Shown: piece after piece, positions 1-64,000 of the stretch
How the letters are laid out: each line of letters opens with the position of its first letter
Position numbering within the stretch: the stretch's first letter is position 1
DNA from: a virus
Length of the DNA: 64,000 nt
Direction: 5' to 3' (one strand)
IMG/VR virus record: IMGVR_UViG_3300030430_004473
Coordinates: 1 to 64,000 of that record
Translations under genes and position numbers: made by a program
Notes under the pieces: model-generated
Databases searched by the model: none
Told to the model about the DNA's origin: nothing
The model's input: only the letters and a program-made list of their open reading frames with translations

Positions 1-752
1 TCTTCTAACTTTTTGATCCAACTGTTGATGTATGCTTGACTATTTTCTTTTACATCTTCGCTATTTGCTCCGAGTTCTGCACAGATGAACATGGCCCCTA
101 ATTCTGCGATCAGCTCTTCATAACTGTATTGATGAGAGCCAAACTTATCGAAGTTTGCCACCCCATCACGATTCAATCTCGATTTAGCACCGGTCGAATG
201 AACGATCTCATGAGCTAAGACGCTCACAGCTGCTTCACTTGTTTTGAAGTTACTAGGGATTGATATAGTATCTGATAGAGGTCTATATGCTGGGGCACCA
301 GTAACTAACTGAGGAGCGTCTGAATGATTGAAGTAATCTAACAAAGAACCTTCAGCTTTAACGCCATCTTTGATTTCAAATTTAGCTTTAGCTTCTTCGC
401 TTAGTTCTACTTGTTCAATATTGAACACTGAATATATCTTTGTATTCATATACTTGATCTCTTCCGGATTTTCTTTACAGAATACCGGCTTGAAGAAGAT
501 GATACGTGTGGCCTTCTGTCCTTTCTTTACAAATGAGCCTGTTGCTTTCCAAGCTTTATAAGTACCAAAATAAGGTGAACCAAAGCCAGCAAACATCAAT
601 AACAACGTATTGACGCCAGTGTAAGCATTACCTGTTCCAATGGAACGTGGAAGGCCACCAGCTTGAAAGCTTGGTATCCACTTCTTATAAGTAGATAGGC
701 CGTTGATTACTGAAGTAGTTATTTGTTCTTGAATATCTGTAAGTTTTGACAT
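1..752 (-). CDS. ArdC-like antirestriction metallopeptidase (3' end outside window)
   Basis: About 250 residues are visible; the C-terminus runs off the left edge. The N-terminal part resembles the ssDNA-binding domain of ArdC-type antirestriction proteins. A zincin motif HEIVH (H181, E182, H185) is followed by STGAKSRLNR, and a downstream EELIAE (around E217) would supply the third zinc ligand, as in the ArdC family. ArdC proteins protect incoming DNA from host restriction. The ATG at 752 follows an ACGGAGAAC ribosome site and a consensus minus-strand promoter. The gene faces away from the late genes, consistent with early expression; that timing is inference. Confidence 0.85.
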   Translation of the reverse strand, partial: MSKLTDIQEQITTSVINGLSTYKKWIPSFQAGGLPRSIGTGNAYTGVNTLLLMFAGFGSPYFGTYKAWKATGSFVKKGQKATRIIFFKPVFCKENPEEIKYMNTKIYSVFNIEQVELSEEAKAKFEIKDGVKAEGSLLDYFNHSDAPQLVTGAPAYRPLSDTISIPSNFKTSEAAVSVLAHEIVHSTGAKSRLNRDGVANFDKFGSHQYSYEELIAELGAMFICAELGANSEDVKENSQAYINSWIKKLE

Positions 753-788
753 GATGTTCTCCGTTTGTTGATGTTTCGTATATAATAT

Positions 789-818
789 ATTATAATACAT
801 TATACATTATAATGTCAA
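789..818 (-). promoter_or_regulatory. sigma-70-type promoter for the ArdC-like gene
   Basis: On the minus strand TTGACA (813-818) is separated by 18 bases from TATAAT (789-794). The spacer itself contains further TATAAT-like words, so the exact -10 is uncertain. Confidence 0.7.
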
Positions 819-871
819 GCATTATTTATGTAATAATTTCATATTTAATAAATAATTAACAAGGAACGATC

Positions 872-1174
872 ATGAAAGAAGATCCGATCATCTGGGAAAT
901 AGCTTATATTAGGACATTTGGCCCCATTGAGAAACCTATCTATGTTCGTGGCCTTAAAGCTACAATCAAAGGCCTGGAATGGCATATATGCGAAGTTGAT
1001 AAACGAAAAAACAAACCACAACATGGAACATATTGCAACGATAATTATTATTTAACAAATGAAAAAAGAAGTCATTTATCTTTTCATAGAACAATTGAAG
1101 GAGCTCAAGATTTCGCAGAAGAAGGAGGGCATAAAGCTGATCCTAGATACATAGATATAAGAGGTAAGAAATGA
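872..1174 (+). CDS. hypothetical protein, 100 aa
   Basis: Not recognised. A soluble, mixed-charge protein with no membrane segment. The start has an AAGGAA ribosome site about 8 bases upstream. Its stop overlaps the next gene's ATG by four bases (ATGA), so the two are probably translated together. It is read divergently from the ArdC-like gene. Confidence 0.7.
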   Translation: MKEDPIIWEIAYIRTFGPIEKPIYVRGLKATIKGLEWHICEVDKRKNKPQHGTYCNDNYYLTNEKRSHLSFHRTIEGAQDFAEEGGHKADPRYIDIRGKK

Positions 1175-1350
1175 GTCCGGAATATATTATAAGAAAGTAT
1201 CTATTATTGAAACAATCCGTATCAGATCTTTGTATGCACCAGCTTATTGATATGTATAGAATAACTGATAGATTTGTTATTGCTCATCTGATATCTTGGG
1301 AACAAGCTTATAATAAAAAGAAATTAGAAGAACGAAACAAAGCATGTTGA
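1171..1350 (+). CDS. small hypothetical protein, 59 aa
   Basis: A short ORF starting MSPEYIIRKY and ending KLEERNKAC, coupled to the upstream gene through an ATGA overlap. It is predicted helical with a basic C-terminal tail and has no recognised family. It is followed by a terminator-like hairpin. Confidence 0.6.
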   Translation: MSPEYIIRKYLLLKQSVSDLCMHQLIDMYRITDRFVIAHLISWEQAYNKKKLEERNKAC

Positions 1351-1356
1351 TTCTTC

Positions 1357-1383
1357 TAGGGCCCCCCTACCTTTCTTTTTTTT
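1357..1383 (+). terminator. intrinsic terminator before the late operon
   Basis: TAGGG (1357-1361), loop CCC, CCCTA (1365-1369), then a T-rich run to 1383. The stem is short but GC-rich. It would separate the two small genes from the terminase operon. Confidence 0.55.
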
Positions 1384-1464
1384 GATTTTTTTACTCTACT
1401 GCTATACAGATATGCCGGAAATTTTTTCTGTAATTTTTGTGAAAGTGTAAGGCAGCTGAGAACG

Positions 1465-1473
1465 TGATATAGT
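1465..1473 (+). promoter_or_regulatory. extended -10 promoter of terL, possibly leaderless
   Basis: TGATATAGT: TG, one base, then hexamer TATAGT at 1468-1473. With standard spacing +1 is base 1480, the A of the terminase ATG. No usable Shine-Dalgarno site lies in front of that ATG, and no good -35 is visible. Confidence 0.5.
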
Positions 1474-1479
1474 GGAAGT

Positions 1480-3153
1480 ATGTTAGAACAGTATAAAGCG
1501 ACAGTATCAGAATTAAATAGTATAGCTCCAATGTTAGGACAGGTGTTGTGTCACCATAGGAATACGAGGGGCCAACCTATGAGTTTTTTGAATTATCCGA
1601 GTTTGCCACCTTTGTATAAGTTATTGCCTGAGGAGGGTGCGGATATATGTAAAGCTGTTCAGACTGGTTTGAGCGAGTTGATGATAAACTTGTGTTTTTA
1701 TCATGCTGGATCGTTGGGTAGGATAGTAGCTTATGTGTTGCCTACGTTTGGGGGTCGAGATCGATTTGTAGCTCAGCGAATCAATAGGATATTATTGCAA
1801 AGTGAGGGATATCGTTTGTTGTTACCGAATGGTAAAGAGACCGGTAATAACAAGTTGAAGCGTTTTGGAAGTGGTTCAATGTTGTTTTTGGGAAGTAATA
1901 CGCCCGTAGATTTTGTAGAATTTTCAGCTGATACGTTGATCATAGATGAATTGGATCAGTGTGATCCGGCAAATTTAGCTAAGGGTAAAGACAGATTACG
2001 AGCTTCATCAGATCCGAAGATGTATAGGTTAGGTAATCCTACGTTGCCAAATATAGGAATAAGTAAGTTATATGATGAGGGGTCACAACGTTTGTGGTAT
2101 ACGGTTTGTGATCATTGTGGAGAGTGGCAGACGTTAGACTGGTTTGAGAATGTAGTAAGAAAGACGGAAGATGGTGATTGGGTACCGAGAGATCCTAGAA
2201 TCAGTTTGAAAGTAGGAGAGTGGAAAGTATTTAAGGGAAATATAGATCCTGTTTGTAGGAAGTGTCATAGGCCGTTTATAAGACATAGACGAGGAGAGTG
2301 GGTAGCTAATTATGTTGGTCGAGAACGTGAGAGTTTTAGAATGACGAGATTAGACGTATTGAGTGATCCTTTGTTAGATTTATATAAAGAGTGGATGTTA
2401 GGTCAGGGAGATATGAATCGTTTATCAACGTTTTACACTTCTGTATTGGGTCAGGGTTTTGAACATAGTGGAGCTAGATTGACTGGTGAGCATTTGCATA
2501 ATGTTGCTACTGGTGATGAGTTAGATTATGGCGGTGGAGATTATTTAGCTGATCGTGTTGTATCTATGGGCGTTGATGTTGGTAGTGTATTGAATGTAAT
2601 GATATCAGTTGCAGAAGTAAGAGAAGAGACGAACGAACATGGAGAGTTGATAGATATAGCGGTTCGTAATACGATTTTTGTAGGAGCTTGTAAGCATTTT
2701 GAAGAGTTACAAGATATGATTTTGCGTTATCGTGTTGATTGTGTGGTGATTGACAGTATGCCGGAGACAAGGAAGTGTCAGGAGCTTCGAGATTGGGCTA
2801 TGGAAGAAACGGAATGTTTTGTTTGGTTGTGTCGTTTTCATCCAAATGCAAAGGTTAGTCATAGTGAATATGGCAGGAAGTTGAATTGGCGAGATCGAAC
2901 GGTTACAGTAGATAGGACACAGATAATAGATTTTACTTTTGATGAGATAGTGAATGGGAATCGTATATTTCCGAGTGATGTATTTACTGTATTGGGATTT
3001 GTGGATCAAATGCGGGCACCGGTTAGGGTTGTAGATACGGAAAAGAGTCGAATCATCTGGACCGAAAATGGAGCAGCTGATCACTATCGTTTTGCAGATG
3101 TATATAATAGAATAGCTTTTGATTTATCAGAAATGAATGGATCGTTTGGATAA
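1480..3153 (+). CDS. terL: terminase large subunit (GpA-like)
   Basis: DNA-packaging motor: an N-terminal ATPase pumps DNA into the prohead and a C-terminal nuclease cuts concatemers. The Walker B-like stretch LIIDELD is clear (near residue 156). The P-loop appears as KAVQTGLSE, with its lysine at the start, the deviant form also seen in lambda GpA (KSARVGYSK). Two CxxC pairs (CDHC, CRKC) in the middle could bind zinc. The nuclease domain begins near MGVDVGS. At 557 aa the length is normal for GpA relatives. No small terminase subunit was recognised next to it. The start lacks a ribosome site but matches a leaderless promoter. Confidence 0.93.
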   Translation: MLEQYKATVSELNSIAPMLGQVLCHHRNTRGQPMSFLNYPSLPPLYKLLPEEGADICKAVQTGLSELMINLCFYHAGSLGRIVAYVLPTFGGRDRFVAQRINRILLQSEGYRLLLPNGKETGNNKLKRFGSGSMLFLGSNTPVDFVEFSADTLIIDELDQCDPANLAKGKDRLRASSDPKMYRLGNPTLPNIGISKLYDEGSQRLWYTVCDHCGEWQTLDWFENVVRKTEDGDWVPRDPRISLKVGEWKVFKGNIDPVCRKCHRPFIRHRRGEWVANYVGRERESFRMTRLDVLSDPLLDLYKEWMLGQGDMNRLSTFYTSVLGQGFEHSGARLTGEHLHNVATGDELDYGGGDYLADRVVSMGVDVGSVLNVMISVAEVREETNEHGELIDIAVRNTIFVGACKHFEELQDMILRYRVDCVVIDSMPETRKCQELRDWAMEETECFVWLCRFHPNAKVSHSEYGRKLNWRDRTVTVDRTQIIDFTFDEIVNGNRIFPSDVFTVLGFVDQMRAPVRVVDTEKSRIIWTENGAADHYRFADVYNRIAFDLSEMNGSFG

Positions 3154-3158
3154 CAGAA

Positions 3159-3512
3159 ATGAAAGAATGGAAACCTATATTTATTGAAAACTCAAAACTT
3201 CCTGTAGTCCTTAGTTATTTTAGTCCTATAACAATAGGAGCTATCACACTTGGTTTTTTTGTTTTTTCTCGGGATATAATGACAGAAAGAACAAAGCGAC
3301 ATGAAACTATTCATTTTCAACAATTCTTAGAATTAGGTTTTGTCTTTTTCCTTTTCTTGTATGTTTACTATTGGTTTCGAAACATTATGAAAGGTTTAAG
3401 TGGATCACAAGCATATTATGATATTCCTTTTGAAAGAGAAGCTTATGAAAATGATGAAGATGAAGAATATCTACAGAATCGTGAACGATACGCTTGGAGA
3501 AGAATAACATGA
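3159..3512 (+). CDS. membrane-anchored HExxH protein, 117 aa
   Basis: HETIH (H48, E49, H52) lies just before a strongly hydrophobic segment at about residues 58-75, followed by FEREAY (E92), a plausible third zinc ligand. An earlier hydrophobic stretch (about 15-36) may be a second membrane segment. The acidic tail is likely cytoplasmic. This pattern recurs in phage and marine bacterial proteins of unknown role. The gene lies between terminase and portal and overlaps the portal start by four bases, so it is made with packaging proteins. A role in prohead maturation or lysis is possible but unproven. Confidence 0.7.
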   Translation: MKEWKPIFIENSKLPVVLSYFSPITIGAITLGFFVFSRDIMTERTKRHETIHFQQFLELGFVFFLFLYVYYWFRNIMKGLSGSQAYYDIPFEREAYENDEDEEYLQNRERYAWRRIT

Positions 3513-4978
3513 TACAGATAGCAAATAGAAGAATAGAAATAGGAGAGAAGAAGAAAGAGCCTATTGAAAGAGGAACGTGGGGAGGAATCCAACGAGCTAG
3601 GAAGGGTTTGCATTATTATACGGATCTGTATGGAGGTAGTTCTGTATTATACGGATCTGAGTATGAACGAACGAACAGAACATTATCAGACGGAGAGTTG
3701 TGGGAAGTATATAGGCGTTGTAGTGATGTTCGAGCAGCTATAGATAGTATAGTTAGACGAGTAGCAACATTTGATTGGTTGGTTGAGCCTATCAGATCGC
3801 CACAGGAAGAAGGTTGGGCCGAGTTGAATGAGTTATCGAAAACTGGCACCGCATTTTTGAATATGCCGAATAAGAACGGTCAGACGTGGCAGGAAATCAT
3901 GACAGCTTTTTTAACTGATGTTCTCGTATATGATAGAGGATCAATAGAAATAGTCTATGACAGAGAAATGAAGTTAAGCGAGTTGGTACCGTTGCGAGGA
4001 TCGACAGTAGTTCCTATCTTGAATAACAAAGGTAGGATAGTAAGATATGAACAGAATATCTATAGTGGTGGGGAGCCTACGGGTTACACAAGTGGTTCAC
4101 AGACAACGACAGTAAAGTTCAAGCCGAGTCAGTTACTATATTTCAATCTCTATCCGAATACAACGGATGGGGTTGGAAATCCTTTGTTAGAAGCTTTGGT
4201 GAATGAAGTCATAGCTTTAATGCGAGGAAGTCAACATGCTATGTTATCGTTAGACGCAGACGAGATCCCTCCAGGCATTTTGGTTTTGGCAGGAATAAGT
4301 GGGCGAGCAGCTCAAGAGGCCAAAGCAGATATGCAGAGATTAAAAGGTCAGGATCATAAGATACGAGTAATGACAACGCCAGATCCGAGTGGTGTGGGAG
4401 CGAAGTGGTTGGAATTAAAGAGAACGCCTAAAGATATAGAAATGAGGCAGTTGATAGATGATATTCGTAGAGCTGTGTATCGTGTTTTTGGGGTTCAACC
4501 GGTTGAAATGGGAATCAGTGAGGGGATCAATCGTGCGACCGCTCAAGCGCAGTTGGATGTTTCTAGTAGTCATTTGGTCACCCCTATATTGGAATTGTTA
4601 CAATCAAAGATCAATACGTTGGTATTGCCTTTGTTGTATGGTAAAGAAGTAGCTCAGCATATACGTTTTCGATTTAATAGAGAAGCTAGATTAAATGCAG
4701 ACGACATGCAAAAGTTGGCAACGAAACATCAGATATATGTTAGAAATGGCGTTATGACGAGGAATGAAGTAAGAGAAGAATTGGGATTGTTGCCTATCAA
4801 AGGTGGTGATGTAGCAACAATGGAAGTGGCAGGTATGCCAACCCCTGTTCAGAATCTAGGAGAAGCTATGTCGTTAGAAACGGATGATAGTAGTAGTGAA
4901 ACGATAGGTGGTGATGTAATAGTTCCAATTGAACCGGCACGGCCTACGGAATATGAAGAAACAGAACAAGATATATAA
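3509..4978 (+). CDS. portal protein
   Basis: A 489-residue protein in the portal position between terminase and prohead protease, with family-typical features: an early segment around YGGSSVLYGSEYERT, a long helical stem and the MGISEGINRATAQAQ segment (residues 350-360 region) of SPP1/HK97-type portals. Portals form the dodecameric ring through which DNA enters the capsid. The ATG at 3509 is preceded by GGAGAA and overlaps the previous stop (ATGA); a TTG at 3494 is less likely. The acidic C-terminal tail is usual. Confidence 0.9.
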   Translation: MIQIANRRIEIGEKKKEPIERGTWGGIQRARKGLHYYTDLYGGSSVLYGSEYERTNRTLSDGELWEVYRRCSDVRAAIDSIVRRVATFDWLVEPIRSPQEEGWAELNELSKTGTAFLNMPNKNGQTWQEIMTAFLTDVLVYDRGSIEIVYDREMKLSELVPLRGSTVVPILNNKGRIVRYEQNIYSGGEPTGYTSGSQTTTVKFKPSQLLYFNLYPNTTDGVGNPLLEALVNEVIALMRGSQHAMLSLDADEIPPGILVLAGISGRAAQEAKADMQRLKGQDHKIRVMTTPDPSGVGAKWLELKRTPKDIEMRQLIDDIRRAVYRVFGVQPVEMGISEGINRATAQAQLDVSSSHLVTPILELLQSKINTLVLPLLYGKEVAQHIRFRFNREARLNADDMQKLATKHQIYVRNGVMTRNEVREELGLLPIKGGDVATMEVAGMPTPVQNLGEAMSLETDDSSSETIGGDVIVPIEPARPTEYEETEQDI

Positions 4979-5014
4979 AAATATGTTATAAGAAGGAAAG
5001 AGGATTTTGTAAAA

Positions 5015-8000
5015 ATGCACATCAATATACCTTCATCAATAATATCAGCAGCTTTGAAAGGTGTCATAGAATCTTTGGAAAAGTCAGAAGATCGGGCGTT
5101 AGATACGACAATTGGGGATATCTTTATAGATAAAGAGCCAGATAGTGGTTTATATGAAGCTGATATCAATAAGACGTTTTATGTAACGGTTGTAAGTGGT
5201 AAGTATTATATGAACGGATATCGTCATGAAAATATTCAGTTGATGAAAGGAAATAGATATATCTTCTTACAACAAGCTGAAAGTAATGTATCTCATAATA
5301 TGGCGTTTAGTACAACGAGAGACGGAACGCATAATGGTGGTGTTGCGTATACTACTGGCGTTGAGCTGATTGGAGAAGTAGGAACGAGAGAACATAAGTT
5401 GGTATTAAATACAAGTGAGGATACGCCTCTTTTGTATTATTATTGTGTGAATCATGCCGGCATGGGTGGTTCTATTGACTTTGTTTCTATGAATCGATCT
5501 GGTGAACGAGAAGAACCGAGTGAAGAAGAAAGTAGTACAGAAGATATGATTATACGTCAGGAGGATAAGTTTGGAACGAAGAAAGAAGCTTATGACGCTC
5601 TACCGGAATCAACGAAGAAGGTAATAGATACCAAAGCTCGAGAACATAATGAAGAAGTAGGATCGGATCGAAGTAAGCGAACAACGGCCCCTACTTTGGC
5701 TATGGTATATTGGAGAGGAATTGGAGCTTACAATACGAATCCGGAAAGTGTTAGGCCAACGGTGACGAGTGCAGAACAGTGGGCGATAGCTAGAGTTAAT
5801 AGTTATTTGTATGCTTTGAGGAATGGTAGATTTAGAAGTGGCAAGCATGACACTGATTTATTGCCTAGAGATCATCCTATGAGTAGCAAGGGAGAAGAAT
5901 CAAGATCTCGATTACGATTAAGAGGGTTGTTAGATCCGGAAAATCAGCTAAGTCCGAATGAATTAGACATGTTGATTACTCAGTTAACATCAATCAAGAT
6001 CAATGCAGAAACGATCAAAATGATTTTGGAAGAGTTTGGTCACATGCCGGCTTGGGGTGAGTCAAAGATAAATAGTATATCAGATACGTTAGCGAAGTTA
6101 GAATCATATATGTTAGCTGATTTATCAGAAGATCTAGAAAGAGCTGTTGGAGATGTAGATCCGACAAATTTCCCAAAGTCAGGGGATGATATGAAAGTGT
6201 CATTGAGGAATAGTGAATATCCTTTGTTTGATCGTGACTTTGCTGAAATGATAAAGAATGACTATCCAAGTATTTGGGATCGTGGTGGTAATGTACTCGG
6301 AAACAAACAATATACTAGATTGACAAAGATATTAGATCAAGGTGGTTCAATAGAAACGTCAACGGATGAAGAAGCTGTTAGGTTACGAGAGGCGTGGGCA
6401 GCTAGACATAAACAAGATTTCAGAATGGCAGGAACGATAGCTCAGATCAAGTGGTTGGTTATTGGTAATCGAGGAGAGTCATATATGAAAAATTTGGTTA
6501 GAGAAGAAATAAGTAAAATAGAAAATGCTACAAGATCAAAGGGGTTGAGTATGAAAAAACAAATTGAATTTCGTTGTGTCAGTTCTACGAATCATGAATC
6601 TGGAAACGTGACATATAATTTGAATGGATCAGAAAGAATACATTTGGGTATCAAAGATATAGATGTTCGAGCTTATGATGAAGAAGATAAAGAGATGGAT
6701 ATCGAGGAAAGTTTGAGAGCTATCAATGGTAGAGGGCGACCGGCTAAATACTATTCAATAGAAGGGATTGCTAGTAGTACTTCTATAGATAGTTACGGAA
6801 CCGAAATGAGTTATAGTGCTTTGTTAGAAATGCAGGGCCAAATGCAAATGGGCGTTCCGTTATTGCCTCGTCACACTTCTAGATCGAATGGAGATTTAGC
6901 AGAATGGGATGAAGTGATTGGTAGAACGTATGAAGCTGAATTAAAACAAGATGATGTAGTCATGCCGGCAGAAAGAGGAGATAGACAATATTCTTTACTG
7001 GTCCGATCAAGATTGTATGGAGAAGACGCTATAGCTAGAGAGTTGGTAAAACGATTGAGAAGAGGAGAACCGATAGGCCAGAGCATAGGTGGCTGGTTCA
7101 ATGATATGGAAGTGATAACAAATTCAGATGATGAGATCGAACGTGTTATCATTAAGTCAGTAACATTAGATCATCTAGCAATAACGAGAGCACCAGCTAA
7201 CCCTGATTCAGTAGGATTAGCAACGTATTCAAAGAATAGCAAAGAGTTACACACTATCATATCAACATGGAGATCCTCAATGAAACCAACAGAAAAACCA
7301 AATCTTGAAGAACCGACAGAAAAAGAAGAAACTTCTGAAGTTTCGGACTTGCCTCTTTCAGATGATAAGAAAGAGTTATCGAAACAATCAGATGTTATTC
7401 AACAGACAAAGCTTCCCGAGAACCAATTAAATAAAGATCAATCAGAAGTGGAGAAACGTCATATAGCTGAAATCAACGAAACAGAAGATCAGTATATGAT
7501 AACTTTTGAAAAGAACATGTCTGATCGAATGGCTCATGAAGAAGATATGAAGCAGAAAATGGAAGAATACATGGATCATGAAATGAAAGAGAAGATGAAA
7601 GAGTATATGGATCATGAAGAAATGCAGGAATACATGAAAGAAGTATTTGAAAAGAAAATGGAAGAATTCATGAAAGATTTAATGGAACAGAACAAAATGG
7701 AATTTGATGATCTTGCAAATGAACGAACCGAAGAAAAAGAAGAAGCTGAAACGAGAGATCTAGATAGTAGTGCGGTAGTCGTTGAACCGGTAATGAATGA
7801 CGTTGAAGTAGAGGGTGGACCGGCAGAAGAAGTTCCGGCAGTGGATGAATTAACAAATAGTCCGTTTGATCATTTACAAAACTTTTCAGTAATGCCTTTC
7901 AATGATGATATGCCGTTAGCAGCTGAAGATGTTCCGTGGGGTTGGGATACAACAGCTCAAGATGAAGTACTAGGAGAAGGATTAGATAACTGGAATCGTT

Positions 8001-8812
8001 ATGCTATGGCTCATGTTTATCGAGACGCAGAAGCTAACCCAGAAACCAAAGGAGCATATAAGTTGCCAATAGCGAAAATGGTAAACGGAGAATTGCGGGT
8101 TGTGTTGAATGGTGTAAGAGCAGCTATGGCGGCTTTGAATGGTGCTAGAGGCGGTGTTGATGTACCGGAAGAAGAACGTGAGCAAATACACAATGTTTTG
8201 AGTCAGTATTATTCTAAATTTGGAGAAGAAGCTCCAGAATTAAGAAACAAAGAAGAAGAAATTAAAAAATCAGACACTACTATAGAAAAAAGTGTTATAC
8301 TACAATCAGAAACAATCAAAGAGGAGTCCTCCATGAATAATGAAGATATGAAAACATTGGCTGAATTAATTGGTCGATCAATTGAAGCTGGCCTAAAGCC
8401 GTTATCTGATCGTATCGACAATATTGAAAGCAGAGCACAATCAACAATGAATGAAGCTCCTGTTAAAGAAGTTGAAAAAGCAACAATTGAAACAGTAATA
8501 CCAAAAGAAGTTGAAGAGCTTCGAGCAATTATTGAAAAGCAAAATGAAATAATTGAAAGTGCATTATCTGAACCTCAACGAGTTGGACTTCATCCAGGCC
8601 AGTTGCATAGAGGAATAGGAGCAACAAGTGCTATTGAAAGTTTGGTAGAGCGATCTTCTAAAGAAGGATATGTCGGTTTATCAGCTATCGTAAAAAGAAA
8701 CGTTGATGTTATTTCAGAAGAAACAGAAATGTCAAAACTATCTGTTCATAAGATCAAAGAATTATTATCGGCTGGGCTCAATGCAGCTGAAAAAGACGGC
8801 CTAATTGGATAA
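5015..8812 (+). CDS. prohead protease-scaffold polyprotein with cupredoxin-like N-terminal domain
   Basis: A 1265-residue fusion. Residues about 20-150 look like a cupredoxin-type beta domain ending in YYYCVNHAGMGG. Residues about 200-290 hold a segment I associate with phage capsid-associated proteins (NPESVRP, SGKHDTDL). The centre resembles a prohead protease, with candidate catalytic H620 (LPRHTS) and S690 (GQSIGGW). Residues 830-890 form a Met/Glu/Lys-rich coiled coil with repeated EYMDHE words. A further domain carries AYKLPIAK and NGARGGVDVP. The last 159 residues look like scaffold and have their own start. Such proteins shape the prohead and are then degraded. It sits directly before the major capsid gene. 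Confidence 0.8.
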   Translation: MHINIPSSIISAALKGVIESLEKSEDRALDTTIGDIFIDKEPDSGLYEADINKTFYVTVVSGKYYMNGYRHENIQLMKGNRYIFLQQAESNVSHNMAFSTTRDGTHNGGVAYTTGVELIGEVGTREHKLVLNTSEDTPLLYYYCVNHAGMGGSIDFVSMNRSGEREEPSEEESSTEDMIIRQEDKFGTKKEAYDALPESTKKVIDTKAREHNEEVGSDRSKRTTAPTLAMVYWRGIGAYNTNPESVRPTVTSAEQWAIARVNSYLYALRNGRFRSGKHDTDLLPRDHPMSSKGEESRSRLRLRGLLDPENQLSPNELDMLITQLTSIKINAETIKMILEEFGHMPAWGESKINSISDTLAKLESYMLADLSEDLERAVGDVDPTNFPKSGDDMKVSLRNSEYPLFDRDFAEMIKNDYPSIWDRGGNVLGNKQYTRLTKILDQGGSIETSTDEEAVRLREAWAARHKQDFRMAGTIAQIKWLVIGNRGESYMKNLVREEISKIENATRSKGLSMKKQIEFRCVSSTNHESGNVTYNLNGSERIHLGIKDIDVRAYDEEDKEMDIEESLRAINGRGRPAKYYSIEGIASSTSIDSYGTEMSYSALLEMQGQMQMGVPLLPRHTSRSNGDLAEWDEVIGRTYEAELKQDDVVMPAERGDRQYSLLVRSRLYGEDAIARELVKRLRRGEPIGQSIGGWFNDMEVITNSDDEIERVIIKSVTLDHLAITRAPANPDSVGLATYSKNSKELHTIISTWRSSMKPTEKPNLEEPTEKEETSEVSDLPLSDDKKELSKQSDVIQQTKLPENQLNKDQSEVEKRHIAEINETEDQYMITFEKNMSDRMAHEEDMKQKMEEYMDHEMKEKMKEYMDHEEMQEYMKEVFEKKMEEFMKDLMEQNKMEFDDLANERTEEKEEAETRDLDSSAVVVEPVMNDVEVEGGPAEEVPAVDELTNSPFDHLQNFSVMPFNDDMPLAAEDVPWGWDTTAQDEVLGEGLDNWNRYAMAHVYRDAEANPETKGAYKLPIAKMVNGELRVVLNGVRAAMAALNGARGGVDVPEEEREQIHNVLSQYYSKFGEEAPELRNKEEEIKKSDTTIEKSVILQSETIKEESSMNNEDMKTLAELIGRSIEAGLKPLSDRIDNIESRAQSTMNEAPVKEVEKATIETVIPKEVEELRAIIEKQNEIIESALSEPQRVGLHPGQLHRGIGATSAIESLVERSSKEGYVGLSAIVKRNVDVISEETEMSKLSVHKIKELLSAGLNAAEKDGLIG
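8293..8301 (+). promoter_or_regulatory. internal promoter for nested scaffold
   Basis: TGTTATACT inside the polyprotein gene (hexamer 8296-8301). Predicted +1 near 8308 gives a 25-base leader containing a perfect GAGGAG ribosome site before the internal ATG. Confidence 0.5.
8333..8812 (+). CDS. nested in-frame scaffold protein, 159 aa
   Basis: An internal ATG, in frame with the polyprotein (codon 1107), has GAGGAG at 8321-8326 with six-base spacing, far better than chance, and a promoter-like TGTTATACT upstream. The product would be a helical protein (MNNEDMKTLAELIG...) equal to the C-terminal scaffold domain. This copies the lambda C/Nu3 arrangement, in which free scaffold is made in excess over the protease fusion. 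The function is inferred from that arrangement and from the position before the capsid gene. Confidence 0.65.
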   Translation: MNNEDMKTLAELIGRSIEAGLKPLSDRIDNIESRAQSTMNEAPVKEVEKATIETVIPKEVEELRAIIEKQNEIIESALSEPQRVGLHPGQLHRGIGATSAIESLVERSSKEGYVGLSAIVKRNVDVISEETEMSKLSVHKIKELLSAGLNAAEKDGLIG

Positions 8813-8850
8813 TCACACAATATAAAAAATTTCACTAGGAGAACAACAAT

Positions 8851-9852
8851 ATGACAAATTTTGGAACAAGTTGGGCAGGAAGTTCAGACGCTACTCGTGA
8901 GCGTTTTGAACGTGCCGTTAATGTTGGTAATGCTGGAACGGCATTATTGCAAACATTCATCAATAGAACAGTTCAACAATTAACATTGAGAGAATTCGGT
9001 TTACAAGCTGTCTTATCTCGAAGAGCTGGATCTGGAGATGCTGAGTATATCAACCGAAGAGAAGCTGGAACAAACGGTGCTACTTGGTTAGCAGATACCG
9101 ATCCGGTTGCAGAAGAAACAGGAACATACGGTCAAGTATCATTCCCATATCGATCTTTGGTTACTCGTGGAAAGGTCACTAGAAAACTTCAAGCAACAGG
9201 CCGATCTTATGCTGATATCCTAGCATTAGAAATGGCAGCTAAAGCTGAAGATTTCGCCAATGCGTTAGAAACTGGAATGATCAGTGCTAACTCTTTGGGT
9301 TCGGCAGACGCTAACGCACCGGCTGGATTTTTGACATTGATTCAACAAATCAATTCATTTGACATGTCTCAAACTGTTTCAAATGCTGGAGCTACAACCG
9401 CAAACGCAGCTTTATCACTAGCAAAACTAGATGAAGCGATTGACCGAGTAAAAGGATCAGCTCAAAGAGGTGATTTGGTTATTATCGGATCATTTGGTGG
9501 AATTAGATCTGTTAATGCAGCTTTGCAAGCACAACAAAGATTCAATGATGTAGTTGAAATCGCAGCTGGCTTTAGAGTAAGAACCTATGACGGAATTCCG
9601 TTAGTAGTATCTACTTCAATGCCAAACGATCTTAACTTCAATGCAGCTGGAGCTATAAAAGACACTTCTGGCGCTGGAACAGCTCTTATGGTATTGAACA
9701 CAAGGTATAACTACATCGCAGAATTGACACCTACAACCGTAATGCCTATTGCAAAAACCGATTCTCAGTTCGATCAATTCGATATGTACTGGGATGGTTC
9801 AAATGTATTAAGCAATACGAAAGGTGCAGCTCTATTAACTCATATTGGATAG
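8851..9852 (+). CDS. major capsid protein (HK97 fold)
   Basis: A 333-residue protein placed right after protease-scaffold, with the even, neutral, Ala/Gly/Thr-rich composition of HK97-type capsid proteins. Typical segments are the N-terminal helix, the E-loop region (FPYRSLVTRGKV) and an axial domain with DGIPLVVSTSMP. It forms the icosahedral shell. A GGAGAAC ribosome site precedes it and an intrinsic terminator follows, consistent with very high, isolated expression. Confidence 0.9.
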   Translation: MTNFGTSWAGSSDATRERFERAVNVGNAGTALLQTFINRTVQQLTLREFGLQAVLSRRAGSGDAEYINRREAGTNGATWLADTDPVAEETGTYGQVSFPYRSLVTRGKVTRKLQATGRSYADILALEMAAKAEDFANALETGMISANSLGSADANAPAGFLTLIQQINSFDMSQTVSNAGATTANAALSLAKLDEAIDRVKGSAQRGDLVIIGSFGGIRSVNAALQAQQRFNDVVEIAAGFRVRTYDGIPLVVSTSMPNDLNFNAAGAIKDTSGAGTALMVLNTRYNYIAELTPTTVMPIAKTDSQFDQFDMYWDGSNVLSNTKGAALLTHIG

Positions 9853-9925
9853 CATAGATAGATATATCCGGACTTTGCAATATAGTTAGTCATAAATATT
9901 CATATTGAGTTTGTTATGTGAATGG

Positions 9926-9953
9926 AAAGGGGATCGTAAGATCCTCTTTTTTT
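9926..9953 (+). terminator. intrinsic terminator after the capsid gene
   Basis: A ten-pair stem with one G-T wobble: AAAGGGGATC (9926-9935), loop GTAA, GATCCTCTTT (9940-9949), then more T residues. Confidence 0.85.
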
Positions 9954-9954
9954 A

Positions 9955-9963
9955 TGTTATACT
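9955..9963 (+). promoter_or_regulatory. restart promoter after the capsid terminator
   Basis: TGTTATACT (hexamer 9958-9963) directly abuts the terminator T-run and would restart transcription for the connector genes. Confidence 0.6.
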
Positions 9964-9993
9964 AGAAGAGCAGAATCAATGCTGGAGGCAAAA

Positions 9994-10293
9994 ATGCTAG
10001 AAGATTATAATTATATATTGGTAAGATCAGATCGTGATTTATCGTTGTCCTATTTATTCAGTACATATACAGAACAAGCGAGTAGTTTCACAGTAGAATT
10101 CAAAGGTCGAGCTTATTGTGGAATAAGATTGAAAGATGAAACTTCAAGAAATGTAGCTCTTTGTTATGGTTGGAATGATATTACAGCTGAATACAAAGAG
10201 TGGACCGAAAAAGAAACAATCAAAGAAGATCCGAAACCAAAAGCAACAGTGAAGAAGAAAGCATCTACTAGAAAGAAATCAGTGAAGAAGTAA
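9994..10293 (+). CDS. hypothetical head-region protein, 99 aa
   Basis: Not recognised. A small beta-rich protein (SSFTVEFKGRAYCGIRL) with a lysine-rich tail (KKKASTRKKSVKK). The start chosen is the ATG at 9994, which has GGAGG at 9984-9988; the ATG at 9979 has none. Its stop touches the next gene's ATG (TAAATG). The place after the capsid gene suggests a head decoration or completion protein, unproven. Confidence 0.7.
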   Translation: MLEDYNYILVRSDRDLSLSYLFSTYTEQASSFTVEFKGRAYCGIRLKDETSRNVALCYGWNDITAEYKEWTEKETIKEDPKPKATVKKKASTRKKSVKK

Positions 10294-10917
10294 ATGGCAA
10301 CATTCGCACAATTAACAACGATCAAAGCTATGTTAGGCATAAGTGGAGGCACATGTGCCGGAACGACACGATATGATGACGCTATTACAATACTTCTTGA
10401 TGTAGTAGATCAGATCATACTGGATGAGCTAGATTTAACAAGTGCGACAACAACAACATACACAGATTTTATAGATATAGATTTTGTGGGCCAAACAGAA
10501 GTAGCATTGAGACATAGGCCGGTGGTTTCGATAGTAGGTTTGACGATAAATGGAGAAGCTATAAGTGCTTCAACACCTACAACAAACAACGGTACTTATG
10601 TATTAAATAAAGATCTGGGCGTTATCAAAATGGACCCGTTGTATTATGTTATTCCGAGTGGTAGGGCAATAGTACAATGTACTTACACAGCTGGATTTGA
10701 TAGTGTACCGAGCGATCTGGTTTATGCAGGAAATTTAATAGCAGTATCATTATTTAATCAACAGAGTCATGTCGGATTTCAATCAGAAAGAACAAACGGC
10801 TACTCTTATAATCTCGGAAGTGCTGAGGGATCATTTGTTCCAGCTATGGCACGAAGAATATTAAACAAACATAGGCGTTTATTCGCTAGAGGAAGTATAT
10901 ATGGAAACATGGGCTAA
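10294..10917 (+). CDS. head-tail connector protein (HK97 gp6-like)
   Basis: A 207-residue protein with the plan of gp6-type adaptors that dock under the portal: an N-terminal helix pair (DDAITILLDVVDQIILDEL), a central beta region (VALRHRPVVSIVGLTING, VQCTYTAGFD) and a helical C-terminus (VPAMARRILNKHRR). It begins on the base after the previous stop, so translation is probably coupled. The position fits; identity comes from overall pattern, not a diagnostic motif. Confidence 0.75.
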   Translation: MATFAQLTTIKAMLGISGGTCAGTTRYDDAITILLDVVDQIILDELDLTSATTTTYTDFIDIDFVGQTEVALRHRPVVSIVGLTINGEAISASTPTTNNGTYVLNKDLGVIKMDPLYYVIPSGRAIVQCTYTAGFDSVPSDLVYAGNLIAVSLFNQQSHVGFQSERTNGYSYNLGSAEGSFVPAMARRILNKHRRLFARGSIYGNMG

Positions 10918-11149
10918 ACATAAGAAAGAGAATCGTGAATATGGGGTATCAATCAAGCATGAAGCTGAAGGATATGTATATATTTGTGAAGAACCGTTGA
11001 AGATTCGAGAAATGAAATTGAGATATGGTTTTGTAGATTGCGAAGCTCCGATAACTCAAAACGCAGTACAATCGAAACCGGCACCACAAGCTACATCACC
11101 GGAACCAAAGTCGGAAACGACAGAAAAAAAGTCAGAATCAGACCAATAA
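10901..11149 (+). CDS. hypothetical protein, 82 aa
   Basis: Overlaps the connector gene by 17 bases in another frame. A compact N-terminal half (VSIKHEAEGYVYICEEPLKIREMKLRYGF) is followed by a low-complexity Pro/Ser/Glu/Lys tail. No family is recognised. It ends the first head operon. Confidence 0.65.
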   Translation: METWAKHKKENREYGVSIKHEAEGYVYICEEPLKIREMKLRYGFVDCEAPITQNAVQSKPAPQATSPEPKSETTEKKSESDQ

Positions 11150-11161
11150 TATCGCTGATTA

Positions 11162-11170
11162 TGTTATAAT
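11162..11170 (+). promoter_or_regulatory. promoter of C5-methyltransferase I
   Basis: TGTTATAAT, a perfect extended -10 (hexamer 11165-11170), with +1 near 11177 and an AGAGTAATG-type leader. The -35 is poor. Confidence 0.65.
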
Positions 11171-11201
11171 ACATTATACTGTAAATTGAGAGTAATGTAT
11201 T

Positions 11202-12188
11202 ATGAATGTATTAAGTTTGTTTGACGGAATTAGTTGTGGTCAATTAGCATTAAAGAATCTAGGTATTACACCGACAAATTATTTTGCAAGTGAAATAGAT
11301 CAATCAGCTATTGATGTAACAATGAAGCATTTTCCGAATACAAAACAGATCGGTGATGTTTGTAAAGTCCAAGCTAGTGATCTACCGAAGATCGATTTAC
11401 TGTTAGCTGGTTCTCCTTGTCAAGGTTTTTCAAGTGCTGGTAGAGGATTAGGACTAGAAGATCCTAGATCGAAGCTGTATTTTGAATTTGAACGATTATT
11501 GAAAGAAGTCCGGCCTACTTACTTCTTACTAGAAAATGTCGTGATGTTATCAAAGGATCTGAATTTGATATCAAGTAGATTAGGATATGAACCGGTATTT
11601 ATAAATAGTGGTCATTTTTCTATAGCTGAAAGAAGAAGATATTACTGGTCAAATATACCGATTCGGAAACTACCGATTGAAAACAATAAACAAGTAATAT
11701 CAGATGTATATCGAAAAGAAGATAAACGTGGAAAGTATCATATAGATATTAAGACGATCAAAGATAATGAACGAAAAAAAACATGTCGAGTAGCTTACAA
11801 TGAAAGATTTATGCAGTGGTCAGACAATCTGGATCACAAAGAGCATAATTATTATAGTCAGACATGTCGAGCTTATTACAGAAGTAGTAAATATCCTTGT
11901 GTTACTTGTACTCAACCGCCAAAATTTATTTCTCATGATGATAATTCAATAGTCTATCCTACAATTCGAGAAATAGAGCTGATGATAGGTTTACCGGAAG
12001 GATATACATCAATACATAACGCATATTATAAACGGCTTCATAACATAGGAAATGGGTGGGATATTCCAACGATAGAGCATATCCTTCAAGACATCCAGGC
12101 TTTGCTGAAGAATAATAAATATCAAGCTCGCAGACCTATCCAAATGCAGTTATTCAGAGATCCGGAGCTTGATTGTCAGATTGACTGA
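11202..12188 (+). CDS. DNA (cytosine-5) methyltransferase I
   Basis: Transfers methyl groups from SAM to cytosine C5 in DNA. Motif I is SLFDGISCG, motif IV is SPCQGFS with catalytic C73, motif VI is LLENV, motif VIII is ERRRYYW and motif X is NIGNGW. The target-recognition region is short. The FDGIS/YFASEID flavour recalls DNMT3-like phage enzymes. Near the C-terminus IQMQLF (Q314-F318) fits the bacterial sliding-clamp motif QxxLF. It has its own promoter and stands convergent to an HNH gene, like an inserted accessory cassette. Sequence specificity cannot be read. Confidence 0.92.
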   Translation: MNVLSLFDGISCGQLALKNLGITPTNYFASEIDQSAIDVTMKHFPNTKQIGDVCKVQASDLPKIDLLLAGSPCQGFSSAGRGLGLEDPRSKLYFEFERLLKEVRPTYFLLENVVMLSKDLNLISSRLGYEPVFINSGHFSIAERRRYYWSNIPIRKLPIENNKQVISDVYRKEDKRGKYHIDIKTIKDNERKKTCRVAYNERFMQWSDNLDHKEHNYYSQTCRAYYRSSKYPCVTCTQPPKFISHDDNSIVYPTIREIELMIGLPEGYTSIHNAYYKRLHNIGNGWDIPTIEHILQDIQALLKNNKYQARRPIQMQLFRDPELDCQID

Positions 12189-12198
12189 CTTCTAACTT

Positions 12199-12651
12199 CT
12201 AACTTTTATCGTTGAGAAGTTTGAACAACTGATATGACTTTTCAAAGTGGCCACCAAGATGAAGAGAGTTTTTAGCTCTAGATCTAGAGTCATTGGTTTG
12301 AATGATTTCAACGATTTTAGCATTGAGCTGGTTCTTTCTTCTGGTGCTCATTCCAACATAAACTTGGAATTCAGCTATAGTTTTGGTTCCTCTCTTACTG
12401 TTACATCTTTTGCAACAAGTGATGAGATTGTTAGCTAGATTGCTACCTCCCTGAGAATCCGGAACGATATGATCTAAAGATAAAGAATTCCAGAAGTCAT
12501 TTCTTTTGATATTATCTTTCTCTATCTGTGACTCAGACATGCCACAGTACCAGCACTTTCTTTGGTCTCGAAAGTAGATCGCTTGACGCTTTTCTCGCGC
12601 GATCCAGCTTCCAGCATGACGTTTTGCTTTGCGATTTCTTTTTGTAGGCAT
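12199..12651 (-). CDS. HNH endonuclease
   Basis: A 150-residue protein with a zinc-type HNH fold: CWYC, then SLDHIVPDSQGGSNLANN as the beta-beta-alpha core, then CKRCNSKRG. The N-terminus is very basic (PTKRNRKAKRH). HNH proteins nick or cut DNA; in phages they act as homing, packaging or restriction-like enzymes. It is convergent with the C5 methyltransferase ten bases away, so a methylation-nuclease pair or a mobile homing gene are both possible. Start: ATG with ACGGAG upstream and its own promoter. Confidence 0.85.
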   Translation of the reverse strand: MPTKRNRKAKRHAGSWIAREKRQAIYFRDQRKCWYCGMSESQIEKDNIKRNDFWNSLSLDHIVPDSQGGSNLANNLITCCKRCNSKRGTKTIAEFQVYVGMSTRRKNQLNAKIVEIIQTNDSRSRAKNSLHLGGHFEKSYQLFKLLNDKS

Positions 12652-12681
12652 AATAAACTCCGTTGTTGTTAGTCATAATTT

Positions 12682-12710
12682 ATTCTAACACAAAACGTAT
12701 TACTATACAA
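12682..12710 (-). promoter_or_regulatory. promoter of the HNH gene
   Basis: Minus strand: TTGTAT (12705-12710), 17-base spacer containing ACGTTTTGTG, then TAGAAT (12682-12687). Confidence 0.6.
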
Positions 12711-12722
12711 CAAAAAGAGAAT

Positions 12723-13259
12723 TTATTTTATTTTTCTTTCAATAAACTTCTTCAGACGATCTTCATTGATAGAGAAACAATATAGATCTTCACCGTTGTG
12801 ATTGTAGGTGGGGCCGGTAACAAGCTCGAATACTTTATCTTTTGGAACATTCTGATAATGATATTCTGTAGCTGTATCATGATCGTGATTCCAAGCTATA
12901 TAGAAACGAACATTGAAAGAATTATCTTGATTTCTAGTTATTTTCATAGGTTCTATATAGTGAATCCATCCCTCGTTTGTAACCGAGAAACCAATTTTAT
13001 TTGCGTATTCTTTTATTTGAACAAAAGAACGTTCTACAGAACGATTGATCCAAGCTTCGAAACTGATAACTTGTTTCAGTTCTTTTTTAGAATCATCATC
13101 ATAGACTATTGTAATATCAATAGGATCGTGGCCTTCGTAATGATATGTATAGCCACCGCCAAAATATTGATCTTCTTTGTTTTCAGTAACCAGCTTAGAA
13201 TTACTGAATTGAAGATTAGAAATCTTTTTATCAAATAGGTCTGTATGTTTATTAGTCAT
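12723..13259 (-). CDS. hypothetical protein, 178 aa
   Basis: Not recognised. A soluble, acidic/aromatic protein (YFGGGYTYHYEGHDP, WNHDHDTATEYHY). The histidines and aspartates do not form a clear HxD...H dioxygenase pattern. The ATG has GGAGG seven bases upstream. It is part of a minus-strand accessory island. Confidence 0.7.
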   Translation of the reverse strand: MTNKHTDLFDKKISNLQFSNSKLVTENKEDQYFGGGYTYHYEGHDPIDITIVYDDDSKKELKQVISFEAWINRSVERSFVQIKEYANKIGFSVTNEGWIHYIEPMKITRNQDNSFNVRFYIAWNHDHDTATEYHYQNVPKDKVFELVTGPTYNHNGEDLYCFSINEDRLKKFIERKIK

Positions 13260-13317
13260 AATATCCTCCGTTGTAAGTAATAAATAATATGTATTGTTGT
13301 ATCTTTGCAGACAGCTT

Positions 13318-13527
13318 TCAAAATGGAATTTTCAATATTTCTTCAGCTAGATATTTGGCTTTGTGTGCTAACGTCATAGCTTCGAGACTATTGAAATCCG
13401 GATCTACAAACTTGATATGCATGAAAACGCATATTTCCGGTGTTAGTTCTTTGCGAAGTCCACCGGCTCGGTGAACCTTTTTCATCATTAAATAATGATC
13501 GATCAAATAAGAAATAGAATCTACCAT
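13318..13527 (-). CDS. hypothetical protein, 69 aa
   Basis: Begins MVDSISYLID; a TTG at 13572 would add 15 residues. Its ATG overlaps the stop of a tiny upstream membrane ORF. Not recognised: a mostly helical protein with LRKELTPEICVFMHIKFVDPDFNS in the centre. The overlap suggests translational coupling downstream of the glycosyltransferase gene. Confidence 0.55.
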   Translation of the reverse strand: MVDSISYLIDHYLMMKKVHRAGGLRKELTPEICVFMHIKFVDPDFNSLEAMTLAHKAKYLAEEILKIPF

Positions 13528-13613
13528 AACATTTCTACCAATGAATAAACCAACATCATCATAGCAATCCAAAGTATTCCGATTTCTAATTTAGATAGGT
13601 CGTTACGTTTCAT
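13521..13613 (-). CDS. tiny membrane protein, 30 aa
   Basis: A short ORF (MKRNDLSKLE, then IGILWIAMMMLVYSLVEMLW): charged N-terminus plus one hydrophobic segment. Its ATG lies inside the end of the glycosyltransferase gene and its stop overlaps the next ATG. That neat double overlap argues for a real gene, but the length leaves doubt. Confidence 0.4.
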   Translation of the reverse strand: MKRNDLSKLEIGILWIAMMMLVYSLVEMLW

Positions 13614-14826
13614 CTTTCAGCTCTAATTTGAAGTTATAATCTTGTATTCTATATGTATCTTTTATTTTGAGCTGTTGTTGAAATCTTTTGTAATCTACAT
13701 GATGATGATACCTATTAAATTTCTTTGTTACAGTTACACAATCGGGATGTTGATCTTGTAGCGATTTAGCAAACAGATATCTATCATCATTGTCAGTATA
13801 AACTGAATCAGTGTTACCACCTTTCATTCTCATAGAAGCTACTTTATCTCCCAAAAATGTAGCGAAGTTTATCGTGCAGAATCCGGCTTTTAAGATACGC
13901 AAACACAGATCTGTATCTTCATTGTACCGGCCTCGCCAAAGCTTTCCGTTTATCTTTATTTGGTTGTTTATTTCTTTATTCATTAAGCTCATAGAATAGA
14001 CTCTCGTATTCAAATAATACGGAGGAATACAGAAGTCATTTTTACAAAGTCCTAGATGATACATGCCTGATATTCCTACATTCGTATATCTATCAGTAAA
14101 GTCCTCTACAGCTGCAAATATAGCTGGTGACTTCACACGATAAGAAATGTTATTGGTCATTCTCCAGAAGTATCGAATATTATCATCAAGTAACCAGTAT
14201 TTTTGAGACGTTACATGATCATCAATCCAATTACGAACCGGAATAGAAGAAGCTGTTGTTGTATCAAAATCGCCAGTAATGACTCTATTTCCGTATATAG
14301 ATTGATAGGGTTCTATTTCATTAGGTTCTACTACGATATAGAAGTCAACGCCCATCCACATTAAAGTTTGAGCAGTTAAACAAGTTTCAGCTCTTCCTTT
14401 GCTTATTATGTATATTGGATATCTAGGTTTTATATCATCAGAAGTATAAATATATTTGTTGATACCTTTTTCATGCTTGTCTTTTTTAGGATACCAGATC
14501 GATTTTGTTTTTTCTGTAATCGGTTGTTCAAAGAAGTCACTGAGCTGATCACAAGTGAAGTTTGTTTTAAGTTCTATATGATGATACGGATATACTTTGA
14601 TTGATCGGTATTCTGGCATGTCGGTCCACTCAAAATCATCACAATTAATTTCATAGTGTTTCTTTTCTCGATTATCTTTTTTGGCAGTAATGATCGTAGT
14701 ATTGCCAAACAAATCCAGGCCGGTATTCATATCAACAGATCTATATTTGATTAGATCCATGTTTATCTTTTTAGAAATGCTTTCAACAGCTGAAATGCTA
14801 TCAAATCTTACTTGTATCGTTCTCAT
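13603..14826 (-). CDS. TET-associated-type glycosyltransferase (TAGT-like)
   Basis: A 407-residue GT-A-like enzyme. The core has IYIISKGRAET (SKGRA 142-146), GVDFYIVVEPNE and WLLDDN (D214, D215), the pattern known from phage TAGT glycosyltransferases that act on hydroxymethylated cytosine in DNA. The N-terminal 130 residues are an extra unassigned domain. The ATG at 14826 has GAGG five bases upstream and was preferred over an upstream ATG at 14937. No TET/JBP dioxygenase was found in the window, so the sugar acceptor is uncertain: DNA base, glycan or protein. Confidence 0.7.
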   Translation of the reverse strand: MRTIQVRFDSISAVESISKKINMDLIKYRSVDMNTGLDLFGNTTIITAKKDNREKKHYEINCDDFEWTDMPEYRSIKVYPYHHIELKTNFTCDQLSDFFEQPITEKTKSIWYPKKDKHEKGINKYIYTSDDIKPRYPIYIISKGRAETCLTAQTLMWMGVDFYIVVEPNEIEPYQSIYGNRVITGDFDTTTASSIPVRNWIDDHVTSQKYWLLDDNIRYFWRMTNNISYRVKSPAIFAAVEDFTDRYTNVGISGMYHLGLCKNDFCIPPYYLNTRVYSMSLMNKEINNQIKINGKLWRGRYNEDTDLCLRILKAGFCTINFATFLGDKVASMRMKGGNTDSVYTDNDDRYLFAKSLQDQHPDCVTVTKKFNRYHHHVDYKRFQQQLKIKDTYRIQDYNFKLELKDET

Positions 14827-14845
14827 AGTATCCTCATAAGAAAGT

Positions 14846-14871
14846 GATAGCCTAACGTATTGTAGGCTATC
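14846..14871. repeat. perfect inverted repeat, 9-base arms
   Basis: GATAGCCTA (14846-14854), eight-base loop, TAGGCTATC (14863-14871), just upstream of the TAGT-like gene. No T-run follows on either strand, so it is more likely an operator, processing or attenuator hairpin than a classical terminator. Confidence 0.7.
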
Positions 14872-14893
14872 TGTTGTTGTTCTATTTAGAAGA

Positions 14894-15514
14894 TTACCAC
14901 GGTTGATTATTTGCCCATTTGCGGATATCTGCTCCACGAATACCGTATGTCATTTGATAATCAGAACCTTCAGTATATTCATCTTCTACTCTCATATATC
15001 CACCGTCTGCAGCTGATTTTGATTTCATCCATTTTACATTTTCAAGTGCTTTATACAACCAGTGGAACCCCACACTGTACTGAAGATCATCCCATGAGTG
15101 GTTGTTTTCATCAGCATATAGTTCTATATATCCAGCTTCATCAAACGATACGTGATAGTGCTTAAAAAAAGCATTATCTATAAGATTTTGCTTTAGATCT
15201 TTTTGATTTAATCTTTTAATTTCTTTATTCCAAACTTTTCCGACAAGTTCTTCTTTTTCATCATACCAACCATGTGTTCTTAAACCGGTTGGAACGTATG
15301 ACCAATTATCTTTCTTAAAAACAGAAAAGACTACTGATAATTGTTCTTTTTCAGAAAGACTTTCCCACTTCTTTCTACTTTTCATGCTTTTCTTCTTTTC
15401 GTTTATTATTTTCACAAATTGATTGTGTTTTGTAACTATGTATTTGATGAGCTTGTTATATTCGCTCATTTTACCTATTTTGAAAGATCCCTTAGCTTCT
15501 TGATTACATGACAT
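14894..15514 (-). CDS. hypothetical protein, 206 aa
   Basis: Not recognised. Lys/Trp-rich with a helical N-terminus (KYIVTKHNQFVKIINEKKKSM) and a possible small enzyme-like C-terminal half (HYHVSFDEAGYIELYADENN). The ATG follows ACGGAGAAAAATC, and a good minus-strand promoter lies upstream. It is first in a transcript that continues into the TAGT-like gene. Confidence 0.7.
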   Translation of the reverse strand: MSCNQEAKGSFKIGKMSEYNKLIKYIVTKHNQFVKIINEKKKSMKSRKKWESLSEKEQLSVVFSVFKKDNWSYVPTGLRTHGWYDEKEELVGKVWNKEIKRLNQKDLKQNLIDNAFFKHYHVSFDEAGYIELYADENNHSWDDLQYSVGFHWLYKALENVKWMKSKSAADGGYMRVEDEYTEGSDYQMTYGIRGADIRKWANNQPW

Positions 15515-15556
15515 GATTTTTCTCCGTTGTTGAATGTTAGAATGTCTAGTAATAAT

Positions 15557-15584
15557 ATTATAGCATTTTGTATTATATAGTCAA
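15557..15584 (-). promoter_or_regulatory. promoter of the 206-aa gene / TAGT operon
   Basis: Minus strand TTGACT (15579-15584), 16-base spacer, TATAAT (15557-15562). Confidence 0.7.
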
Positions 15585-15587
15585 ATT

Positions 15588-16112
15588 TTAATTTGCATTT
15601 ATTTCAATATATTGATCTTTTTGATCGGTTTTTTGAAATATTCCAACATTATCTCCCCAATAACCAGATTCATCAATGTAGTATTCTATTAGTGATACGT
15701 CTGTATTCCACTTTGCTAGAGCAGGATAGGCATCAGCTAAGAATCGCCAGCAATCACGATCCCAATGATACGATCCTCTACTCGGTGTGCATATATATAT
15801 GTAACCTCCAAGCTTCGTTATTCGTACCATTTCATTGAACGTAACCCAAAAAGCTTGATCGTGTTCAAACATAGAAGTAGAAACAACAACATCAATAGAA
15901 GATGTATTGATCGGATATTTATTGTGAGCTTCAACAACAATATCAACCCCTTCAGCTTGTCTTATATCTAGTGTTCTATAATTGTGTTCAGCGAAAAGAT
16001 TTCTCAGATTTCCGTTTATGTCGGCCCCTCCGATATCAATTACTTCAAGGCCTGGCCGTGATAGGTACTTGTTTACGAATTTCGTTATATTATTTAGGGC
16101 AGTTGGGTGCAT
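15588..16112 (-). CDS. class I SAM-dependent methyltransferase
   Basis: A 174-residue small-molecule-type methyltransferase. Motif I is VIDIGGADING, an acidic residue follows in YRTLDIRQ, and DVVVSTSMFEHD and GGYIYICTPS follow as in the Methyltransf_11 group. Such enzymes often modify sugars or lipids; neighbouring glycosyltransferase genes suggest glycan methylation, which is inference. The start at 16112 lacks a good ribosome site. Confidence 0.75.
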   Translation of the reverse strand: MHPTALNNITKFVNKYLSRPGLEVIDIGGADINGNLRNLFAEHNYRTLDIRQAEGVDIVVEAHNKYPINTSSIDVVVSTSMFEHDQAFWVTFNEMVRITKLGGYIYICTPSRGSYHWDRDCWRFLADAYPALAKWNTDVSLIEYYIDESGYWGDNVGIFQKTDQKDQYIEINAN

Positions 16113-16137
16113 TGTAATACCAAAGTAATAGGTTATG

Positions 16138-16146
16138 TGTTATAAT
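16138..16146 (+). promoter_or_regulatory. promoter of the second class I methyltransferase
   Basis: TGTTATAAT perfect extended -10 (hexamer 16141-16146), followed by an AGGAG ribosome site. Confidence 0.65.
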
Positions 16147-16172
16147 ATATAATGCAATAGGAGAACAAAAGC

Positions 16173-16793
16173 ATGAATAGTATAGATACAAATGAACATA
16201 TATTGAACCGAGCTGACATGATCAATATGATAGCTCAGAAGATCAAAGCAAAGTCCTATCTTGAAATAGGCGTTCAAACAGGCAAAACGTTTAACAACGT
16301 CAACATAACTGAAAAAGTAGGTGTCGATCCAGATTCTCGTTGGGATAGTCAAACGCATTTAATGACTTCTGACTTCTTCTTTGAAACAAACAATCAAACT
16401 TTTGATATCATCTTTGTAGATGGCCTACATGAATCAGAACAATGTTATAAAGATATACAGAACGCATTAAAATGCCTTAATTCTGGCGGTGTTATATTAG
16501 TGGATGATGTAGCACCAAAGAAGAAAGAATATCAGACTAGAGAGCCAACAGCTCTTCACTGGACCGGTGATGTTTGGCGAGCTTGGATCAAGGTTCGAAG
16601 AGTTTCAAGATATCATACAAAAACGTATGATGTTGCTTTTGGAATAGGAATCATAGACACAAATGAAACAAACGCAGCTACTTACTGGAAAACAACAGAC
16701 AATATAGATTATGATACGTTTCGATCTCAGTTCTTCTATGAATATTTGAATCTAGCAAGTGCAGAACAGTTTCAACGAGATTGGAATATATAA
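16173..16793 (+). CDS. class I SAM-dependent methyltransferase (Methyltransf_24-like)
   Basis: A 206-residue enzyme with motif I YLEIGVQTGKT, an acidic position in KVGVDPD, then FDIIFVDGLHE and GGVILVDDVAP. This is the pattern of O-methyltransferases of the Methyltransf_24 type, which often act on sugars. It is divergent from the other small methyltransferase, and both lie beside the TAGT-like gene, pointing to a shared modification path. The ATG has AGGAGAAC upstream. Confidence 0.8.
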   Translation: MNSIDTNEHILNRADMINMIAQKIKAKSYLEIGVQTGKTFNNVNITEKVGVDPDSRWDSQTHLMTSDFFFETNNQTFDIIFVDGLHESEQCYKDIQNALKCLNSGGVILVDDVAPKKKEYQTREPTALHWTGDVWRAWIKVRRVSRYHTKTYDVAFGIGIIDTNETNAATYWKTTDNIDYDTFRSQFFYEYLNLASAEQFQRDWNI

Positions 16794-16800
16794 TAGATTG

Positions 16801-16809
16801 TGATATAAT
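16801..16809 (+). promoter_or_regulatory. extended -10 promoter
   Basis: TGATATAAT (hexamer 16804-16809), followed by CGGAGAACCT before the ATG of the 120-aa gene. Confidence 0.6.
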
Positions 16810-16828
16810 ATAAATATACGGAGAACCT

Positions 16829-17191
16829 ATGAAAGAATATGAACAAATAAAGAATGACATTCAATTAAAAATAGCTAGATCAAGTATGGCTAACATTACT
16901 GAAGCAATACAAGAAATAGATATGTATATTCACGTTAATTGTATGAAACACGACATAAAATATAGAGTACACAAACAGGTTGGAGATATTCAAACAGAAG
17001 TACTATTTAATGAAGTAGTATCTACACACTTTGCAGACGTTGATCGTAGACCTGAAGGCCTTTGTGATTTGTGGAATCTAGTATCATATAGAGCTGATCT
17101 AGTGTGGAAATATAGAGCGGTATATTCACGATTCAAAATATGTATGGATAACATTAAAAAAAACAATAAAAACAACAAGGAGATAGCATGA
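16829..17191 (+). CDS. hypothetical protein, 120 aa
   Basis: Not recognised. Helical and basic (MANITEAIQEIDMYIHVNCMKHDIKYRVHKQ). Good ribosome site CGGAG. Its stop overlaps the next start by four bases. It marks the return of + strand genes of the head/neck block. Confidence 0.65.
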   Translation: MKEYEQIKNDIQLKIARSSMANITEAIQEIDMYIHVNCMKHDIKYRVHKQVGDIQTEVLFNEVVSTHFADVDRRPEGLCDLWNLVSYRADLVWKYRAVYSRFKICMDNIKKNNKNNKEIA

Positions 17192-17976
17192 AATATGGTT
17201 TTTTACTTATAACGGATGAATATTATAGCTTTAGGAAAGATCAGATCAGTATGATTGATCGAGTTCTATCGCATTATGACAATCCGAAAATAATCGGTAG
17301 ACAGATCAAAGGAACAGACACAAAAGATATTTTGAATAAATTGAGAAAAGAATCTATGAATATTGTAGCTCTGAAACAGCAACGAAAGATAGAACGTCTT
17401 TTTGTTATTGTTGCTTGTGGAATGAATGAATTAAAAGGTGGAGGAAGTTCGAAGTGGAATAAAATTCATCTGGAATCAATATCCAATGAGCTTGATCTAT
17501 TAGAAGTAGAGAAGATCTTTATAAATCCTCAAATGCAGAAGAAGAATGATTTTAATAAACATCAAAGAGTTTGGTTATCGTCATATACTGAAAGATTAAA
17601 ACAGCTTAAAGACATCAATCTTATGAATCATCAAGTGAAAGATCTGAAAGTAAATAAAACAGATATAGAAGTATTGAGTAAAAGGATATCCTCTATCTTG
17701 AAAAGATTATATGCTGAGGCCGTAGTTGGAGAAGATAAAGTATTAGTAGCTGATAAAGTAATACCTACAATCGTGGTGAAAAGGCCAAAAAGAAAACGTC
17801 ATTTGAAATTTCCGGAAAAATCAAAGAAAAAAGAAGAAGCAAAACCAAAACCAAAGCTTGTTGTGGTAGAATCTAAAGACAAACCAAAACCAAAAGAAGA
17901 AAAGAATACGAAAAAAGTAAAAGAAAAGAAAGGTATCGATCTAACTTCTTCAAGTTTCAATCTAGCTTCATATTAG
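17188..17976 (+). CDS. hypothetical protein with lysine-rich tail, 262 aa
   Basis: The N-terminal ~160 residues look like a folded alpha/beta domain (GFLLITDEYYSF, RLFVIVACGMNELKGGG, a P-loop-like but non-canonical stretch). The last ~60 residues are K/P/E low complexity (KPKPKEEKNTKKVKEKK) ending in SSSFNLASY. No family is assigned. It is translationally coupled with its neighbours. Confidence 0.65.
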   Translation: MKYGFLLITDEYYSFRKDQISMIDRVLSHYDNPKIIGRQIKGTDTKDILNKLRKESMNIVALKQQRKIERLFVIVACGMNELKGGGSSKWNKIHLESISNELDLLEVEKIFINPQMQKKNDFNKHQRVWLSSYTERLKQLKDINLMNHQVKDLKVNKTDIEVLSKRISSILKRLYAEAVVGEDKVLVADKVIPTIVVKRPKRKRHLKFPEKSKKKEEAKPKPKLVVVESKDKPKPKEEKNTKKVKEKKGIDLTSSSFNLASY

Positions 17977-17985
17977 GAAAATATC

Positions 17986-18441
17986 ATGTTGTATATATGC
18001 GGAAAAAATTATAATACTTACAGATTAAATAGAAGATCAAATATTATTAAGTTAGACGAGAATATTCCTTATGGCAGCTTAGCAAAGATAAATGAATCTT
18101 TTCATATTTCATATAAATCAAACTTCATAGGTTTCTATGGTATAACTGAAGAAGTCAAAAAGTTTGCTCTGGCAAATCAGAATAAGAATCTATTGTTGAT
18201 TATAGCGGACCACATTTCAAATGCCGATCTGATAGCTTTAAAGAACGAAAAGAATATCATACTACACGATAAGAATCTTTATGTAGTACATGACGATCCT
18301 ACACTTCCTTATATCTTAGACGAAAACAATAAAAAAACGTATACTTTTGGCGATACAAACTTTTCAATCATAGAAAAATTACAACCCAAAGAGCTACCAA
18401 AATCGGAAGGTATTGATGTTAGTGACAATAGTCCGGAATAG
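17986..18441 (+). CDS. hypothetical protein, 151 aa
   Basis: Short alpha/beta protein (MLYICGKNYNTYRLN..., NLLLIIADHISNADLIALKNEKNIILHDKNLYVVHDD compressed region). No family recognised. A GGAAAA ribosome site precedes it; its 3' end overlaps the next gene by about 26 bases. The position between capsid and tail terminator genes allows a neck role, unproven. Confidence 0.65.
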   Translation: MLYICGKNYNTYRLNRRSNIIKLDENIPYGSLAKINESFHISYKSNFIGFYGITEEVKKFALANQNKNLLLIIADHISNADLIALKNEKNIILHDKNLYVVHDDPTLPYILDENNKKTYTFGDTNFSIIEKLQPKELPKSEGIDVSDNSPE

Positions 18442-19021
18442 AATATCAGTAAAAAGACAAACGACCGAAGCCAAACAAGGAAGTGTAGCAGCTAGTGTAA
18501 CTACATTTCCGGCACCGAGCCAGGCCTCTACTGTATTGCTTGAGCTGAATAATGCAGATACCGGATCAGTATTGATTACTGGAACAGATAAGAATGATGG
18601 GGCCCAAACAGAAACGTTGACGTTTACTTCATCAAAGATAGCTCAAAGTGTGAAAGTGTTCAAAACAGTAACTCAATTAGACTTCACCGATCTAGCCGGA
18701 AATTATTTCTATGCTAGGTTTCGAGGAAGAGACGGATCTAGCGTCAAGGTTCAATCAACAGTATACACTTGTATAAATGCTCAGATATCGCCAAGTAGAC
18801 AGAGCTGGCCTAACGATAGAAGTGGAACAGTGCAAAGCGGTAATATGAAGATTCTAGTGCCTTTGTATTGTATAGATGAATCTAACGTAATACAATCCGG
18901 TGACTTACTAACAGATCTAGATAGCTCGCAAGTCTTTATGGCAACAGGAAATATATTCTTTGAAGGAATCGGAATAAACAGATATCAGGTTATATATGCA
19001 GAAAGACGAGAAAGAACGTAA
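18416..19021 (+). CDS. putative head completion or neck protein, 201 aa
   Basis: Beta-rich and Thr/Ser-rich (VLLELNNADTGSVLITGTDK, LTFTSSKIAQSVKVFKTVTQLDF), resembling virion neck or decoration proteins rather than enzymes. The ATG at 18416 has GGAAGG five bases upstream; a TTG directly before it is less likely. The role is inferred from composition and position. Confidence 0.55.
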   Translation: MLVTIVRNRISVKRQTTEAKQGSVAASVTTFPAPSQASTVLLELNNADTGSVLITGTDKNDGAQTETLTFTSSKIAQSVKVFKTVTQLDFTDLAGNYFYARFRGRDGSSVKVQSTVYTCINAQISPSRQSWPNDRSGTVQSGNMKILVPLYCIDESNVIQSGDLLTDLDSSQVFMATGNIFFEGIGINRYQVIYAERRERT

Positions 19022-19274
19022 TTTTATTGATAAGAAGTTACTGAAATATTTGTTGAAAAAACTAGAATTTGATGTTTGGTTACTAGCTGATAGAACAGGA
19101 ATCAAGTATATGAAAATTTGGTTGTCTGTAAATTCTACTCGAAGATTAAAAGATGAAGAGTTAGATATCTTATCAGAATATGTAAAGAAAAATACATCAC
19201 TAACAGATCACTACATAAATAAGCGTTTTAACAAGCTTTATGCTCGTAATAGGCGATCTCCAAAAACGAGGTAG
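18996..19274 (+). CDS. small helix-turn-helix-like protein, 92 aa
   Basis: Overlaps the preceding gene by 26 bases. Residues about 25-65 (DVWLLADRTGIKYMKIWLS, then LKDEELDILSEYVKK) fit a Cro/CI-type HTH. The N- and C-termini are basic. Possibly a phage regulator; no closer family named. Confidence 0.55.
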   Translation: MQKDEKERNFIDKKLLKYLLKKLEFDVWLLADRTGIKYMKIWLSVNSTRRLKDEELDILSEYVKKNTSLTDHYINKRFNKLYARNRRSPKTR

Positions 19275-19282
19275 TCAATACA

Positions 19283-19291
19283 TGTTATACT
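19283..19291 (+). promoter_or_regulatory. promoter of the membrane gene, leaderless spacing
   Basis: TGTTATACT (hexamer 19286-19291). Standard spacing puts +1 at 19298, the A of the ATG. There is no Shine-Dalgarno site between. Confidence 0.55.
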
Positions 19292-19297
19292 GTTGAC

Positions 19298-19708
19298 ATG
19301 AAACGTCTTTATAAAAATTTCCTTGCTACATTGAAGTATAGCGATACTCAGCTTTATGAATTGAGTATATCGCTATTGATGATACTTCTGAATCCGTTTC
19401 ATTTGTTGGGTTTGGTAAGTTGTACTCATATTGACAGTGCTATGGTAGCTCTATTGATGGTTCTATCAGTTATAGTCGGCCTGGCCCTGTTCGGAAGTGT
19501 GTTATCTCAGAAATTAAATCGTAGATATTTTGTAGCTAAATTGTACTGGTTCTTTACATTACTAACAATAGCAAGTATTATTAAATGCGGTATTCACGAA
19601 GCTGGTCTATTAGCTTCTTTTCTATTACAATTTTTCAGTTCTTTGTTTCTAGTCTGGCGATTAGGGTTAGAAGTAGTTCACAGAGAAATTAGAAAGAGGA
19701 GATCATAA
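19298..19708 (+). CDS. holin-like multi-pass membrane protein, 136 aa
   Basis: Three or four hydrophobic segments (about 24-40, 48-68, 80-95, 102-122) and a basic C-terminus (HREIRKRRS) fit the size and layout of phage holins, but no family is certain. It has its own promoter and appears leaderless. It is followed directly by a one-helix coiled-coil protein, so the two may work together at the membrane, for example in lysis timing. Confidence 0.5.
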   Translation: MKRLYKNFLATLKYSDTQLYELSISLLMILLNPFHLLGLVSCTHIDSAMVALLMVLSVIVGLALFGSVLSQKLNRRYFVAKLYWFFTLLTIASIIKCGIHEAGLLASFLLQFFSSLFLVWRLGLEVVHREIRKRRS

Positions 19709-20086
19709 ATGTTTAATTGGGAACATATTGCAACAATAGTAGTGACTTTGATCGGAGCAGCTTCATCTGAAAGAGCATGGAGATACTGGCAGAACAAACA
19801 AAAAGCAGCAATCGAGGATAAGAATATTCAACGAGAAGATCAGAATATGTATCGTGATGATCTCAGAGAAGAAGTAAAACGATTAAGAAACGATATGATC
19901 AAACTGTATGCAGAACGTGATGAAGAACGAACCAAAACAGCTTCTGATATTGCTGATCTCAGAGAACAGTTGGCAGTATTCAAAACCCGAGTAGAACATC
20001 TTGAAAAAGAGAATACCGAATTACGGGATCGGTTGGCAAACTGGAAACAGAAAGCAACCGATCAAGGTTTCACAATCACTGATTGA
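19709..20086 (+). CDS. membrane-anchored coiled-coil protein, 125 aa
   Basis: One N-terminal hydrophobic helix (IATIVVTLIGAASS) followed by about 90 residues of charged heptads (DLREEVKRLRNDMIKLYAERDEERTK compressed), a topology seen in spanin-like or holin-accessory proteins. It begins right after the previous stop with AGGAGATC upstream. Exact role unknown. It is convergent with minus-strand genes, overlapping one by 11 bases. Confidence 0.55.
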   Translation: MFNWEHIATIVVTLIGAASSERAWRYWQNKQKAAIEDKNIQREDQNMYRDDLREEVKRLRNDMIKLYAERDEERTKTASDIADLREQLAVFKTRVEHLEKENTELRDRLANWKQKATDQGFTITD

Positions 20087-20264
20087 GCTTCAGTAATATC
20101 TTTTTAAGATCTTCTTCTTTACCTGTAATAGTACAGGTTTTGAAGCAAACAATACAATTGTATCGTATACATAGATCTTGAAAACCAGCTTCAATTATTT
20201 CAATAGATGTAGCTTCAGTAACAAATTTTTCTATTGTTGTAATATAATCAAATGTTAATGTCAT
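20076..20264 (-). CDS. small hypothetical protein, 62 aa
   Basis: Has the typical AACGGAG ribosome site of this phage. Three central cysteines (CIRYNCIVCFKTC) could bind a metal. Not recognised. Last gene of the minus-strand block. Confidence 0.6.
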   Translation of the reverse strand: MTLTFDYITTIEKFVTEATSIEIIEAGFQDLCIRYNCIVCFKTCTITGKEEDLKKILLKLNQ

Positions 20265-20275
20265 AATTTTCTCCG

Positions 20276-20470
20276 TTATTTGATAATGATATTTTGTTGT
20301 TGCTTTTTGGTCATTTTTCCTTTTTTATAGGAATTGAATACGATATACATTTCTCTTATCTTTGTGTGCTGACGAGTCCAAGCAGCTTTTTCAGCTTCAT
20401 TATTTGCCGTCATAGCATACAAGATTTCTTTTTCTTTTCCAATAAGTACGTTTAAATCCCAAAGTGTCAT
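20276..20470 (-). CDS. small hypothetical protein, 64 aa
   Basis: The start at 20470 is supported by GGAGG five bases upstream; a longer form from 20494 would begin inside the leader. Helical, basic C-terminus (KKGKMTKKQQQN). Not recognised. Consensus promoter upstream. Confidence 0.6.
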   Translation of the reverse strand: MTLWDLNVLIGKEKEILYAMTANNEAEKAAWTRQHTKIREMYIVFNSYKKGKMTKKQQQNIIIK

Positions 20471-20500
20471 GATTACCTCCGTTGTTTGAATCATATAATT

Positions 20501-20529
20501 ATCTTATAACACAAATCGTATTATGTCAA
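20501..20529 (-). promoter_or_regulatory. promoter of the two small minus-strand genes
   Basis: Minus strand TTGACA (20524-20529), 17-base spacer with ACGATTTGTG, TAAGAT (20501-20506); TATAAG two bases earlier is an alternative. Confidence 0.6.
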
Positions 20530-20553
20530 ATAAATAATGAAATAATTTTATAT

Positions 20554-21183
20554 TTAATCAATATTCATGATCTTCTGTGTTTGTAGACTGAGCTTCCAAG
20601 TCGGCCTGGCTTTGCAGTACTCGATAGATTCTTTCATATATTGTTTGTTCTTACTTTCATCTTTACTGTCTAACGGTTGTATATAATAATGATCAGCAGT
20701 AATATACTTAGAAACCAAGTCAGGATCTAAAGCTGGATAGACTACTTTCAATTCGTGAGCATGTTCAAGCTTCTGTCGAGATCTTGATTTTGGACTACAA
20801 CAAATCCAATCAATATTTGGCGGTGGTATAATAGATCCGTTTGTTTCTACAGCTACATAATATCCGTTATCTTTCAATGTCTGTATCAATTCAAATTTAA
20901 CTTGCAACAAAGGTTCGCCACCGGTTAAAACTACAAACTTGCATGATTCTGATAACATCAGAAGTTTATCGATCAATGTATCGCCAGAATAGACGCCACC
21001 GTTTTGACCGTTTATTCCTATGAAGTCCGTATCACAGAAATTACATATTGCGTTTTTTCTATGTTCTTCTCTACCGGACCAGAAGTTACAGCTTGAAAAA
21101 CGAACGAATATAGCCGGCCTACCGCTATGAAAACCTTCACCTTGTATAGAGTAAAATATTTCTTTAATTGCGTAGTTTTTCAT
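20554..21183 (-). CDS. queE: 7-carboxy-7-deazaguanine synthase, radical SAM
   Basis: Converts 6-carboxytetrahydropterin to 7-carboxy-7-deazaguanine on the way to preQ0. The N-terminus has the family signature IFYSIQGEG...GRPAIFVRFSSCN. The cluster ligands are spaced C32-x14-C47-x2-C50, the longer form known in some QueE proteins, followed by DTDF. VLTGGEPLL and VAVETNGS are also typical. The stop region of queC overlaps its ATG by four bases, so both sit in one operon with dpdA. Confidence 0.95.
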   Translation of the reverse strand: MKNYAIKEIFYSIQGEGFHSGRPAIFVRFSSCNFWSGREEHRKNAICNFCDTDFIGINGQNGGVYSGDTLIDKLLMLSESCKFVVLTGGEPLLQVKFELIQTLKDNGYYVAVETNGSIIPPPNIDWICCSPKSRSRQKLEHAHELKVVYPALDPDLVSKYITADHYYIQPLDSKDESKNKQYMKESIEYCKARPTWKLSLQTQKIMNID

Positions 21184-21821
21184 GGTAGTGCCATGACGAT
21201 TTGATCACCTTTCTGTATTCCGTTAGAAATGCATGAATTACAAGTTCCACAAGCTACATAGTTATTATTTATTTTAAGAGGTTGATAGCAGGAAGAACAA
21301 CATGAAAGAACATCAATCACAATGTGATTAGAATCATGAAAAATTTCGTCTTTGGCTATATCCATCAAAGGAGCTTCGATCCGAACATTCCAATCATCAG
21401 CTATAGAGTTAATCTTTTTCAGAAACTCAGGCCGGCAATCAACATAATCAGCTACATCATCCAACACGGCCCCGTATTGAATAACATTAGCACCGTTACA
21501 TACAGCTACATTTATAGCCATGTTGAGCATAATAGCGTTTCTATTAGGTACTACTCTAGATCCTGTGTTCCCACTTCCTATTTCCATAGATTTGGCATTG
21601 ATAGGCAAGTATAGACTTTGATATTCAAATGTATCATCATAATAAGATATCAGTTTCTTATAGATCAAAAGACTCGCTAACTTTTCAGCTTCTTTTGCTG
21701 GATGATCATAATCTATATGAAGTAGTAGAGCTTTTCCACTCTTCAAAGAAATAGCATGTTGAAGTGCTAGAATCGTGCTATCGATCCCACCGGAGAAAAG
21801 GATAATCTTCTTTACTGTCAT
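21180..21821 (-). CDS. queC: 7-cyano-7-deazaguanine (preQ0) synthase
   Basis: An ATP-dependent PP-loop enzyme making preQ0. The motif SGGIDS is at residues 10-15, VPNRN follows in the centre, and a cysteine cluster for zinc (SCCSSC...CGTCNSC) closes the domain. The 213-residue length is normal. The ATG at 21821 is chosen over a TTG at 21830. It overlaps the end of dpdA by 44 bases, which suggests tight co-expression. Confidence 0.95.
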   Translation of the reverse strand: MTVKKIILFSGGIDSTILALQHAISLKSGKALLLHIDYDHPAKEAEKLASLLIYKKLISYYDDTFEYQSLYLPINAKSMEIGSGNTGSRVVPNRNAIMLNMAINVAVCNGANVIQYGAVLDDVADYVDCRPEFLKKINSIADDWNVRIEAPLMDIAKDEIFHDSNHIVIDVLSCCSSCYQPLKINNNYVACGTCNSCISNGIQKGDQIVMALP

Positions 21822-22650
21822 TTTTTCCAAGTCCTATATAGTCTGTGTCAATCAATAGCATTTCGTCATACGTTGATGAACAAATGCCAAAAATAGACAA
21901 TCGTTGTTGTAGTGTTTTAAGTATTGTAAATGTTAGTTTTTCTTCTAAAAATAATGTAGTTTGTTTCTTCTTCATAGCAAAGTAATTAATGAATTTCTTA
22001 TTGTGAGTAAGAAACTGAGTATAGCCGGACCCGTCTATGCTTTTTACTTTATGAGCTAGACAATACTTTAATCTTCTCATTGTGTTGACTCTACCAACAT
22101 GGCACCATACATCATGTTCCATACATAAAGAAGATATCCACGGAATAGCTTCTAGTTTTGGTTCTGTTGTTCCACCTACGAAAATACCATATCCTCTACT
22201 AACAAAAGGAAGAAGATCGTCTTTGGTCATGCCATCTTGCCAAACAAGTAATAACTTCGTATCTAGATCTAGTTGTTCTAACCGATCAATCCACTCATCA
22301 GCTTGTTCCAGTGTTGCTTTGCTATCTCCTACTACATCAGGAATCGCAATCCAGTCAGCTCCGTTTCCTAAGTCTTTACACATGTTAATAAATCGATCTT
22401 CATCAAAGTCTGTTCCTTTGTTGTAATCAATATAAGCACCGTTATCCAGGCCGTATCCTCTCAAGTTGATAGAATGAAGTAGATAGTCTTTTTTGTTCCA
22501 GAATTGTGGACTCAGTACAACACGCATAGCCAAACGAGAAAACACTTTATGACGTTGAATATCATTCTTTCTATGTACTGAATGAATGAAAGATCCATAC
22601 ATAACAATGTTCATTTCTTTATAGATATTATGATCGTCAGCTATTATCAT
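21778..22650 (-). CDS. dpdA: DpdA-like DNA 7-deazaguanine transglycosylase
   Basis: TGT-superfamily enzyme of the phage DpdA type, which swaps guanine in DNA for a 7-deazaguanine. Key blocks: LDNGAY (D69 region), IPDVVGD (D105), VGGTTEPKL (159-165), CHVGRVNTMRRL (184-189 core) and SIDGSGY (D206). It is first in an operon with queC and queE, and queD lies at 63.5 kb, so preQ0 is the likely precursor. QTTLF (230-234) resembles a sliding-clamp motif. The ATG at 22650 has no ribosome site but coincides with the predicted +1. Confidence 0.88.
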   Translation of the reverse strand: MIIADDHNIYKEMNIVMYGSFIHSVHRKNDIQRHKVFSRLAMRVVLSPQFWNKKDYLLHSINLRGYGLDNGAYIDYNKGTDFDEDRFINMCKDLGNGADWIAIPDVVGDSKATLEQADEWIDRLEQLDLDTKLLLVWQDGMTKDDLLPFVSRGYGIFVGGTTEPKLEAIPWISSLCMEHDVWCHVGRVNTMRRLKYCLAHKVKSIDGSGYTQFLTHNKKFINYFAMKKKQTTLFLEEKLTFTILKTLQQRLSIFGICSSTYDEMLLIDTDYIGLGKNDSKEDYPFLRWDR

Positions 22651-22656
22651 GAATAA

Positions 22657-22665
22657 ACAATAACA
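22657..22665 (-). promoter_or_regulatory. promoter of dpdA-queC-queE, leaderless spacing
   Basis: Minus strand TGTTATTGT (hexamer 22657-22662). Standard spacing puts +1 at 22650, the first base of the dpdA ATG. Confidence 0.5.
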
Positions 22666-22701
22666 CAGAATGAGCTATTATTCAACGAATAATCTGTTTT
22701 G

Positions 22702-22710
22702 TGTTATTAT
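22702..22710 (+). promoter_or_regulatory. promoter of the glycosyltransferase gene
   Basis: TGTTATTAT (hexamer 22705-22710), followed by AAGGAGG before the ATG. It is divergent from the dpdA promoter, 40 bases away. Confidence 0.6.
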
Positions 22711-22745
22711 ATTGCTACATATAAAAGACACAAGGAGGTCGAAAA

Positions 22746-25523
22746 ATGGAATTTGCTATTGTTGTTCCTACAATGGGACTATCACACGTTAAAGAATTAT
22801 GTCAATCTATCATTGAAAACTGGAGGGGTAGAGGTCTATTGGTTCTGTCTTTCAATCCTAAAGATACGCACATGGCCTTGTTAGTAAAAAATGAATGTGA
22901 TTCATTATTGAAAGCAGCTACAGAATCAATGCATGGTTTTGAATACAAGATTATCTATCATGATCATCCTTTGGGTTTTGGTGCAGCTGTTAATGTTGGT
23001 CTGAGAGAAATACCAAACTTAAAAGAAATAAAGCAAGTCATTATATTGAATGATGATTGTATAGTTACTTCTGGCTGGCGAGAGGGTTTATGGAATGGTC
23101 ATATTACTAACAAAGCCCAAACAGCTCATCAAAGCATGACAGGAAAAGAACAATCTCCGATAGGTTTGCTGGGTGGACCGGTCGGCTTGGTTTCAGCATG
23201 TTCGTTTAATGTATCCGGTGAACAGAATATTGGTAATGAAGGAAACTTGAAAGCTTTTGAAAAAATGGGCATTAAAGAATTTTCTCGTCAATATAAACTT
23301 CAGTTATCAAATCAATACCTTAGAGCTGACTTTATTAGTGGGTTTGTCTTATCTATTGAAAATAGTTGTTTTTGGGATCTTGTAGAAGAAACAGAAAAAG
23401 GAATCTGTTTATTTGATGAACGATTTTTGATAGGTGGTTTTGAAGATAATGATCTATGTTATCGAGCAACAAAAGCTGGATATCAAATGTTGATAGCGAA
23501 AGATACGTTTATTCATCATCTCGGTCACAAATCATTTGGTTCATACTATCCAGAAGCTCTAGTGGGTTTACATAATCGTGATGTATATTACAACAAATGG
23601 AAAGAAGAAACACAACGAGATCAGAAACTTGTAGCTGCTTACAGACTTGCAATAAAATGCGTTAATGATTTGGTACAGTTCCGATCTTCAGTGAAAAAAG
23701 CTATTGGCGTTGGTGTTAAAGGTTTTGCGATTTTACTGACGAACAATCCGAAATCGTTACTAGATTCTTATGACAAAAACCTACTTCATTCTTTGCCACC
23801 AGAAGAAAGAAAATTTGCTGAAGAGCTGGTCAAATGTCAAGATCAAGAGGCAATAATCGAGAAGTTTGAAGATTACATAACGATATTGACCGGATATGTA
23901 GAGGCCAATTTAGGCTATACCGATTGGAAGAGTTTCAATGAACGAAAAGAAAGAAACAGAACACACGAATTAGCTGAAGAAATGGGAGCTGATTGGATCA
24001 TTTCTATAGATAGTGATGAAGTCATAGAAGATCGTATTACAAAAGACTATATGGATCGATTGATGAAACATCCTGATCCTTTGGTTATGGGCTATCATAC
24101 CGGCTGGATCAATCACTGGGAAACAATGAATCTAGTAAGAACAGACAAACCTTTTACAAGCGGACCAGACTTGAAAGCTAGTATGATTGGCGTTAGAATG
24201 TGGAAAACTAGAAAGAATCCTTTGAGAATAGTATCAGGAACAGACAACGGCTTACATTGTGGTAATGCACCGGAATATAGTCCATACACAATTCGAGTAG
24301 CCGGTTTTCGATTCAGACACTTGTCACATGTTCGAGGTGTTGACAGAATAGCAAAGAAATTATTTTATGACAACATAGATCAATCTAAAGAATCAATCTT
24401 TATAGGCCAAAATGATGGCTACAATCATATAGTTCAACGTGATGATGTTGTAGTTCAGTTGTTCAATCCAGCGAACGGAATAGCTGGTTTTATGCTTTGC
24501 TACGAAGAAGAAGAAACAGAATTAGTAGCTCAAAAGTTAGAATTGATGTATTCGGTTTGTGATTATGCAATTATAGTTTGGACTAGCAAAGAAGAAAAGA
24601 GTGAAAAACTATTATCATTAGCTGCTCATTATAAAGCGATATGGCTACACAAAGAGTTTGATCGTAATGTAGGACTATCTGAATGTAGAAACGCAGCTGT
24701 AGACTATATTCGAGAAAACCTATTACAAAAAGGTGTCAGTTGGGCGTTGTTCTATGACCCTGATGAAATGTTGTTGGAATCTCCACATGTTCACAATGCA
24801 AGTATTAGAAGATGTGCAGAATTGAATGACAGTTGGGGTATTTCATTCACTTTCAAAAACAAATTGCCAAAAGGTTCGACACTTCCTGTATCTAACAGTT
24901 CTTCTATTCGTATGTTCAGAGTAGATCCGCAAGGCATTATGCGTTTTAGCGGTAGAGTTCATGAGTCATTTGATGATAGTTTAACGTTTTTACAAAATCA
25001 AAATATCAATCCTTTGATTAAAACATTCCCATACAACATGTTGAATCTAGGCCTATCCAAAGATCCAGAAGCTATGAAAAAGAAATTATTGAAGTATACA
25101 GAAATGCTAGTGAATGACTTAGAACAAAATCCTTTACGATCTCAGTGTTGGCTAGCTCTAGGTTTGCAATATGTTAATGAAGGTGACATGGAAAAAGCAG
25201 AAATCTGTATGGAACGAAGTTGTATGACAGCTGGCGGTGCATATATGCCGTTCAAAGAGTTGGCAACGATACAAATAAACAAAACATTAGCTCTGATATT
25301 GAAGTCAAAAGAAAGATTAAATGGTGGAGAGTCTGTTTATTGGCCTGGTGTTGACGATCTTATCAAAGTCATTACGAAAGTTGTTCCTCCTCATCCTATT
25401 ATCAATACGGGTCCGAAGAACATCATAGAAGATTTGGAATTGCCTTTCTTCCCTTATGATCGTATAACAGTAAATGAAGAAGGCGATTTTATAATTATAC
25501 CAGAGCAACAAAATGAAGAATAA
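22746..25523 (+). CDS. three-domain glycosyltransferase with C-terminal helical repeats
   Basis: A 925-residue protein with three GT-A-type modules, each with an Asp-rich nucleotide-sugar motif: NDD (102-104), DSDE (422-425) and DPDE (671-674). The C-terminal ~150 residues look like TPR helices (CWLALGLQYVNEGDMEKAEICMERS compressed). Such fusions build short glycans. The gene lies among neck and tail genes, overlaps the next by 11 bases, and has a very strong AAGGAGG site, so the substrate may be a virion protein; DNA is also possible given the TAGT-like enzyme elsewhere. Confidence 0.82.
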   Translation: MEFAIVVPTMGLSHVKELCQSIIENWRGRGLLVLSFNPKDTHMALLVKNECDSLLKAATESMHGFEYKIIYHDHPLGFGAAVNVGLREIPNLKEIKQVIILNDDCIVTSGWREGLWNGHITNKAQTAHQSMTGKEQSPIGLLGGPVGLVSACSFNVSGEQNIGNEGNLKAFEKMGIKEFSRQYKLQLSNQYLRADFISGFVLSIENSCFWDLVEETEKGICLFDERFLIGGFEDNDLCYRATKAGYQMLIAKDTFIHHLGHKSFGSYYPEALVGLHNRDVYYNKWKEETQRDQKLVAAYRLAIKCVNDLVQFRSSVKKAIGVGVKGFAILLTNNPKSLLDSYDKNLLHSLPPEERKFAEELVKCQDQEAIIEKFEDYITILTGYVEANLGYTDWKSFNERKERNRTHELAEEMGADWIISIDSDEVIEDRITKDYMDRLMKHPDPLVMGYHTGWINHWETMNLVRTDKPFTSGPDLKASMIGVRMWKTRKNPLRIVSGTDNGLHCGNAPEYSPYTIRVAGFRFRHLSHVRGVDRIAKKLFYDNIDQSKESIFIGQNDGYNHIVQRDDVVVQLFNPANGIAGFMLCYEEEETELVAQKLELMYSVCDYAIIVWTSKEEKSEKLLSLAAHYKAIWLHKEFDRNVGLSECRNAAVDYIRENLLQKGVSWALFYDPDEMLLESPHVHNASIRRCAELNDSWGISFTFKNKLPKGSTLPVSNSSSIRMFRVDPQGIMRFSGRVHESFDDSLTFLQNQNINPLIKTFPYNMLNLGLSKDPEAMKKKLLKYTEMLVNDLEQNPLRSQCWLALGLQYVNEGDMEKAEICMERSCMTAGGAYMPFKELATIQINKTLALILKSKERLNGGESVYWPGVDDLIKVITKVVPPHPIINTGPKNIIEDLELPFFPYDRITVNEEGDFIIIPEQQNEE

Positions 25524-25980
25524 AACAGGACTTCGGTTTGATACAAGGCAGCTAGACTTTCTACGAAAAATAGAAAAGAAAACCGGTCAAGCTAGTGCGA
25601 AAGCTATAGCAAAGACCGGAGCTGTAATGTTACAAGAAATAAAGAAGTCTGTCAATATGGCAGCTTTTAGTCAAGCTCAATTAGCGGGCATGGATCATCC
25701 GTATGCAAAACGACATGGAAAAATTGGAAATCTCAAAGGCAGGCCGAGTTATGCAGTAGGAAAAAATACCGGCAAGTTTGCTAGAACGATTTTAGGTAAA
25801 ACAACGAATCAATATGAATATCGAATATTTTATCAAGATTCTGAAATAGGAAGATATATTGTATTAGGTACTCGAATCATGTTAGCTAGAGATCCGATAG
25901 GCCAAACTTTTCAATCGAGAAAAACACAACAATTATTCAAAAAAACATTAAATAAAGAATTCAAAAGAGCTATGAAATGA
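25513..25980 (+). CDS. neck protein, HK97 gp10-like
   Basis: A 155-residue basic protein with the style of gp10-type minor tail/neck proteins: N-terminal helix (FDTRQLDFLRKIEKKTGQ), central loop, DSEIGRYIVLGT and a basic helical end (FKKTLNKEFKRAMK). Its place directly before the tail terminator supports this. It overlaps the glycosyltransferase gene by 11 bases and the next gene by four. Confidence 0.7.
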   Translation: MKNKTGLRFDTRQLDFLRKIEKKTGQASAKAIAKTGAVMLQEIKKSVNMAAFSQAQLAGMDHPYAKRHGKIGNLKGRPSYAVGKNTGKFARTILGKTTNQYEYRIFYQDSEIGRYIVLGTRIMLARDPIGQTFQSRKTQQLFKKTLNKEFKRAMK

Positions 25981-26390
25981 AGTCTGATCCGTTAGAATTG
26001 TTACAATTGATTCGATTGAAGTTATTAAGTACTTCAGCAGTGACCGATTTGGTAGGTGAGCGTATTCATACAAGTCATTATATGGACTTTGATAATGAAA
26101 CCAGACCGTTGCCAGCGGTGATTATCGAGTTACAAGGTGGTGACATGAATTATAGTCAGAAACTTCAATCTACAACATTGTATATATATACTTATTCAAA
26201 CCAAAACTCAGCTCAAGCTACCGAGTTGTATCATCAAGTTACTCTAGCTCTACATGCTCAAGAATTGAATCATGCCGAATTAACATTGAAGGGAATGATA
26301 GAAGAAACTACCAGACCGATAAGTGGCTATAATGACAAAGTAAGATCTTGGTTTCTGAGAGGAAGTTTTTTAGCTTTGACAGTAGGATAG
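25977..26390 (+). CDS. tail terminator protein
   Basis: A 137-residue protein of the expected size and order (neck, terminator, major tail protein). LLQLIRLKLLSTSAVTDLVGERI, PAVIIELQGGD and TTLYIYTYS match the DUF3168/gpU-like plan. Tail terminators cap the tail tube and join it to the head. Confidence 0.75.
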   Translation: MKSDPLELLQLIRLKLLSTSAVTDLVGERIHTSHYMDFDNETRPLPAVIIELQGGDMNYSQKLQSTTLYIYTYSNQNSAQATELYHQVTLALHAQELNHAELTLKGMIEETTRPISGYNDKVRSWFLRGSFLALTVG

Positions 26391-26399
26391 GAGATAAAC

Positions 26400-26654
26400 A
26401 TGCCGGAGAAAGAGAAAGATTTTGAAGATAACCTAGAACATTGGCATTGTGAAAAGTGCAAAATACGAATAGGCGTTGTGGATAAAGAAGAACAACAAAT
26501 CAGAGTACGATATAAAGATCTAGTAGTTCTATACGATTGGAAAGGAATAAGTAAGAATGATGATGAGCTGAAAATTATCTGTAGACGTTGTGCTTGGATG
26601 AATACAAAAAAGCGAATCGATCTGAATATTGATACACAAAAACAAAAAAGGTGA
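26400..26654 (+). CDS. small zinc-ribbon protein, 84 aa
   Basis: CEKC near the N-terminus and CRRC near the C-terminus make a plausible zinc ribbon. The rest is charged. AGGAGATAAAC ribosome site. It could bind RNA or DNA, as Com-type proteins do, but no family link is clear. It ends just before the major tail promoter. Confidence 0.6.
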   Translation: MPEKEKDFEDNLEHWHCEKCKIRIGVVDKEEQQIRVRYKDLVVLYDWKGISKNDDELKIICRRCAWMNTKKRIDLNIDTQKQKR

Positions 26655-26660
26655 TATACT
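26652..26660 (+). promoter_or_regulatory. promoter of the major tail protein gene
   Basis: TGATATACT (hexamer 26655-26660), then AAGGAG and ATG at 26685. Confidence 0.6.
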
Positions 26661-26684
26661 ATAGACAATCATTAAGGAGAAATT

Positions 26685-27278
26685 ATGGCATTAAATCAAC
26701 CGAATGGAAATACAAATAATATATCGTTTGGGCCTGGTGTAGTTAAGATTGGGCCGTGGCAGGATACGAATCCGAACCCACCTACCAGCTTTTCTGGTGA
26801 TATCACCCCAGCGACGGATGTAGGTTTTATCGGAGAAGATGGGATCACAATAGAATTAACTTCTGAAAAACGAAATATCGTTCAAGGTAATCCACAAATT
26901 GTTACTTATAGCTTTGCTACGTCTCAATCAGTTATGATCAATTTTACTTCTATTGAGTACGATTTTGAAAACTTCGTCTTTGCTTTGGGAGCTGGTGCTA
27001 CTTCTAACCCTGCAGGACAATCTCTATTTGCTTTTGGTGGTAATCCTTTGAATACAGAATGTGCAATATTCATAGAGCATAAAATGGCAAGTAGTGGAAA
27101 CACACTAAATATCTATGCTTGGAAATGTCAAAGTGAATCCGGCTTTAGTATTCCTCTAACAGCTACAGAAGAACATTCGTTCGAATTCTCTTTTCAAGTA
27201 TTAAACTCGGTTTATGACTGGCAAGGTCAAGTTTTGCCAGCTGAAGAAGGTTTGATAAGATTGCAACGAGTATATTAA
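26685..27278 (+). CDS. major tail protein
   Basis: A 197-residue tube protein: beta-rich, with DGITIELTSEKRNIVQGNPQ (early), GEDG and AWKCQSESGFSIPLTATEEHSFEFSFQ compressed regions typical of tail tube folds. It has its own promoter, strong ribosome site and downstream terminator, as for an abundant virion protein, and precedes the chaperone pair. Confidence 0.8.
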   Translation: MALNQPNGNTNNISFGPGVVKIGPWQDTNPNPPTSFSGDITPATDVGFIGEDGITIELTSEKRNIVQGNPQIVTYSFATSQSVMINFTSIEYDFENFVFALGAGATSNPAGQSLFAFGGNPLNTECAIFIEHKMASSGNTLNIYAWKCQSESGFSIPLTATEEHSFEFSFQVLNSVYDWQGQVLPAEEGLIRLQRVY

Positions 27279-27324
27279 TTTAAACTGTTTGTATAGTTCA
27301 TAAATAATTTCCTTTATTTGGTTC

Positions 27325-27365
27325 GGGTGGGTTTTGTAGGTTAGGCTCACCCTTTTCTTTTTTTT
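27325..27365 (+). terminator. intrinsic terminator after the major tail gene
   Basis: GGGTGGG (27325-27331), 14-base loop, CTCACCC (27346-27352) with one G-T wobble, then a T-run. Confidence 0.7.
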
Positions 27366-27366
27366 G

Positions 27367-27375
27367 TGTTATAGT
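27367..27375 (+). promoter_or_regulatory. restart promoter for the chaperone genes
   Basis: TGTTATAGT (hexamer 27370-27375) directly after the terminator T-run; GGAGG and ATG follow. Confidence 0.6.
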
Positions 27376-27402
27376 ATTCTGTATTACAAAGGAGGCAGAA
27401 TA

Positions 27403-27879
27403 ATGTCAGAAAAAACAGATACACAAACAAAAGCAGAAGAAGCTACAGAAACTATCAAAGGTTTATTTGCAAACCTCGTTCCGGTAGATAGAACAACAGT
27501 GACAGATATTTTTGGTGAAGAACATCACTTGTCATGTACTATATCAGCTCGAACACAGATCAAACTATTACGATTGATAGAAGAAGTGAAAGACGTTGAA
27601 TTTAACATTGATTTCTCAACAGATGAAGTCAATATTATAGATATGCTTTTATCACTAGCAAACAATGAAAAGTTTTTAGCAGTACTAGGAAAGTGCTTTG
27701 ATCTGGCCTATCCCAAAGTAGTTGCAGAAGTCAAATTTGAAGCTGACCAAAACGGAATTGACGCTGATGATGCTCTAGATCTATTTCCAATTGAAGATGT
27801 AATCGGAGCAATCGCCCCTTTATTTATTCGCCTAGCAAAAAAGACAATGGGAGCGTTGCAAACCGTAACGGAAAGCTAG
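27403..27879 (+). CDS. tail assembly chaperone (gpG-like)
   Basis: 158 residues; binds the tape measure during tail assembly. The ATG at 27403 has GGAGG at 27391-27395. Acidic, helical, between major tail protein and tape measure, as expected for gpG. Its 3' end holds a slippery A-AAA-AAG, and the next ORF continues in the -1 frame. Confidence 0.85.
   Translation: MSEKTDTQTKAEEATETIKGLFANLVPVDRTTVTDIFGEEHHLSCTISARTQIKLLRLIEEVKDVEFNIDFSTDEVNIIDMLLSLANNEKFLAVLGKCFDLAYPKVVAEVKFEADQNGIDADDALDLFPIEDVIGAIAPLFIRLAKKTMGALQTVTES
27837..27843 (+). promoter_or_regulatory. -1 ribosomal frameshift site A-AAA-AAG
   Basis: The heptamer is aligned with the zero frame as GCA AAA AAG. Slipping back one base reads on through GAC AAT GGG to a stop at 28221-28223. 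The same heptamer drives dnaX frameshifting in E. coli. Confidence 0.8.
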
Positions 27880-28223
27880 GCGTACCGCCCAAAAAGAAAA
27901 CAGAAAAAGAACAAGTCGAAGAGCTTGAAGAAGTTATCGGTACTTTAATAGAATCTGGATATGATCTAGAAAGAGTACTGGACTTTTCTTTTGAACAAAT
28001 ATCGTTTATTGCTCGGTGTATCGTTCGACACAAAGCAAAAATGCTTAATATGGTTTTCGAGCCGATAGCTGCCGGTTTCAGTAAGAAAGGAAAAAAACAA
28101 AGACGTGCTGAAAGTATCGAAACGCAAAAGAAATTACGTCAATCTGGAGCTTCTCCGGAAGTTCGAGATCAAATGCTTGTTGACAAACTAGCTGGTCTCG
28201 GAATATCAGTTAAAGATCAATGA
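27843..28223 (+). CDS. frameshift extension of the tail assembly chaperone (gpT part of gpGT)
   Basis: The -1 frame is open from the slip site to 28223 (126 codons) and encodes a charged helical domain (EQVEELEEVIGTLIESGYD, then AAGFSKKGKKQRR). Fused to the first 147 residues it gives a 273-residue G-GT-type protein. It has no independent start with a ribosome site, which supports frameshifting. Placement before the tape measure is canonical. Confidence 0.82.
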   Translation, partial: DNGSVANRNGKLGVPPKKKTEKEQVEELEEVIGTLIESGYDLERVLDFSFEQISFIARCIVRHKAKMLNMVFEPIAAGFSKKGKKQRRAESIETQKKLRQSGASPEVRDQMLVDKLAGLGISVKDQ

Positions 28224-28227
28224 ATGA

Positions 28228-28236
28228 TGATATAAT
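28228..28236 (+). promoter_or_regulatory. promoter of the tape measure gene
   Basis: TGATATAAT (hexamer 28231-28236) five bases after the gpGT stop; leader with TTAGGAG. Confidence 0.6.
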
Positions 28237-28257
28237 GATATTCATTAGGAGATAAAC

Positions 28258-31200
28258 ATGGCTTCATTGTATTCAATCGCAGCTAGCATGAACATAGATG
28301 TAAAGCAGTTTAAGAGTCAGTTAGGATCGGCTCAAAAAAGCTTAAATATGTTTCAAAACAGTTTAGGTGCAGTAAACAAAGCTATGGGTGCTATTGCGAT
28401 TGGTGGATTAGCAGCTATAACCGCTGGACTAGGTAAGTTAGCAAAACAGACAGTACAGACAGGCATGGCCTTTGAAAAGTCTATGGCTCAATTAGCTGCA
28501 GTAAAAGGTTTCACAGACGGATCGGCAGAAGCTGAAAGAGGAATAAAGAAACTAGAAAAGACCGCTAGAGAGTTAGGAAAGAGCACGGCATATTCGGCTA
28601 CGCAAGCTTCAGACGCTATGATTGAGTTAGGTCGTGCCGGTTTAACAGCTGCAGAAATCTCTGGTGCGATAGCTCCAAGTTTATTTCTAGCCGGTTCGAG
28701 TGCTAGTGATCTAACAAGTGCAACGTCTTTAATGGCAGCTACAATGAAACAGTTCTCATTAGATACGTCAGACGCTTCAAGAGTTGCAGATGTGTTTACG
28801 ATAGCCCAACAGGAAACCATGCTATCTATGGAATCGTTGACAAATGCTATGAAGTTCGCTGGTACCGTTGGATCGGCTATGAGTATGTCACTAGAAGAAA
28901 CAACAGCTGCAGTGGGTATGTTTCGAGATCTAGGGGTGCAAGGTGCTACGGCTGGTACACAGTTTAGACAGATGATGATATCTCTAGCGAATCCAACAAA
29001 AAAGGCTCAAGATACACTGGAAAAGTTTGGTCTAACTGTAGATGATGTGAATCCACAAGTTAAAGGTTTCAGAGGAATCTTAGAAACATTAGCAAAATCC
29101 AATATGGATCTAGCAGATATAACGAATCTAGTAAGCAAAAGAGCTTCAGCTTCGGTCACAAAGTTGGTTTCTCAGTTCAAAGCAGCTCAGAATAGTGTTG
29201 AAGGAACCACGTTCAAATATGATGATTTGTTACAGAAATTTGAAGAAGGCGGTGGTAGAGCAGAAACGACATACAATGCTATGATTGATAATGTAGCTGG
29301 TCGTTTTGATATATTGAAGTCAGCATTTGAAGAATTTCAATTAACAATATATGACACGTTTTCAGAACCTTTGAAAGAAGTTATTGGCGGTGATGATACA
29401 AGCGGTTTAATCGGTTTGGTGAATACGTTTACAGAAACCTTTCAAGCTAGTGGTGCAGTGTTCCAACAAATGTTTTCAGAAATGTTTGGAGAAACACTAC
29501 AGAACATCAATCAGAATCAGACAGAAATAGCTGCTGGTTTTATTTCGATCATATCATCAGCTGTTAAATTAGGTCAAACAGTTGTGAGTTTGGTGCCTCA
29601 CTTCGTGACGTTGTTCAAAGTAGCAGTAGCGTGGATAGTCACCGCCAAAATATTTGCATTTGCTAAAGCGTTAGTTGTTATGGTTACTGGTATTAAGGCC
29701 GGTATAGTTGCATTTGGTGGCCTCAGGGCAGCTACTATGGCGTTTATAGCTGCGAGTGGGGGTATCCTACCTTTGATAGCTGCGTTTGCTACATTAGTAA
29801 CGATTATAACAAGTTTCGCAGTAGCAAGTAGTAAAGCAGCAAAAGAACAGGCAAACGTAACAGAATCTATAAATTCTTCTCGAGACGCCATAGCTAGATT
29901 CAACAAAGAAAGAGTATCCGGAGAAAGAGGAGCCGGTCAAGGTGTTGGAACAGGTATAGAAAGAACAAAAAATCTCAATGCAATCGAGCAACAAATACAT
30001 TTAGAAGGTCAATTAACTGATGAATTGAAAAGAGGTTTTAATACTCTTGATAATATGACCGAAGCTCAAGAAAATAAAGCGATAGCAGACGGCAAAATGT
30101 TTTCTATTCTGGTTGGTGGTAAGCAAATATTAGTCGATCATGCTCAAGCTCTTCGTTTGGAAAATACAGCATTGAACGAAAATGGTGCTATTTCTGATCA
30201 GTTGGTTCAGAAACAAGAGGCTATCAACAAAGCTAGAGAAGAAGCAACCGCTCAATATAAAGCAGATCGCCAAGCGATAGAAGATGTCAAAGAAGCTATC
30301 AGAGTATATAACGAGGAAAATGATAGTGGAAGAACCTTGTCGCAAGCTGTAGCAAGAGCATCAGGTAACTTTTCACAAGAGCTACAAAAAGTTGCTTACA
30401 ACGGTAATAATGCCGAAGAAGTTCTACAACAAATGATCAACAAGTTAGGAGCAGCTGAACAAGGATTTGTCAGAGCAGATCAAGCAGCTGATAACTTTAA
30501 TGAACAATTGGCCCAGGCCGAAGAACAACGAAGAAAACAAGAGGCTGAGGCCGAACAAAAAGCAGCTGAAGAAAAGAAGAAAAAAAGAGCTGATGATTTC
30601 AAAAAACGTCAAAAAGAAATGAAGAAAGCAATTGAAGCTCGAATAAAACTAGAACAGAAATTGCAAGATCAAATAGATGTTATTCGAGCAAAAGATTCAG
30701 ATAAAGCGAGCGTACTACTACAACAACGATTCAACGAAGTTCGTAAAGTATATAATGAAGAGCTGAAGTTTATCGGTTCGAATTTAGCAAAACGTAGACA
30801 GTTAGAATTAGATTATTTACAGACGATAACACTACTCACAGAAGAAGCTAACGCCAAACGATTACAAGGTTTGATTGATACAGCTGAACAAGTCGAACAA
30901 CAGAATGAATTTTATGGAAAAAATGAAATTCAAAGAATCCGAGAACAAACAAAAGCAAGGATCGATCAATTAAAAGAAGAACGTGATGAAATCATAAAGA
31001 ATAATGAAACTCTAGCGAATGAGAGAGTAGGACAAATCATAACGGATATGGACTCCGGTGCTCTTAGTGGTGAAGAAGCTGATGTTGCTATGGCAGAAAC
31101 AGATAGTCAGTTAGCAGCCGGAAACCTAGAAGCTGAAAAAGCATTTATTCAAGCTCGAAATGCAGTGCAGTTACAGGGCGGTAGAGAGTTAGCAGAAGCT

Positions 31201-33441
31201 TTAGAAGCTATAGATAACGAAATAGCTCAGAGTAGATTAGACGTAGCAAAACAAAGCGTTTTACAAGAGTTAGAGGCCAATCAACAAGTTGCGGTACAGA
31301 GATTAAAAGAAGCTGGTGCTACGAACGCTCAGTTGGAAAAGTTAGAAGCTATACATAGACAACAAAGATTAAATGCAGAAGAAGAATTAATAAGCCAGTT
31401 TGTGAAACCGTATGGAGAATACACTGATCAGATTGACAAATTAAATAAGAAATCGAACAGTGCTTTTTTGAAAGGAGCTAGAGAAAGAGCAACGAGAGAA
31501 GTAGAATTCTTAGAAGAAAAAATAAAACTTGAAGAAGAATTAGCTAGAGTGAGAGCCGAAACAGCTGGTCTATCAGAAGAAGATCAAGCTTCAGCAGTTG
31601 GTAGAGTTCAATCAGAAATCGATCAATTAACAGAGTCATTTGAAAAGTCTACGTCATTTCTAGGTAAGTTTAAAGAAGGTCTAGCAACAATAGGAATCAA
31701 GTCTATTCAAGCATTAGGCAAAGCGTTCCAGAAGTTCGGAAGTTTAGCTGCTGGTGCTTTGCAAGGTGTAATATCACTGGGTAACAATCTATTATCTACG
31801 TTTACTGGTGGGACCGAAATCAATCCGTTTCAAATGATCACTGGTGCAGCTGGAGATCAAGTAGCTCAACAGGAAGAACAACAAGGCCAATTGGATGAAG
31901 CTTTAGCAAGTGGTCAAATAACACAGGAACAGTTTGACGAACGATCTCAACAGTTAGTAGATCCAGCTGAAATAGCCAAAGAGTTTGTAGGTAATATCGT
32001 ATCAGAAGCTAAGAATATGGCTATGGCTATTGCTACACAAGCTCCGTTGATTATAGCCGAGTTAGCCGTTGCTATTCCGGAATTGGTTGATCTGTTAGTC
32101 GAGAATATTCCTAAAGTCATAATAGCTTTGGGTGAAGGTTTGCCTACTGTAGTTCTGGCATTGATAGACGGAATCATAGAATTACTTCCGGTACTCGCAG
32201 ACGCTTTATTGAATAATGCGTTGCCAAATATCATAGACGGAATAGTGGTTTTACTTACTGAAAAACTACCAGAGTTAGCTGATACACTTCTTCCGATTGT
32301 TACAGATCTAGTAGAGTTTATTGTTACTGAAGCTCCGAAGATTGTAGATGCGTTAATTGAAGCTCTACCTGATGTTGTAGACTTTTTGGTTCAAGGTGTA
32401 ACTGAAATATTGACTGGTATTCCTAAATTATTAAAGACATTACTCGGTGCTATTCCTACAATCATCACCGAATTATTAGGTGGTGTATCTGAATTGGTTA
32501 TGGCAGTTTTTGACGCAGTTCCGTTGATTATAGAAGAAGTGATCAAAGCTCTACCTGATATCATCAGTTCTTTAATTCGTGGTATTTTAGACGTTATTGT
32601 AGCGATAGCCCAAGCACTTCCAGGCCTCATCAACGAGATTATTAATTTATTGCCTCTTTTGTTAGAAGGTATTTTGACATTAATTCCGGAAATTATAATT
32701 GCTCTGGTTGAAGCTTTGCCTCTTATTATTGAAGGTTTGATCAAAGGTTTGCCGGACTTGATAACTACTTTAATTACATTAGTTCCTCAAGTTGTATTTG
32801 CTATTATTAAAGCATTACCGCAAATAGCTGTTGTTTTGATACAGACTATTTTCACTCTTGCATTGGTCGAAATACCTAAATTGGTCGTCTTATTAGTTGA
32901 AGAAGTGTTGAAAGGTATAGGACAAGGAATAAAACAGTTATTTGTAGAAATAGGAGATTTCTTTTCTGGATTTGGCGATAGTATTACAGAAGCTTTAGAT
33001 AGTCTAAAGGTCTTTTTCAAAGATGTAATCAAAGAAATCGTATCGTTAGGAGCTAAAGAAACAGAAACGTTTGGAGATACGCCTGGCCCTATTGTAGCCG
33101 GTTCTAGTGGTTTTACGGCTAGTTTCGCACCGAATGACTATATAATAGCAGCTCAACGCCCAATGGACTTGATGAAACAAGCTATGCAAGCATTAGGTTC
33201 ATCAATTCCGAAGTCAGTAACAAATTCAGTAGCTCAAGCGTTTCCTCCTCAATCATCAAATGAATCTAGTAGAGGTTCAACAACAAACGTGAATATTATA
33301 GCTGAAGGTAGATTGTTAGATGAAATACAAATAACGGCTTTGGATAGAGGCCATGCTCCAAAACTAGAAAGAAAGTTGAAGAAAAATCGAGGTACGAAAG
33401 TAGGTTTTGACAGAGGGCGATTTAATCTTTTTGGAAAATAA
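28258..33441 (+). CDS. tail tape measure protein
   Basis: A 1727-residue protein. The N-terminal TP901-type region (FEKSMAQLAAVKG, ATMKQFSLDTSDASRVADVF compressed) is followed by hydrophobic segments around 480-520, a long charged coiled coil (about 740-1130) and, at about residues 1260-1560, tandem amphipathic repeats built on short words such as LPDIISSLI and LPLLLEGIL. Tape measures set tail length; at about 0.15 nm per residue this predicts a tail near 260 nm. The C-terminal region likely meets the host membrane. Confidence 0.95.
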   Translation: MASLYSIAASMNIDVKQFKSQLGSAQKSLNMFQNSLGAVNKAMGAIAIGGLAAITAGLGKLAKQTVQTGMAFEKSMAQLAAVKGFTDGSAEAERGIKKLEKTARELGKSTAYSATQASDAMIELGRAGLTAAEISGAIAPSLFLAGSSASDLTSATSLMAATMKQFSLDTSDASRVADVFTIAQQETMLSMESLTNAMKFAGTVGSAMSMSLEETTAAVGMFRDLGVQGATAGTQFRQMMISLANPTKKAQDTLEKFGLTVDDVNPQVKGFRGILETLAKSNMDLADITNLVSKRASASVTKLVSQFKAAQNSVEGTTFKYDDLLQKFEEGGGRAETTYNAMIDNVAGRFDILKSAFEEFQLTIYDTFSEPLKEVIGGDDTSGLIGLVNTFTETFQASGAVFQQMFSEMFGETLQNINQNQTEIAAGFISIISSAVKLGQTVVSLVPHFVTLFKVAVAWIVTAKIFAFAKALVVMVTGIKAGIVAFGGLRAATMAFIAASGGILPLIAAFATLVTIITSFAVASSKAAKEQANVTESINSSRDAIARFNKERVSGERGAGQGVGTGIERTKNLNAIEQQIHLEGQLTDELKRGFNTLDNMTEAQENKAIADGKMFSILVGGKQILVDHAQALRLENTALNENGAISDQLVQKQEAINKAREEATAQYKADRQAIEDVKEAIRVYNEENDSGRTLSQAVARASGNFSQELQKVAYNGNNAEEVLQQMINKLGAAEQGFVRADQAADNFNEQLAQAEEQRRKQEAEAEQKAAEEKKKKRADDFKKRQKEMKKAIEARIKLEQKLQDQIDVIRAKDSDKASVLLQQRFNEVRKVYNEELKFIGSNLAKRRQLELDYLQTITLLTEEANAKRLQGLIDTAEQVEQQNEFYGKNEIQRIREQTKARIDQLKEERDEIIKNNETLANERVGQIITDMDSGALSGEEADVAMAETDSQLAAGNLEAEKAFIQARNAVQLQGGRELAEALEAIDNEIAQSRLDVAKQSVLQELEANQQVAVQRLKEAGATNAQLEKLEAIHRQQRLNAEEELISQFVKPYGEYTDQIDKLNKKSNSAFLKGARERATREVEFLEEKIKLEEELARVRAETAGLSEEDQASAVGRVQSEIDQLTESFEKSTSFLGKFKEGLATIGIKSIQALGKAFQKFGSLAAGALQGVISLGNNLLSTFTGGTEINPFQMITGAAGDQVAQQEEQQGQLDEALASGQITQEQFDERSQQLVDPAEIAKEFVGNIVSEAKNMAMAIATQAPLIIAELAVAIPELVDLLVENIPKVIIALGEGLPTVVLALIDGIIELLPVLADALLNNALPNIIDGIVVLLTEKLPELADTLLPIVTDLVEFIVTEAPKIVDALIEALPDVVDFLVQGVTEILTGIPKLLKTLLGAIPTIITELLGGVSELVMAVFDAVPLIIEEVIKALPDIISSLIRGILDVIVAIAQALPGLINEIINLLPLLLEGILTLIPEIIIALVEALPLIIEGLIKGLPDLITTLITLVPQVVFAIIKALPQIAVVLIQTIFTLALVEIPKLVVLLVEEVLKGIGQGIKQLFVEIGDFFSGFGDSITEALDSLKVFFKDVIKEIVSLGAKETETFGDTPGPIVAGSSGFTASFAPNDYIIAAQRPMDLMKQAMQALGSSIPKSVTNSVAQAFPPQSSNESSRGSTTNVNIIAEGRLLDEIQITALDRGHAPKLERKLKKNRGTKVGFDRGRFNLFGK

Positions 33442-33473
33442 TAAGTTATCATATAGAAAAAAAGGACACAAAC

Positions 33474-36400
33474 ATGCCTACACAACCTAGCAGTTTTTTT
33501 ATTGTACCGAGCTTACAAGACGCAGTATTTGACAACGATCAAACAAATTCGCAAGGTGGTATCAGTTTTGGGGTAGGAATAGGAAGCTCAACAAATGTAG
33601 GTTCATTGAGCGTACTCGGAACAGGAACGCCATCAACAAATTCACCGGCAGATCTGACATTAAGAGTACAGGATAGTGGATCACTGAATGAAACAACGTT
33701 TTTATACAAGCAATCCAATGAAGCTGATTCTCTCTACAAAGGTGAACACGATAGACGTTATAGTCATCTACACAGTACGCCTTTTCCATATCAATCGTTA
33801 GACGATCCTAACTATTACGGATATGGAATGTGTTTGGGTTATGTAGGAATAAATGACACTGAGTTTGTTGTAATAGTCGATCAATATAATATTCATCAAG
33901 TGGTCATATCTTATAGACAAATAGCTACTTCAGATCTGTATACTTTTGACGGTGGTTGGAATAAAACAACATTGAATCTTCGTAGTCTTTTCAATCGTGG
34001 TATTGATTCGTCTGGTGCAGCTGCAACCGCAGTAGTACAAATGGCCTCATGTACTCTACAGACTGGAAAAGCATTGATATTTGTTAGATACAACAATGAT
34101 ATTGATGTTTATACAACGTCAAACGGAATAACGTGGCAATTGATAGCAGAACAGATTTTAGGTCGTTTTTTAGATATAGAACAACGGAATAGAATCACGT
34201 TGAAGAATCTTCAAGCAGCTGCTTCGAGTAACTTTGTAAAGATAGCATTGACAATATTTCAGAACGCAAATGATCATGTTGGAATTCTAACTTCATCAGA
34301 TAACGGTTTGACATGGACTTTAACAGATAAAGAGCTTACTGTAGCAGGTCAAAGCTCGCAATCCGGTTTTGATAGATATTCTTTTTCATTGTGTTCGTTA
34401 GGAAACTCGGGCGGTTTTTTACTAGCAAATGCAAACAATGTATTAAATATAATTGAAGTCTTTCATTGTAATGGAGCTAACAGCTTTTCGAAGAAGTCAA
34501 ATTTATCGGTTACATATCCGGTATACCAAACATTTGCACCGTTAGTAGCACTATGTGAAGGGGTTGATAGTGTCATATTATTTTTGGATGGGGTGTATCA
34601 ACCTACATGGTTATTAGAACCTGTTTCTTCGCCAAATAAAGAATTGTTGGATATTTTTCCAAATGCCGGCAATACCGGTGTAGGAAATGATAAAGAAACG
34701 TTTGGACTAGAACAGAATATTTTTGAAATGAAGTTGAATCAGAATATAGATACAGCTACGTTTCGAGACTTAGGACAATATCCGTTTGAACATGAAACTA
34801 CAACAGTAACAGAACAAGTAGTAGAGCCTGTAGCATTTTCTATTCTTACAGGTCAACCAATAACAGAAACAGTAACAACAGAAAAACCGTTTAGATACCC
34901 ATCTCAAACAACCGGCTTTCAAGGGGTTCGTAATTTCAAATGGCAACGATTAAGAATGATCAAAATAGGGGCCGGTATTGCTCTTTGCACTCGATTAAGA
35001 ATAGCTAACCTTACTGGTAATGCTGGAGAAGTAGGTGGTCTATTATATTTGAGATATGGAGGTTTTGATACTCGGCCTACAAATGACGTTTATGATTCTG
35101 TAAGACAAGGAGAAAAAGGACATCCGATCAACAATCATCAACAGACATATATTTTATTTTTGATAGAATGGTATTCATGGTGTGGATCTCCAGCTGGTGT
35201 CATAGATACAAGTGAAAATTCAAAATGGGCGTTATATCGAAATGTAGCAACAATGAAAAGTTTTGTAGATCGATTATTGATTATGAATAATGGAACAGTA
35301 GATCAACAATTATGGTTTGAATATAGACCAACGAGATCCTATTCTTCTACTACTCCGTTACTAGATTCTTATGTAACCCCTGAAAGAAATTGGTTTTTTG
35401 CAACAAATAATTTAGCTTTCGATCCGGTTGAAGATGGTACGCCCGCAGACAAACGATATAAATGGTCTAGTGGTTGTGTACTAGAATGGTGCGTAAATGT
35501 TAGCAGTACTTTAACAGAACCTTCGGGGCCTTTTCCAAATAGAGAGGGTCAATGTGCTATCTATATTGAAGGATATAGATTTAGTTTAAGCGCTCCCACA
35601 GCTGGAAGTTCTAGTGTATCAGCTGCGTTAGAAATCAGAATGTTCAAAGATTCTGTTTTTATATTTGATCATGGTAGCAATTCAATAGTAGAAACATTGA
35701 ATATAACAACAACAGGAAGAAATTTATCTGATAGCTATTTTGAATTTAAGTTAGCAATCATGCCAGTATCTCCAACGTCAAATTCAGCTCAATACATACT
35801 TCAATGCAGACCGTTAGGAAGTTCATCATACGTTACTTCAGCTAAGAGGACAGTAACAACAACGAGCACGCCAATAACAGCTAGTGATCCAGATGAAAAT
35901 TATTATCAACAAAGAATCAAGTTTGGAATGTTGAGCGTTACAAACGCAAACATCACTGACGGAACAAGTCAAAACTGGAAATATGTTCGTTTACATCCAT
36001 GTAATGACTTTGATCTTTTTGCAATAAATGGAACAATTTCATATCGATCAGTACCGAATATATTGAGAGGTTTTAACATAACGAATAACTTGATTTATTT
36101 ACAAGATGGGCAGAGTGTTTTGTGGTCCGGTTCGAGTGGTGCTGAAGCTGATACATTTGAGCTGAAACCGGAATATGCAAATTCATGTAGCAACATATTG
36201 CATTTTGATAATCCGAGACAACAATGGAGATCAGCTGGTTTAACAGACAACATTCAAACAGTGTTCTCCAGGCCGACAAAGAACGGAAAAATACAGAAAG
36301 ATTTTATAAGTGGTTTTTCTATAATAGGAACAAACGCAACATCAGTTCAATTAGCGAGTCAAGTCAATAGCTCTTCAAGCTTTACCACACAAGCTACAAT

Positions 36401-37205
36401 CAATTTAGAACGTGCTAGGGCTAGAGTCACAACAACAGTAACCGAAGGACAAACAATGGAGCTAGAATTTGATTCTGGTTTTCATCCGTATGCTGGTGAA
36501 TTTCAATCTGGTAGAGGTTCCGGTGAAATAAAGTATTATGCTCGATTTGGAACATTAGGAGGAGGATCAGCAAATATAAGCTTGAATGATCATCATGAAG
36601 TGCTAGATCATTTTGAAGATCCAAGTAGTTCAAAACAAAATATACAGTTATCAGATTTGGCAACGAATTCCACGATAGGGGCCGGTACAACCTTGATCAT
36701 ATATGGAGATAGAGGTTACGCATGTTTCAGTGGAATCAGAGATAATACTTCATATCGAATCAAAGCAGTAGGAACAGCTAACGAAGTAGAAGGGTATTTG
36801 TATGCTGGAACGATATGCGTAGGTAATACGTTGCAAATAGATCCTGTATTAAATTGGCAACATACTGTAGCGGTCCAGTCCAATAATACCGAGTTTAAGA
36901 CGAGAGCTGGAATAGAATGGTCATATAACGAGGGTCCGAGTCGTAGACAGTTAAATGGTACTATTGTGGGTGATGTAACTGAACAAATGCGTAACCGATT
37001 AAAGAACACAATCAGAAGAGCTACAGACTTTAATAGTAGATCGTTGTTGTTTGTTCTACAAGATGGGGTTCAAGATACAGATATGATCTATTATGGAAAA
37101 GTAGAAGTAGGAACAAATGAAAATGCCGGCTATTACTATGATACAGAAGCTCAGCAGTGGAGATCAGTGGGGAATATGACACTGACGATCATAGAAAATA
37201 CATAA
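33474..37205 (+). CDS. large tail protein with Asp-box-like propeller region, 1243 aa
   Basis: Follows the tape measure, the usual place for distal tail or baseplate proteins. Residues about 100-330 contain Asp-box-like words (SSDNGLTWT, TTSNGITWQ), suggesting a beta-propeller. The rest is beta-rich with aromatic patches and little homology visible. A role in the tail tip or in receptor or polysaccharide binding is inferred. Confidence 0.65.
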   Translation: MPTQPSSFFIVPSLQDAVFDNDQTNSQGGISFGVGIGSSTNVGSLSVLGTGTPSTNSPADLTLRVQDSGSLNETTFLYKQSNEADSLYKGEHDRRYSHLHSTPFPYQSLDDPNYYGYGMCLGYVGINDTEFVVIVDQYNIHQVVISYRQIATSDLYTFDGGWNKTTLNLRSLFNRGIDSSGAAATAVVQMASCTLQTGKALIFVRYNNDIDVYTTSNGITWQLIAEQILGRFLDIEQRNRITLKNLQAAASSNFVKIALTIFQNANDHVGILTSSDNGLTWTLTDKELTVAGQSSQSGFDRYSFSLCSLGNSGGFLLANANNVLNIIEVFHCNGANSFSKKSNLSVTYPVYQTFAPLVALCEGVDSVILFLDGVYQPTWLLEPVSSPNKELLDIFPNAGNTGVGNDKETFGLEQNIFEMKLNQNIDTATFRDLGQYPFEHETTTVTEQVVEPVAFSILTGQPITETVTTEKPFRYPSQTTGFQGVRNFKWQRLRMIKIGAGIALCTRLRIANLTGNAGEVGGLLYLRYGGFDTRPTNDVYDSVRQGEKGHPINNHQQTYILFLIEWYSWCGSPAGVIDTSENSKWALYRNVATMKSFVDRLLIMNNGTVDQQLWFEYRPTRSYSSTTPLLDSYVTPERNWFFATNNLAFDPVEDGTPADKRYKWSSGCVLEWCVNVSSTLTEPSGPFPNREGQCAIYIEGYRFSLSAPTAGSSSVSAALEIRMFKDSVFIFDHGSNSIVETLNITTTGRNLSDSYFEFKLAIMPVSPTSNSAQYILQCRPLGSSSYVTSAKRTVTTTSTPITASDPDENYYQQRIKFGMLSVTNANITDGTSQNWKYVRLHPCNDFDLFAINGTISYRSVPNILRGFNITNNLIYLQDGQSVLWSGSSGAEADTFELKPEYANSCSNILHFDNPRQQWRSAGLTDNIQTVFSRPTKNGKIQKDFISGFSIIGTNATSVQLASQVNSSSSFTTQATINLERARARVTTTVTEGQTMELEFDSGFHPYAGEFQSGRGSGEIKYYARFGTLGGGSANISLNDHHEVLDHFEDPSSSKQNIQLSDLATNSTIGAGTTLIIYGDRGYACFSGIRDNTSYRIKAVGTANEVEGYLYAGTICVGNTLQIDPVLNWQHTVAVQSNNTEFKTRAGIEWSYNEGPSRRQLNGTIVGDVTEQMRNRLKNTIRRATDFNSRSLLFVLQDGVQDTDMIYYGKVEVGTNENAGYYYDTEAQQWRSVGNMTLTIIENT

Positions 37206-37231
37206 AAAATGAATTTATTTTATATTTTTAT

Positions 37232-37260
37232 TTGACAAATAATAACACAGATCGTATAAT
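37232..37260 (+). promoter_or_regulatory. consensus sigma-70 promoter
   Basis: TTGACA (37232-37237), exactly 17 bases, TATAAT (37255-37260). The best canonical promoter in the window; it drives the small-gene island. Confidence 0.85.
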
Positions 37261-37285
37261 AAGAATGTATTCAACGGAGGTTCTT

Positions 37286-37582
37286 ATGTCAATCAAAACA
37301 CAAATCATCAATCTAGCTAACAAGCTTGCTATCAATGTAGATCTAACTGATCTAACTGGTGAAGAGCTACAATGGTTGTATAACGATTTATGTCAAGAGG
37401 AAATGGCTTTGTATCGAGATACATGTCATTACTATGGTGTTGATTCTTTGGGTCCAGATGATGAAGCTGGTCTTAATGACAATGAAGAAGAAACTATAAA
37501 TATGTCAGAAGCTGATTTGAAAGATATCGGCTTCAGAGAGTTATCAGCTGAAGAAAAAGCAGAAATCTTAAAGCGATTATAA
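37286..37582 (+). CDS. hypothetical acidic protein, 98 aa
   Basis: Starts at the ATG after CGGAGG. Helical and acidic, with DLTDLTGEELQWLYNDLCQEE (compressed) and a C-terminal SAEEKAEILKRL. Not recognised. First gene of the promoter-rich small-gene island between tail genes. Confidence 0.65.
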   Translation: MSIKTQIINLANKLAINVDLTDLTGEELQWLYNDLCQEEMALYRDTCHYYGVDSLGPDDEAGLNDNEEETINMSEADLKDIGFRELSAEEKAEILKRL

Positions 37583-37630
37583 TCGCTTTCTATATCATAT
37601 TATATTAACTAAATAAAAACGGAGTTTATT

Positions 37631-38077
37631 ATGAATTATCAAAAAGAATTAGAGTTAGTCTACTGGATGGCAGTAACAGATCGCTGTGAAGAGTGGAAAA
37701 CAAAGAAAGGTATGATAGAATTCTATCAATACCTCAAAACAAAAAAGCGAGTTGTCAAAGCTTTATCGTCTATAGGAATTGATATTGACGAGGAAATCAA
37801 AGCTATAAAGAAACTCACTTATAAAACAAATCGTGTTTGGTGGGGAGATACCAATTTGATCAATCCAGAGGGACTTATTTCTTTTGACGGAAGAGATGAT
37901 GTTTTTGAAAGGTTTGGTTATGAGCCTGCTACGGTTAAAGTAGCGAAAGCTCTCGGTAGATTTTCTCTTGAATATCTCGGTGAAGAATATGATAAGCACG
38001 TTGCTGAAAAGAAAGCAAAAGAAGAAGCTGCAAAGAAAAAGAAAGAAGAACGAAGAAAAAGAAGATCTAAAAAGTAA
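37631..38077 (+). CDS. hypothetical protein with Lys/Glu tail, 148 aa
   Basis: Helical protein ending in a K/E-rich stretch (AEKKAKEEAAKKKKEERRK). ACGGAG ribosome site. Not recognised; the tail suggests nucleic-acid or ribosome contact, which is guesswork. Confidence 0.6.
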   Translation: MNYQKELELVYWMAVTDRCEEWKTKKGMIEFYQYLKTKKRVVKALSSIGIDIDEEIKAIKKLTYKTNRVWWGDTNLINPEGLISFDGRDDVFERFGYEPATVKVAKALGRFSLEYLGEEYDKHVAEKKAKEEAAKKKKEERRKRRSKK

Positions 38078-38089
38078 TATACATTGTCT

Positions 38090-38095
38090 TATAAT
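38090..38095 (+). promoter_or_regulatory. putative -10 for the SprT-like gene
   Basis: TATAAT with TGTCT before it, 24 bases upstream of the ATG at 38119. Confidence 0.4.
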
Positions 38096-38118
38096 AGTAT
38101 CTAGCAACGGAGCTTAAT

Positions 38119-38631
38119 ATGAAAATCATAAACGAACGAAAATTGAACATAAAAGGTAGACATCCAACAATCTCTCTACCTTTTATAAGAGCATGGATAC
38201 AAGCTAGTCATACAGTTCTATCGTATCATGGCAGAACATTCGATTTGTATGATTATAGGTTCTTCATAAAAGATTTAAGTGAAAGTTCAGCATGGGGAAC
38301 GTGTAATAGTAAGAAAAAGACAATAAAACTCTCTACGAAGATAAAAACAGCTGAACAAATTGCTACTGTGATCTTGCATGAATGTATTCATGCGTCAATG
38401 TCGTGGGAAAAAGGTACGGATGAAAAGTGTACCTCTACACTGGTATCTAAATTAAAACCAACAGTAGCTATAATAGCTCAGACGTTAGTAGACAATACCT
38501 TCAAAAATGCAGCTTACATAGCTCATACGAAGGCCGGTATGTCTTACCCTACCAAAGATGGGAAAGACTTCTATGATAAAAATCAGTACGTTAATACTAA
38601 TGCAAAAGATAAATATAGATCTAAAAAATAA
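38119..38631 (+). CDS. SprT-like HExxH zinc metalloprotein
   Basis: 170 residues with VILHECIH (H87, E88, H91) in a helix after a beta-rich N-terminal half (WGTCNSKKKTIKLS), the layout of small SprT-like zincins. The likely third ligand is in the following helix. The substrate is unknown; it may act on host proteins early in infection. Confidence 0.7.
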   Translation: MKIINERKLNIKGRHPTISLPFIRAWIQASHTVLSYHGRTFDLYDYRFFIKDLSESSAWGTCNSKKKTIKLSTKIKTAEQIATVILHECIHASMSWEKGTDEKCTSTLVSKLKPTVAIIAQTLVDNTFKNAAYIAHTKAGMSYPTKDGKDFYDKNQYVNTNAKDKYRSKK

Positions 38632-38652
38632 CTACACAAATAATATATATTG

Positions 38653-38661
38653 TGTTATAAT
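38653..38661 (+). promoter_or_regulatory. extended -10 promoter
   Basis: TGTTATAAT (hexamer 38656-38661) before the 90-aa gene. Confidence 0.6.
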
Positions 38662-38690
38662 AATTAGGTATTTCAACAACGGAGAAAATT

Positions 38691-38963
38691 ATGAAGTATG
38701 TTTGGGTATGTCGTTATCAAAACTCACAGGGTGATGATATAGAAAGAGATATACGTGTAGATCATACATGTGCATTATTTGAAAGAGATTCCAACGACAG
38801 TGAAGATATTACTGTTGTAGTTGCTCTATTTGCTATGACTGGAAAGAAAGTCTGGGGAATAGCTGAAGTTTGTGGCAATACCTTAGAGCCACAATTTGAT
38901 ACCGGCCTGGCCGTGCCGGAGAAGTTTATCAAAGATATAGAAGAATATTATACTTTTCAATAG
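38691..38963 (+). CDS. hypothetical protein, 90 aa
   Basis: Small beta-rich protein (YVWVCRYQNSQGDD, DITVVVALFAMTGKKVWGIAEV compressed). ACGGAG ribosome site and perfect extended -10 upstream. Not recognised. Confidence 0.6.
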   Translation: MKYVWVCRYQNSQGDDIERDIRVDHTCALFERDSNDSEDITVVVALFAMTGKKVWGIAEVCGNTLEPQFDTGLAVPEKFIKDIEEYYTFQ

Positions 38964-38972
38964 GAGATAATC

Positions 38973-39242
38973 ATGAGTAAATACAAAGAATATAAAGTAG
39001 AAGAAGAACATAAGAAACCAAATATAGAAGCTTTTTCAATAGAACAGTGCGAAGAGCATATAAAGGATCTGTATGTAGCTATCAATGTTTATACGTTGAA
39101 ACTTCATCAGATCACTGATTCTGTTGAACGTGGTCTAGTGCTAACGTGTACTCAGATCCAAATGTATCGTGAGCTGGATGAAACCTATCAACAATTAACC
39201 AAACTATTAAAGGAGAAAATAACATGTCTTATCAAACAATAA
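38973..39242 (+). CDS. hypothetical helical protein, 89 aa
   Basis: Charged and helical throughout. AGGAGATAATC ribosome site. Overlaps the next gene by 19 bases. No family recognised. Confidence 0.55.
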   Translation: MSKYKEYKVEEEHKKPNIEAFSIEQCEEHIKDLYVAINVYTLKLHQITDSVERGLVLTCTQIQMYRELDETYQQLTKLLKEKITCLIKQ

Positions 39243-39799
39243 TAAACGGAAGAACATTCCTTAGAAGAATCACAAAACAAGATTATCTGGACTTCTACAA
39301 AATAACAAAATTTAATGCTAGTGATAGAGTTACATCAATAGCTGTATTACTTCTAAACATAGAAGATCTTCTAGTAAAGAAATATGATGATCATATATTC
39401 GATTATACTACTGATTGGCATGACTGGTTTCAATCACTATCAAATACAATCGGTAATTCAGTTCATCTACTAACTTGGAAAAGTTTCGAACATGACAATG
39501 AGTTTTATTTGAGTTTTGAAGCTGGTTCGAAAACCGGATCAGTAGTTACTATGTCCTATGTTACTCGCATAGAAAGTCAATATGATGAATCTTTTTCGAA
39601 AGAATACGATAAGACACAGTTCATTTCTATTATAGATCTTGAAGATATTTCTAAATTGAGTACTGAATTTAGACAAGCAGCTCAATCTATTTTTCTTGTT
39701 TCTCAACAAAAAACGCTCAAAGTAGTACTTAATGATTATACTAAATTAAAGACAAAGCATGATAATGTTCAAAGCTTTTTCAGAGAAATCATTAAATAA
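39224..39799 (+). CDS. hypothetical protein, 191 aa
   Basis: AAAGGAG ribosome site. Aromatic-rich alpha/beta protein (DYTTDWHDWFQSLSN; FEHDNEFYLSFEAG). Not recognised. Operon with the preceding gene. Confidence 0.6.
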   Translation: MSYQTIINGRTFLRRITKQDYLDFYKITKFNASDRVTSIAVLLLNIEDLLVKKYDDHIFDYTTDWHDWFQSLSNTIGNSVHLLTWKSFEHDNEFYLSFEAGSKTGSVVTMSYVTRIESQYDESFSKEYDKTQFISIIDLEDISKLSTEFRQAAQSIFLVSQQKTLKVVLNDYTKLKTKHDNVQSFFREIIK

Positions 39800-39812
39800 T
39801 TCGAGGTTGATC

Positions 39813-39929
39813 GTGCGTGAATTCTATTTGAGAACATGTTCCTGTTGTTCAAAAGTATTTCAATTTAAGAAGATTAAAAAGAGCATATTAAAACCGAAAT
39901 GGATCTGTAAAAAATGTAGGCAATCATGA
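39813..39929 (+). CDS. tiny zinc-ribbon protein, 38 aa
   Basis: GTG start with GAGG six bases upstream. CSCC and CKKC pairs about 26 residues apart form a plausible zinc ribbon. Its stop overlaps the next ATG (ATGA), supporting a real gene. Confidence 0.5.
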   Translation: MREFYLRTCSCCSKVFQFKKIKKSILKPKWICKKCRQS

Positions 39930-40141
39930 CGATTAAAATTATAATAAAATGTAGCAAGTGTGAAAAAGAATCGACAGTTTATAACATGAATGAAGTTGAT
40001 GTATTCAAATATATGGGCTGGCGTTTCTGTTCCAAAGATAACAGCTTACATACTTGTTCCGAGTGCTATGAAAAACAACAAAATCCAACCAAAGGAGAAA
40101 AGAAGAATGAGAGAAAAGAAACCGAGAGTCGATCTGGATAA
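39926..40141 (+). CDS. small cysteine-pair protein, 71 aa
   Basis: CSKC and CSEC pairs suggest a second zinc-binding peptide; the C-terminus is charged and low complexity. Coupled to the 38-aa gene upstream; the two may be related small zinc proteins. Confidence 0.5.
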   Translation: MTIKIIIKCSKCEKESTVYNMNEVDVFKYMGWRFCSKDNSLHTCSECYEKQQNPTKGEKKNERKETESRSG

Positions 40142-40337
40142 AGTAGGACATAAAGACAGAGAACGAATAGATCTTGTTATGCAAACTCAGAACGATAAGA
40201 AGAAGAAGCTCGAATATCTGAAAATGTGTATCAATACATATAATGCTATGTCAAATCGTCTTATAGCAGCTCGTGAAAGAGATCACTATATGATGATATC
40301 AAAGTATTGTGAAGATCTGATGAAAGGTATCAAATGA
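40107..40337 (+). CDS. hypothetical basic protein, 76 aa
   Basis: Start at 40107 after AAAGGAG; it overlaps the previous gene by 35 bases. Helical, Arg/Lys-rich (MREKKPRVDLDKVGHKDRER). Not recognised. Overlaps the next gene by four bases. Confidence 0.55.
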   Translation: MREKKPRVDLDKVGHKDRERIDLVMQTQNDKKKKLEYLKMCINTYNAMSNRLIAARERDHYMMISKYCEDLMKGIK

Positions 40338-40651
40338 CGATACATGACTTCATAGATTTAATTCCATATCGAAAGAAAAGATATTTTTGTAGAAAGGCCG
40401 GCATTGATAAAGATTCACTTCGTAGGTGGACCGAAAAAAAATGTCAACCGAGTACATTATCAATCATTTATTTGAGTATGGCCCTATCAAAAGAGCTAGG
40501 CTTGGACTTCAACAAGCTCTTATTGCAGGGAATCAAAGCAGCTGCAAGGATAAAGAATGACAGAATTTTTCAAGAAATACATGACAGAAGAAATGATACA
40601 GAAGTTGATACAACAGAATATCATAGAATATCAAACAATAATGAGCTATAA
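40334..40651 (+). CDS. small HTH-like regulator, 105 aa
   Basis: KAGIDKDSLRRWTEKKCQPS looks like a helix-turn-helix, followed by SKELGLDFNKLLL. ATGA-coupled to the previous gene. The tail extends into the next ORF's frame region. Likely a DNA-binding protein of the XRE type. Confidence 0.5.
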   Translation: MTIHDFIDLIPYRKKRYFCRKAGIDKDSLRRWTEKKCQPSTLSIIYLSMALSKELGLDFNKLLLQGIKAAARIKNDRIFQEIHDRRNDTEVDTTEYHRISNNNEL

Positions 40652-40778
40652 ACGTGAATACAGACAGAGTTCATGTTCGCCATATAATCTATGCTTAATC
40701 TGTTTGTTTATATCCAAAGAGCTAGGACTAGACTTTGATAAACTGTTACTAGAAGCTTGTGAAATGATACTAAATTAG
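40557..40778 (+). CDS. small protein sharing the HTH C-terminal motif, 73 aa
   Basis: Ends SKELGLDFDKLLLEAC, almost the same as a stretch in the preceding ORF, although read in another frame with about 95 bases overlap. It looks like a tandem partial copy. No clear ribosome site. Confidence 0.4.
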   Translation: MTEFFKKYMTEEMIQKLIQQNIIEYQTIMSYKREYRQSSCSPYNLCLICLFISKELGLDFDKLLLEACEMILN

Positions 40779-40798
40779 TAGGATATTACATCAAACTG

Positions 40799-40807
40799 TG
40801 ATATAAT
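40799..40807 (+). promoter_or_regulatory. extended -10 promoter
   Basis: TGATATAAT (hexamer 40802-40807) before the 69-aa gene. Confidence 0.6.
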
Positions 40808-40837
40808 ATATTACACAAGATCAACGGAGATATCATC

Positions 40838-41047
40838 ATGATTTGTTTGTATCAATATGAAAATAAGTCTTACATTATACGAATGATATGGTTTGTTTCT
40901 GAAGAATCTGGTGAAACAAAAGAATGGTATGGGGTTGTAGAGGGAGCTGATGATGTTTTGTTTACAAGTCTGTATCATGATGAAGTCTATGACTTCTATA
41001 TAAAAACAATCAACAATAGGAAAGCAAATGGCGATAAAAGACAATGA
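40838..41047 (+). CDS. hypothetical protein, 69 aa
   Basis: ACGGAG ribosome site ten bases upstream. Beta-rich, aromatic (YQYENKSYIIRMIWF). Not recognised. Overlaps the next gene by 20 bases. Confidence 0.55.
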   Translation: MICLYQYENKSYIIRMIWFVSEESGETKEWYGVVEGADDVLFTSLYHDEVYDFYIKTINNRKANGDKRQ

Positions 41048-41318
41048 CATATTATGTTTTACAACGGATGAAATAATAGAAATGAATTGGGAAGCTATAG
41101 CTCTCGGTGATAGTAGACAATATTTATCTGAAGAAGGGATCAAAGCTCTAGATCCACAAGGATATCATGTATTGAGAAACAAACTAAATTTAGAAGTATG
41201 TATCAGAATGGTGTTATTATTGAAAACAGAAAATGTATCAGAACCGATAATTGGCATGATCGATATATCACATGAAGATTATGAACGAATTTATCAAGAG
41301 GCCATCCAAATACAATGA
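41028..41318 (+). CDS. hypothetical protein, 96 aa
   Basis: ATAGG ribosome site. Acidic helical protein (DEIIEMNWEAIALGDSRQYL). Not recognised. Ends with a four-base overlap to the hub-like gene, which ties the island to the tail genes. Confidence 0.55.
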   Translation: MAIKDNDILCFTTDEIIEMNWEAIALGDSRQYLSEEGIKALDPQGYHVLRNKLNLEVCIRMVLLLKTENVSEPIIGMIDISHEDYERIYQEAIQIQ

Positions 41319-42973
41319 AGCTTAGAGATTTATTTGATTTAACTGATAGTAGCACGATAGTAAATTCGTTTTGGCAATCACGTTTTCAACAGAACAAAAT
41401 CTATCCTCTAGTTGGGGTAGATATCATCTTTGCGAATGGTAAACGAATCCGGATGAGTACGCAATCAGTAACATTGTATGATTCAAATAATTCAGCTGTA
41501 GTCTATGAACCGTTATTAATTAACGAACCAAATATCAATGAAAGTTATGATTGGAAAGGTGGATCACCGAGTCAAAGATCGTTTACAGTTTCGATAGACG
41601 GTAGACGTGTAAATGCTCTGGATATTGTTTTTGGCGGTAATATGCTAGCTGGCTCAGCTGAATTATCGTTGATTGATGATGATGTGCCTTATGAAAAACG
41701 CTTTGTGTTTATGATTGGTGATATGATATCAGGTGTGAGTTTTGGAGCTGATCGAGAAACTGTTGAAGTAACAATATCAGATCCTAAATTGACCGTAGAT
41801 AAGATTATACCGGAATATATTACAACCGAAGAAAGTTTGCCCGATCTACCGGAGAATCAACAAAGTCAAAGGTATCCGTTAATATTTAATCGTTGGAATA
41901 AAGTGCCGGCTATTATGATCGATATGAATATTCTAACGCCAAAATATCTAGTAGCCTATGGTCATGATATCGAAGTGAAAAAAGTTTTTAGAAATGGTAC
42001 TGGTACAGTTAGCGAAGCCGAAGCTACAATGAACGGCCTAATTAGTAATCCTAGTTTGTACCAATGGAAAGTTATATATGAATATGATGAGCTTAGTAGA
42101 CCTTACACTGGAATAGAGTTTGTAGATTCGCCAAATTATATAATAGGAGAAAACACGTTTACAGATTCAGATACAGTATATTGTGATGTAATAAAGAAGA
42201 ACGATAAATTCACAGTAATAGATTTGGCAGTGTTCTTATTGTCAAACTATACAGATTTTGGAATTAAGAGTATTGATGAAGTACTGACTAGCAGATCAAA
42301 ACTGAAAGAACCACAAGGGCTATCTTCGAACGTTTGTATCAATGGAAGTGGTGATAATGTAACCACAACAATTGAATTCATATCTAGCACTCTTCTCGGT
42401 TCGTTTCCTATGATACAATTAGCTTATTCAGCTCAAGGGATCGGCTTGGTATTCACTGATAGAAATCCAAAGTATTCAGTTTTAAGTTTGGTATCTGGTC
42501 AAAATCTTCTATTTGATCGAGTATCCGGTTTTACAGAATCAAGTAGAGAAGAAATATATAACAAGTTCACACTTCAGTATGATTATAATGCTATGAACGA
42601 TAACTATAACAAAACACTTGAACGAAATTCCACAAATCACAACCTTTGTAAGTTATCAGAACAGAAGATCGGCCTCAGAGAAATGGAGCCGGTTCTAGCT
42701 ATAAATGTCTTTGATGATACTACAGCTCAATATATTATTGATTGGTTATCAAATCATTATACATTTCCTACATATACAGTAGAGTATGAAGGATCGCCAA
42801 AACTGTTTTTTCTGTTAAAAGTAGGTGATAATATACAGCTATCAGACGAGAAATTAAACATTTCAAATATCAATGGAACAGTAGAAGCTTTATCTTACCA
42901 AAGAGGAAAAGTGTCTATCGTATTGAAATTATGGATTTTGTTTGATGTTATAAATGGTTATGTGTTAAGATGA
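41315..42973 (+). CDS. tail hub or baseplate protein, 552 aa
   Basis: Large beta-rich virion protein. The middle and C-terminal parts (VDIIFANGKRIRMS; NKFTLQYDYNAMNDNYNK; LLKVGDNIQLSDEKL) have the style of siphovirus tail-hub proteins that seal the tail tip. Order after tape measure and before fibres supports this; exact family unsure. Confidence 0.65.
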   Translation: MKLRDLFDLTDSSTIVNSFWQSRFQQNKIYPLVGVDIIFANGKRIRMSTQSVTLYDSNNSAVVYEPLLINEPNINESYDWKGGSPSQRSFTVSIDGRRVNALDIVFGGNMLAGSAELSLIDDDVPYEKRFVFMIGDMISGVSFGADRETVEVTISDPKLTVDKIIPEYITTEESLPDLPENQQSQRYPLIFNRWNKVPAIMIDMNILTPKYLVAYGHDIEVKKVFRNGTGTVSEAEATMNGLISNPSLYQWKVIYEYDELSRPYTGIEFVDSPNYIIGENTFTDSDTVYCDVIKKNDKFTVIDLAVFLLSNYTDFGIKSIDEVLTSRSKLKEPQGLSSNVCINGSGDNVTTTIEFISSTLLGSFPMIQLAYSAQGIGLVFTDRNPKYSVLSLVSGQNLLFDRVSGFTESSREEIYNKFTLQYDYNAMNDNYNKTLERNSTNHNLCKLSEQKIGLREMEPVLAINVFDDTTAQYIIDWLSNHYTFPTYTVEYEGSPKLFFLLKVGDNIQLSDEKLNISNINGTVEALSYQRGKVSIVLKLWILFDVINGYVLR

Positions 42974-42997
42974 TTTTACTCGAATCAGGAGAATATC

Positions 42998-43294
42998 ATG
43001 TCAAATCAGAGAGAAATATATAAAACACTATTAGCTTCACTTCCTATCAATGAAATCGTTGAGCTTGCTGAAATCCTATCTGAAAAAGGATTTAGCGAAG
43101 AAGATACAATTCAACAAGTATCTTTAATGATTGACGGAATGTTAGACTTTACGAAGATAATAAAGAAGAATCCGGCAGTAGGCCAAGCCATAGAAGCTAT
43201 AGATGATAAACTGATAGCAACGATCATCAAAATAGCTGTTTCAGTAGCCAAAACAAAGAAGTTATTTGGCAGAAGTGGAAGATTAAGTAGATAA
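42998..43294 (+). CDS. hypothetical helical protein, 98 aa
   Basis: CAGGAG ribosome site. Helical with a basic end (AVSVAKTKKLFGRSGR). Between hub-like and fibre genes; perhaps a tail assembly factor. Not recognised. Confidence 0.6.
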   Translation: MSNQREIYKTLLASLPINEIVELAEILSEKGFSEEDTIQQVSLMIDGMLDFTKIIKKNPAVGQAIEAIDDKLIATIIKIAVSVAKTKKLFGRSGRLSR

Positions 43295-43297
43295 TAA

Positions 43298-44584
43298 ATG
43301 GCTGGAAATTTAACAGTAGACCGATCTTCTGGCTATACAGCTTCGGATCTCAATACTTTTTTTGATAATGCAGTAACTACAATCAATGGGGTATTGCCAA
43401 ACGGAATTGCTATACAATTTGGTAATGCGTTCGCTAACATATCAATAGCTGACAATAATAATCTAGTTTCTGTTTTTAGTGCTTCGAGAGTTACAAATAA
43501 TGATATATCAGCTTCAATCATGACGCCCGTTGATGTACTGAAAGCAATTAATTATTTAGGAATGAATTTGTCTGAACAAAGCAATTCTACTTGGGTTGTT
43601 GGTGGGTTTCCGGTAGATTCATCAACAGGAATTCAATCGTGGGAAGTACTTGTAGCAAGTCAATCAACCGAAGAAGAAGAGCTAGCAATAACAGAAGAAC
43701 AACAAGATATGGCTACATTATTTGGCGAATCTGATATAGATACCGCAAATACAGTTCAATCAATGAACATCATCAATCAGAGTACAAATAAAGCTGAACA
43801 ATTGAATAGTTTGGGAATCAATGATCGTTTGTTCCAAACAACAGAAAGCATGACGGCTTTTATTTTGAATAATCCGGCTCAAAATGCAGCTCAAAATGCT
43901 ACTACTCAAGTGTGGAATACGAACACACTACTACAAGGCCAAACAGTAGCAGATAAAGGCCTAGCTGAATTCGGTAGTTTTGTAAATAACTTTTTCAGTA
44001 TGTTTCAAGTACAACCTCTTTCAAATAGTGGTGGTGCAACGTGGAATCAAACAGCTTTTTCAGAAGAAACTGTTGACAGTTCGTTATCAGACAAAAGCGA
44101 TCTTCCTAGATTGACGAGAGAAACGTTTAATGATGTATCGACAGGAGGCTGGGGACCCGTTCCGAATCCAAGCGTTTCAGCTCTTACTACATTAACAATT
44201 GAAACTTTTGAAGATAGTCAAGGAATAATCAATAATATCGTTGGTTGGTTTCAGAATCCTAGAAACAATCCGAGACAAGTAACAATCGAAAGCTTTTCAA
44301 AAGAATGGCCTGAAGGTAGGTACCCACAACGCATTTGTTCAGGATCTAGTTCTGGAGATCTTGAAGAAATAACAGAAAACATCAGTTCTCAAATAACTGG
44401 ATCAGCTACTACATTTTCTTTGACAAACCAATATTCTAGTGGTAGTTTAAGAGTGTATTGGAATGGTCAACGTCAAATAGTAGGCGAAACAATAACAGAA
44501 TTATCCAATAAGACATTTTCAACGACATTTGTTCCTCTAGTAGGACAATACTTGATCGTAGACTATGTACCTTCTGAACAATAA
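43298..44584 (+). CDS. tail-associated protein with C-terminal beta-sandwich, 428 aa
   Basis: Starts three bases after the previous stop. Thr/Ser/Asn-rich. The last ~75 residues (FSLTNQYSSGSLRVYWNGQRQIVG; YLIVDYVP) form a small beta domain also present at the end of the following fibre protein, suggesting a shared attachment or trimerisation module. Role in tail tip inferred. Confidence 0.65.
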   Translation: MAGNLTVDRSSGYTASDLNTFFDNAVTTINGVLPNGIAIQFGNAFANISIADNNNLVSVFSASRVTNNDISASIMTPVDVLKAINYLGMNLSEQSNSTWVVGGFPVDSSTGIQSWEVLVASQSTEEEELAITEEQQDMATLFGESDIDTANTVQSMNIINQSTNKAEQLNSLGINDRLFQTTESMTAFILNNPAQNAAQNATTQVWNTNTLLQGQTVADKGLAEFGSFVNNFFSMFQVQPLSNSGGATWNQTAFSEETVDSSLSDKSDLPRLTRETFNDVSTGGWGPVPNPSVSALTTLTIETFEDSQGIINNIVGWFQNPRNNPRQVTIESFSKEWPEGRYPQRICSGSSSGDLEEITENISSQITGSATTFSLTNQYSSGSLRVYWNGQRQIVGETITELSNKTFSTTFVPLVGQYLIVDYVPSEQ

Positions 44585-44616
44585 TCTTTTATTTTTTTAT
44601 ACTATTTGGAGCGATT

Positions 44617-47121
44617 ATGGCTATACAATTTGTTCGCGATCAATTGATTGACGCGATTATTAACCCTAGTAAAATAGATCTAACTACTGGAAACTACGAT
44701 TTTTCTAGTGTTACATCACTAACTTATAAAACCCCTACTACTGACTCTGAAGTAGCTATTAAGAGTTACGTTGATAGTGTTATCAACGGCCTTAACTGGA
44801 AAGACACTTGCCGAGCAGCTTCAACAGCTAACATTACTGGTACTTATGCAAATGGAACGGATGGCGTTGGTGCTACTCTTACAGTTACAAACTCCGGAAT
44901 TACACAAGATGGCGTTACACTTCGAGCAAATGATCGTATACTGTTGAAAAATCAGACAACAGATCCAGCTGAAAACGGTATTTATCAGCTTTCAACAGAC
45001 GGAAACGCATTAGGAGCTTCAGTTGAAGTAACTATAGCAAATGCAAGTAACATTACAAGTGGTGTAAAAGGAAAAGTACTTGTCGATCTAGTAAACAACG
45101 GAAATCTAGTCAATAACGTATCAAATCTTGTTATTGATGATTTTACTGGAACATCACACACATTTACATTTGGAGATGGCGTTGGTAATGTAGCAATAGG
45201 TGCTAGTGCAGCTGACACAATGACGAATCTAACAAATGCTATAGAAGCTCAAAATCCTAGAAAATTTCAAATAGATCAGAGTGGATCTCAAAGATTTATA
45301 TATTTAGCGGATGCAGGAGCTTCTAGTGATAATCCTCAAATAGCTAGTAATGCTATGACAGCTTTTGAATTAGGTGCTCAAACTACTTCACCTCAATCAT
45401 TTACTACCGGTAGTAGTGGCGATAAGATTACATTCACAAAGGCTGATGATAGTACAGTAATAATGGAAGCTGTATTGAGTACCCCAGGCCGAATTGGTAA
45501 TCAATTTGAAAAAACAGCTACTTCAGTAAATCAAGAAGTATCTTTATCTTTGCGAGATTCTTTAGTAGGTAATCCCGATCTTGACGCTAGAATAGACAAT
45601 GTAGATCCTGATAAAGTTATTGTATCGTTAGTAACTACCGGAACCGGTGGAAACGGAAAAGCAGTTACTTATTCACTTAGTAATGCCGGATGTATAACTG
45701 GAGGCTCCACATTTGAAAACGGTCAAGCTGTAACTAACTCAGTACTAACTAGAACGACAGATTTTGATATTGGTTCTGAAATGGCTAGTGCAGCTGTGTT
45801 TATCGAAGAAGGTACAACAAATGGAGATAACGGGTTTACATTAACTACAAATCAACCTATTCAAGTTGGTTTCACAAGTCTAACATTTGTTCAGTTCAAT
45901 GGTGCCGGTCAAATAACAGCTGGAGCCGGTCTTTCAAAGTCTGGAAATACGTTATCGGTTAATGTTGATGATAATACTCTTGAAATTAATGGCGATACTT
46001 TAAGAATCAAATCAAGTGCAGCTGGAAATGGTTTGACAGGTGGTGGGCCTTTAGCATTATCAGTTCAAAATGATGGGACTACAATTACTGTAGGGGCCGG
46101 TGGTATTAAGGTTTCAGACAATGGCATAACTGAAAATCAATTAGCTGGTTCTGTAGCCGGTGACGGTCTTAGTGGTGGAGGCGGTTCAGCTCTTGCTTTG
46201 GATATTGCAGAATTAACATCAGAAGTAATAGCTAGTGGTGACTTCCTTGCGTTTGCGGATGATAGTGCTGGTGGAAAGCCTACGAAGAAAGAAACAGTAG
46301 ACGATTTGGCAGCTTTATTTGCCGGTACTGGACTTGCAGCTGCTTCAGCAGTGTTATCGTTAGATATTAACAGTTTAACCGGTGCAGCTATACAAGGTGT
46401 TGATGAAATCGTATTTTCAGACACAAGTGATTCTAACAACATAAGAAAAGAAACAATCACTGATTTAGCTGCTTTCTTTGCTGGGACTGGTCTAGGATCT
46501 TCTAACGGTGTTCTAGCCTTAGATATTGCTAACATGACAGCTGCTACAATAGCTTCCGGTGACTTTATAACATTTTCTGATACAGGTTCTTCTGACGCTA
46601 TAAGAAAAGAAAGTATTGATGATATTGCTAGTTTGTTTGCTGGAAATGGTTTGAGTGCTAGTTCAGCTGTAATGGCTCTAGATCTCAATGAATTAACAGC
46701 TGCAACAGTAAACGTAGCCAATGATAGCATAGCGATTATAGACGCTGATGATTCTAACAGTACAAAGAAAGAATCTATTTCCGATCTTGTAAGTGCTATA
46801 GCTGGTACAGGTTTATCAGAAACTAGTGGTGTGTTAAATGTTGGTTCTCTCTCATTTTCTGAATTGGCATTTAGACCTTACATAGATAATTTTACAGCGA
46901 ACGGTTCTACTCTTGCATTTGCTCTAACAAATGATATCAATTCAGCTACTTGGGTGTTTGGAGCTGTTGTATCTAGGAATGGTCAAATCTTGAAACGTGT
47001 AGCAGCTTCACCAGCTGATTCTAGTGAATATACTATCGCTTCTAGTGGTGGTACTACAACCGTAACACTAGGAGCTAACCCAGCTAACGGTGAATTGATT
47101 CAAGTGAATTATTTCGCTTAG
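44617..47121 (+). CDS. tail fibre with tandem repeats, 834 aa
   Basis: Thr/Ser/Ala-rich fibre. N-terminal segment (SEVAIKSYVDSVINGLNWKD) is typical of fibre proteins. Residues about 515-745 are four ~55-residue repeats (LDI..LT, FAGTGL, RKETI.DLA). C-terminus is the same beta-sandwich type as the previous protein. GGAG ribosome site; the hairpin terminator follows. Likely binds host surface. Confidence 0.8.
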   Translation: MAIQFVRDQLIDAIINPSKIDLTTGNYDFSSVTSLTYKTPTTDSEVAIKSYVDSVINGLNWKDTCRAASTANITGTYANGTDGVGATLTVTNSGITQDGVTLRANDRILLKNQTTDPAENGIYQLSTDGNALGASVEVTIANASNITSGVKGKVLVDLVNNGNLVNNVSNLVIDDFTGTSHTFTFGDGVGNVAIGASAADTMTNLTNAIEAQNPRKFQIDQSGSQRFIYLADAGASSDNPQIASNAMTAFELGAQTTSPQSFTTGSSGDKITFTKADDSTVIMEAVLSTPGRIGNQFEKTATSVNQEVSLSLRDSLVGNPDLDARIDNVDPDKVIVSLVTTGTGGNGKAVTYSLSNAGCITGGSTFENGQAVTNSVLTRTTDFDIGSEMASAAVFIEEGTTNGDNGFTLTTNQPIQVGFTSLTFVQFNGAGQITAGAGLSKSGNTLSVNVDDNTLEINGDTLRIKSSAAGNGLTGGGPLALSVQNDGTTITVGAGGIKVSDNGITENQLAGSVAGDGLSGGGGSALALDIAELTSEVIASGDFLAFADDSAGGKPTKKETVDDLAALFAGTGLAAASAVLSLDINSLTGAAIQGVDEIVFSDTSDSNNIRKETITDLAAFFAGTGLGSSNGVLALDIANMTAATIASGDFITFSDTGSSDAIRKESIDDIASLFAGNGLSASSAVMALDLNELTAATVNVANDSIAIIDADDSNSTKKESISDLVSAIAGTGLSETSGVLNVGSLSFSELAFRPYIDNFTANGSTLAFALTNDINSATWVFGAVVSRNGQILKRVAASPADSSEYTIASSGGTTTVTLGANPANGELIQVNYFA
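46162..46845 (+). repeat. about four coding repeats of ~55 codons in the fibre gene
   Basis: Each unit encodes an L-D-I/L-x2-[LM]-T motif, a FxDxxxS turn, RKE[ST]I and F/IAGxGL. Amino-acid similarity is clear while DNA copies have diverged. Confidence 0.75.
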
Positions 47122-47174
47122 TAAATAATTAAAAGAATTTCTTCGGGTTGGAGAATTAATAATAATACAATTTA

Positions 47175-47228
47175 TTGTATTCCGCTCCTTTCTATGTTAT
47201 ACAAAATGATATAGAAAGGAGCTTTTTT
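47175..47228 (+). promoter_or_regulatory. terminator hairpin with a promoter in its loop
   Basis: GCTCCTTTCTAT (47184-47195) and ATAGAAAGGAGC (47211-47222) are perfect 12-base arms followed by six T. A promoter (TTGTAT 47175-47180, 17 bases, TATACA 47198-47203 preceded by TGT) has its -10 in the loop and predicted +1 at 47210. The right arm carries the GGAG ribosome site of the next gene, whose ATG directly follows the T-run. Confidence 0.8.
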
Positions 47229-47600
47229 ATGTTTGTGATTTATATTAAATTGAATGGTGCCAAAGAAATAGCACCGGTGCCTTGCAAAGCGATATTTGAA
47301 AGTGCGATACTGGGATCTGATTATATGGAGCTACATGGTGTTGATGAAAGAATCAAAGATAATATCTTGCCAAAGGCCACGATCAAAGTCATGACGATAC
47401 GCAAAGCTCATATTGAGTCAATCGTATCTTTCAATGCTTACAAAGAAGATGTTAGAAAAGATATTGTTGAACCAAAAGAAGAACCAAAGACAGAAAAACC
47501 ACCGCCAAAGAAAGAAGTAGTGAAGAAGAAAGAAGAACCAAAGACAAAACGCAAGTATGTTCGAAGTGGTAAGTATTCAAAGAAGAACAAAGTGAAATAA
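47229..47600 (+). CDS. hypothetical protein with Lys/Pro tail, 123 aa
   Basis: The start at 47229 uses the GGAG inside the hairpin arm, seven bases upstream. About 75 folded residues (MFVIYIKLNGAKEIAPVPC) and then a K/P/E-rich tail. Not recognised. Its unusual leader implies that only transcripts from the internal promoter are well translated. Confidence 0.65.
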   Translation: MFVIYIKLNGAKEIAPVPCKAIFESAILGSDYMELHGVDERIKDNILPKATIKVMTIRKAHIESIVSFNAYKEDVRKDIVEPKEEPKTEKPPPKKEVVKKKEEPKTKRKYVRSGKYSKKNKVK

Positions 47601-47604
47601 TCGA

Positions 47605-47943
47605 ATGACATTTGATGAATACGACCGAGAAGCTGAAAAAACAGCTAACTATCCTAGAGTGAACAACATAGGCCTTTGCTATGTATTTTTGGGCTTGGTT
47701 GAAGAAGCTGGTGAATGTTCTGGAAAAATCAAAAAGATAATTCGTGATGAAGAAAGTATAGAAGTAGGAATACAGAAAAAGAAATATGATATCATCAAAG
47801 AGCTTGGTGATGTTCTATGGTACGTTTCAGCATGTGCTAGAGAAATCGGAACAGATCTAGAAACGATAGCCAAAGAAAATAATAAGAAGTTACAAAGTAG
47901 ATATGAACGTGGTACGATAAAAGGAAGTGGTGACAACCGATAG
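47605..47943 (+). CDS. mazG: MazG-like nucleotide pyrophosphohydrolase
   Basis: 112 residues with the MazG metal-binding pattern EEAGE (E33, E34, E37) and KELGDVLWY (E66, D69). MazG hydrolyses NTPs and may alter host alarmone or nucleotide pools during infection. It may also remove unwanted nucleotides in a phage with modified DNA (inference). Short spacing to the previous gene suggests one transcript. Confidence 0.85.
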   Translation: MTFDEYDREAEKTANYPRVNNIGLCYVFLGLVEEAGECSGKIKKIIRDEESIEVGIQKKKYDIIKELGDVLWYVSACAREIGTDLETIAKENNKKLQSRYERGTIKGSGDNR

Positions 47944-47953
47944 GAGAATAGAC

Positions 47954-48208
47954 ATGTCAAATGAATTAAATTGGTTTCATATCAGACGTTGGAACAAAAA
48001 TAGAGCAGTTAGAAAACATCAGTTTGAAATGGCAAAAAGAAATCCTTCAGAAACTGACGATCAAATCATCCGAGCAATAGCTCAGAACAATGTCACAATT
48101 ACAAGAAAGGATACAGAAGATGAAAACAGGAAACAAGATCATAACGAAAGTTCTACCGAAACCGCTACACTGGACTCTACACAACATGATAGCTCATCCA
48201 ACGAGTGA
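47954..48208 (+). CDS. hypothetical protein, 84 aa
   Basis: AGGAGAATAGAC ribosome site. Basic N-terminus (WFHIRRWNKNRAVRKHQ), Ser/Thr/Asp-rich C-terminus. Overlaps the next ORF by 89 bases in another frame. Not recognised. Confidence 0.5.
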   Translation: MSNELNWFHIRRWNKNRAVRKHQFEMAKRNPSETDDQIIRAIAQNNVTITRKDTEDENRKQDHNESSTETATLDSTQHDSSSNE

Positions 48209-48335
48209 AATATTTTGGTTAGGTGGTTATGTATTACTTAAAAAGTTTGATCGTGGATCGAGTTTGATTAGGTTCGGTAATCTGATTCATGATATTACAA
48301 TACCATATCATCAACGTGGTGAAGGGAGAGGATAA
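48120..48335 (+). CDS. small hypothetical protein, 71 aa
   Basis: Contains HWTLHNMIAHPTSEIFWLGG and ends HQRGEGRG; I recall similar small proteins in other phages but cannot name a function. AAAGGA-type ribosome site. Its stop overlaps the next ATG. Confidence 0.55.
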   Translation: MKTGNKIITKVLPKPLHWTLHNMIAHPTSEIFWLGGYVLLKKFDRGSSLIRFGNLIHDITIPYHQRGEGRG

Positions 48336-49831
48336 TGTCAAAGAGCAATTGGAGCGGAGGATCTGGCTGGGGAGCTATAAACGATCCGACAGGGCTATTA
48401 ACCGGTAGAGTGCTAGTCACTACAGCTGGTCAAAGTCAGTATGCAGAAGATTATTTGTTTACACTGGCAGGAACAACAACAAATTTCACTGATGTTCATT
48501 ATGCAGTAACTATGAATTATGCGTTTCCTACATACGTCAGTGCTACTACGTTTAATGGAGCTTCATTGGGTATTATTAGCCGAGCTTCAGCTCTGACTAC
48601 TACGGCCCCTACAACAGCTGAATCTTGTTATATTGGTCGAATATCGCCAAAAGATGGGGTTGCTGAAATAGTTAGAAGAGTGTCTGGTGTTGATACTGTG
48701 TTAGCTAGTTCTACTCTTTCAAATGATACATATACTTATGGTGTATTGCATACTATGAGATTGAATACATTTGGAACAAATCCCGTAACGATTCAATTCT
48801 TAGTAGATGATGAAGTGTTAGTTAATGCTGGAGATTCTTCGGTTTCAGCTTTGGTTACTGGATATGCTGGTATTCAAATGCAAGGTGGGACCGCTTATGT
48901 AGATAACTTCACGATATTCCAATATACTTCATCCGGAACAGGAGCTTATACTGGCCTATATCCAAACAGTTTCTATGACACAGCTGTAGATCTAACATCT
49001 ACATTTCTCATTCTATGGTTAAGAGGTGATGTAGGTTTAACAAAGACTGGAGATTTTGTAGATTCGTGGGCAGATTCTTCACAAACTCGATTGGGTTCAA
49101 GTTATTCATTAACTCAAACCGGTAGTAATAGACCGGAATCGCCCACATCAGCTACGTTGAATAGTTTGGCTTATGTTCGTTTTGATCGATCAAAGAATAA
49201 TTTTCTACAAGGAGCTATCAATTCTGGATTCGATATATTCAATTCGGGATTTAATCTAGGCGTAGCTATGTTTGCAGTAATTAGATTTTGGGAAAATAAT
49301 GGTATAGTTGGAGATGGCAGATCTGTTTCAGATCCTGATGATACTGTAGCTCCACTTGGTAATTACGGAAGAGGATATCAATTTGAAGCTGTGAATTCTA
49401 TTTTAAGTAGTACAACACACGACAGAGATGGAAGATTTTTCAACAATAGTGCGGCTCAAGTAAAGGGGCCGGCCTTTGTAATGCAGAATTGGGGAATACT
49501 AGAAATCATATCTTTTGGCACTATAACAAATAGAGCAGCTGTTTATTTTAATGGATCAATAGTGGGAACAGTACTATCTGATAGACCGTTGAATTCAGAT
49601 TTATCAGATCCAGGCTTATTGTTTATGCTAGGTAGAAGAGTGTTTACTGAAACAGCTCCGGATTATCTATATGGATCATTTGATCTAGCAGAATATTTAT
49701 TGGTTCAAGTTGGTTCTGGTGGCATGACAGATACGATTCGCCAAAAGACAGAAGGATATCTAGCTTGGAAGTGGAATTTAGAGGCCTTACTTCCTTCTAG
49801 TCACCCTTTTAAGACTTCACCACCAACATAA
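48335..49831 (+). CDS. lectin-like tail fibre or receptor-binding protein, 498 aa
   Basis: Two concanavalin-A/LamG-like beta-jellyroll regions: about 1-205 (ending YVDNFTIFQY) and about 215-498 (ending GYLAWKW). The second carries the common GYLAWKWNLEALLP-type ending of phage and bacterial LamG proteins. Such domains bind glycans. It lies a few genes after the fibre gene and is probably virion-borne. A GGGAG ribosome site lies in the preceding gene. Confidence 0.75.
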   Translation: MSKSNWSGGSGWGAINDPTGLLTGRVLVTTAGQSQYAEDYLFTLAGTTTNFTDVHYAVTMNYAFPTYVSATTFNGASLGIISRASALTTTAPTTAESCYIGRISPKDGVAEIVRRVSGVDTVLASSTLSNDTYTYGVLHTMRLNTFGTNPVTIQFLVDDEVLVNAGDSSVSALVTGYAGIQMQGGTAYVDNFTIFQYTSSGTGAYTGLYPNSFYDTAVDLTSTFLILWLRGDVGLTKTGDFVDSWADSSQTRLGSSYSLTQTGSNRPESPTSATLNSLAYVRFDRSKNNFLQGAINSGFDIFNSGFNLGVAMFAVIRFWENNGIVGDGRSVSDPDDTVAPLGNYGRGYQFEAVNSILSSTTHDRDGRFFNNSAAQVKGPAFVMQNWGILEIISFGTITNRAAVYFNGSIVGTVLSDRPLNSDLSDPGLLFMLGRRVFTETAPDYLYGSFDLAEYLLVQVGSGGMTDTIRQKTEGYLAWKWNLEALLPSSHPFKTSPPT

Positions 49832-49840
49832 TACTACAAA

Positions 49841-49869
49841 TTGACATATAGATCATTTTGTGTTATTAT
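49841..49869 (+). promoter_or_regulatory. consensus sigma-70 promoter
   Basis: TTGACA (49841-49846), 17 bases, TATTAT (49864-49869) with the TGT extension. Confidence 0.8.
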
Positions 49870-49894
49870 TGAATATATACCAAAGGAGATCAAC

Positions 49895-50188
49895 ATGTTT
49901 GGAAAATACGCAACCAAAGGGATTGACATGCCACGTCAAGCTCTGTTCCGAGATTTAAGAGCTACATATATGGCTCAAACTGGTCATAATAATACAGAAA
50001 CAGCGATGTTTCTTGAAATGAGTCCTCAATCTTGTAGTACGTTAGCGAGTGGTTCTGACAAACGTCAACCTCCGTGGTATGCAGTGATGAGATTGGTGGA
50101 ATTTCTAGGATTGGAGCTTGTTCTTCAGGCCGACACTATTTTCATCAGAAAAATAATCAAAGAAGAACAAAGTGAAATAAAATCATAA
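49895..50188 (+). CDS. HTH regulator, 97 aa
   Basis: AAAGGAG ribosome site at the chosen ATG. Residues 25-70 (MAQTGHNNTETAMFLEMSPQ, then WYAVMRLVEFLGLELVL) fit an XRE-type HTH. Own strong promoter. May regulate phage genes. Confidence 0.6.
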   Translation: MFGKYATKGIDMPRQALFRDLRATYMAQTGHNNTETAMFLEMSPQSCSTLASGSDKRQPPWYAVMRLVEFLGLELVLQADTIFIRKIIKEEQSEIKS

Positions 50189-50214
50189 AAAGTTTCACAG
50201 AGTAATACGTTTTG

Positions 50215-50223
50215 TGATATAAT
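50215..50223 (+). promoter_or_regulatory. extended -10 promoter
   Basis: TGATATAAT (hexamer 50218-50223) with the upstream block ACGTTTTG. Confidence 0.65.
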
Positions 50224-50247
50224 GATTTTACTACAACGGAGGTAAAA

Positions 50248-50559
50248 ATGATTTATATAATCGTCACGACAGACATGCTTGATATGAACATGTATGTCAC
50301 TTGTTACTCTACCAAAAAAGAGTTTGAAATACATAAAGCTCTAGCTGAAGAGCTTGAACGCAAAGATCAGCTATATGAAGGTGGTAATGGTTCAATAAGA
50401 CATGATTTTCACGAAGTACCTTTGCTAGGTAAGTCTCTAAAAAAGATTGCCCTTTCTATAACAAAAGCTTGTCATGGTGATACGATCAGTGACGTTATTG
50501 ATCAGATTGATGAACTAGATACAGAGGAAAATAACAACAACGGAGAAGATAATGACTAG
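50248..50559 (+). CDS. hypothetical protein, 103 aa
   Basis: CGGAGG ribosome site. Acidic end (IDELDTEENNNNGEDND). Not recognised. Overlaps the next gene by eight bases. Confidence 0.6.
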   Translation: MIYIIVTTDMLDMNMYVTCYSTKKEFEIHKALAEELERKDQLYEGGNGSIRHDFHEVPLLGKSLKKIALSITKACHGDTISDVIDQIDELDTEENNNNGEDND

Positions 50560-51157
50560 AAAATATAGAAAACATATAAATTATAACAAAAAATATATCG
50601 TAAATAGACAAGTGTTAAAAGCATTGAGAAAGAAACACTTTGCAACGCAAACGAAGTTTGTAGAACATGTGAATTCAATCAACAAAGATGATCCTACGAA
50701 ATCGGATTTTGTTATTTCATTATCTCACTACAAGCAAATAGAGAGCAAAGACCAAAAACTCGTCAAAGATACTGTATTAGAAGTATTTGCAAAAGTGTTT
50801 GGTTGTACTGTTGAAAATCTTATATATTCTGGTCCGGAAGAAAATAAGACATTCGATATAGTAGAGCAAGCTGTTCAAAGTGTTGTAGACACTGAAAATC
50901 ATATTGTTGGTACTTGGCTAGAAACACTGGTTGATAAAGTGCTTCGATTAGAAGAACGTATTGAGAAACAAACGAAGCTGATCGAGAAACAGAATAGCGA
51001 AATACAACGATTAAACACAAATATAAATATTGTTATGAATCGTGAAAGAACAGCTATGAAGAAGTCTGATGATAAAGAAGTGATATCAATACCGAAAGAA
51101 GATATCATTATGTATCTATTGAAAAATAACATGATAAACATAACGCATACCTCATAA
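50552..51157 (+). CDS. HTH plus coiled-coil protein, 201 aa
   Basis: N-terminal basic HTH-like domain (LKALRKKHFATQTKFVEHVN, later VFGCTVENLIYSG) and a C-terminal coiled coil (LVDKVLRLEERIEKQTKLIE). Probably a dimeric DNA-binding regulator. ACGGAG ribosome site. Promoter shared with the preceding gene. Confidence 0.6.
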   Translation: MTRKYRKHINYNKKYIVNRQVLKALRKKHFATQTKFVEHVNSINKDDPTKSDFVISLSHYKQIESKDQKLVKDTVLEVFAKVFGCTVENLIYSGPEENKTFDIVEQAVQSVVDTENHIVGTWLETLVDKVLRLEERIEKQTKLIEKQNSEIQRLNTNINIVMNRERTAMKKSDDKEVISIPKEDIIMYLLKNNMINITHTS

Positions 51158-51159
51158 TG

Positions 51160-51168
51160 TGTTATAAT
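51160..51168 (+). promoter_or_regulatory. extended -10 promoter
   Basis: TGTTATAAT (hexamer 51163-51168) before the 57-aa gene and the operon that follows. Confidence 0.65.
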
Positions 51169-51197
51169 AATTAAGAATCTTAAATACGGAGATAAAA

Positions 51198-51371
51198 ATG
51201 AAAAGTCAATCTAAGATAAACCGGCTTATGGCATTAGGTCAAGTGTATGACGATAAAGTCAAAAGCAGCTCTTTGTATCCTAGTGGAATACAAAACGCTA
51301 GAAGAAAAATATCAGAAGCTGAATATAAAAAGAAGAAAGCAAAAAGAAAGAACAAAAAGAATAGGAGATAA
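51198..51371 (+). CDS. small basic protein, 57 aa
   Basis: ACGGAGATAAAA ribosome site. The C-terminal half is almost only Lys/Arg/Asn (KKKKAKRKNKKNRR). It likely binds nucleic acid. First gene of the modification operon. Confidence 0.6.
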   Translation: MKSQSKINRLMALGQVYDDKVKSSSLYPSGIQNARRKISEAEYKKKKAKRKNKKNRR

Positions 51372-51373
51372 TC

Positions 51374-52066
51374 ATGAGTAATGTAGCAAGTGATCAAGTA
51401 AGATATGACTGGATAGATTCGTTGACAGAACGGCCTAACCTATCACCGGAACAGAGCGAAAAATTGAGGATCTGGATATGTGGTGAAATGAGTAAATATA
51501 TCGGATCTAGAAAAACGTATCTATTAAAGAAGATAGTCAAAATGTATCCATCTTTAGTTTCAGCTGTCATGCTTGATTTGGCGGTGATAGTACAACGTGA
51601 AGAGCTGAAGGTACTTCGTAGAGAGCCTGGAGGAACACGTTGCGATTGTTGTGATCAATACGTTAAGGAATACAAAAGAAAGGTATCGAAAAACATGTGT
51701 GTATTTCTTCAATCACTTGTATTTCTATCAATGAAGTCAAAAAGTCAGGGAAAAGGTGAATATGTTCACTTCAAAGAATGTGACTATCATAGTCATGACT
51801 ATCCCTATGTTGTTCATTGGGGACTAGCTGAGCGTTCTGAAGAAGAACAAGGCATGTATAGACCTACTGATCTAGGAATAAAGTTTGCGTTTGGTAAATG
51901 CGAAATTCCGAAGTTTATCTATACATACAACAATCATAAAACAGGAATAGATAAAACCGAAATGGTAAAGATAACAGATGTTCATAGTGAACGATTTGAT
52001 CTTGAAGAAATGCTATCAAGTGTAGTAGAAGAATCGAATGTTATAGAATTGCGAGCTTCTGAATGA
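51374..52066 (+). CDS. cysteine-rich phage protein, 230 aa
   Basis: A CDCC pair plus further Cys and His (KECDYHSHDY) suggest metal binding. RPTDLGIKFAFGKCEIPKF resembles a winged-helix-type stretch I associate with other phage proteins. AGGAG ribosome site. Its stop overlaps the second C5 methyltransferase start, so it probably belongs to the same pathway. Confidence 0.6.
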   Translation: MSNVASDQVRYDWIDSLTERPNLSPEQSEKLRIWICGEMSKYIGSRKTYLLKKIVKMYPSLVSAVMLDLAVIVQREELKVLRREPGGTRCDCCDQYVKEYKRKVSKNMCVFLQSLVFLSMKSKSQGKGEYVHFKECDYHSHDYPYVVHWGLAERSEEEQGMYRPTDLGIKFAFGKCEIPKFIYTYNNHKTGIDKTEMVKITDVHSERFDLEEMLSSVVEESNVIELRASE

Positions 52067-53172
52067 TGAAACTTGGCAGTTTGTTTTCTGGAATAGGTGG
52101 TTTTGAAATGGGCTTGAGTAAAGCTCTAACTTTCAAAACCGCTTTTCTATGTGATAACGATAAAGCTAACATATCATTACTGTCAAAGAGGTTTGACGAT
52201 ATACCAGTATATGATGATGTAAAGAATATCAATAAACAAACTGTAGATATGGATATAGATATTTTGTGTGGTGGTTTTCCTTGTCAAAATATTTCTATAG
52301 CAAATACTAAAACTAGAGACGGTCTAGCTGGGGCCAAATCTGGACTTTGGTTTGAAATGGTAAGAATCATAGAAGAATATAGGCCGGCTATCGTAGTTGT
52401 GGAAAATGTTCCAAATATCAGAAGTGTATGCTTAAATGAAGTATTGATTACGTTGCATAACATCAATTATTCTGTTGAATGGGTAACGATATCAGCTGAA
52501 CAGCTTGGGGCTCCTCATTTGCGTAGACGTTGGTTTGCCGTTGCATATCCGAATCATGACAAAGAATTAGATTATTATTTTGAAAGAAATATAGAAATGA
52601 AAGAATACTGGAATGAAGAAGCTAGTGTATCTGAAATGATACCAACAAATGATATTGATATTAAATATCGAAACAAGCAAAGAACGAGAGTTGAACAGCT
52701 TGGAAATGCTATCGTGCCGGCATGTAGTGAGCTGATAGGACATTGTATAAAAGACAGTTTTCTGATATCTGGAAATAGATCCGTATTCCCGAGTAAAGCA
52801 AAAATAAACGCTCGAATCAGAAATAATAGAATAATTAGCGATCAGCTGAATCTATGGAATACAGACAATGAATATTCAGAAGTACTACCACAAAACGGAA
52901 AAATGTTGAATGGTGTTCTATATGAGTCAAATGCAATATCATATACATTAGAACGCAAATACACAAAATCGTACTTCACCCCTTGCAAAGCTGACGGAAA
53001 AAGATTGAGTCATTGCGATTCTACTATGACTTTTGACACGTTGTTAATGGATATGCTCAGAAAGTTAGGAACTACTGACGAGGATCGAATCAAATACAAG
53101 TACATGGTGAATCCAAACTTTGTAGAGTATATGATGAACTTCCCACACGACTGGACTAAAAATGAAGCCTGA
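52063..53172 (+). CDS. DNA (cytosine-5) methyltransferase II
   Basis: 369 residues. Motif I is SLFSGIGGFEMG, motif IV is GFPCQNIS with catalytic C74, motif VI is VVENV, motif VIII is HLRRRWFA and motif X is QLGNAIVP. An extra C-terminal part of ~130 residues follows the catalytic core and holds QLNLW (261-265), close to a clamp motif. Distinct subfamily from the enzyme at 11.2 kb. Coupled with neighbours by overlaps on both sides. Specificity unknown. Confidence 0.92.
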   Translation: MMKLGSLFSGIGGFEMGLSKALTFKTAFLCDNDKANISLLSKRFDDIPVYDDVKNINKQTVDMDIDILCGGFPCQNISIANTKTRDGLAGAKSGLWFEMVRIIEEYRPAIVVVENVPNIRSVCLNEVLITLHNINYSVEWVTISAEQLGAPHLRRRWFAVAYPNHDKELDYYFERNIEMKEYWNEEASVSEMIPTNDIDIKYRNKQRTRVEQLGNAIVPACSELIGHCIKDSFLISGNRSVFPSKAKINARIRNNRIISDQLNLWNTDNEYSEVLPQNGKMLNGVLYESNAISYTLERKYTKSYFTPCKADGKRLSHCDSTMTFDTLLMDMLRKLGTTDEDRIKYKYMVNPNFVEYMMNFPHDWTKNEA

Positions 53173-53872
53173 TTTTAAGAAGCTCATATCAAAAGCGTAT
53201 TATGATAAAGAAGTATTCAAGCGATTGAAACAAAATCATAATTTGCAATACAATAAAGTCATAGATAACATTATTACAAAACATTTTGGAGATATGAAAA
53301 TGAAACCTAGAATATTGAGCAGAGTAGAGCAGAACGGCTACATGACTTTTGAAAGAGGTCAGTACAATCTAAATATAATCGGTGTCAGATCGATAACGAG
53401 AGAAGCTAACAAGTTTGACGATTGGCTATATGTCGTTTACAAGGATGAATCTGATGAATGGGTACAGTTGAAATTTCAGATAACAACAGATCCAGGCCTC
53501 TATCACTTGCAGAATCCTAGTAGAGTTGAGGGTACAGCTATTCTGGTTGCCGGTCAATATAGAAGTAGTCATAAGTTAGGGCTTCACAGAGGAAAATACG
53601 AAGCTCTTACACAAGTTGGTAAAGTTAGAGTATATCGTGACAATACCAAAGACCGAGAGTTAGATCTAGAAGCTGAAACGTATCAAAATGGTTATTTTGG
53701 AATTAACATTCACCGATCCAATGCTACTAGAGAATCAACACAAGTAGATAAATGGTCAGCCGGATGTCAAGTTTTCGCTAACCCAAATGAATATGACATG
53801 TTTATATCGTTGTGTAAGAGATCAGCTGAAAAATGGGGTGATACGTTTACATATACACTATTAGAGGATTGA
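53162..53872 (+). CDS. L,D-transpeptidase-like protein (possible lysis enzyme)
   Basis: 236 residues. The C-terminal half has INIHRSN (H184) followed by WSAGCQVF (S199, G201, C202), the H...SxGC layout of YkuD-type L,D-transpeptidase/carboxypeptidase folds with a candidate catalytic cysteine. GLHRGKYEAL is also conserved-looking. It could cut or remodel peptidoglycan. No other endolysin was found in this window. It lies between modification genes and overlaps the methyltransferase by 11 bases, an odd location. Confidence 0.5.
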   Translation: MKPDFKKLISKAYYDKEVFKRLKQNHNLQYNKVIDNIITKHFGDMKMKPRILSRVEQNGYMTFERGQYNLNIIGVRSITREANKFDDWLYVVYKDESDEWVQLKFQITTDPGLYHLQNPSRVEGTAILVAGQYRSSHKLGLHRGKYEALTQVGKVRVYRDNTKDRELDLEAETYQNGYFGINIHRSNATRESTQVDKWSAGCQVFANPNEYDMFISLCKRSAEKWGDTFTYTLLED

Positions 53873-53873
53873 T

Positions 53874-54824
53874 ATGGGTTTGACAAAATTATCAAAAGAG
53901 AAATTAAGTAACAATCTTGATTTAGTTGTATCAGTAAGCGGAGGAAAAGACAGTACAGCTACATGTCTGTATTTGTTAGAAAACGGATATACAACGAATG
54001 ATTTTGAAAGAGTATTTTTTGATACAGGCTGGGAATCCAAAGAAACGTATGACTATTTAGATTACTTAGAAACTAAGATCGGAAAGATCACACGATTAAA
54101 GAAACATGTCGATATTTCTCAATTTCCGAAAGAAACGCAACAAATGATTTTAGAAATTGAAAGTGATCTAGGTTTTGAAAGCCCGTTTGTAAGACTATGT
54201 TTCTATCATAAGTGTATGCCTAGTAGATTTCGCAAGTGGTGTACTAGAAGCTTGAAACTAGAAGTAGTTAAAGATTATTTCGACAATCATGATAATGATG
54301 TAATATCTATCATAGGCGTTCGAAGAGCTGAAAGTAGAGCTAGAGCAAATGTAGAAGAATGGGATTATCATGATCATTTAGATTGTGATGTATGGAGGCC
54401 GTTATATCTATGGTCGGAAAAAGACGTAATTGATATACACAATAAGCATAATATTCTACCGAATAATTTGTATCTACAAGGAAGCTCGAGAGTGGGTTGC
54501 TATCCTTGTATTTATGCAAAGAAAAAAGAAATTTCTATTTTAAGTACAGAACGAATAAAAATAATTGAAAAATTAGAAAAGTATACTGGTATTCATACGA
54601 AAAAAACAACAAACACACAATCACAAATTGAAAGATTAGAAGAAGTAAAAGAAAAATACGGATATTATTTCAATCAATTTTTTTCAAGAAAAGAACATGA
54701 TCCTTTTTCTGAAGTTGTTCTTTGGAGCAAAACAACGCACGGTGGAAAACAATTTAAATTGTTTGATACAGACGAACCATCTTGTAGTAAATGGGGTTTG
54801 TGTTCAGTTTGGGAAAATAAATAA
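53874..54824 (+). CDS. PAPS-reductase/DndC-like PP-loop protein
   Basis: 316 residues. ATP-PP-loop VSGGKDST (S22-S27), then FDTGWE, a cysteine set CFYHKC...WCTRSLK and a second set GCYPC, which could hold an iron-sulfur cluster as in DndC and PAPS reductases. QFKLF (293-297) near the C-terminus matches the clamp motif. Known relatives reduce sulfate donors or take part in phosphorothioate DNA modification; the location inside a methyltransferase operon favours nucleic acid. Function not proven. Confidence 0.8.
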   Translation: MGLTKLSKEKLSNNLDLVVSVSGGKDSTATCLYLLENGYTTNDFERVFFDTGWESKETYDYLDYLETKIGKITRLKKHVDISQFPKETQQMILEIESDLGFESPFVRLCFYHKCMPSRFRKWCTRSLKLEVVKDYFDNHDNDVISIIGVRRAESRARANVEEWDYHDHLDCDVWRPLYLWSEKDVIDIHNKHNILPNNLYLQGSSRVGCYPCIYAKKKEISILSTERIKIIEKLEKYTGIHTKKTTNTQSQIERLEEVKEKYGYYFNQFFSRKEHDPFSEVVLWSKTTHGGKQFKLFDTDEPSCSKWGLCSVWENK

Positions 54825-54839
54825 CAAAAGGAGAGGATA

Positions 54840-55520
54840 ATGTCTACAGACGAATCAAGTCAGAAAAGCAGACATCTACAATTAAATCTTTGCAAGATAT
54901 TGAACTTAGAAGAAGAAGAAGATTATAAAAAGATAAAGACAGATAATCTTACTCAGATAGGTTCGTCAGCTCATGCAGATAACGAAAGAGAAAAAAATGA
55001 CTTCTATGCTACGCCACAATCAGCTGTAGTTAATTTCTTAAATTGTTATCTATACAGAGATAAAGAAGTGTTAGATAAAAATCTATGGGAATGTTCCTGT
55101 GGGGATGGTGCTATATCGAAGATTTTGGAAAACAACGGATATAATGTTTTTTCATCAGATTTGATAGATAGAGGATATGGAGAACAAAGCGATTTTATGA
55201 CTTATCAAGAAAATGTTGGAGGTGGCGACATAATTACAAACCCACCTTTCAAATTGATTCTTCCTTTCTTAGAACACGCAATCAAATTATTAGAAAATGG
55301 AAATAAGTTAATATTCTTAATGCGTCTACTTTGTTTAGAAGGAAAGCAAAGAAACGAATTTTTTAAGAAACATCCAATTAAATATGTCTATATTCATACA
55401 ACGAGAATAGCTTGTACTTTGCCTGATGTTCAAACCAAACCAGTTACAGCGATAGCTTATGCTTGGTATGTATGGGAAAAAGGCTATGAGGGTGAAACTG
55501 TTATTCGTTGGTTGCCTTAG
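54840..55520 (+). CDS. NPPF-type DNA methyltransferase
   Basis: 226 residues. Order is motif I (ECSCGDGAIS), an acidic residue (SSDLIDRG) and catalytic NPPF in DIITNPPFKL, the order of gamma-type N6-adenine methyltransferases. Start of the domain DFYATPQSAV is typical in phage enzymes. AGGAG ribosome site. Target site unknown. QLNLC near the N-terminus lacks the final aromatic of a clamp motif. Confidence 0.8.
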   Translation: MSTDESSQKSRHLQLNLCKILNLEEEEDYKKIKTDNLTQIGSSAHADNEREKNDFYATPQSAVVNFLNCYLYRDKEVLDKNLWECSCGDGAISKILENNGYNVFSSDLIDRGYGEQSDFMTYQENVGGGDIITNPPFKLILPFLEHAIKLLENGNKLIFLMRLLCLEGKQRNEFFKKHPIKYVYIHTTRIACTLPDVQTKPVTAIAYAWYVWEKGYEGETVIRWLP

Positions 55521-55532
55521 AGGAATAGAACA

Positions 55533-56138
55533 ATGATACAATTACACAACAAAGATTGTCTGGAAGCTATGAAGTCAATGAAAACAGATCAATTTGATCT
55601 AGCTATTGTAGATCCGCCTTACGGAATGCTCGAGGCCGGTATGCAAATGGGTGGAAAAAAAGGATCTTCTTTTCAACGTAAAGAAGTAAACAAATGGGAT
55701 AAAAAGCCACCGAAAGAATATTTTGATGAACTGTTTCGAGTATCAAAGAATCAGATTATCTGGGGTGGTAACTACTTCGGTCTACCACCTACGAGAGAAT
55801 GTATTTGTTGGGATAAAAAGAATTGTATGCCGTCTTTTTCACGTTGGGAAATGGCATGGACCAGCTTCAAAGGTGTGATGAAAATGTATGAACATATAAG
55901 TCAAAATCCAAATAGAATACATCCAACACAAAAGCCGGTAGCTCTATATATGTGGCTACTTAATACTTATGCAAAGCAGGGAGATAAGATCCTAGATACG
56001 CATATCGGATCTGGCAGTATTGCAATAGCTTGCCATGAGCTGAAGTATGATCTTGAAGGTTATGAAATAAATAAAAAATACTATCAGAAAACAATGTATA
56101 GACTCAAACAACATCAAAGACAATTGAAATTATTTTAA
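55533..56138 (+). CDS. DNA N6/N4 methyltransferase A (DPPY)
   Basis: 201 residues, beta-type order: catalytic DPPY at 27-30 first, motif I-like DTHIGSGSIA near the C-terminus. Short target-recognition region. The protein ends exactly with RQLKLF, a sliding-clamp-like peptide. Tandem paralogue of the next gene. AGAGGAATAG ribosome site. Confidence 0.87.
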   Translation: MIQLHNKDCLEAMKSMKTDQFDLAIVDPPYGMLEAGMQMGGKKGSSFQRKEVNKWDKKPPKEYFDELFRVSKNQIIWGGNYFGLPPTRECICWDKKNCMPSFSRWEMAWTSFKGVMKMYEHISQNPNRIHPTQKPVALYMWLLNTYAKQGDKILDTHIGSGSIAIACHELKYDLEGYEINKKYYQKTMYRLKQHQRQLKLF

Positions 56139-56152
56139 CGGAAATAACGAAC

Positions 56153-56761
56153 ATGATAAACATATACAATGAAGATTGTTTACAAGCTATGAAAAACATG
56201 AATGATAATAGTTTTGATCTAGCTATCGTTGATCCTCCGTTTGGAATTGGAAACTTTGTTCAAACTAGCGGGGCCAAACGTGGATCAAAAGTTGATTGGA
56301 ATGATAACATTCCGACAGAAGAATATTTTTCAGAACTGAAAAGAGTATCAAAGAATAGAATCATATTTGGAGCAAATTATTTTAATTGCTTTGAAGAAAA
56401 ATATGGAGCTATTATTTGGGTAAAAAATCAACCCATGCCGGATTTTTCAAAGGCCGTGATTGCTTCATGCACTTTTCACAAAAAGATTGAAATATATGAA
56501 CAAACATGGACTAACTTTGTAGCTAAAGGAAGAAGTACAAAACATCCTTGTGAAATGCCTGTTGGAATATACAAATGGATTTTGCGTAACTATGCAAAGC
56601 AAGGAGATAAAATATTAGATACTCACTTAGGCTCTGGTTCAATCGCAATAGCTTGTGATGATATGGGCTATTCGTTGGATGGGTACGAACTAGATACAGG
56701 ATATTATGAAGAAGCTTGTAAACGATTGAAACAACATCAAAGACAATTAAAGCTCTTTTAA
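56153..56761 (+). CDS. DNA N6/N4 methyltransferase B (DPPF)
   Basis: 202 residues, same plan as enzyme A: DPPF at 27-30, DTHLGSGSIA near the C-terminus and the identical last ten residues KQHQRQLKLF. The middle (target recognition) has diverged, so the two likely methylate different sites. Last gene of the modification operon; a terminator follows. Confidence 0.87.
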   Translation: MINIYNEDCLQAMKNMNDNSFDLAIVDPPFGIGNFVQTSGAKRGSKVDWNDNIPTEEYFSELKRVSKNRIIFGANYFNCFEEKYGAIIWVKNQPMPDFSKAVIASCTFHKKIEIYEQTWTNFVAKGRSTKHPCEMPVGIYKWILRNYAKQGDKILDTHLGSGSIAIACDDMGYSLDGYELDTGYYEEACKRLKQHQRQLKLF

Positions 56762-56865
56762 TTTGCATACTAAATCATTTTGTGTAATACTTAAATTGTT
56801 CGTTGACAAAAACAGCCAAGCAATTTTTCTTCTCCGTTGTTAAAGTTTTAAGGAAATTTGCTTTT

Positions 56866-56907
56866 GAAAGGGTGACTCATTTCGTTGGTTGCCCTTTCTT
56901 CTTTTTG
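56866..56907 (+). terminator. intrinsic terminator after the modification operon
   Basis: GAAAGGG (56866-56872) pairs with CCCTTTC (56892-56898), followed by TTCTTTTTG. A second small hairpin (TTTGTC 56904-56909 and GACAAA 56921-56926) follows. Nothing else is assigned in the 211-base gap before the nuclease gene. Confidence 0.6.
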
Positions 56908-56972
56908 TCAGAAAGTGACCGACAAAGATAACACTCTTCATGTTATGAATAATTAACAAGGAGAATAGAACA

Positions 56973-58274
56973 ATGAACATAACAGAATATCGAACTGTAA
57001 TGAATAGATATGAAGATAGCGAACGAATCAAACAGATAGGCCCAGCTTGGACTTTTACAAATAGCGAATTCGTTGAGCTAGGTTGTAAAAGAAAATGGTC
57101 GTATGGTTATTTGATGAATATAGAAACAACAGAAAAAGGAGACGCTCTTTTATATGGGATCGTTTGGCATGTAGTAATGGAACATGCATTATTAAGAATG
57201 AAGAATACAGATACATGTATAACCAAAGAAGAAGCTCTGGAACTGATTGAAATCGTAGGAAGAAAGTCTTTTGAAGAAGAACGTGAAGCAATACAAGTAA
57301 TCGAAGAAGCTAAAGAAGAATGGATAGAAAACTGTTTGGATAGAATGAAAAGAGCTATCGTGGGTTGGTGCGATCATTGGGCTATACTTCATAAAGAATA
57401 CGAAATCATAGCAATAGAGCAAACTCTAGCCAGGCCTATACTTCATCCTCAGACCGGTGAAATCTATAGTCCAAAGACATATATAATAGAAGAAGATGAT
57501 TGTTTATATCCAGCTGGTATCAACAAAGAACGATCCAATTTGATTGATGTATGTATACCATACTGGAAAGTAGGAAAAGCTGACGCTATACTTCTCAAAC
57601 GTGGAACAAAATCGCTTTATATACTAGATCATAAGACAACATCACAACCTACTTCATACGAACGAAAGTTTTTATTTGATATGCAGTTATCTGGCTACTG
57701 TTCTCTACTTGATTACGAAATCAAACATGGAGATATGACGTATTTATCAAAATATGAAGTCAAAGGTGTCATTTGGGATCTATGTCATAGCAAAGTGCCA
57801 AAACCACCGGAACCGTTAAAGTCCGGCAAACTATCAACAGCTAAGGCCAAACTTGTTCCGAGTTGGATCTATGAAGAATCTATTATCAAATATGAATTAG
57901 ATCGAAGTGATTATGAAGAACATTTGGAAATGCTAAAGACCAAAGCAGATCCGAACTACTTCTGTTTTTTGATTACATCAATTAATGAAAATGACATGAC
58001 ACGATCTGTATTAGAAGATTATAGTACAGCTTGCTCTATGCATGAACTGAAAACAAAACTTATCAATGCTGATAATATGACATTCCAATATACAGCTTCT
58101 AGGTATCCTATATGTCAACAATATCTCAGCTGTAAATATAGCTATTTATGTCAACCGAATGTAGCAATCGAAGATATAAATGAAACAATAAAGCACAAAA
58201 TATATTGGAAAAAGATTGAAAATAATACAGATTATGATATAATTAACTCAGACCAATTAGGTCTACCTTTCTAA
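56973..58274 (+). CDS. PD-(D/E)XK nuclease with Cas4/AddB-like iron-sulfur cysteines
   Basis: 433 residues. Nuclease core: GKADAIL (D204) and LDHKTT (D219, K221). One cysteine near the N-terminus (C38) and three near the C-terminus (C381, C387, C393) match the four-cysteine cluster of Cas4/AddB-type nucleases. Likely makes 3' overhangs for recombination with the ATPase and SSB-like genes that follow. It ends with QLGLPF, resembling the hexapeptide clamp motif. AAGGAG ribosome site. Confidence 0.85.
   Translation: MNITEYRTVMNRYEDSERIKQIGPAWTFTNSEFVELGCKRKWSYGYLMNIETTEKGDALLYGIVWHVVMEHALLRMKNTDTCITKEEALELIEIVGRKSFEEEREAIQVIEEAKEEWIENCLDRMKRAIVGWCDHWAILHKEYEIIAIEQTLARPILHPQTGEIYSPKTYIIEEDDCLYPAGINKERSNLIDVCIPYWKVGKADAILLKRGTKSLYILDHKTTSQPTSYERKFLFDMQLSGYCSLLDYEIKHGDMTYLSKYEVKGVIWDLCHSKVPKPPEPLKSGKLSTAKAKLVPSWIYEESIIKYELDRSDYEEHLEMLKTKADPNYFCFLITSINENDMTRSVLEDYSTACSMHELKTKLINADNMTFQYTASRYPICQQYLSCKYSYLCQPNVAIEDINETIKHKIYWKKIENNTDYDIINSDQLGLPF
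58216..58243 (+). promoter_or_regulatory. promoter inside the nuclease gene for the recombination genes
   Basis: TTGAAA (58216-58221), 16 bases, TATAAT (58238-58243) with TGA extension; ACGGAG and ATG follow. Confidence 0.65.
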
Positions 58275-58290
58275 TTCAACGGAGAAAAAT

Positions 58291-59007
58291 ATGTCTTTTA
58301 AGATAGAAAAAGCTTCCAAAGCTTCAAGTAATGCACCGATCAAGGCTTTGATATACGGTGATTCTGGTGCAGGAAAAACAACCCTAGCAGTTACAGGGCC
58401 TGGACCGGTTCTAGTACTATTAACCGAACGTCAAGCGATTACATCAATCAACGCCTCCAATCCTGAGGCTGATATTATTTATGTCAATACAGCTCAAGAT
58501 GTAAGAAACGTGATAGGAGCTTTGCGAAATGGTGATAAATCACTAGCAAAATATAAAACATTAGTAGTCGATTCTTTGACAGAAACACAACGATTAATTC
58601 AAGACGATATACTGAAAAAGGCTAGAAGAGATAGTATGCAATTGCAAGATTACGGAAAACTCGCAGACGCAACGAAAGGACTCATCAGAACACTGAGAGA
58701 TCTACCTATCAACGTCATTTGTACCGCTCTTATGGAACACGATAACGAAGAAGCTACTGGAAAACGTCATTATAGTCCTATCTTTATCGGTAAGAAAACC
58801 GGTCGTGAAATCGCTCAATGGTTCACGATAATAGGTTACTTGTATCGTAGGGATGTAAAAGAAGAAAACGAACGTGTTTCTCAAAGATACGTTATGTTTG
58901 ATGGCCCTTCTACAGTACTTTGCAAAATCGCAAATCCGTTAGAAGGTATCATTAAAGATCCAAAAATGGATAATATCATTCAATCAATTCAACAATACAA
59001 AGGATAA
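58291..59007 (+). CDS. Sak4-like recombination ATPase
   Basis: 238 residues of the RecA/Rad51-like AAA_24 type: P-loop GDSGAGKT (23-30), Walker B LVVDSLTE and a short core without extra domains. Phage Sak4 proteins promote single-strand annealing or recombination with a partner SSB, and such an SSB-like gene is next. ACGGAG ribosome site and own promoter. Confidence 0.85.
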   Translation: MSFKIEKASKASSNAPIKALIYGDSGAGKTTLAVTGPGPVLVLLTERQAITSINASNPEADIIYVNTAQDVRNVIGALRNGDKSLAKYKTLVVDSLTETQRLIQDDILKKARRDSMQLQDYGKLADATKGLIRTLRDLPINVICTALMEHDNEEATGKRHYSPIFIGKKTGREIAQWFTIIGYLYRRDVKEENERVSQRYVMFDGPSTVLCKIANPLEGIIKDPKMDNIIQSIQQYKG

Positions 59008-59016
59008 GGAGAAATC

Positions 59017-59643
59017 ATGCCAAAAATAAATCCTTCTGATCATCAATCATCCAATAATGATCGGAGATCAACAGAACCAATGAAAGCAGGAAAGAAGATA
59101 CTAGCACCAGCTTCGGCCTCTTTTCGATACACAATGAATCAAGAACGATATTGCGAAATATTTTATGTTTGTTTGCACGATCTTGATAATAAAGAAAACG
59201 GTGATGTAGGTAAAACGATAAGTCAACGATATCTATTAAGAGAATCGCATAACTGGAGATGGGCCGAACTAGCTGCCGTTTTAATGTATAGTGATGTATT
59301 CGATAATGAAGATCCCAAAGATGTTCAAGCTCTTCTCTTAAAGAATGGCAATCGTATCAAAGTAGATCTAGTAGATGATGAATATAACGGAAAGAAAAGA
59401 CTACAAATGAGAAACTTATCAAAAGTACTGAAAGACGGAAAAGTACCGGAATACACTGATAGCGAAGTCAAACATGTATCAGAAGCTGAAAGCAACTATG
59501 CAAAAGTCAATGAATACAGAATTGAACAAGGCTGGACTACTGAAATACTTCCAAAATATCAAAAGAGTACATCAAATGAACCAGATGAAAATGATGATTG
59601 GGATATTCCTGATGATGATGATAATAACGATATCCCCTTTTAA
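59017..59643 (+). CDS. single-stranded DNA-binding-like protein
   Basis: 208 residues with an acidic tail ending DDDDNNDIPF, very close to the conserved SSB C-terminal tip that recruits partner proteins. The core is beta-rich and basic patches are present. It directly follows the Sak4-like gene, a known pairing. It is not clearly an OB-fold by eye; DUF669-type proteins are an alternative. Confidence 0.7.
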   Translation: MPKINPSDHQSSNNDRRSTEPMKAGKKILAPASASFRYTMNQERYCEIFYVCLHDLDNKENGDVGKTISQRYLLRESHNWRWAELAAVLMYSDVFDNEDPKDVQALLLKNGNRIKVDLVDDEYNGKKRLQMRNLSKVLKDGKVPEYTDSEVKHVSEAESNYAKVNEYRIEQGWTTEILPKYQKSTSNEPDENDDWDIPDDDDNNDIPF

Positions 59644-59656
59644 GGAATAAAGAAGA

Positions 59657-60229
59657 ATGATTGTTGTAGGTATAGATCCAGCTAGTAATGGAGCTGCTAC
59701 GATATTGAAAGATAAAGTAGCACAAGTCGTATTTGAATGGAAATGTAGAAATAGGAAAGCAGGCCGTGTCTATGTTCTATCTATATCTACATACGGTTCT
59801 GATGAAAAAACGGTCATAGATTGTAAATGTGGAGCTGATATAGGAGCACAAATAGGTGCGTATGTACTATTACTGAAAGAAGAAGATGAACTTTTTTATC
59901 TATGCAGTGAAGACGCCTATGTCGGTTCTAACAATCGAACAGCTATTATCGTATCTCGGTTTGCTGGGATGATAGCCGGATCTGTTCACAACTACACCAG
60001 ATCATTGAATAGAGTTATGTGGGTACAACCAAACAAATGGCGAAAAGAATTAATTTCGGTCCCATACTTCACAAAAAGAGAAGTAGTAAAAAAATACTCG
60101 CTTGAATACGTTCCAAAGAAAGTACCTACTGTAGATCATCATTTGGCAGTACTCGGAATACACGATCATATCACTGATTCGGCTGGCGTAGCTATGTGGG
60201 CTTGGAATGAAATAAACAAAGAACAATAA
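59657..60229 (+). CDS. RuvC-like Holliday junction resolvase
   Basis: 190 residues with the RNase H fold pattern: GIDPAS (D7), a glutamate in CSEDAYVG (E85), and C-terminal HDHITDSAGVAMWAW aspartates. These would hold the two metal ions that cleave branched DNA before packaging. It lies among recombination genes. A short CKCG pair is unexplained. Confidence 0.8.
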   Translation: MIVVGIDPASNGAATILKDKVAQVVFEWKCRNRKAGRVYVLSISTYGSDEKTVIDCKCGADIGAQIGAYVLLLKEEDELFYLCSEDAYVGSNNRTAIIVSRFAGMIAGSVHNYTRSLNRVMWVQPNKWRKELISVPYFTKREVVKKYSLEYVPKKVPTVDHHLAVLGIHDHITDSAGVAMWAWNEINKEQ

Positions 60230-60258
60230 ATATCGCTGTTTTTTACAACGGAATAAAC

Positions 60259-60747
60259 ATGCAAGATCACGAATTTGTATTCAATGAATACAACAAGTAT
60301 CGAAAACATATAAAGAAAAACAAGTCTGTCATATCAAACGCAAAGATTAAGAAAATCAAAGCAATATTAAAACAGACAACAAAAGACGATCTCATACTTC
60401 TATTTGAATATCTATCAAATAGCGAAGATGATTATGTAAAGTTTATCAATGGTGATAATGAAGCTCAACGATTCTACGGAACACTTGATAATCTTTTCAG
60501 AAAATCAAAGATCAAAGAAAAAATCAGTAGAGCTAAGAAATGGAAATCTCTACAAAACAAAAATATTCCTACTCAAGATCTATTCATGCCTTTTATGTTG
60601 CTAGAAAAATCAGAAGTAGATAAATATTATCAAAACGAATTCAACGAATACGAAGAATCAAGTGAAGAAGAAGAGCCCAACATAACACTCTCAAATCTTC
60701 AAATGTCTATCTTTGCTCAACAATCAAAGGACAACGAACAAAAATGA
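60259..60747 (+). CDS. hypothetical replication-associated protein, 162 aa
   Basis: Basic, helical N-terminal part, then an acidic patch (YEESSEEEEPN) and QMSIF (148-152) close to the C-terminus, another clamp-like peptide. Translationally coupled (ATGA) to the primase-helicase. It may be a loader or adaptor between helicase and clamp; that is inference. Confidence 0.55.
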   Translation: MQDHEFVFNEYNKYRKHIKKNKSVISNAKIKKIKAILKQTTKDDLILLFEYLSNSEDDYVKFINGDNEAQRFYGTLDNLFRKSKIKEKISRAKKWKSLQNKNIPTQDLFMPFMLLEKSEVDKYYQNEFNEYEESSEEEEPNITLSNLQMSIFAQQSKDNEQK

Positions 60748-62681
60748 AATGGTATGAACAAATCAACGAATCAGGAATCCATTCAGTAGCTTCAGCACTC
60801 GGCCTAACGATCAGAAAAAATATGATTACACCATGCCCAGCTTGTGGAGCTGAAAAAAGAGGAACAAACGACAAACGACCTCCAATTGGTTTCATTAAGA
60901 ACCTCAAAGGCTGGACTTGTCACAAATGCAAAGCAACCGGCAATATTATCGATCTCATAGCATATACACTTCAAGATAAACGATACAGAGAACTACCTAA
61001 AGAAGATCGTAAAAAAGTAATGAACTGGGCTGAAGAAAACAAACTTTATATCAATCAACAAGCTGAAACATTCAAGAAAATAATCAGTACTTACAACCTC
61101 ACCGATCAACAAGTACCCACAAACAACACACCCGAAGAATCAAATAGCCCTTTCAAATGGGAAAAAGATATACATCTTAAATATCATAACAATCTTTATG
61201 ATATGCCCTTTGGCCTTCACGTTATTGAATACTTATACGATTATAGAAAGATCAAAGATAACGTCATACGAAAATTTCAACTCGGAGCTATGCTTGACCA
61301 ATTTGATAATATTTGGATCGTCATACCACTACGAAACAAAGAAGGTGAAGTTATAAATCTCAAATTCCGATCACTTCCCAAACAGGATGAAAAAAAGAAA
61401 ATACGACACTGTAGCGGTCGACCTATGACTCTATTTAATATAGATAACCTTGATCATCATTATGATACCAATATAATCATTACTGAAGGGGAATTTGATG
61501 TACTAGCATATCTATCAGCTAACCCAAATGTAAACGTCTGTTCTGGTACTACGGGGGCCAAATCCAACTGGCCTGATGATTGGCTAGACGCTATCGAACC
61601 CTTTGAAAATATCTATATCAATTATGATGATGATGAAACCGGTAAAGAAGGAGCTGATAAACTTTCATCAAAACTCGGAAAAGAAAGATGTTACAAAATG
61701 AAATGCGATACATACAACGACTTCAATGAATACATTATGAATAATGAGGAAACGAAATGGCTTGATGATATTCAAAAGTTTATAAACAAAGCTGTATCCT
61801 TTCAAGAACATATTGCTCTCAAAACCGTAAGCGACTATCTTGATGAACTCGAAGATCTTATATCAAATCCTCAACAACTCAGAGGACTCAAAACTTCATC
61901 CGCTAGAATAGATTCATGTGCCGGTGGCATAGGGGCCGGCTTATGGGTTATCACCGGTGACACAGGACACGGTAAAACAACATGGGCCACCTTTGAATGT
62001 TGGTATCAAGCTCAACAAGGCGTTCCTATCATGCTAACCTCTTTCGAACAATCTCCAATCGGAACATGTCAAAAACTTCTCAGGTGCCAACTCGGGCAGG
62101 ACTTCACAAAAGTATCTAAAGAACAACGAAGAACAGCTATGAACCAACTCGGAGCTATGCCTCTTTATATCCTCGATCAATATGGAAACGCTCTACTACA
62201 AGATATCATATCCTCTATTAAATACGCTCAAAGAAGATACAACATCAAAATAGCACTTATCGATCATCTAGGTTTTCTCATAAATACAGACCAAAACACT
62301 GATGAACGCAGAGAAATAGAAGCTGCTGTTAGAGAACTCGCCACCATAGCTATCGCTTCTCAACTAACTATATTCCTCATATGTCACCCTAATAACCTTT
62401 CAAACGTGCAACAACGCAGAGTTAAAATATCTGACCTCAAAGGTGCTTCAGCAATAAAACAAGACGCTCACGTTGGGGTAGTAGTACAACGTCAACCTAT
62501 AACAACAGAAAGACCATACCCAACAACTACTCTATTCTTTGATAAAGTTAGATCCGAATTCGGGCAAGCAGGCTCCCACTGTACTCTAGCTTTCGATCCC
62601 ATAGCATGTGTTTATAAAGATGAATGGGTATCCACACCAGCTGCTCAAAGAGGGGCCAAAATAATCGTACCAAATAAATAA
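60744..62681 (+). CDS. primase-helicase (T7 gp4-type)
   Basis: 645 residues. Zinc-binding primase head (C31, C34, C59, C62), TOPRIM domain (ITEGEFD, E248; NYDDDETG), then a DnaB/RecA-type helicase with P-loop GDTGHGKT (405-412), LTSFEQSP and LIDHLG. Synthesises primers and unwinds the fork. Coding strand here is C-rich and uses CTC leucines, unlike the left-end genes. No DNA polymerase is seen inside the window; it probably lies to the right. Confidence 0.93.
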   Translation: MKWYEQINESGIHSVASALGLTIRKNMITPCPACGAEKRGTNDKRPPIGFIKNLKGWTCHKCKATGNIIDLIAYTLQDKRYRELPKEDRKKVMNWAEENKLYINQQAETFKKIISTYNLTDQQVPTNNTPEESNSPFKWEKDIHLKYHNNLYDMPFGLHVIEYLYDYRKIKDNVIRKFQLGAMLDQFDNIWIVIPLRNKEGEVINLKFRSLPKQDEKKKIRHCSGRPMTLFNIDNLDHHYDTNIIITEGEFDVLAYLSANPNVNVCSGTTGAKSNWPDDWLDAIEPFENIYINYDDDETGKEGADKLSSKLGKERCYKMKCDTYNDFNEYIMNNEETKWLDDIQKFINKAVSFQEHIALKTVSDYLDELEDLISNPQQLRGLKTSSARIDSCAGGIGAGLWVITGDTGHGKTTWATFECWYQAQQGVPIMLTSFEQSPIGTCQKLLRCQLGQDFTKVSKEQRRTAMNQLGAMPLYILDQYGNALLQDIISSIKYAQRRYNIKIALIDHLGFLINTDQNTDERREIEAAVRELATIAIASQLTIFLICHPNNLSNVQQRRVKISDLKGASAIKQDAHVGVVVQRQPITTERPYPTTTLFFDKVRSEFGQAGSHCTLAFDPIACVYKDEWVSTPAAQRGAKIIVPNK

Positions 62682-62700
62682 CAAAGAACAGGAAACTAAC

Positions 62701-63474
62701 ATGAAATTATTACATGGTGATTGTCTTGAACTGATGAAAAACATTGAAGATCAAAGTATCGACATGATTCTATGCGATCTTCCTTATGGTACTACAGCTT
62801 GTAAATGGGATACTGTAATACCGTTTGATCTTCTTTGGCACCAATATGAACGAATTATTAAAACAAATGGAGCTATAGTTTTGTTTGGTCAAGAGCCTTT
62901 TTCTTCTCATCTCAGACTAAGCAACTTAAATCTTTATAAATATGATTGGATATGGAAAAAGTCTAACCCATCAAACATAGCACTAGCTAACAAACAACCT
63001 ATGCGATATCATGAACTCATATCTGTATTCTATAAAAAACAACCAACCTATAACAAACAAATGATTCAAAGATCTGAAAATGGATCTAAAGCTATAAAAA
63101 CACAACAAAAAAGCGGTAAACCATTTGTAAATAGACGCAGTGAACAAACAGGACTTAAACATATTGAAATAGATCCTAACAAATATAACACAAAACTCAA
63201 AAATCCATCTACCATATTAGAATTTAACTCTTTACGCCCTACATCTAAAGAATTCGTAAAACATCCAACTCAGAAACCAATATCACTACTTCAATATCTC
63301 ATTCTTACATACACAAACGAAAATGAAATTGTATTGGATAATTGCATGGGTAGTGGAAGCACTGGTATAGCTGCATACAATCTTAAACGTCAATTTATCG
63401 GTATCGAAAAAGATAACACCTACTTCAATCTTGCAAAAGAACGTATTCAAGATCATCAATGGAAACTATTCTAA
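62701..63474 (+). CDS. DNA N6/N4 methyltransferase C (DLPY)
   Basis: 257 residues, beta-type order with CDLPYGT (D26-Y29) and C-terminal DNCMGSGSTGIA. DLPY is common in phage adenine or cytosine-N4 enzymes. The protein ends with HQWKLF, the clamp-like tail again. It lies between the primase-helicase and queD. AACAGGAAACTAAC ribosome site. Confidence 0.88.
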   Translation: MKLLHGDCLELMKNIEDQSIDMILCDLPYGTTACKWDTVIPFDLLWHQYERIIKTNGAIVLFGQEPFSSHLRLSNLNLYKYDWIWKKSNPSNIALANKQPMRYHELISVFYKKQPTYNKQMIQRSENGSKAIKTQQKSGKPFVNRRSEQTGLKHIEIDPNKYNTKLKNPSTILEFNSLRPTSKEFVKHPTQKPISLLQYLILTYTNENEIVLDNCMGSGSTGIAAYNLKRQFIGIEKDNTYFNLAKERIQDHQWKLF

Positions 63475-63488
63475 AATAAAGGAACATC

Positions 63489-63929
63489 ATGACAAACTTC
63501 TTTCAATCCACAAAACGATTCTCCGGATATTCGGTAGCTTTCAGACAGTACAAAGCCACACACTCTCATTGTCAATACATACATGGATACTCGCTTGAAT
63601 TCATAGCTACCTTTCAAGGACAACTTGATCAATATAACTGGGTCAATGACTTCGGTATATTCTCAAAAAATGGCACCAAACAACAACTAAAATATATGTT
63701 CGACCATACAACCCTCGTAGATGAAAACGATCCACACATCAATATCTTTCAAACTCTTCATCATAAAAAAATCATTCAAATGAGAGTCGTGGAAAACCTA
63801 TCATCTGAATACTTCGCTAAAATCGTGTTCGATATCCTTTCTGAACAAAATACCGATCTCATGAAATGTATCAAAGTAGAATGTATCGAAAACAAAAATA
63901 ACTCAGCTTCTTATTCAATAGGAATATAA
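63489..63929 (+). CDS. queD: QueD-like 6-carboxytetrahydropterin synthase
   Basis: 146 residues of the PTPS/QueD family: ATHSHCQYIHGYSLEF (C28, H32), WVNDFG and FDHTTLV. QueD makes 6-carboxytetrahydropterin, the substrate of QueE, linking this gene to dpdA-queC-queE 41 kb away. The usual first zinc histidine and HGH pair are altered (VAF, HGY), with H25/H27 as possible substitutes, a variant I associate with other phage QueD-like proteins. GTP cyclohydrolase was not found. Confidence 0.8.
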   Translation: MTNFFQSTKRFSGYSVAFRQYKATHSHCQYIHGYSLEFIATFQGQLDQYNWVNDFGIFSKNGTKQQLKYMFDHTTLVDENDPHINIFQTLHHKKIIQMRVVENLSSEYFAKIVFDILSEQNTDLMKCIKVECIENKNNSASYSIGI

Positions 63930-63931
63930 TC

Positions 63932-64000
63932 ATGAACAACTTAAACAACCAAATAACCATAGCTTATAAATGCAACCTCAATAAAATAGATGATGAACTC
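63932..64000 (+). CDS. partial ORF at right edge
   Basis: Begins MNNLNNQITIAYKCN after an AGGAAT ribosome site and continues past the window. Too short to identify. Confidence 0.5.
   Translation, partial: MNNLNNQITIAYKCNLNKIDDEL

Follow-up and report, generated by a model that had tools for sequence, protein, structure and literature searches.

The ribosome site of the IS10 and IS50 transposase genes is buried in RNA that arrives from an outside promoter and is left free in RNA that begins at the internal promoter. This fold-back inhibition operates at transposon ends rather than at operon boundaries, and it is not known to involve a terminator. In bacteriophage T4, genes e, soc, 49 and I-TevI are poorly translated from long transcripts, in which the Shine-Dalgarno (SD) sequence lies in a helix, while late promoters near the 5' strand of that helix yield RNA that escapes it (PMC3014915, PMC2988022). 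T4 segB and Aeh1 mobE have further ribosome-site hairpins with late promoters, and the T4 precedent has been tested experimentally by others (PMC3014915, PMC2988022). Cluster K mycobacteriophages carry ESAS modules, in which a SigA-like promoter is combined with an inverted repeat and with a start-associated sequence (SAS); the repeat is located upstream of the SAS and has no reported pairing with it (PMC3203893, PMC11373665). In Kayvirus 515A1, late promoters with a long -10 sequence, TGTTATATTA, and no -35 are reported, and the early promoter p98 directly follows the terminator t97; the accessible part of that report describes no promoter nested in a hairpin (PMC7698491).

The window analyzed here (64,000 nucleotides, positions 1 to 64,000 of the 75.8-kb record IMGVR_UViG_3300030430_004473) comes from a marine phage and contains a 54-base element at a gene boundary (47175-47228). 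As in the T4 e-type hairpins, the SD is predicted to be hidden on upstream-initiated RNA, and a candidate promoter in the region of the 5' strand would produce RNA that omits that strand. The T4 cases carry the phage late-promoter box TATAAATA and are presented, in the accessible portions of the reports, as a matter of translation alone, with no T-run attached to the hairpin. In the window element TATAAATA is absent; its -10 is the extended TGTTATACA, of sigma-70 type with the hairpin arm in the spacer, and a run of six Ts (T6) follows the stem. By analogy, the element would work like an e-type hairpin but outside the T4 late set. It resembles the cluster K ESAS/SAS as a repeated intergenic module with a promoter, an inverted repeat and a start-proximal sequence, but the SAS GGGATAGGAGCCC is not found beside its start codon, where the stretch before the ATG is AAAGGAGCTTTTTT. 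The Kayvirus -10 is close to the TGTTATA of the window phage, whose candidate promoter differs in being nested. Our preferred reading, which we consider probable, is that the terminator/SD hairpin with its nested promoter forms a one-way boundary between co-directional transcription units. The logic is known from T4 e and I-TevI; as far as we have found, the new variation on it is a repeated module that fuses it with a sigma-70-type promoter and often with a terminator. A search of the open-access literature found no description of a repeated module in which the spacer of a sigma-70-type promoter holds the anti-SD arm, in many cases together with a terminator T-run, although an earlier description is possible.

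Genomic setting and folding of the hairpin

The phage is a tailed phage. Its terminase, portal and capsid genes lie on the left and are followed by structural genes up to 47121 and then by MazG, methyltransferases, an exonuclease and a primase-helicase. The upstream gene (44617-47121, + strand; 834 aa) had been labelled tail fibre in an earlier note on this DNA, a label treated here as tentative, as its PHROG matches are only to virion-structural or head-decoration families (E down to 1e-18) or to unknown families. The downstream gene (47229-47600, +) encodes a 123-aa lysine-rich protein with no match in Pfam or PHROG and is followed by a gene for a MazG-like pyrophosphatase (47605-47943, +; PF03819, 2.6e-10; phrog_229, 4.8e-36). 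Three separate DNA methyltransferase genes are present in this one phage (11202-12188, 52063-53172 and 62701-63474). No similar named phage was found by DNA comparison, and the relatives of its terminase are 21-24% identical.

The left arm GCTCCTTTCTATGTTAT (47184-47200), the loop ACAAA (47201-47205) and the right arm ATGATATAGAAAGGAGC (47206-47222), all read on the + strand, form a stem of 17 pairs, the outer 12 perfect and five more that include two G-U pairs. The SD AAAGGAG (47215-47221, +) lies inside the right arm, 7 nt before the downstream ATG (47229, +), which directly follows the T6 run of the predicted intrinsic terminator (47223-47228, +). The perfect 12-base arms and the T-run that had been proposed are thus both present. 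The region folds at -27.2 kcal/mol, compared with -12.55 +/- 2.56 kcal/mol for dinucleotide shuffles (z -5.7). On both strands of the 75.8-kb record, the hairpin at 47184 is the top terminator-like hairpin (-22.6 kcal/mol), whereas the best in the reversed sequence of the same record reaches -14.6 kcal/mol. Its stable stem-loop followed by T6 has the form of an intrinsic terminator and, since the opposite strand lacks a T-run, it would as a terminator act on rightward transcription. No gene of the phage other than the one starting at 47229 has its SD within a perfect stem of at least 8 pairs.

In read-through RNA, every base of AAAGGAG is predicted to be paired (unpaired probability at most 0.003), as on the upstream-initiated RNA of T4 gene e, and opening the SD is predicted to cost 13-16 kcal/mol; this agrees with the proposal that upstream RNA hides the GGAG of the next gene. 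The predicted cost is about 3.8 kcal/mol for RNA that starts at 47210 and 5.9 kcal/mol for RNA that starts at 47205. The internal-start RNA retains weak predicted pairing around the SD, so the GGAG that had been called free in the internal transcript would be far easier to open but not completely open. From sequence and folding models we infer how transcripts would end, begin and be translated at this locus. RNA from the upstream structural gene would fold the stem and mostly end at T6, and RNA passing T6 would keep the SD of the next gene buried. Polymerase at the TGTTATACA promoter would start at about 47210 and, because this start falls after the left arm, its leader of about 19 nt could not form the stem and would leave the SD available.

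The candidate promoter

The candidate promoter consists of a weak -35, TTGTAT (47175-47180, +; 3/6), and a candidate -10, TATACA (47198-47203, +), separated by a 17-nt spacer in the same register as in the recurrent elements described below. The left arm of the hairpin occupies this spacer and reaches into the -10; as the region between -35 and -10 tolerates varied sequence, the arm would take no extra space. A TG at 47195-47196 gives the extended -10 TGTTATACA (47195-47203, +). Sites as good as TTGTAT-17-TATACA turn up about 8 times per kb when scored with a generic sigma-70 model; judged by the E. coli consensus alone, the candidate is therefore not above chance. No RNA polymerase gene was found among the phage proteins tested, and near-consensus sigma-70 promoters lie in intergenic regions at 37232, 49841 and 50194, which suggests that host RNA polymerase is the likely user of the phage promoters.

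The phage's own intergenic sequence provides a second standard. On the sense strand of these regions TG.TATA occurs 23 times (4.6 in shuffled sequence), TGTTATA 11 times (1.5 shuffled), TGTGTTAT 10 times (0.2 shuffled) and TATGTTATA four times (0.15 expected), with no copy of the last in antisense orientation or within a coding region; these ratios are somewhat optimistic because several related patterns were tried. The copies of TATGTTATA (4982, 9953, 11160 and 47193, all sense) lie 24-40 nt before start codons, and TGTTATACA, a member of the phage's TATGTTATA/TGTTATA set, lies 34 nt before its ATG. The -10 of the element thus appears to be one of the promoter motifs that this phage uses, and its spacing from the start codon is the usual one. 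The earlier note had placed a promoter here with its -10 in the loop; the -10 is a motif of the phage itself, sits at the boundary between left arm and loop and predicts a start near 47210, but measured against the E. coli consensus the candidate promoter is weak.

Another candidate -10, TGATATAGA at 47207, was discounted, as transcription from it would begin after the SD. The sequence TAATACAAAATGNTATAA forms a further promoter block, repeated ahead of gene starts at 15575 (-) and 47197 (+) and, in record coordinates, at 67354 and 70636 (L023); the loop of the element, TTATACAAAATGATATAG, matches it with 2 mismatches, which would give an overlapping second -10 with a start past the SD.

Terminator-like hairpins at 9924-9951 and 27325-27352 run straight into TGTTATACT and TGTTATAGT promoters, respectively, which suggests that this genome habitually joins a terminator to a promoter. 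At these two sites (9924-9963 and 27325-27375) the T-run, the promoter and then the gene start follow in tandem, whereas at 47184 the candidate promoter would be nested within the hairpin.

Recurrence of the layout and alternative readings

Searches for homologous loci began from MazG and from the genes on either side of the element. They found a single homologous region, on a 99.8% identical contig with an identical element; other relatives of the upstream gene have only that protein in common, not the region. Because so close a relative offers no covariation to read, the layout itself was searched across viral contigs. The scans were seeded on one strong SD (arms CTCCTTT/AAAGGAG), and the elements include some that are related, with identical protein starts collapsed. 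The first scan left flanks and loops unconstrained and fetched elements regardless of promoters. It matched hairpins with an SD in the right arm ahead of NTTTT and ATG in at least 119 viral stretches, compared with 15 in a scrambled-arm control, a difference that is due in part to AAAGGAG being a ribosome site. Among the matches listed, 28% of the 79 elements with a downstream ORF contain an embedded sigma-70 promoter of at least 9 bits with its start past the left arm, and the same test on these 79 listed cases at eight offset positions gave 0-2.5%. A promoter of at least 9 bits was present in 3% of 64 bacterial elements with the terminator/SD layout. Once redundant elements, divergent pairs and the twin of the window element had been removed, 77 elements remained among the matches listed, of which 22 have a near-consensus sigma-70 promoter (at least 9/12) with the left arm in its spacer (3.7 expected) and 15 have an embedded promoter of at least 11/12 (0.06 expected), the expectations coming from shuffled flanks and loops. 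The search for the layout that the earlier note had called for thus found it in dozens of other, unrelated viral contigs. The recurrent elements run from a -35 through a spacer that holds the left arm to a -10 at the loop or inside it, and then to the right arm with the SD and the start codon. The window element has this order too, with the commonest geometry of the set (4 nt from -35 to CTCC, 17-nt spacer) but weaker hexamers than most recurrent elements.

These data bear on a simpler reading, in which the hairpin is an ordinary terminator with the SD in its right arm and no promoter inside; the downstream block would then be expressed by read-through or from elsewhere, and the hairpin would only attenuate. 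A promoter that is weak by the generic score would fit such a terminator, and 55 of the 77 viral elements among the matches listed, and nearly all of the bacterial terminator/SD elements, have no strong embedded promoter. However, a TATGTTATA copy from the phage's own set lies at the right distance, the intergenic stretch offers no other, stronger promoter for 47229-49831, and read-through RNA, in which opening the SD is predicted to take 13-16 kcal/mol, would support very little expression; we consider this reading unlikely.

A second scan was seeded on TTGACA and the two arms, with neither T-run nor ATG required, and its control had the SD in the wrong arm. Among the matches listed, a -10 at 16-18 nt from TTGACA was present in 59 of 93 elements and in 6 of 66 flipped-orientation controls, and a start codon and ORF followed in 58 of 93 and 2 of 66, respectively. 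Past the seven imposed bases, 4.2 of the next 6 positions pair, compared with 2.6 +/- 0.16 when right arms are re-dealt among the elements. This argues that selection keeps the stem although its bases vary, a pattern that an RNA helix would give and a binding site for a single protein would not. T-runs follow 32 of 93 recurrent elements and 11 of 95 ordinary SDs in the same loci (among the matches listed), and therefore termination is enriched but optional. The constant part of the layout appears to be an SD hidden from upstream-started RNA. The upstream co-directional ORF usually stops 4-49 nt before the recurrent element.

Inverted repeats over promoters are frequently operators, and the dyad could be bound by a repressor or activator, with RNA folding incidental. 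A second perfect dyad just upstream (ATACAATTTATTGTAT, 47165-47180), which overlaps the candidate -35 and could bind a protein, could be such a site. An operator is nevertheless improbable here given the direction dependence of the SD on the right arm in the flipped-orientation control, the conservation of pairing while the stem sequence varies, and the fixed distance of T-run and start codon after the stem. A CTP-sensing attenuator of the PyrG-leader type, in which extra Gs at a GGG start would pair with the CU-rich left arm and block termination, is very improbable: the stem GCUCC..GGAGC and T-run resemble that leader (RF02371) and a 201-nt search gave a sub-threshold Rfam match (30.2 bits, E 0.016), but this is far under the gathering score of 65, there is no GGG start, the GGG near 47145 has no good promoter to start there, and the downstream gene is not pyrG. 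The PyrR leader was also below the Rfam threshold.

Several phages carry more than one copy of the layout. In a 216-kb phage, about ten elements each combine a -35 of the form TTGAC(A/T) with a left arm, an A/T-rich -10, an SD in the right arm and a start codon; three elements are present in a 51-kb phage and at least two in a 205-kb phage. The copies in the 216-kb phage (IMGVR_UViG_3300031813_000003, G001; L028, L273, L292, L306, L317 and L507-L518) are spread over 77-187 kb and have similar arms, CTCCTTTGTG...CACAAAGGAG, making this phage a natural multi-copy test system. In three other viral contigs (L049, L057 and L124), a TTGACA-17-TATAAT version lies directly before a MazG-like gene, which is the second gene after the element in the window. 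The upstream regions of mazG in two named cyanophages contain no element, since mazG there overlaps the primase gene. Arm matches were present in 7 of the 11 named phages searched, and among these seven no clear sigma-70-type example was found in the T4 or Twort contexts. Two facing ribosome sites of divergent genes can imitate the dyad, a confounder that fits 9 of 61 promoter elements but not the window element. In T4 (NC_000866, 116435-116473; L505) the facing ribosome sites of divergent genes 26 and 51 form such a CTCCTTT/AAAGGAG look-alike around a late-promoter-like TATAAATA, and it must be excluded in scans.

A possible insulator for packed phage genomes

Sequence, folding, motif counts and recurrence agree with the hairpin, the occluded ribosome site and the placement of the -10 that had been proposed for this locus. 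Three points are amended: the candidate promoter is weak against the E. coli consensus, release of the SD is predicted to be substantial yet incomplete, and tail fibre is a tentative label. We lean, by a small degree, towards the broader view that many phage lineages use, as a standard genome-wide insulator, a sigma-70-type promoter whose spacer holds an anti-SD arm, in many cases with a T-run, and so tie translation of each gene to its own promoter. The many natural copies make the module directly testable. If it works as we propose, about 55 bases would provide a terminator, a promoter, a ribosome site and a translational lock with no added protein. Such a module would offer a compact insulator for expression design and a searchable rule for the operon boundaries of uncultured phages, and it would explain how neighbouring units are kept separate in packed phage genomes.
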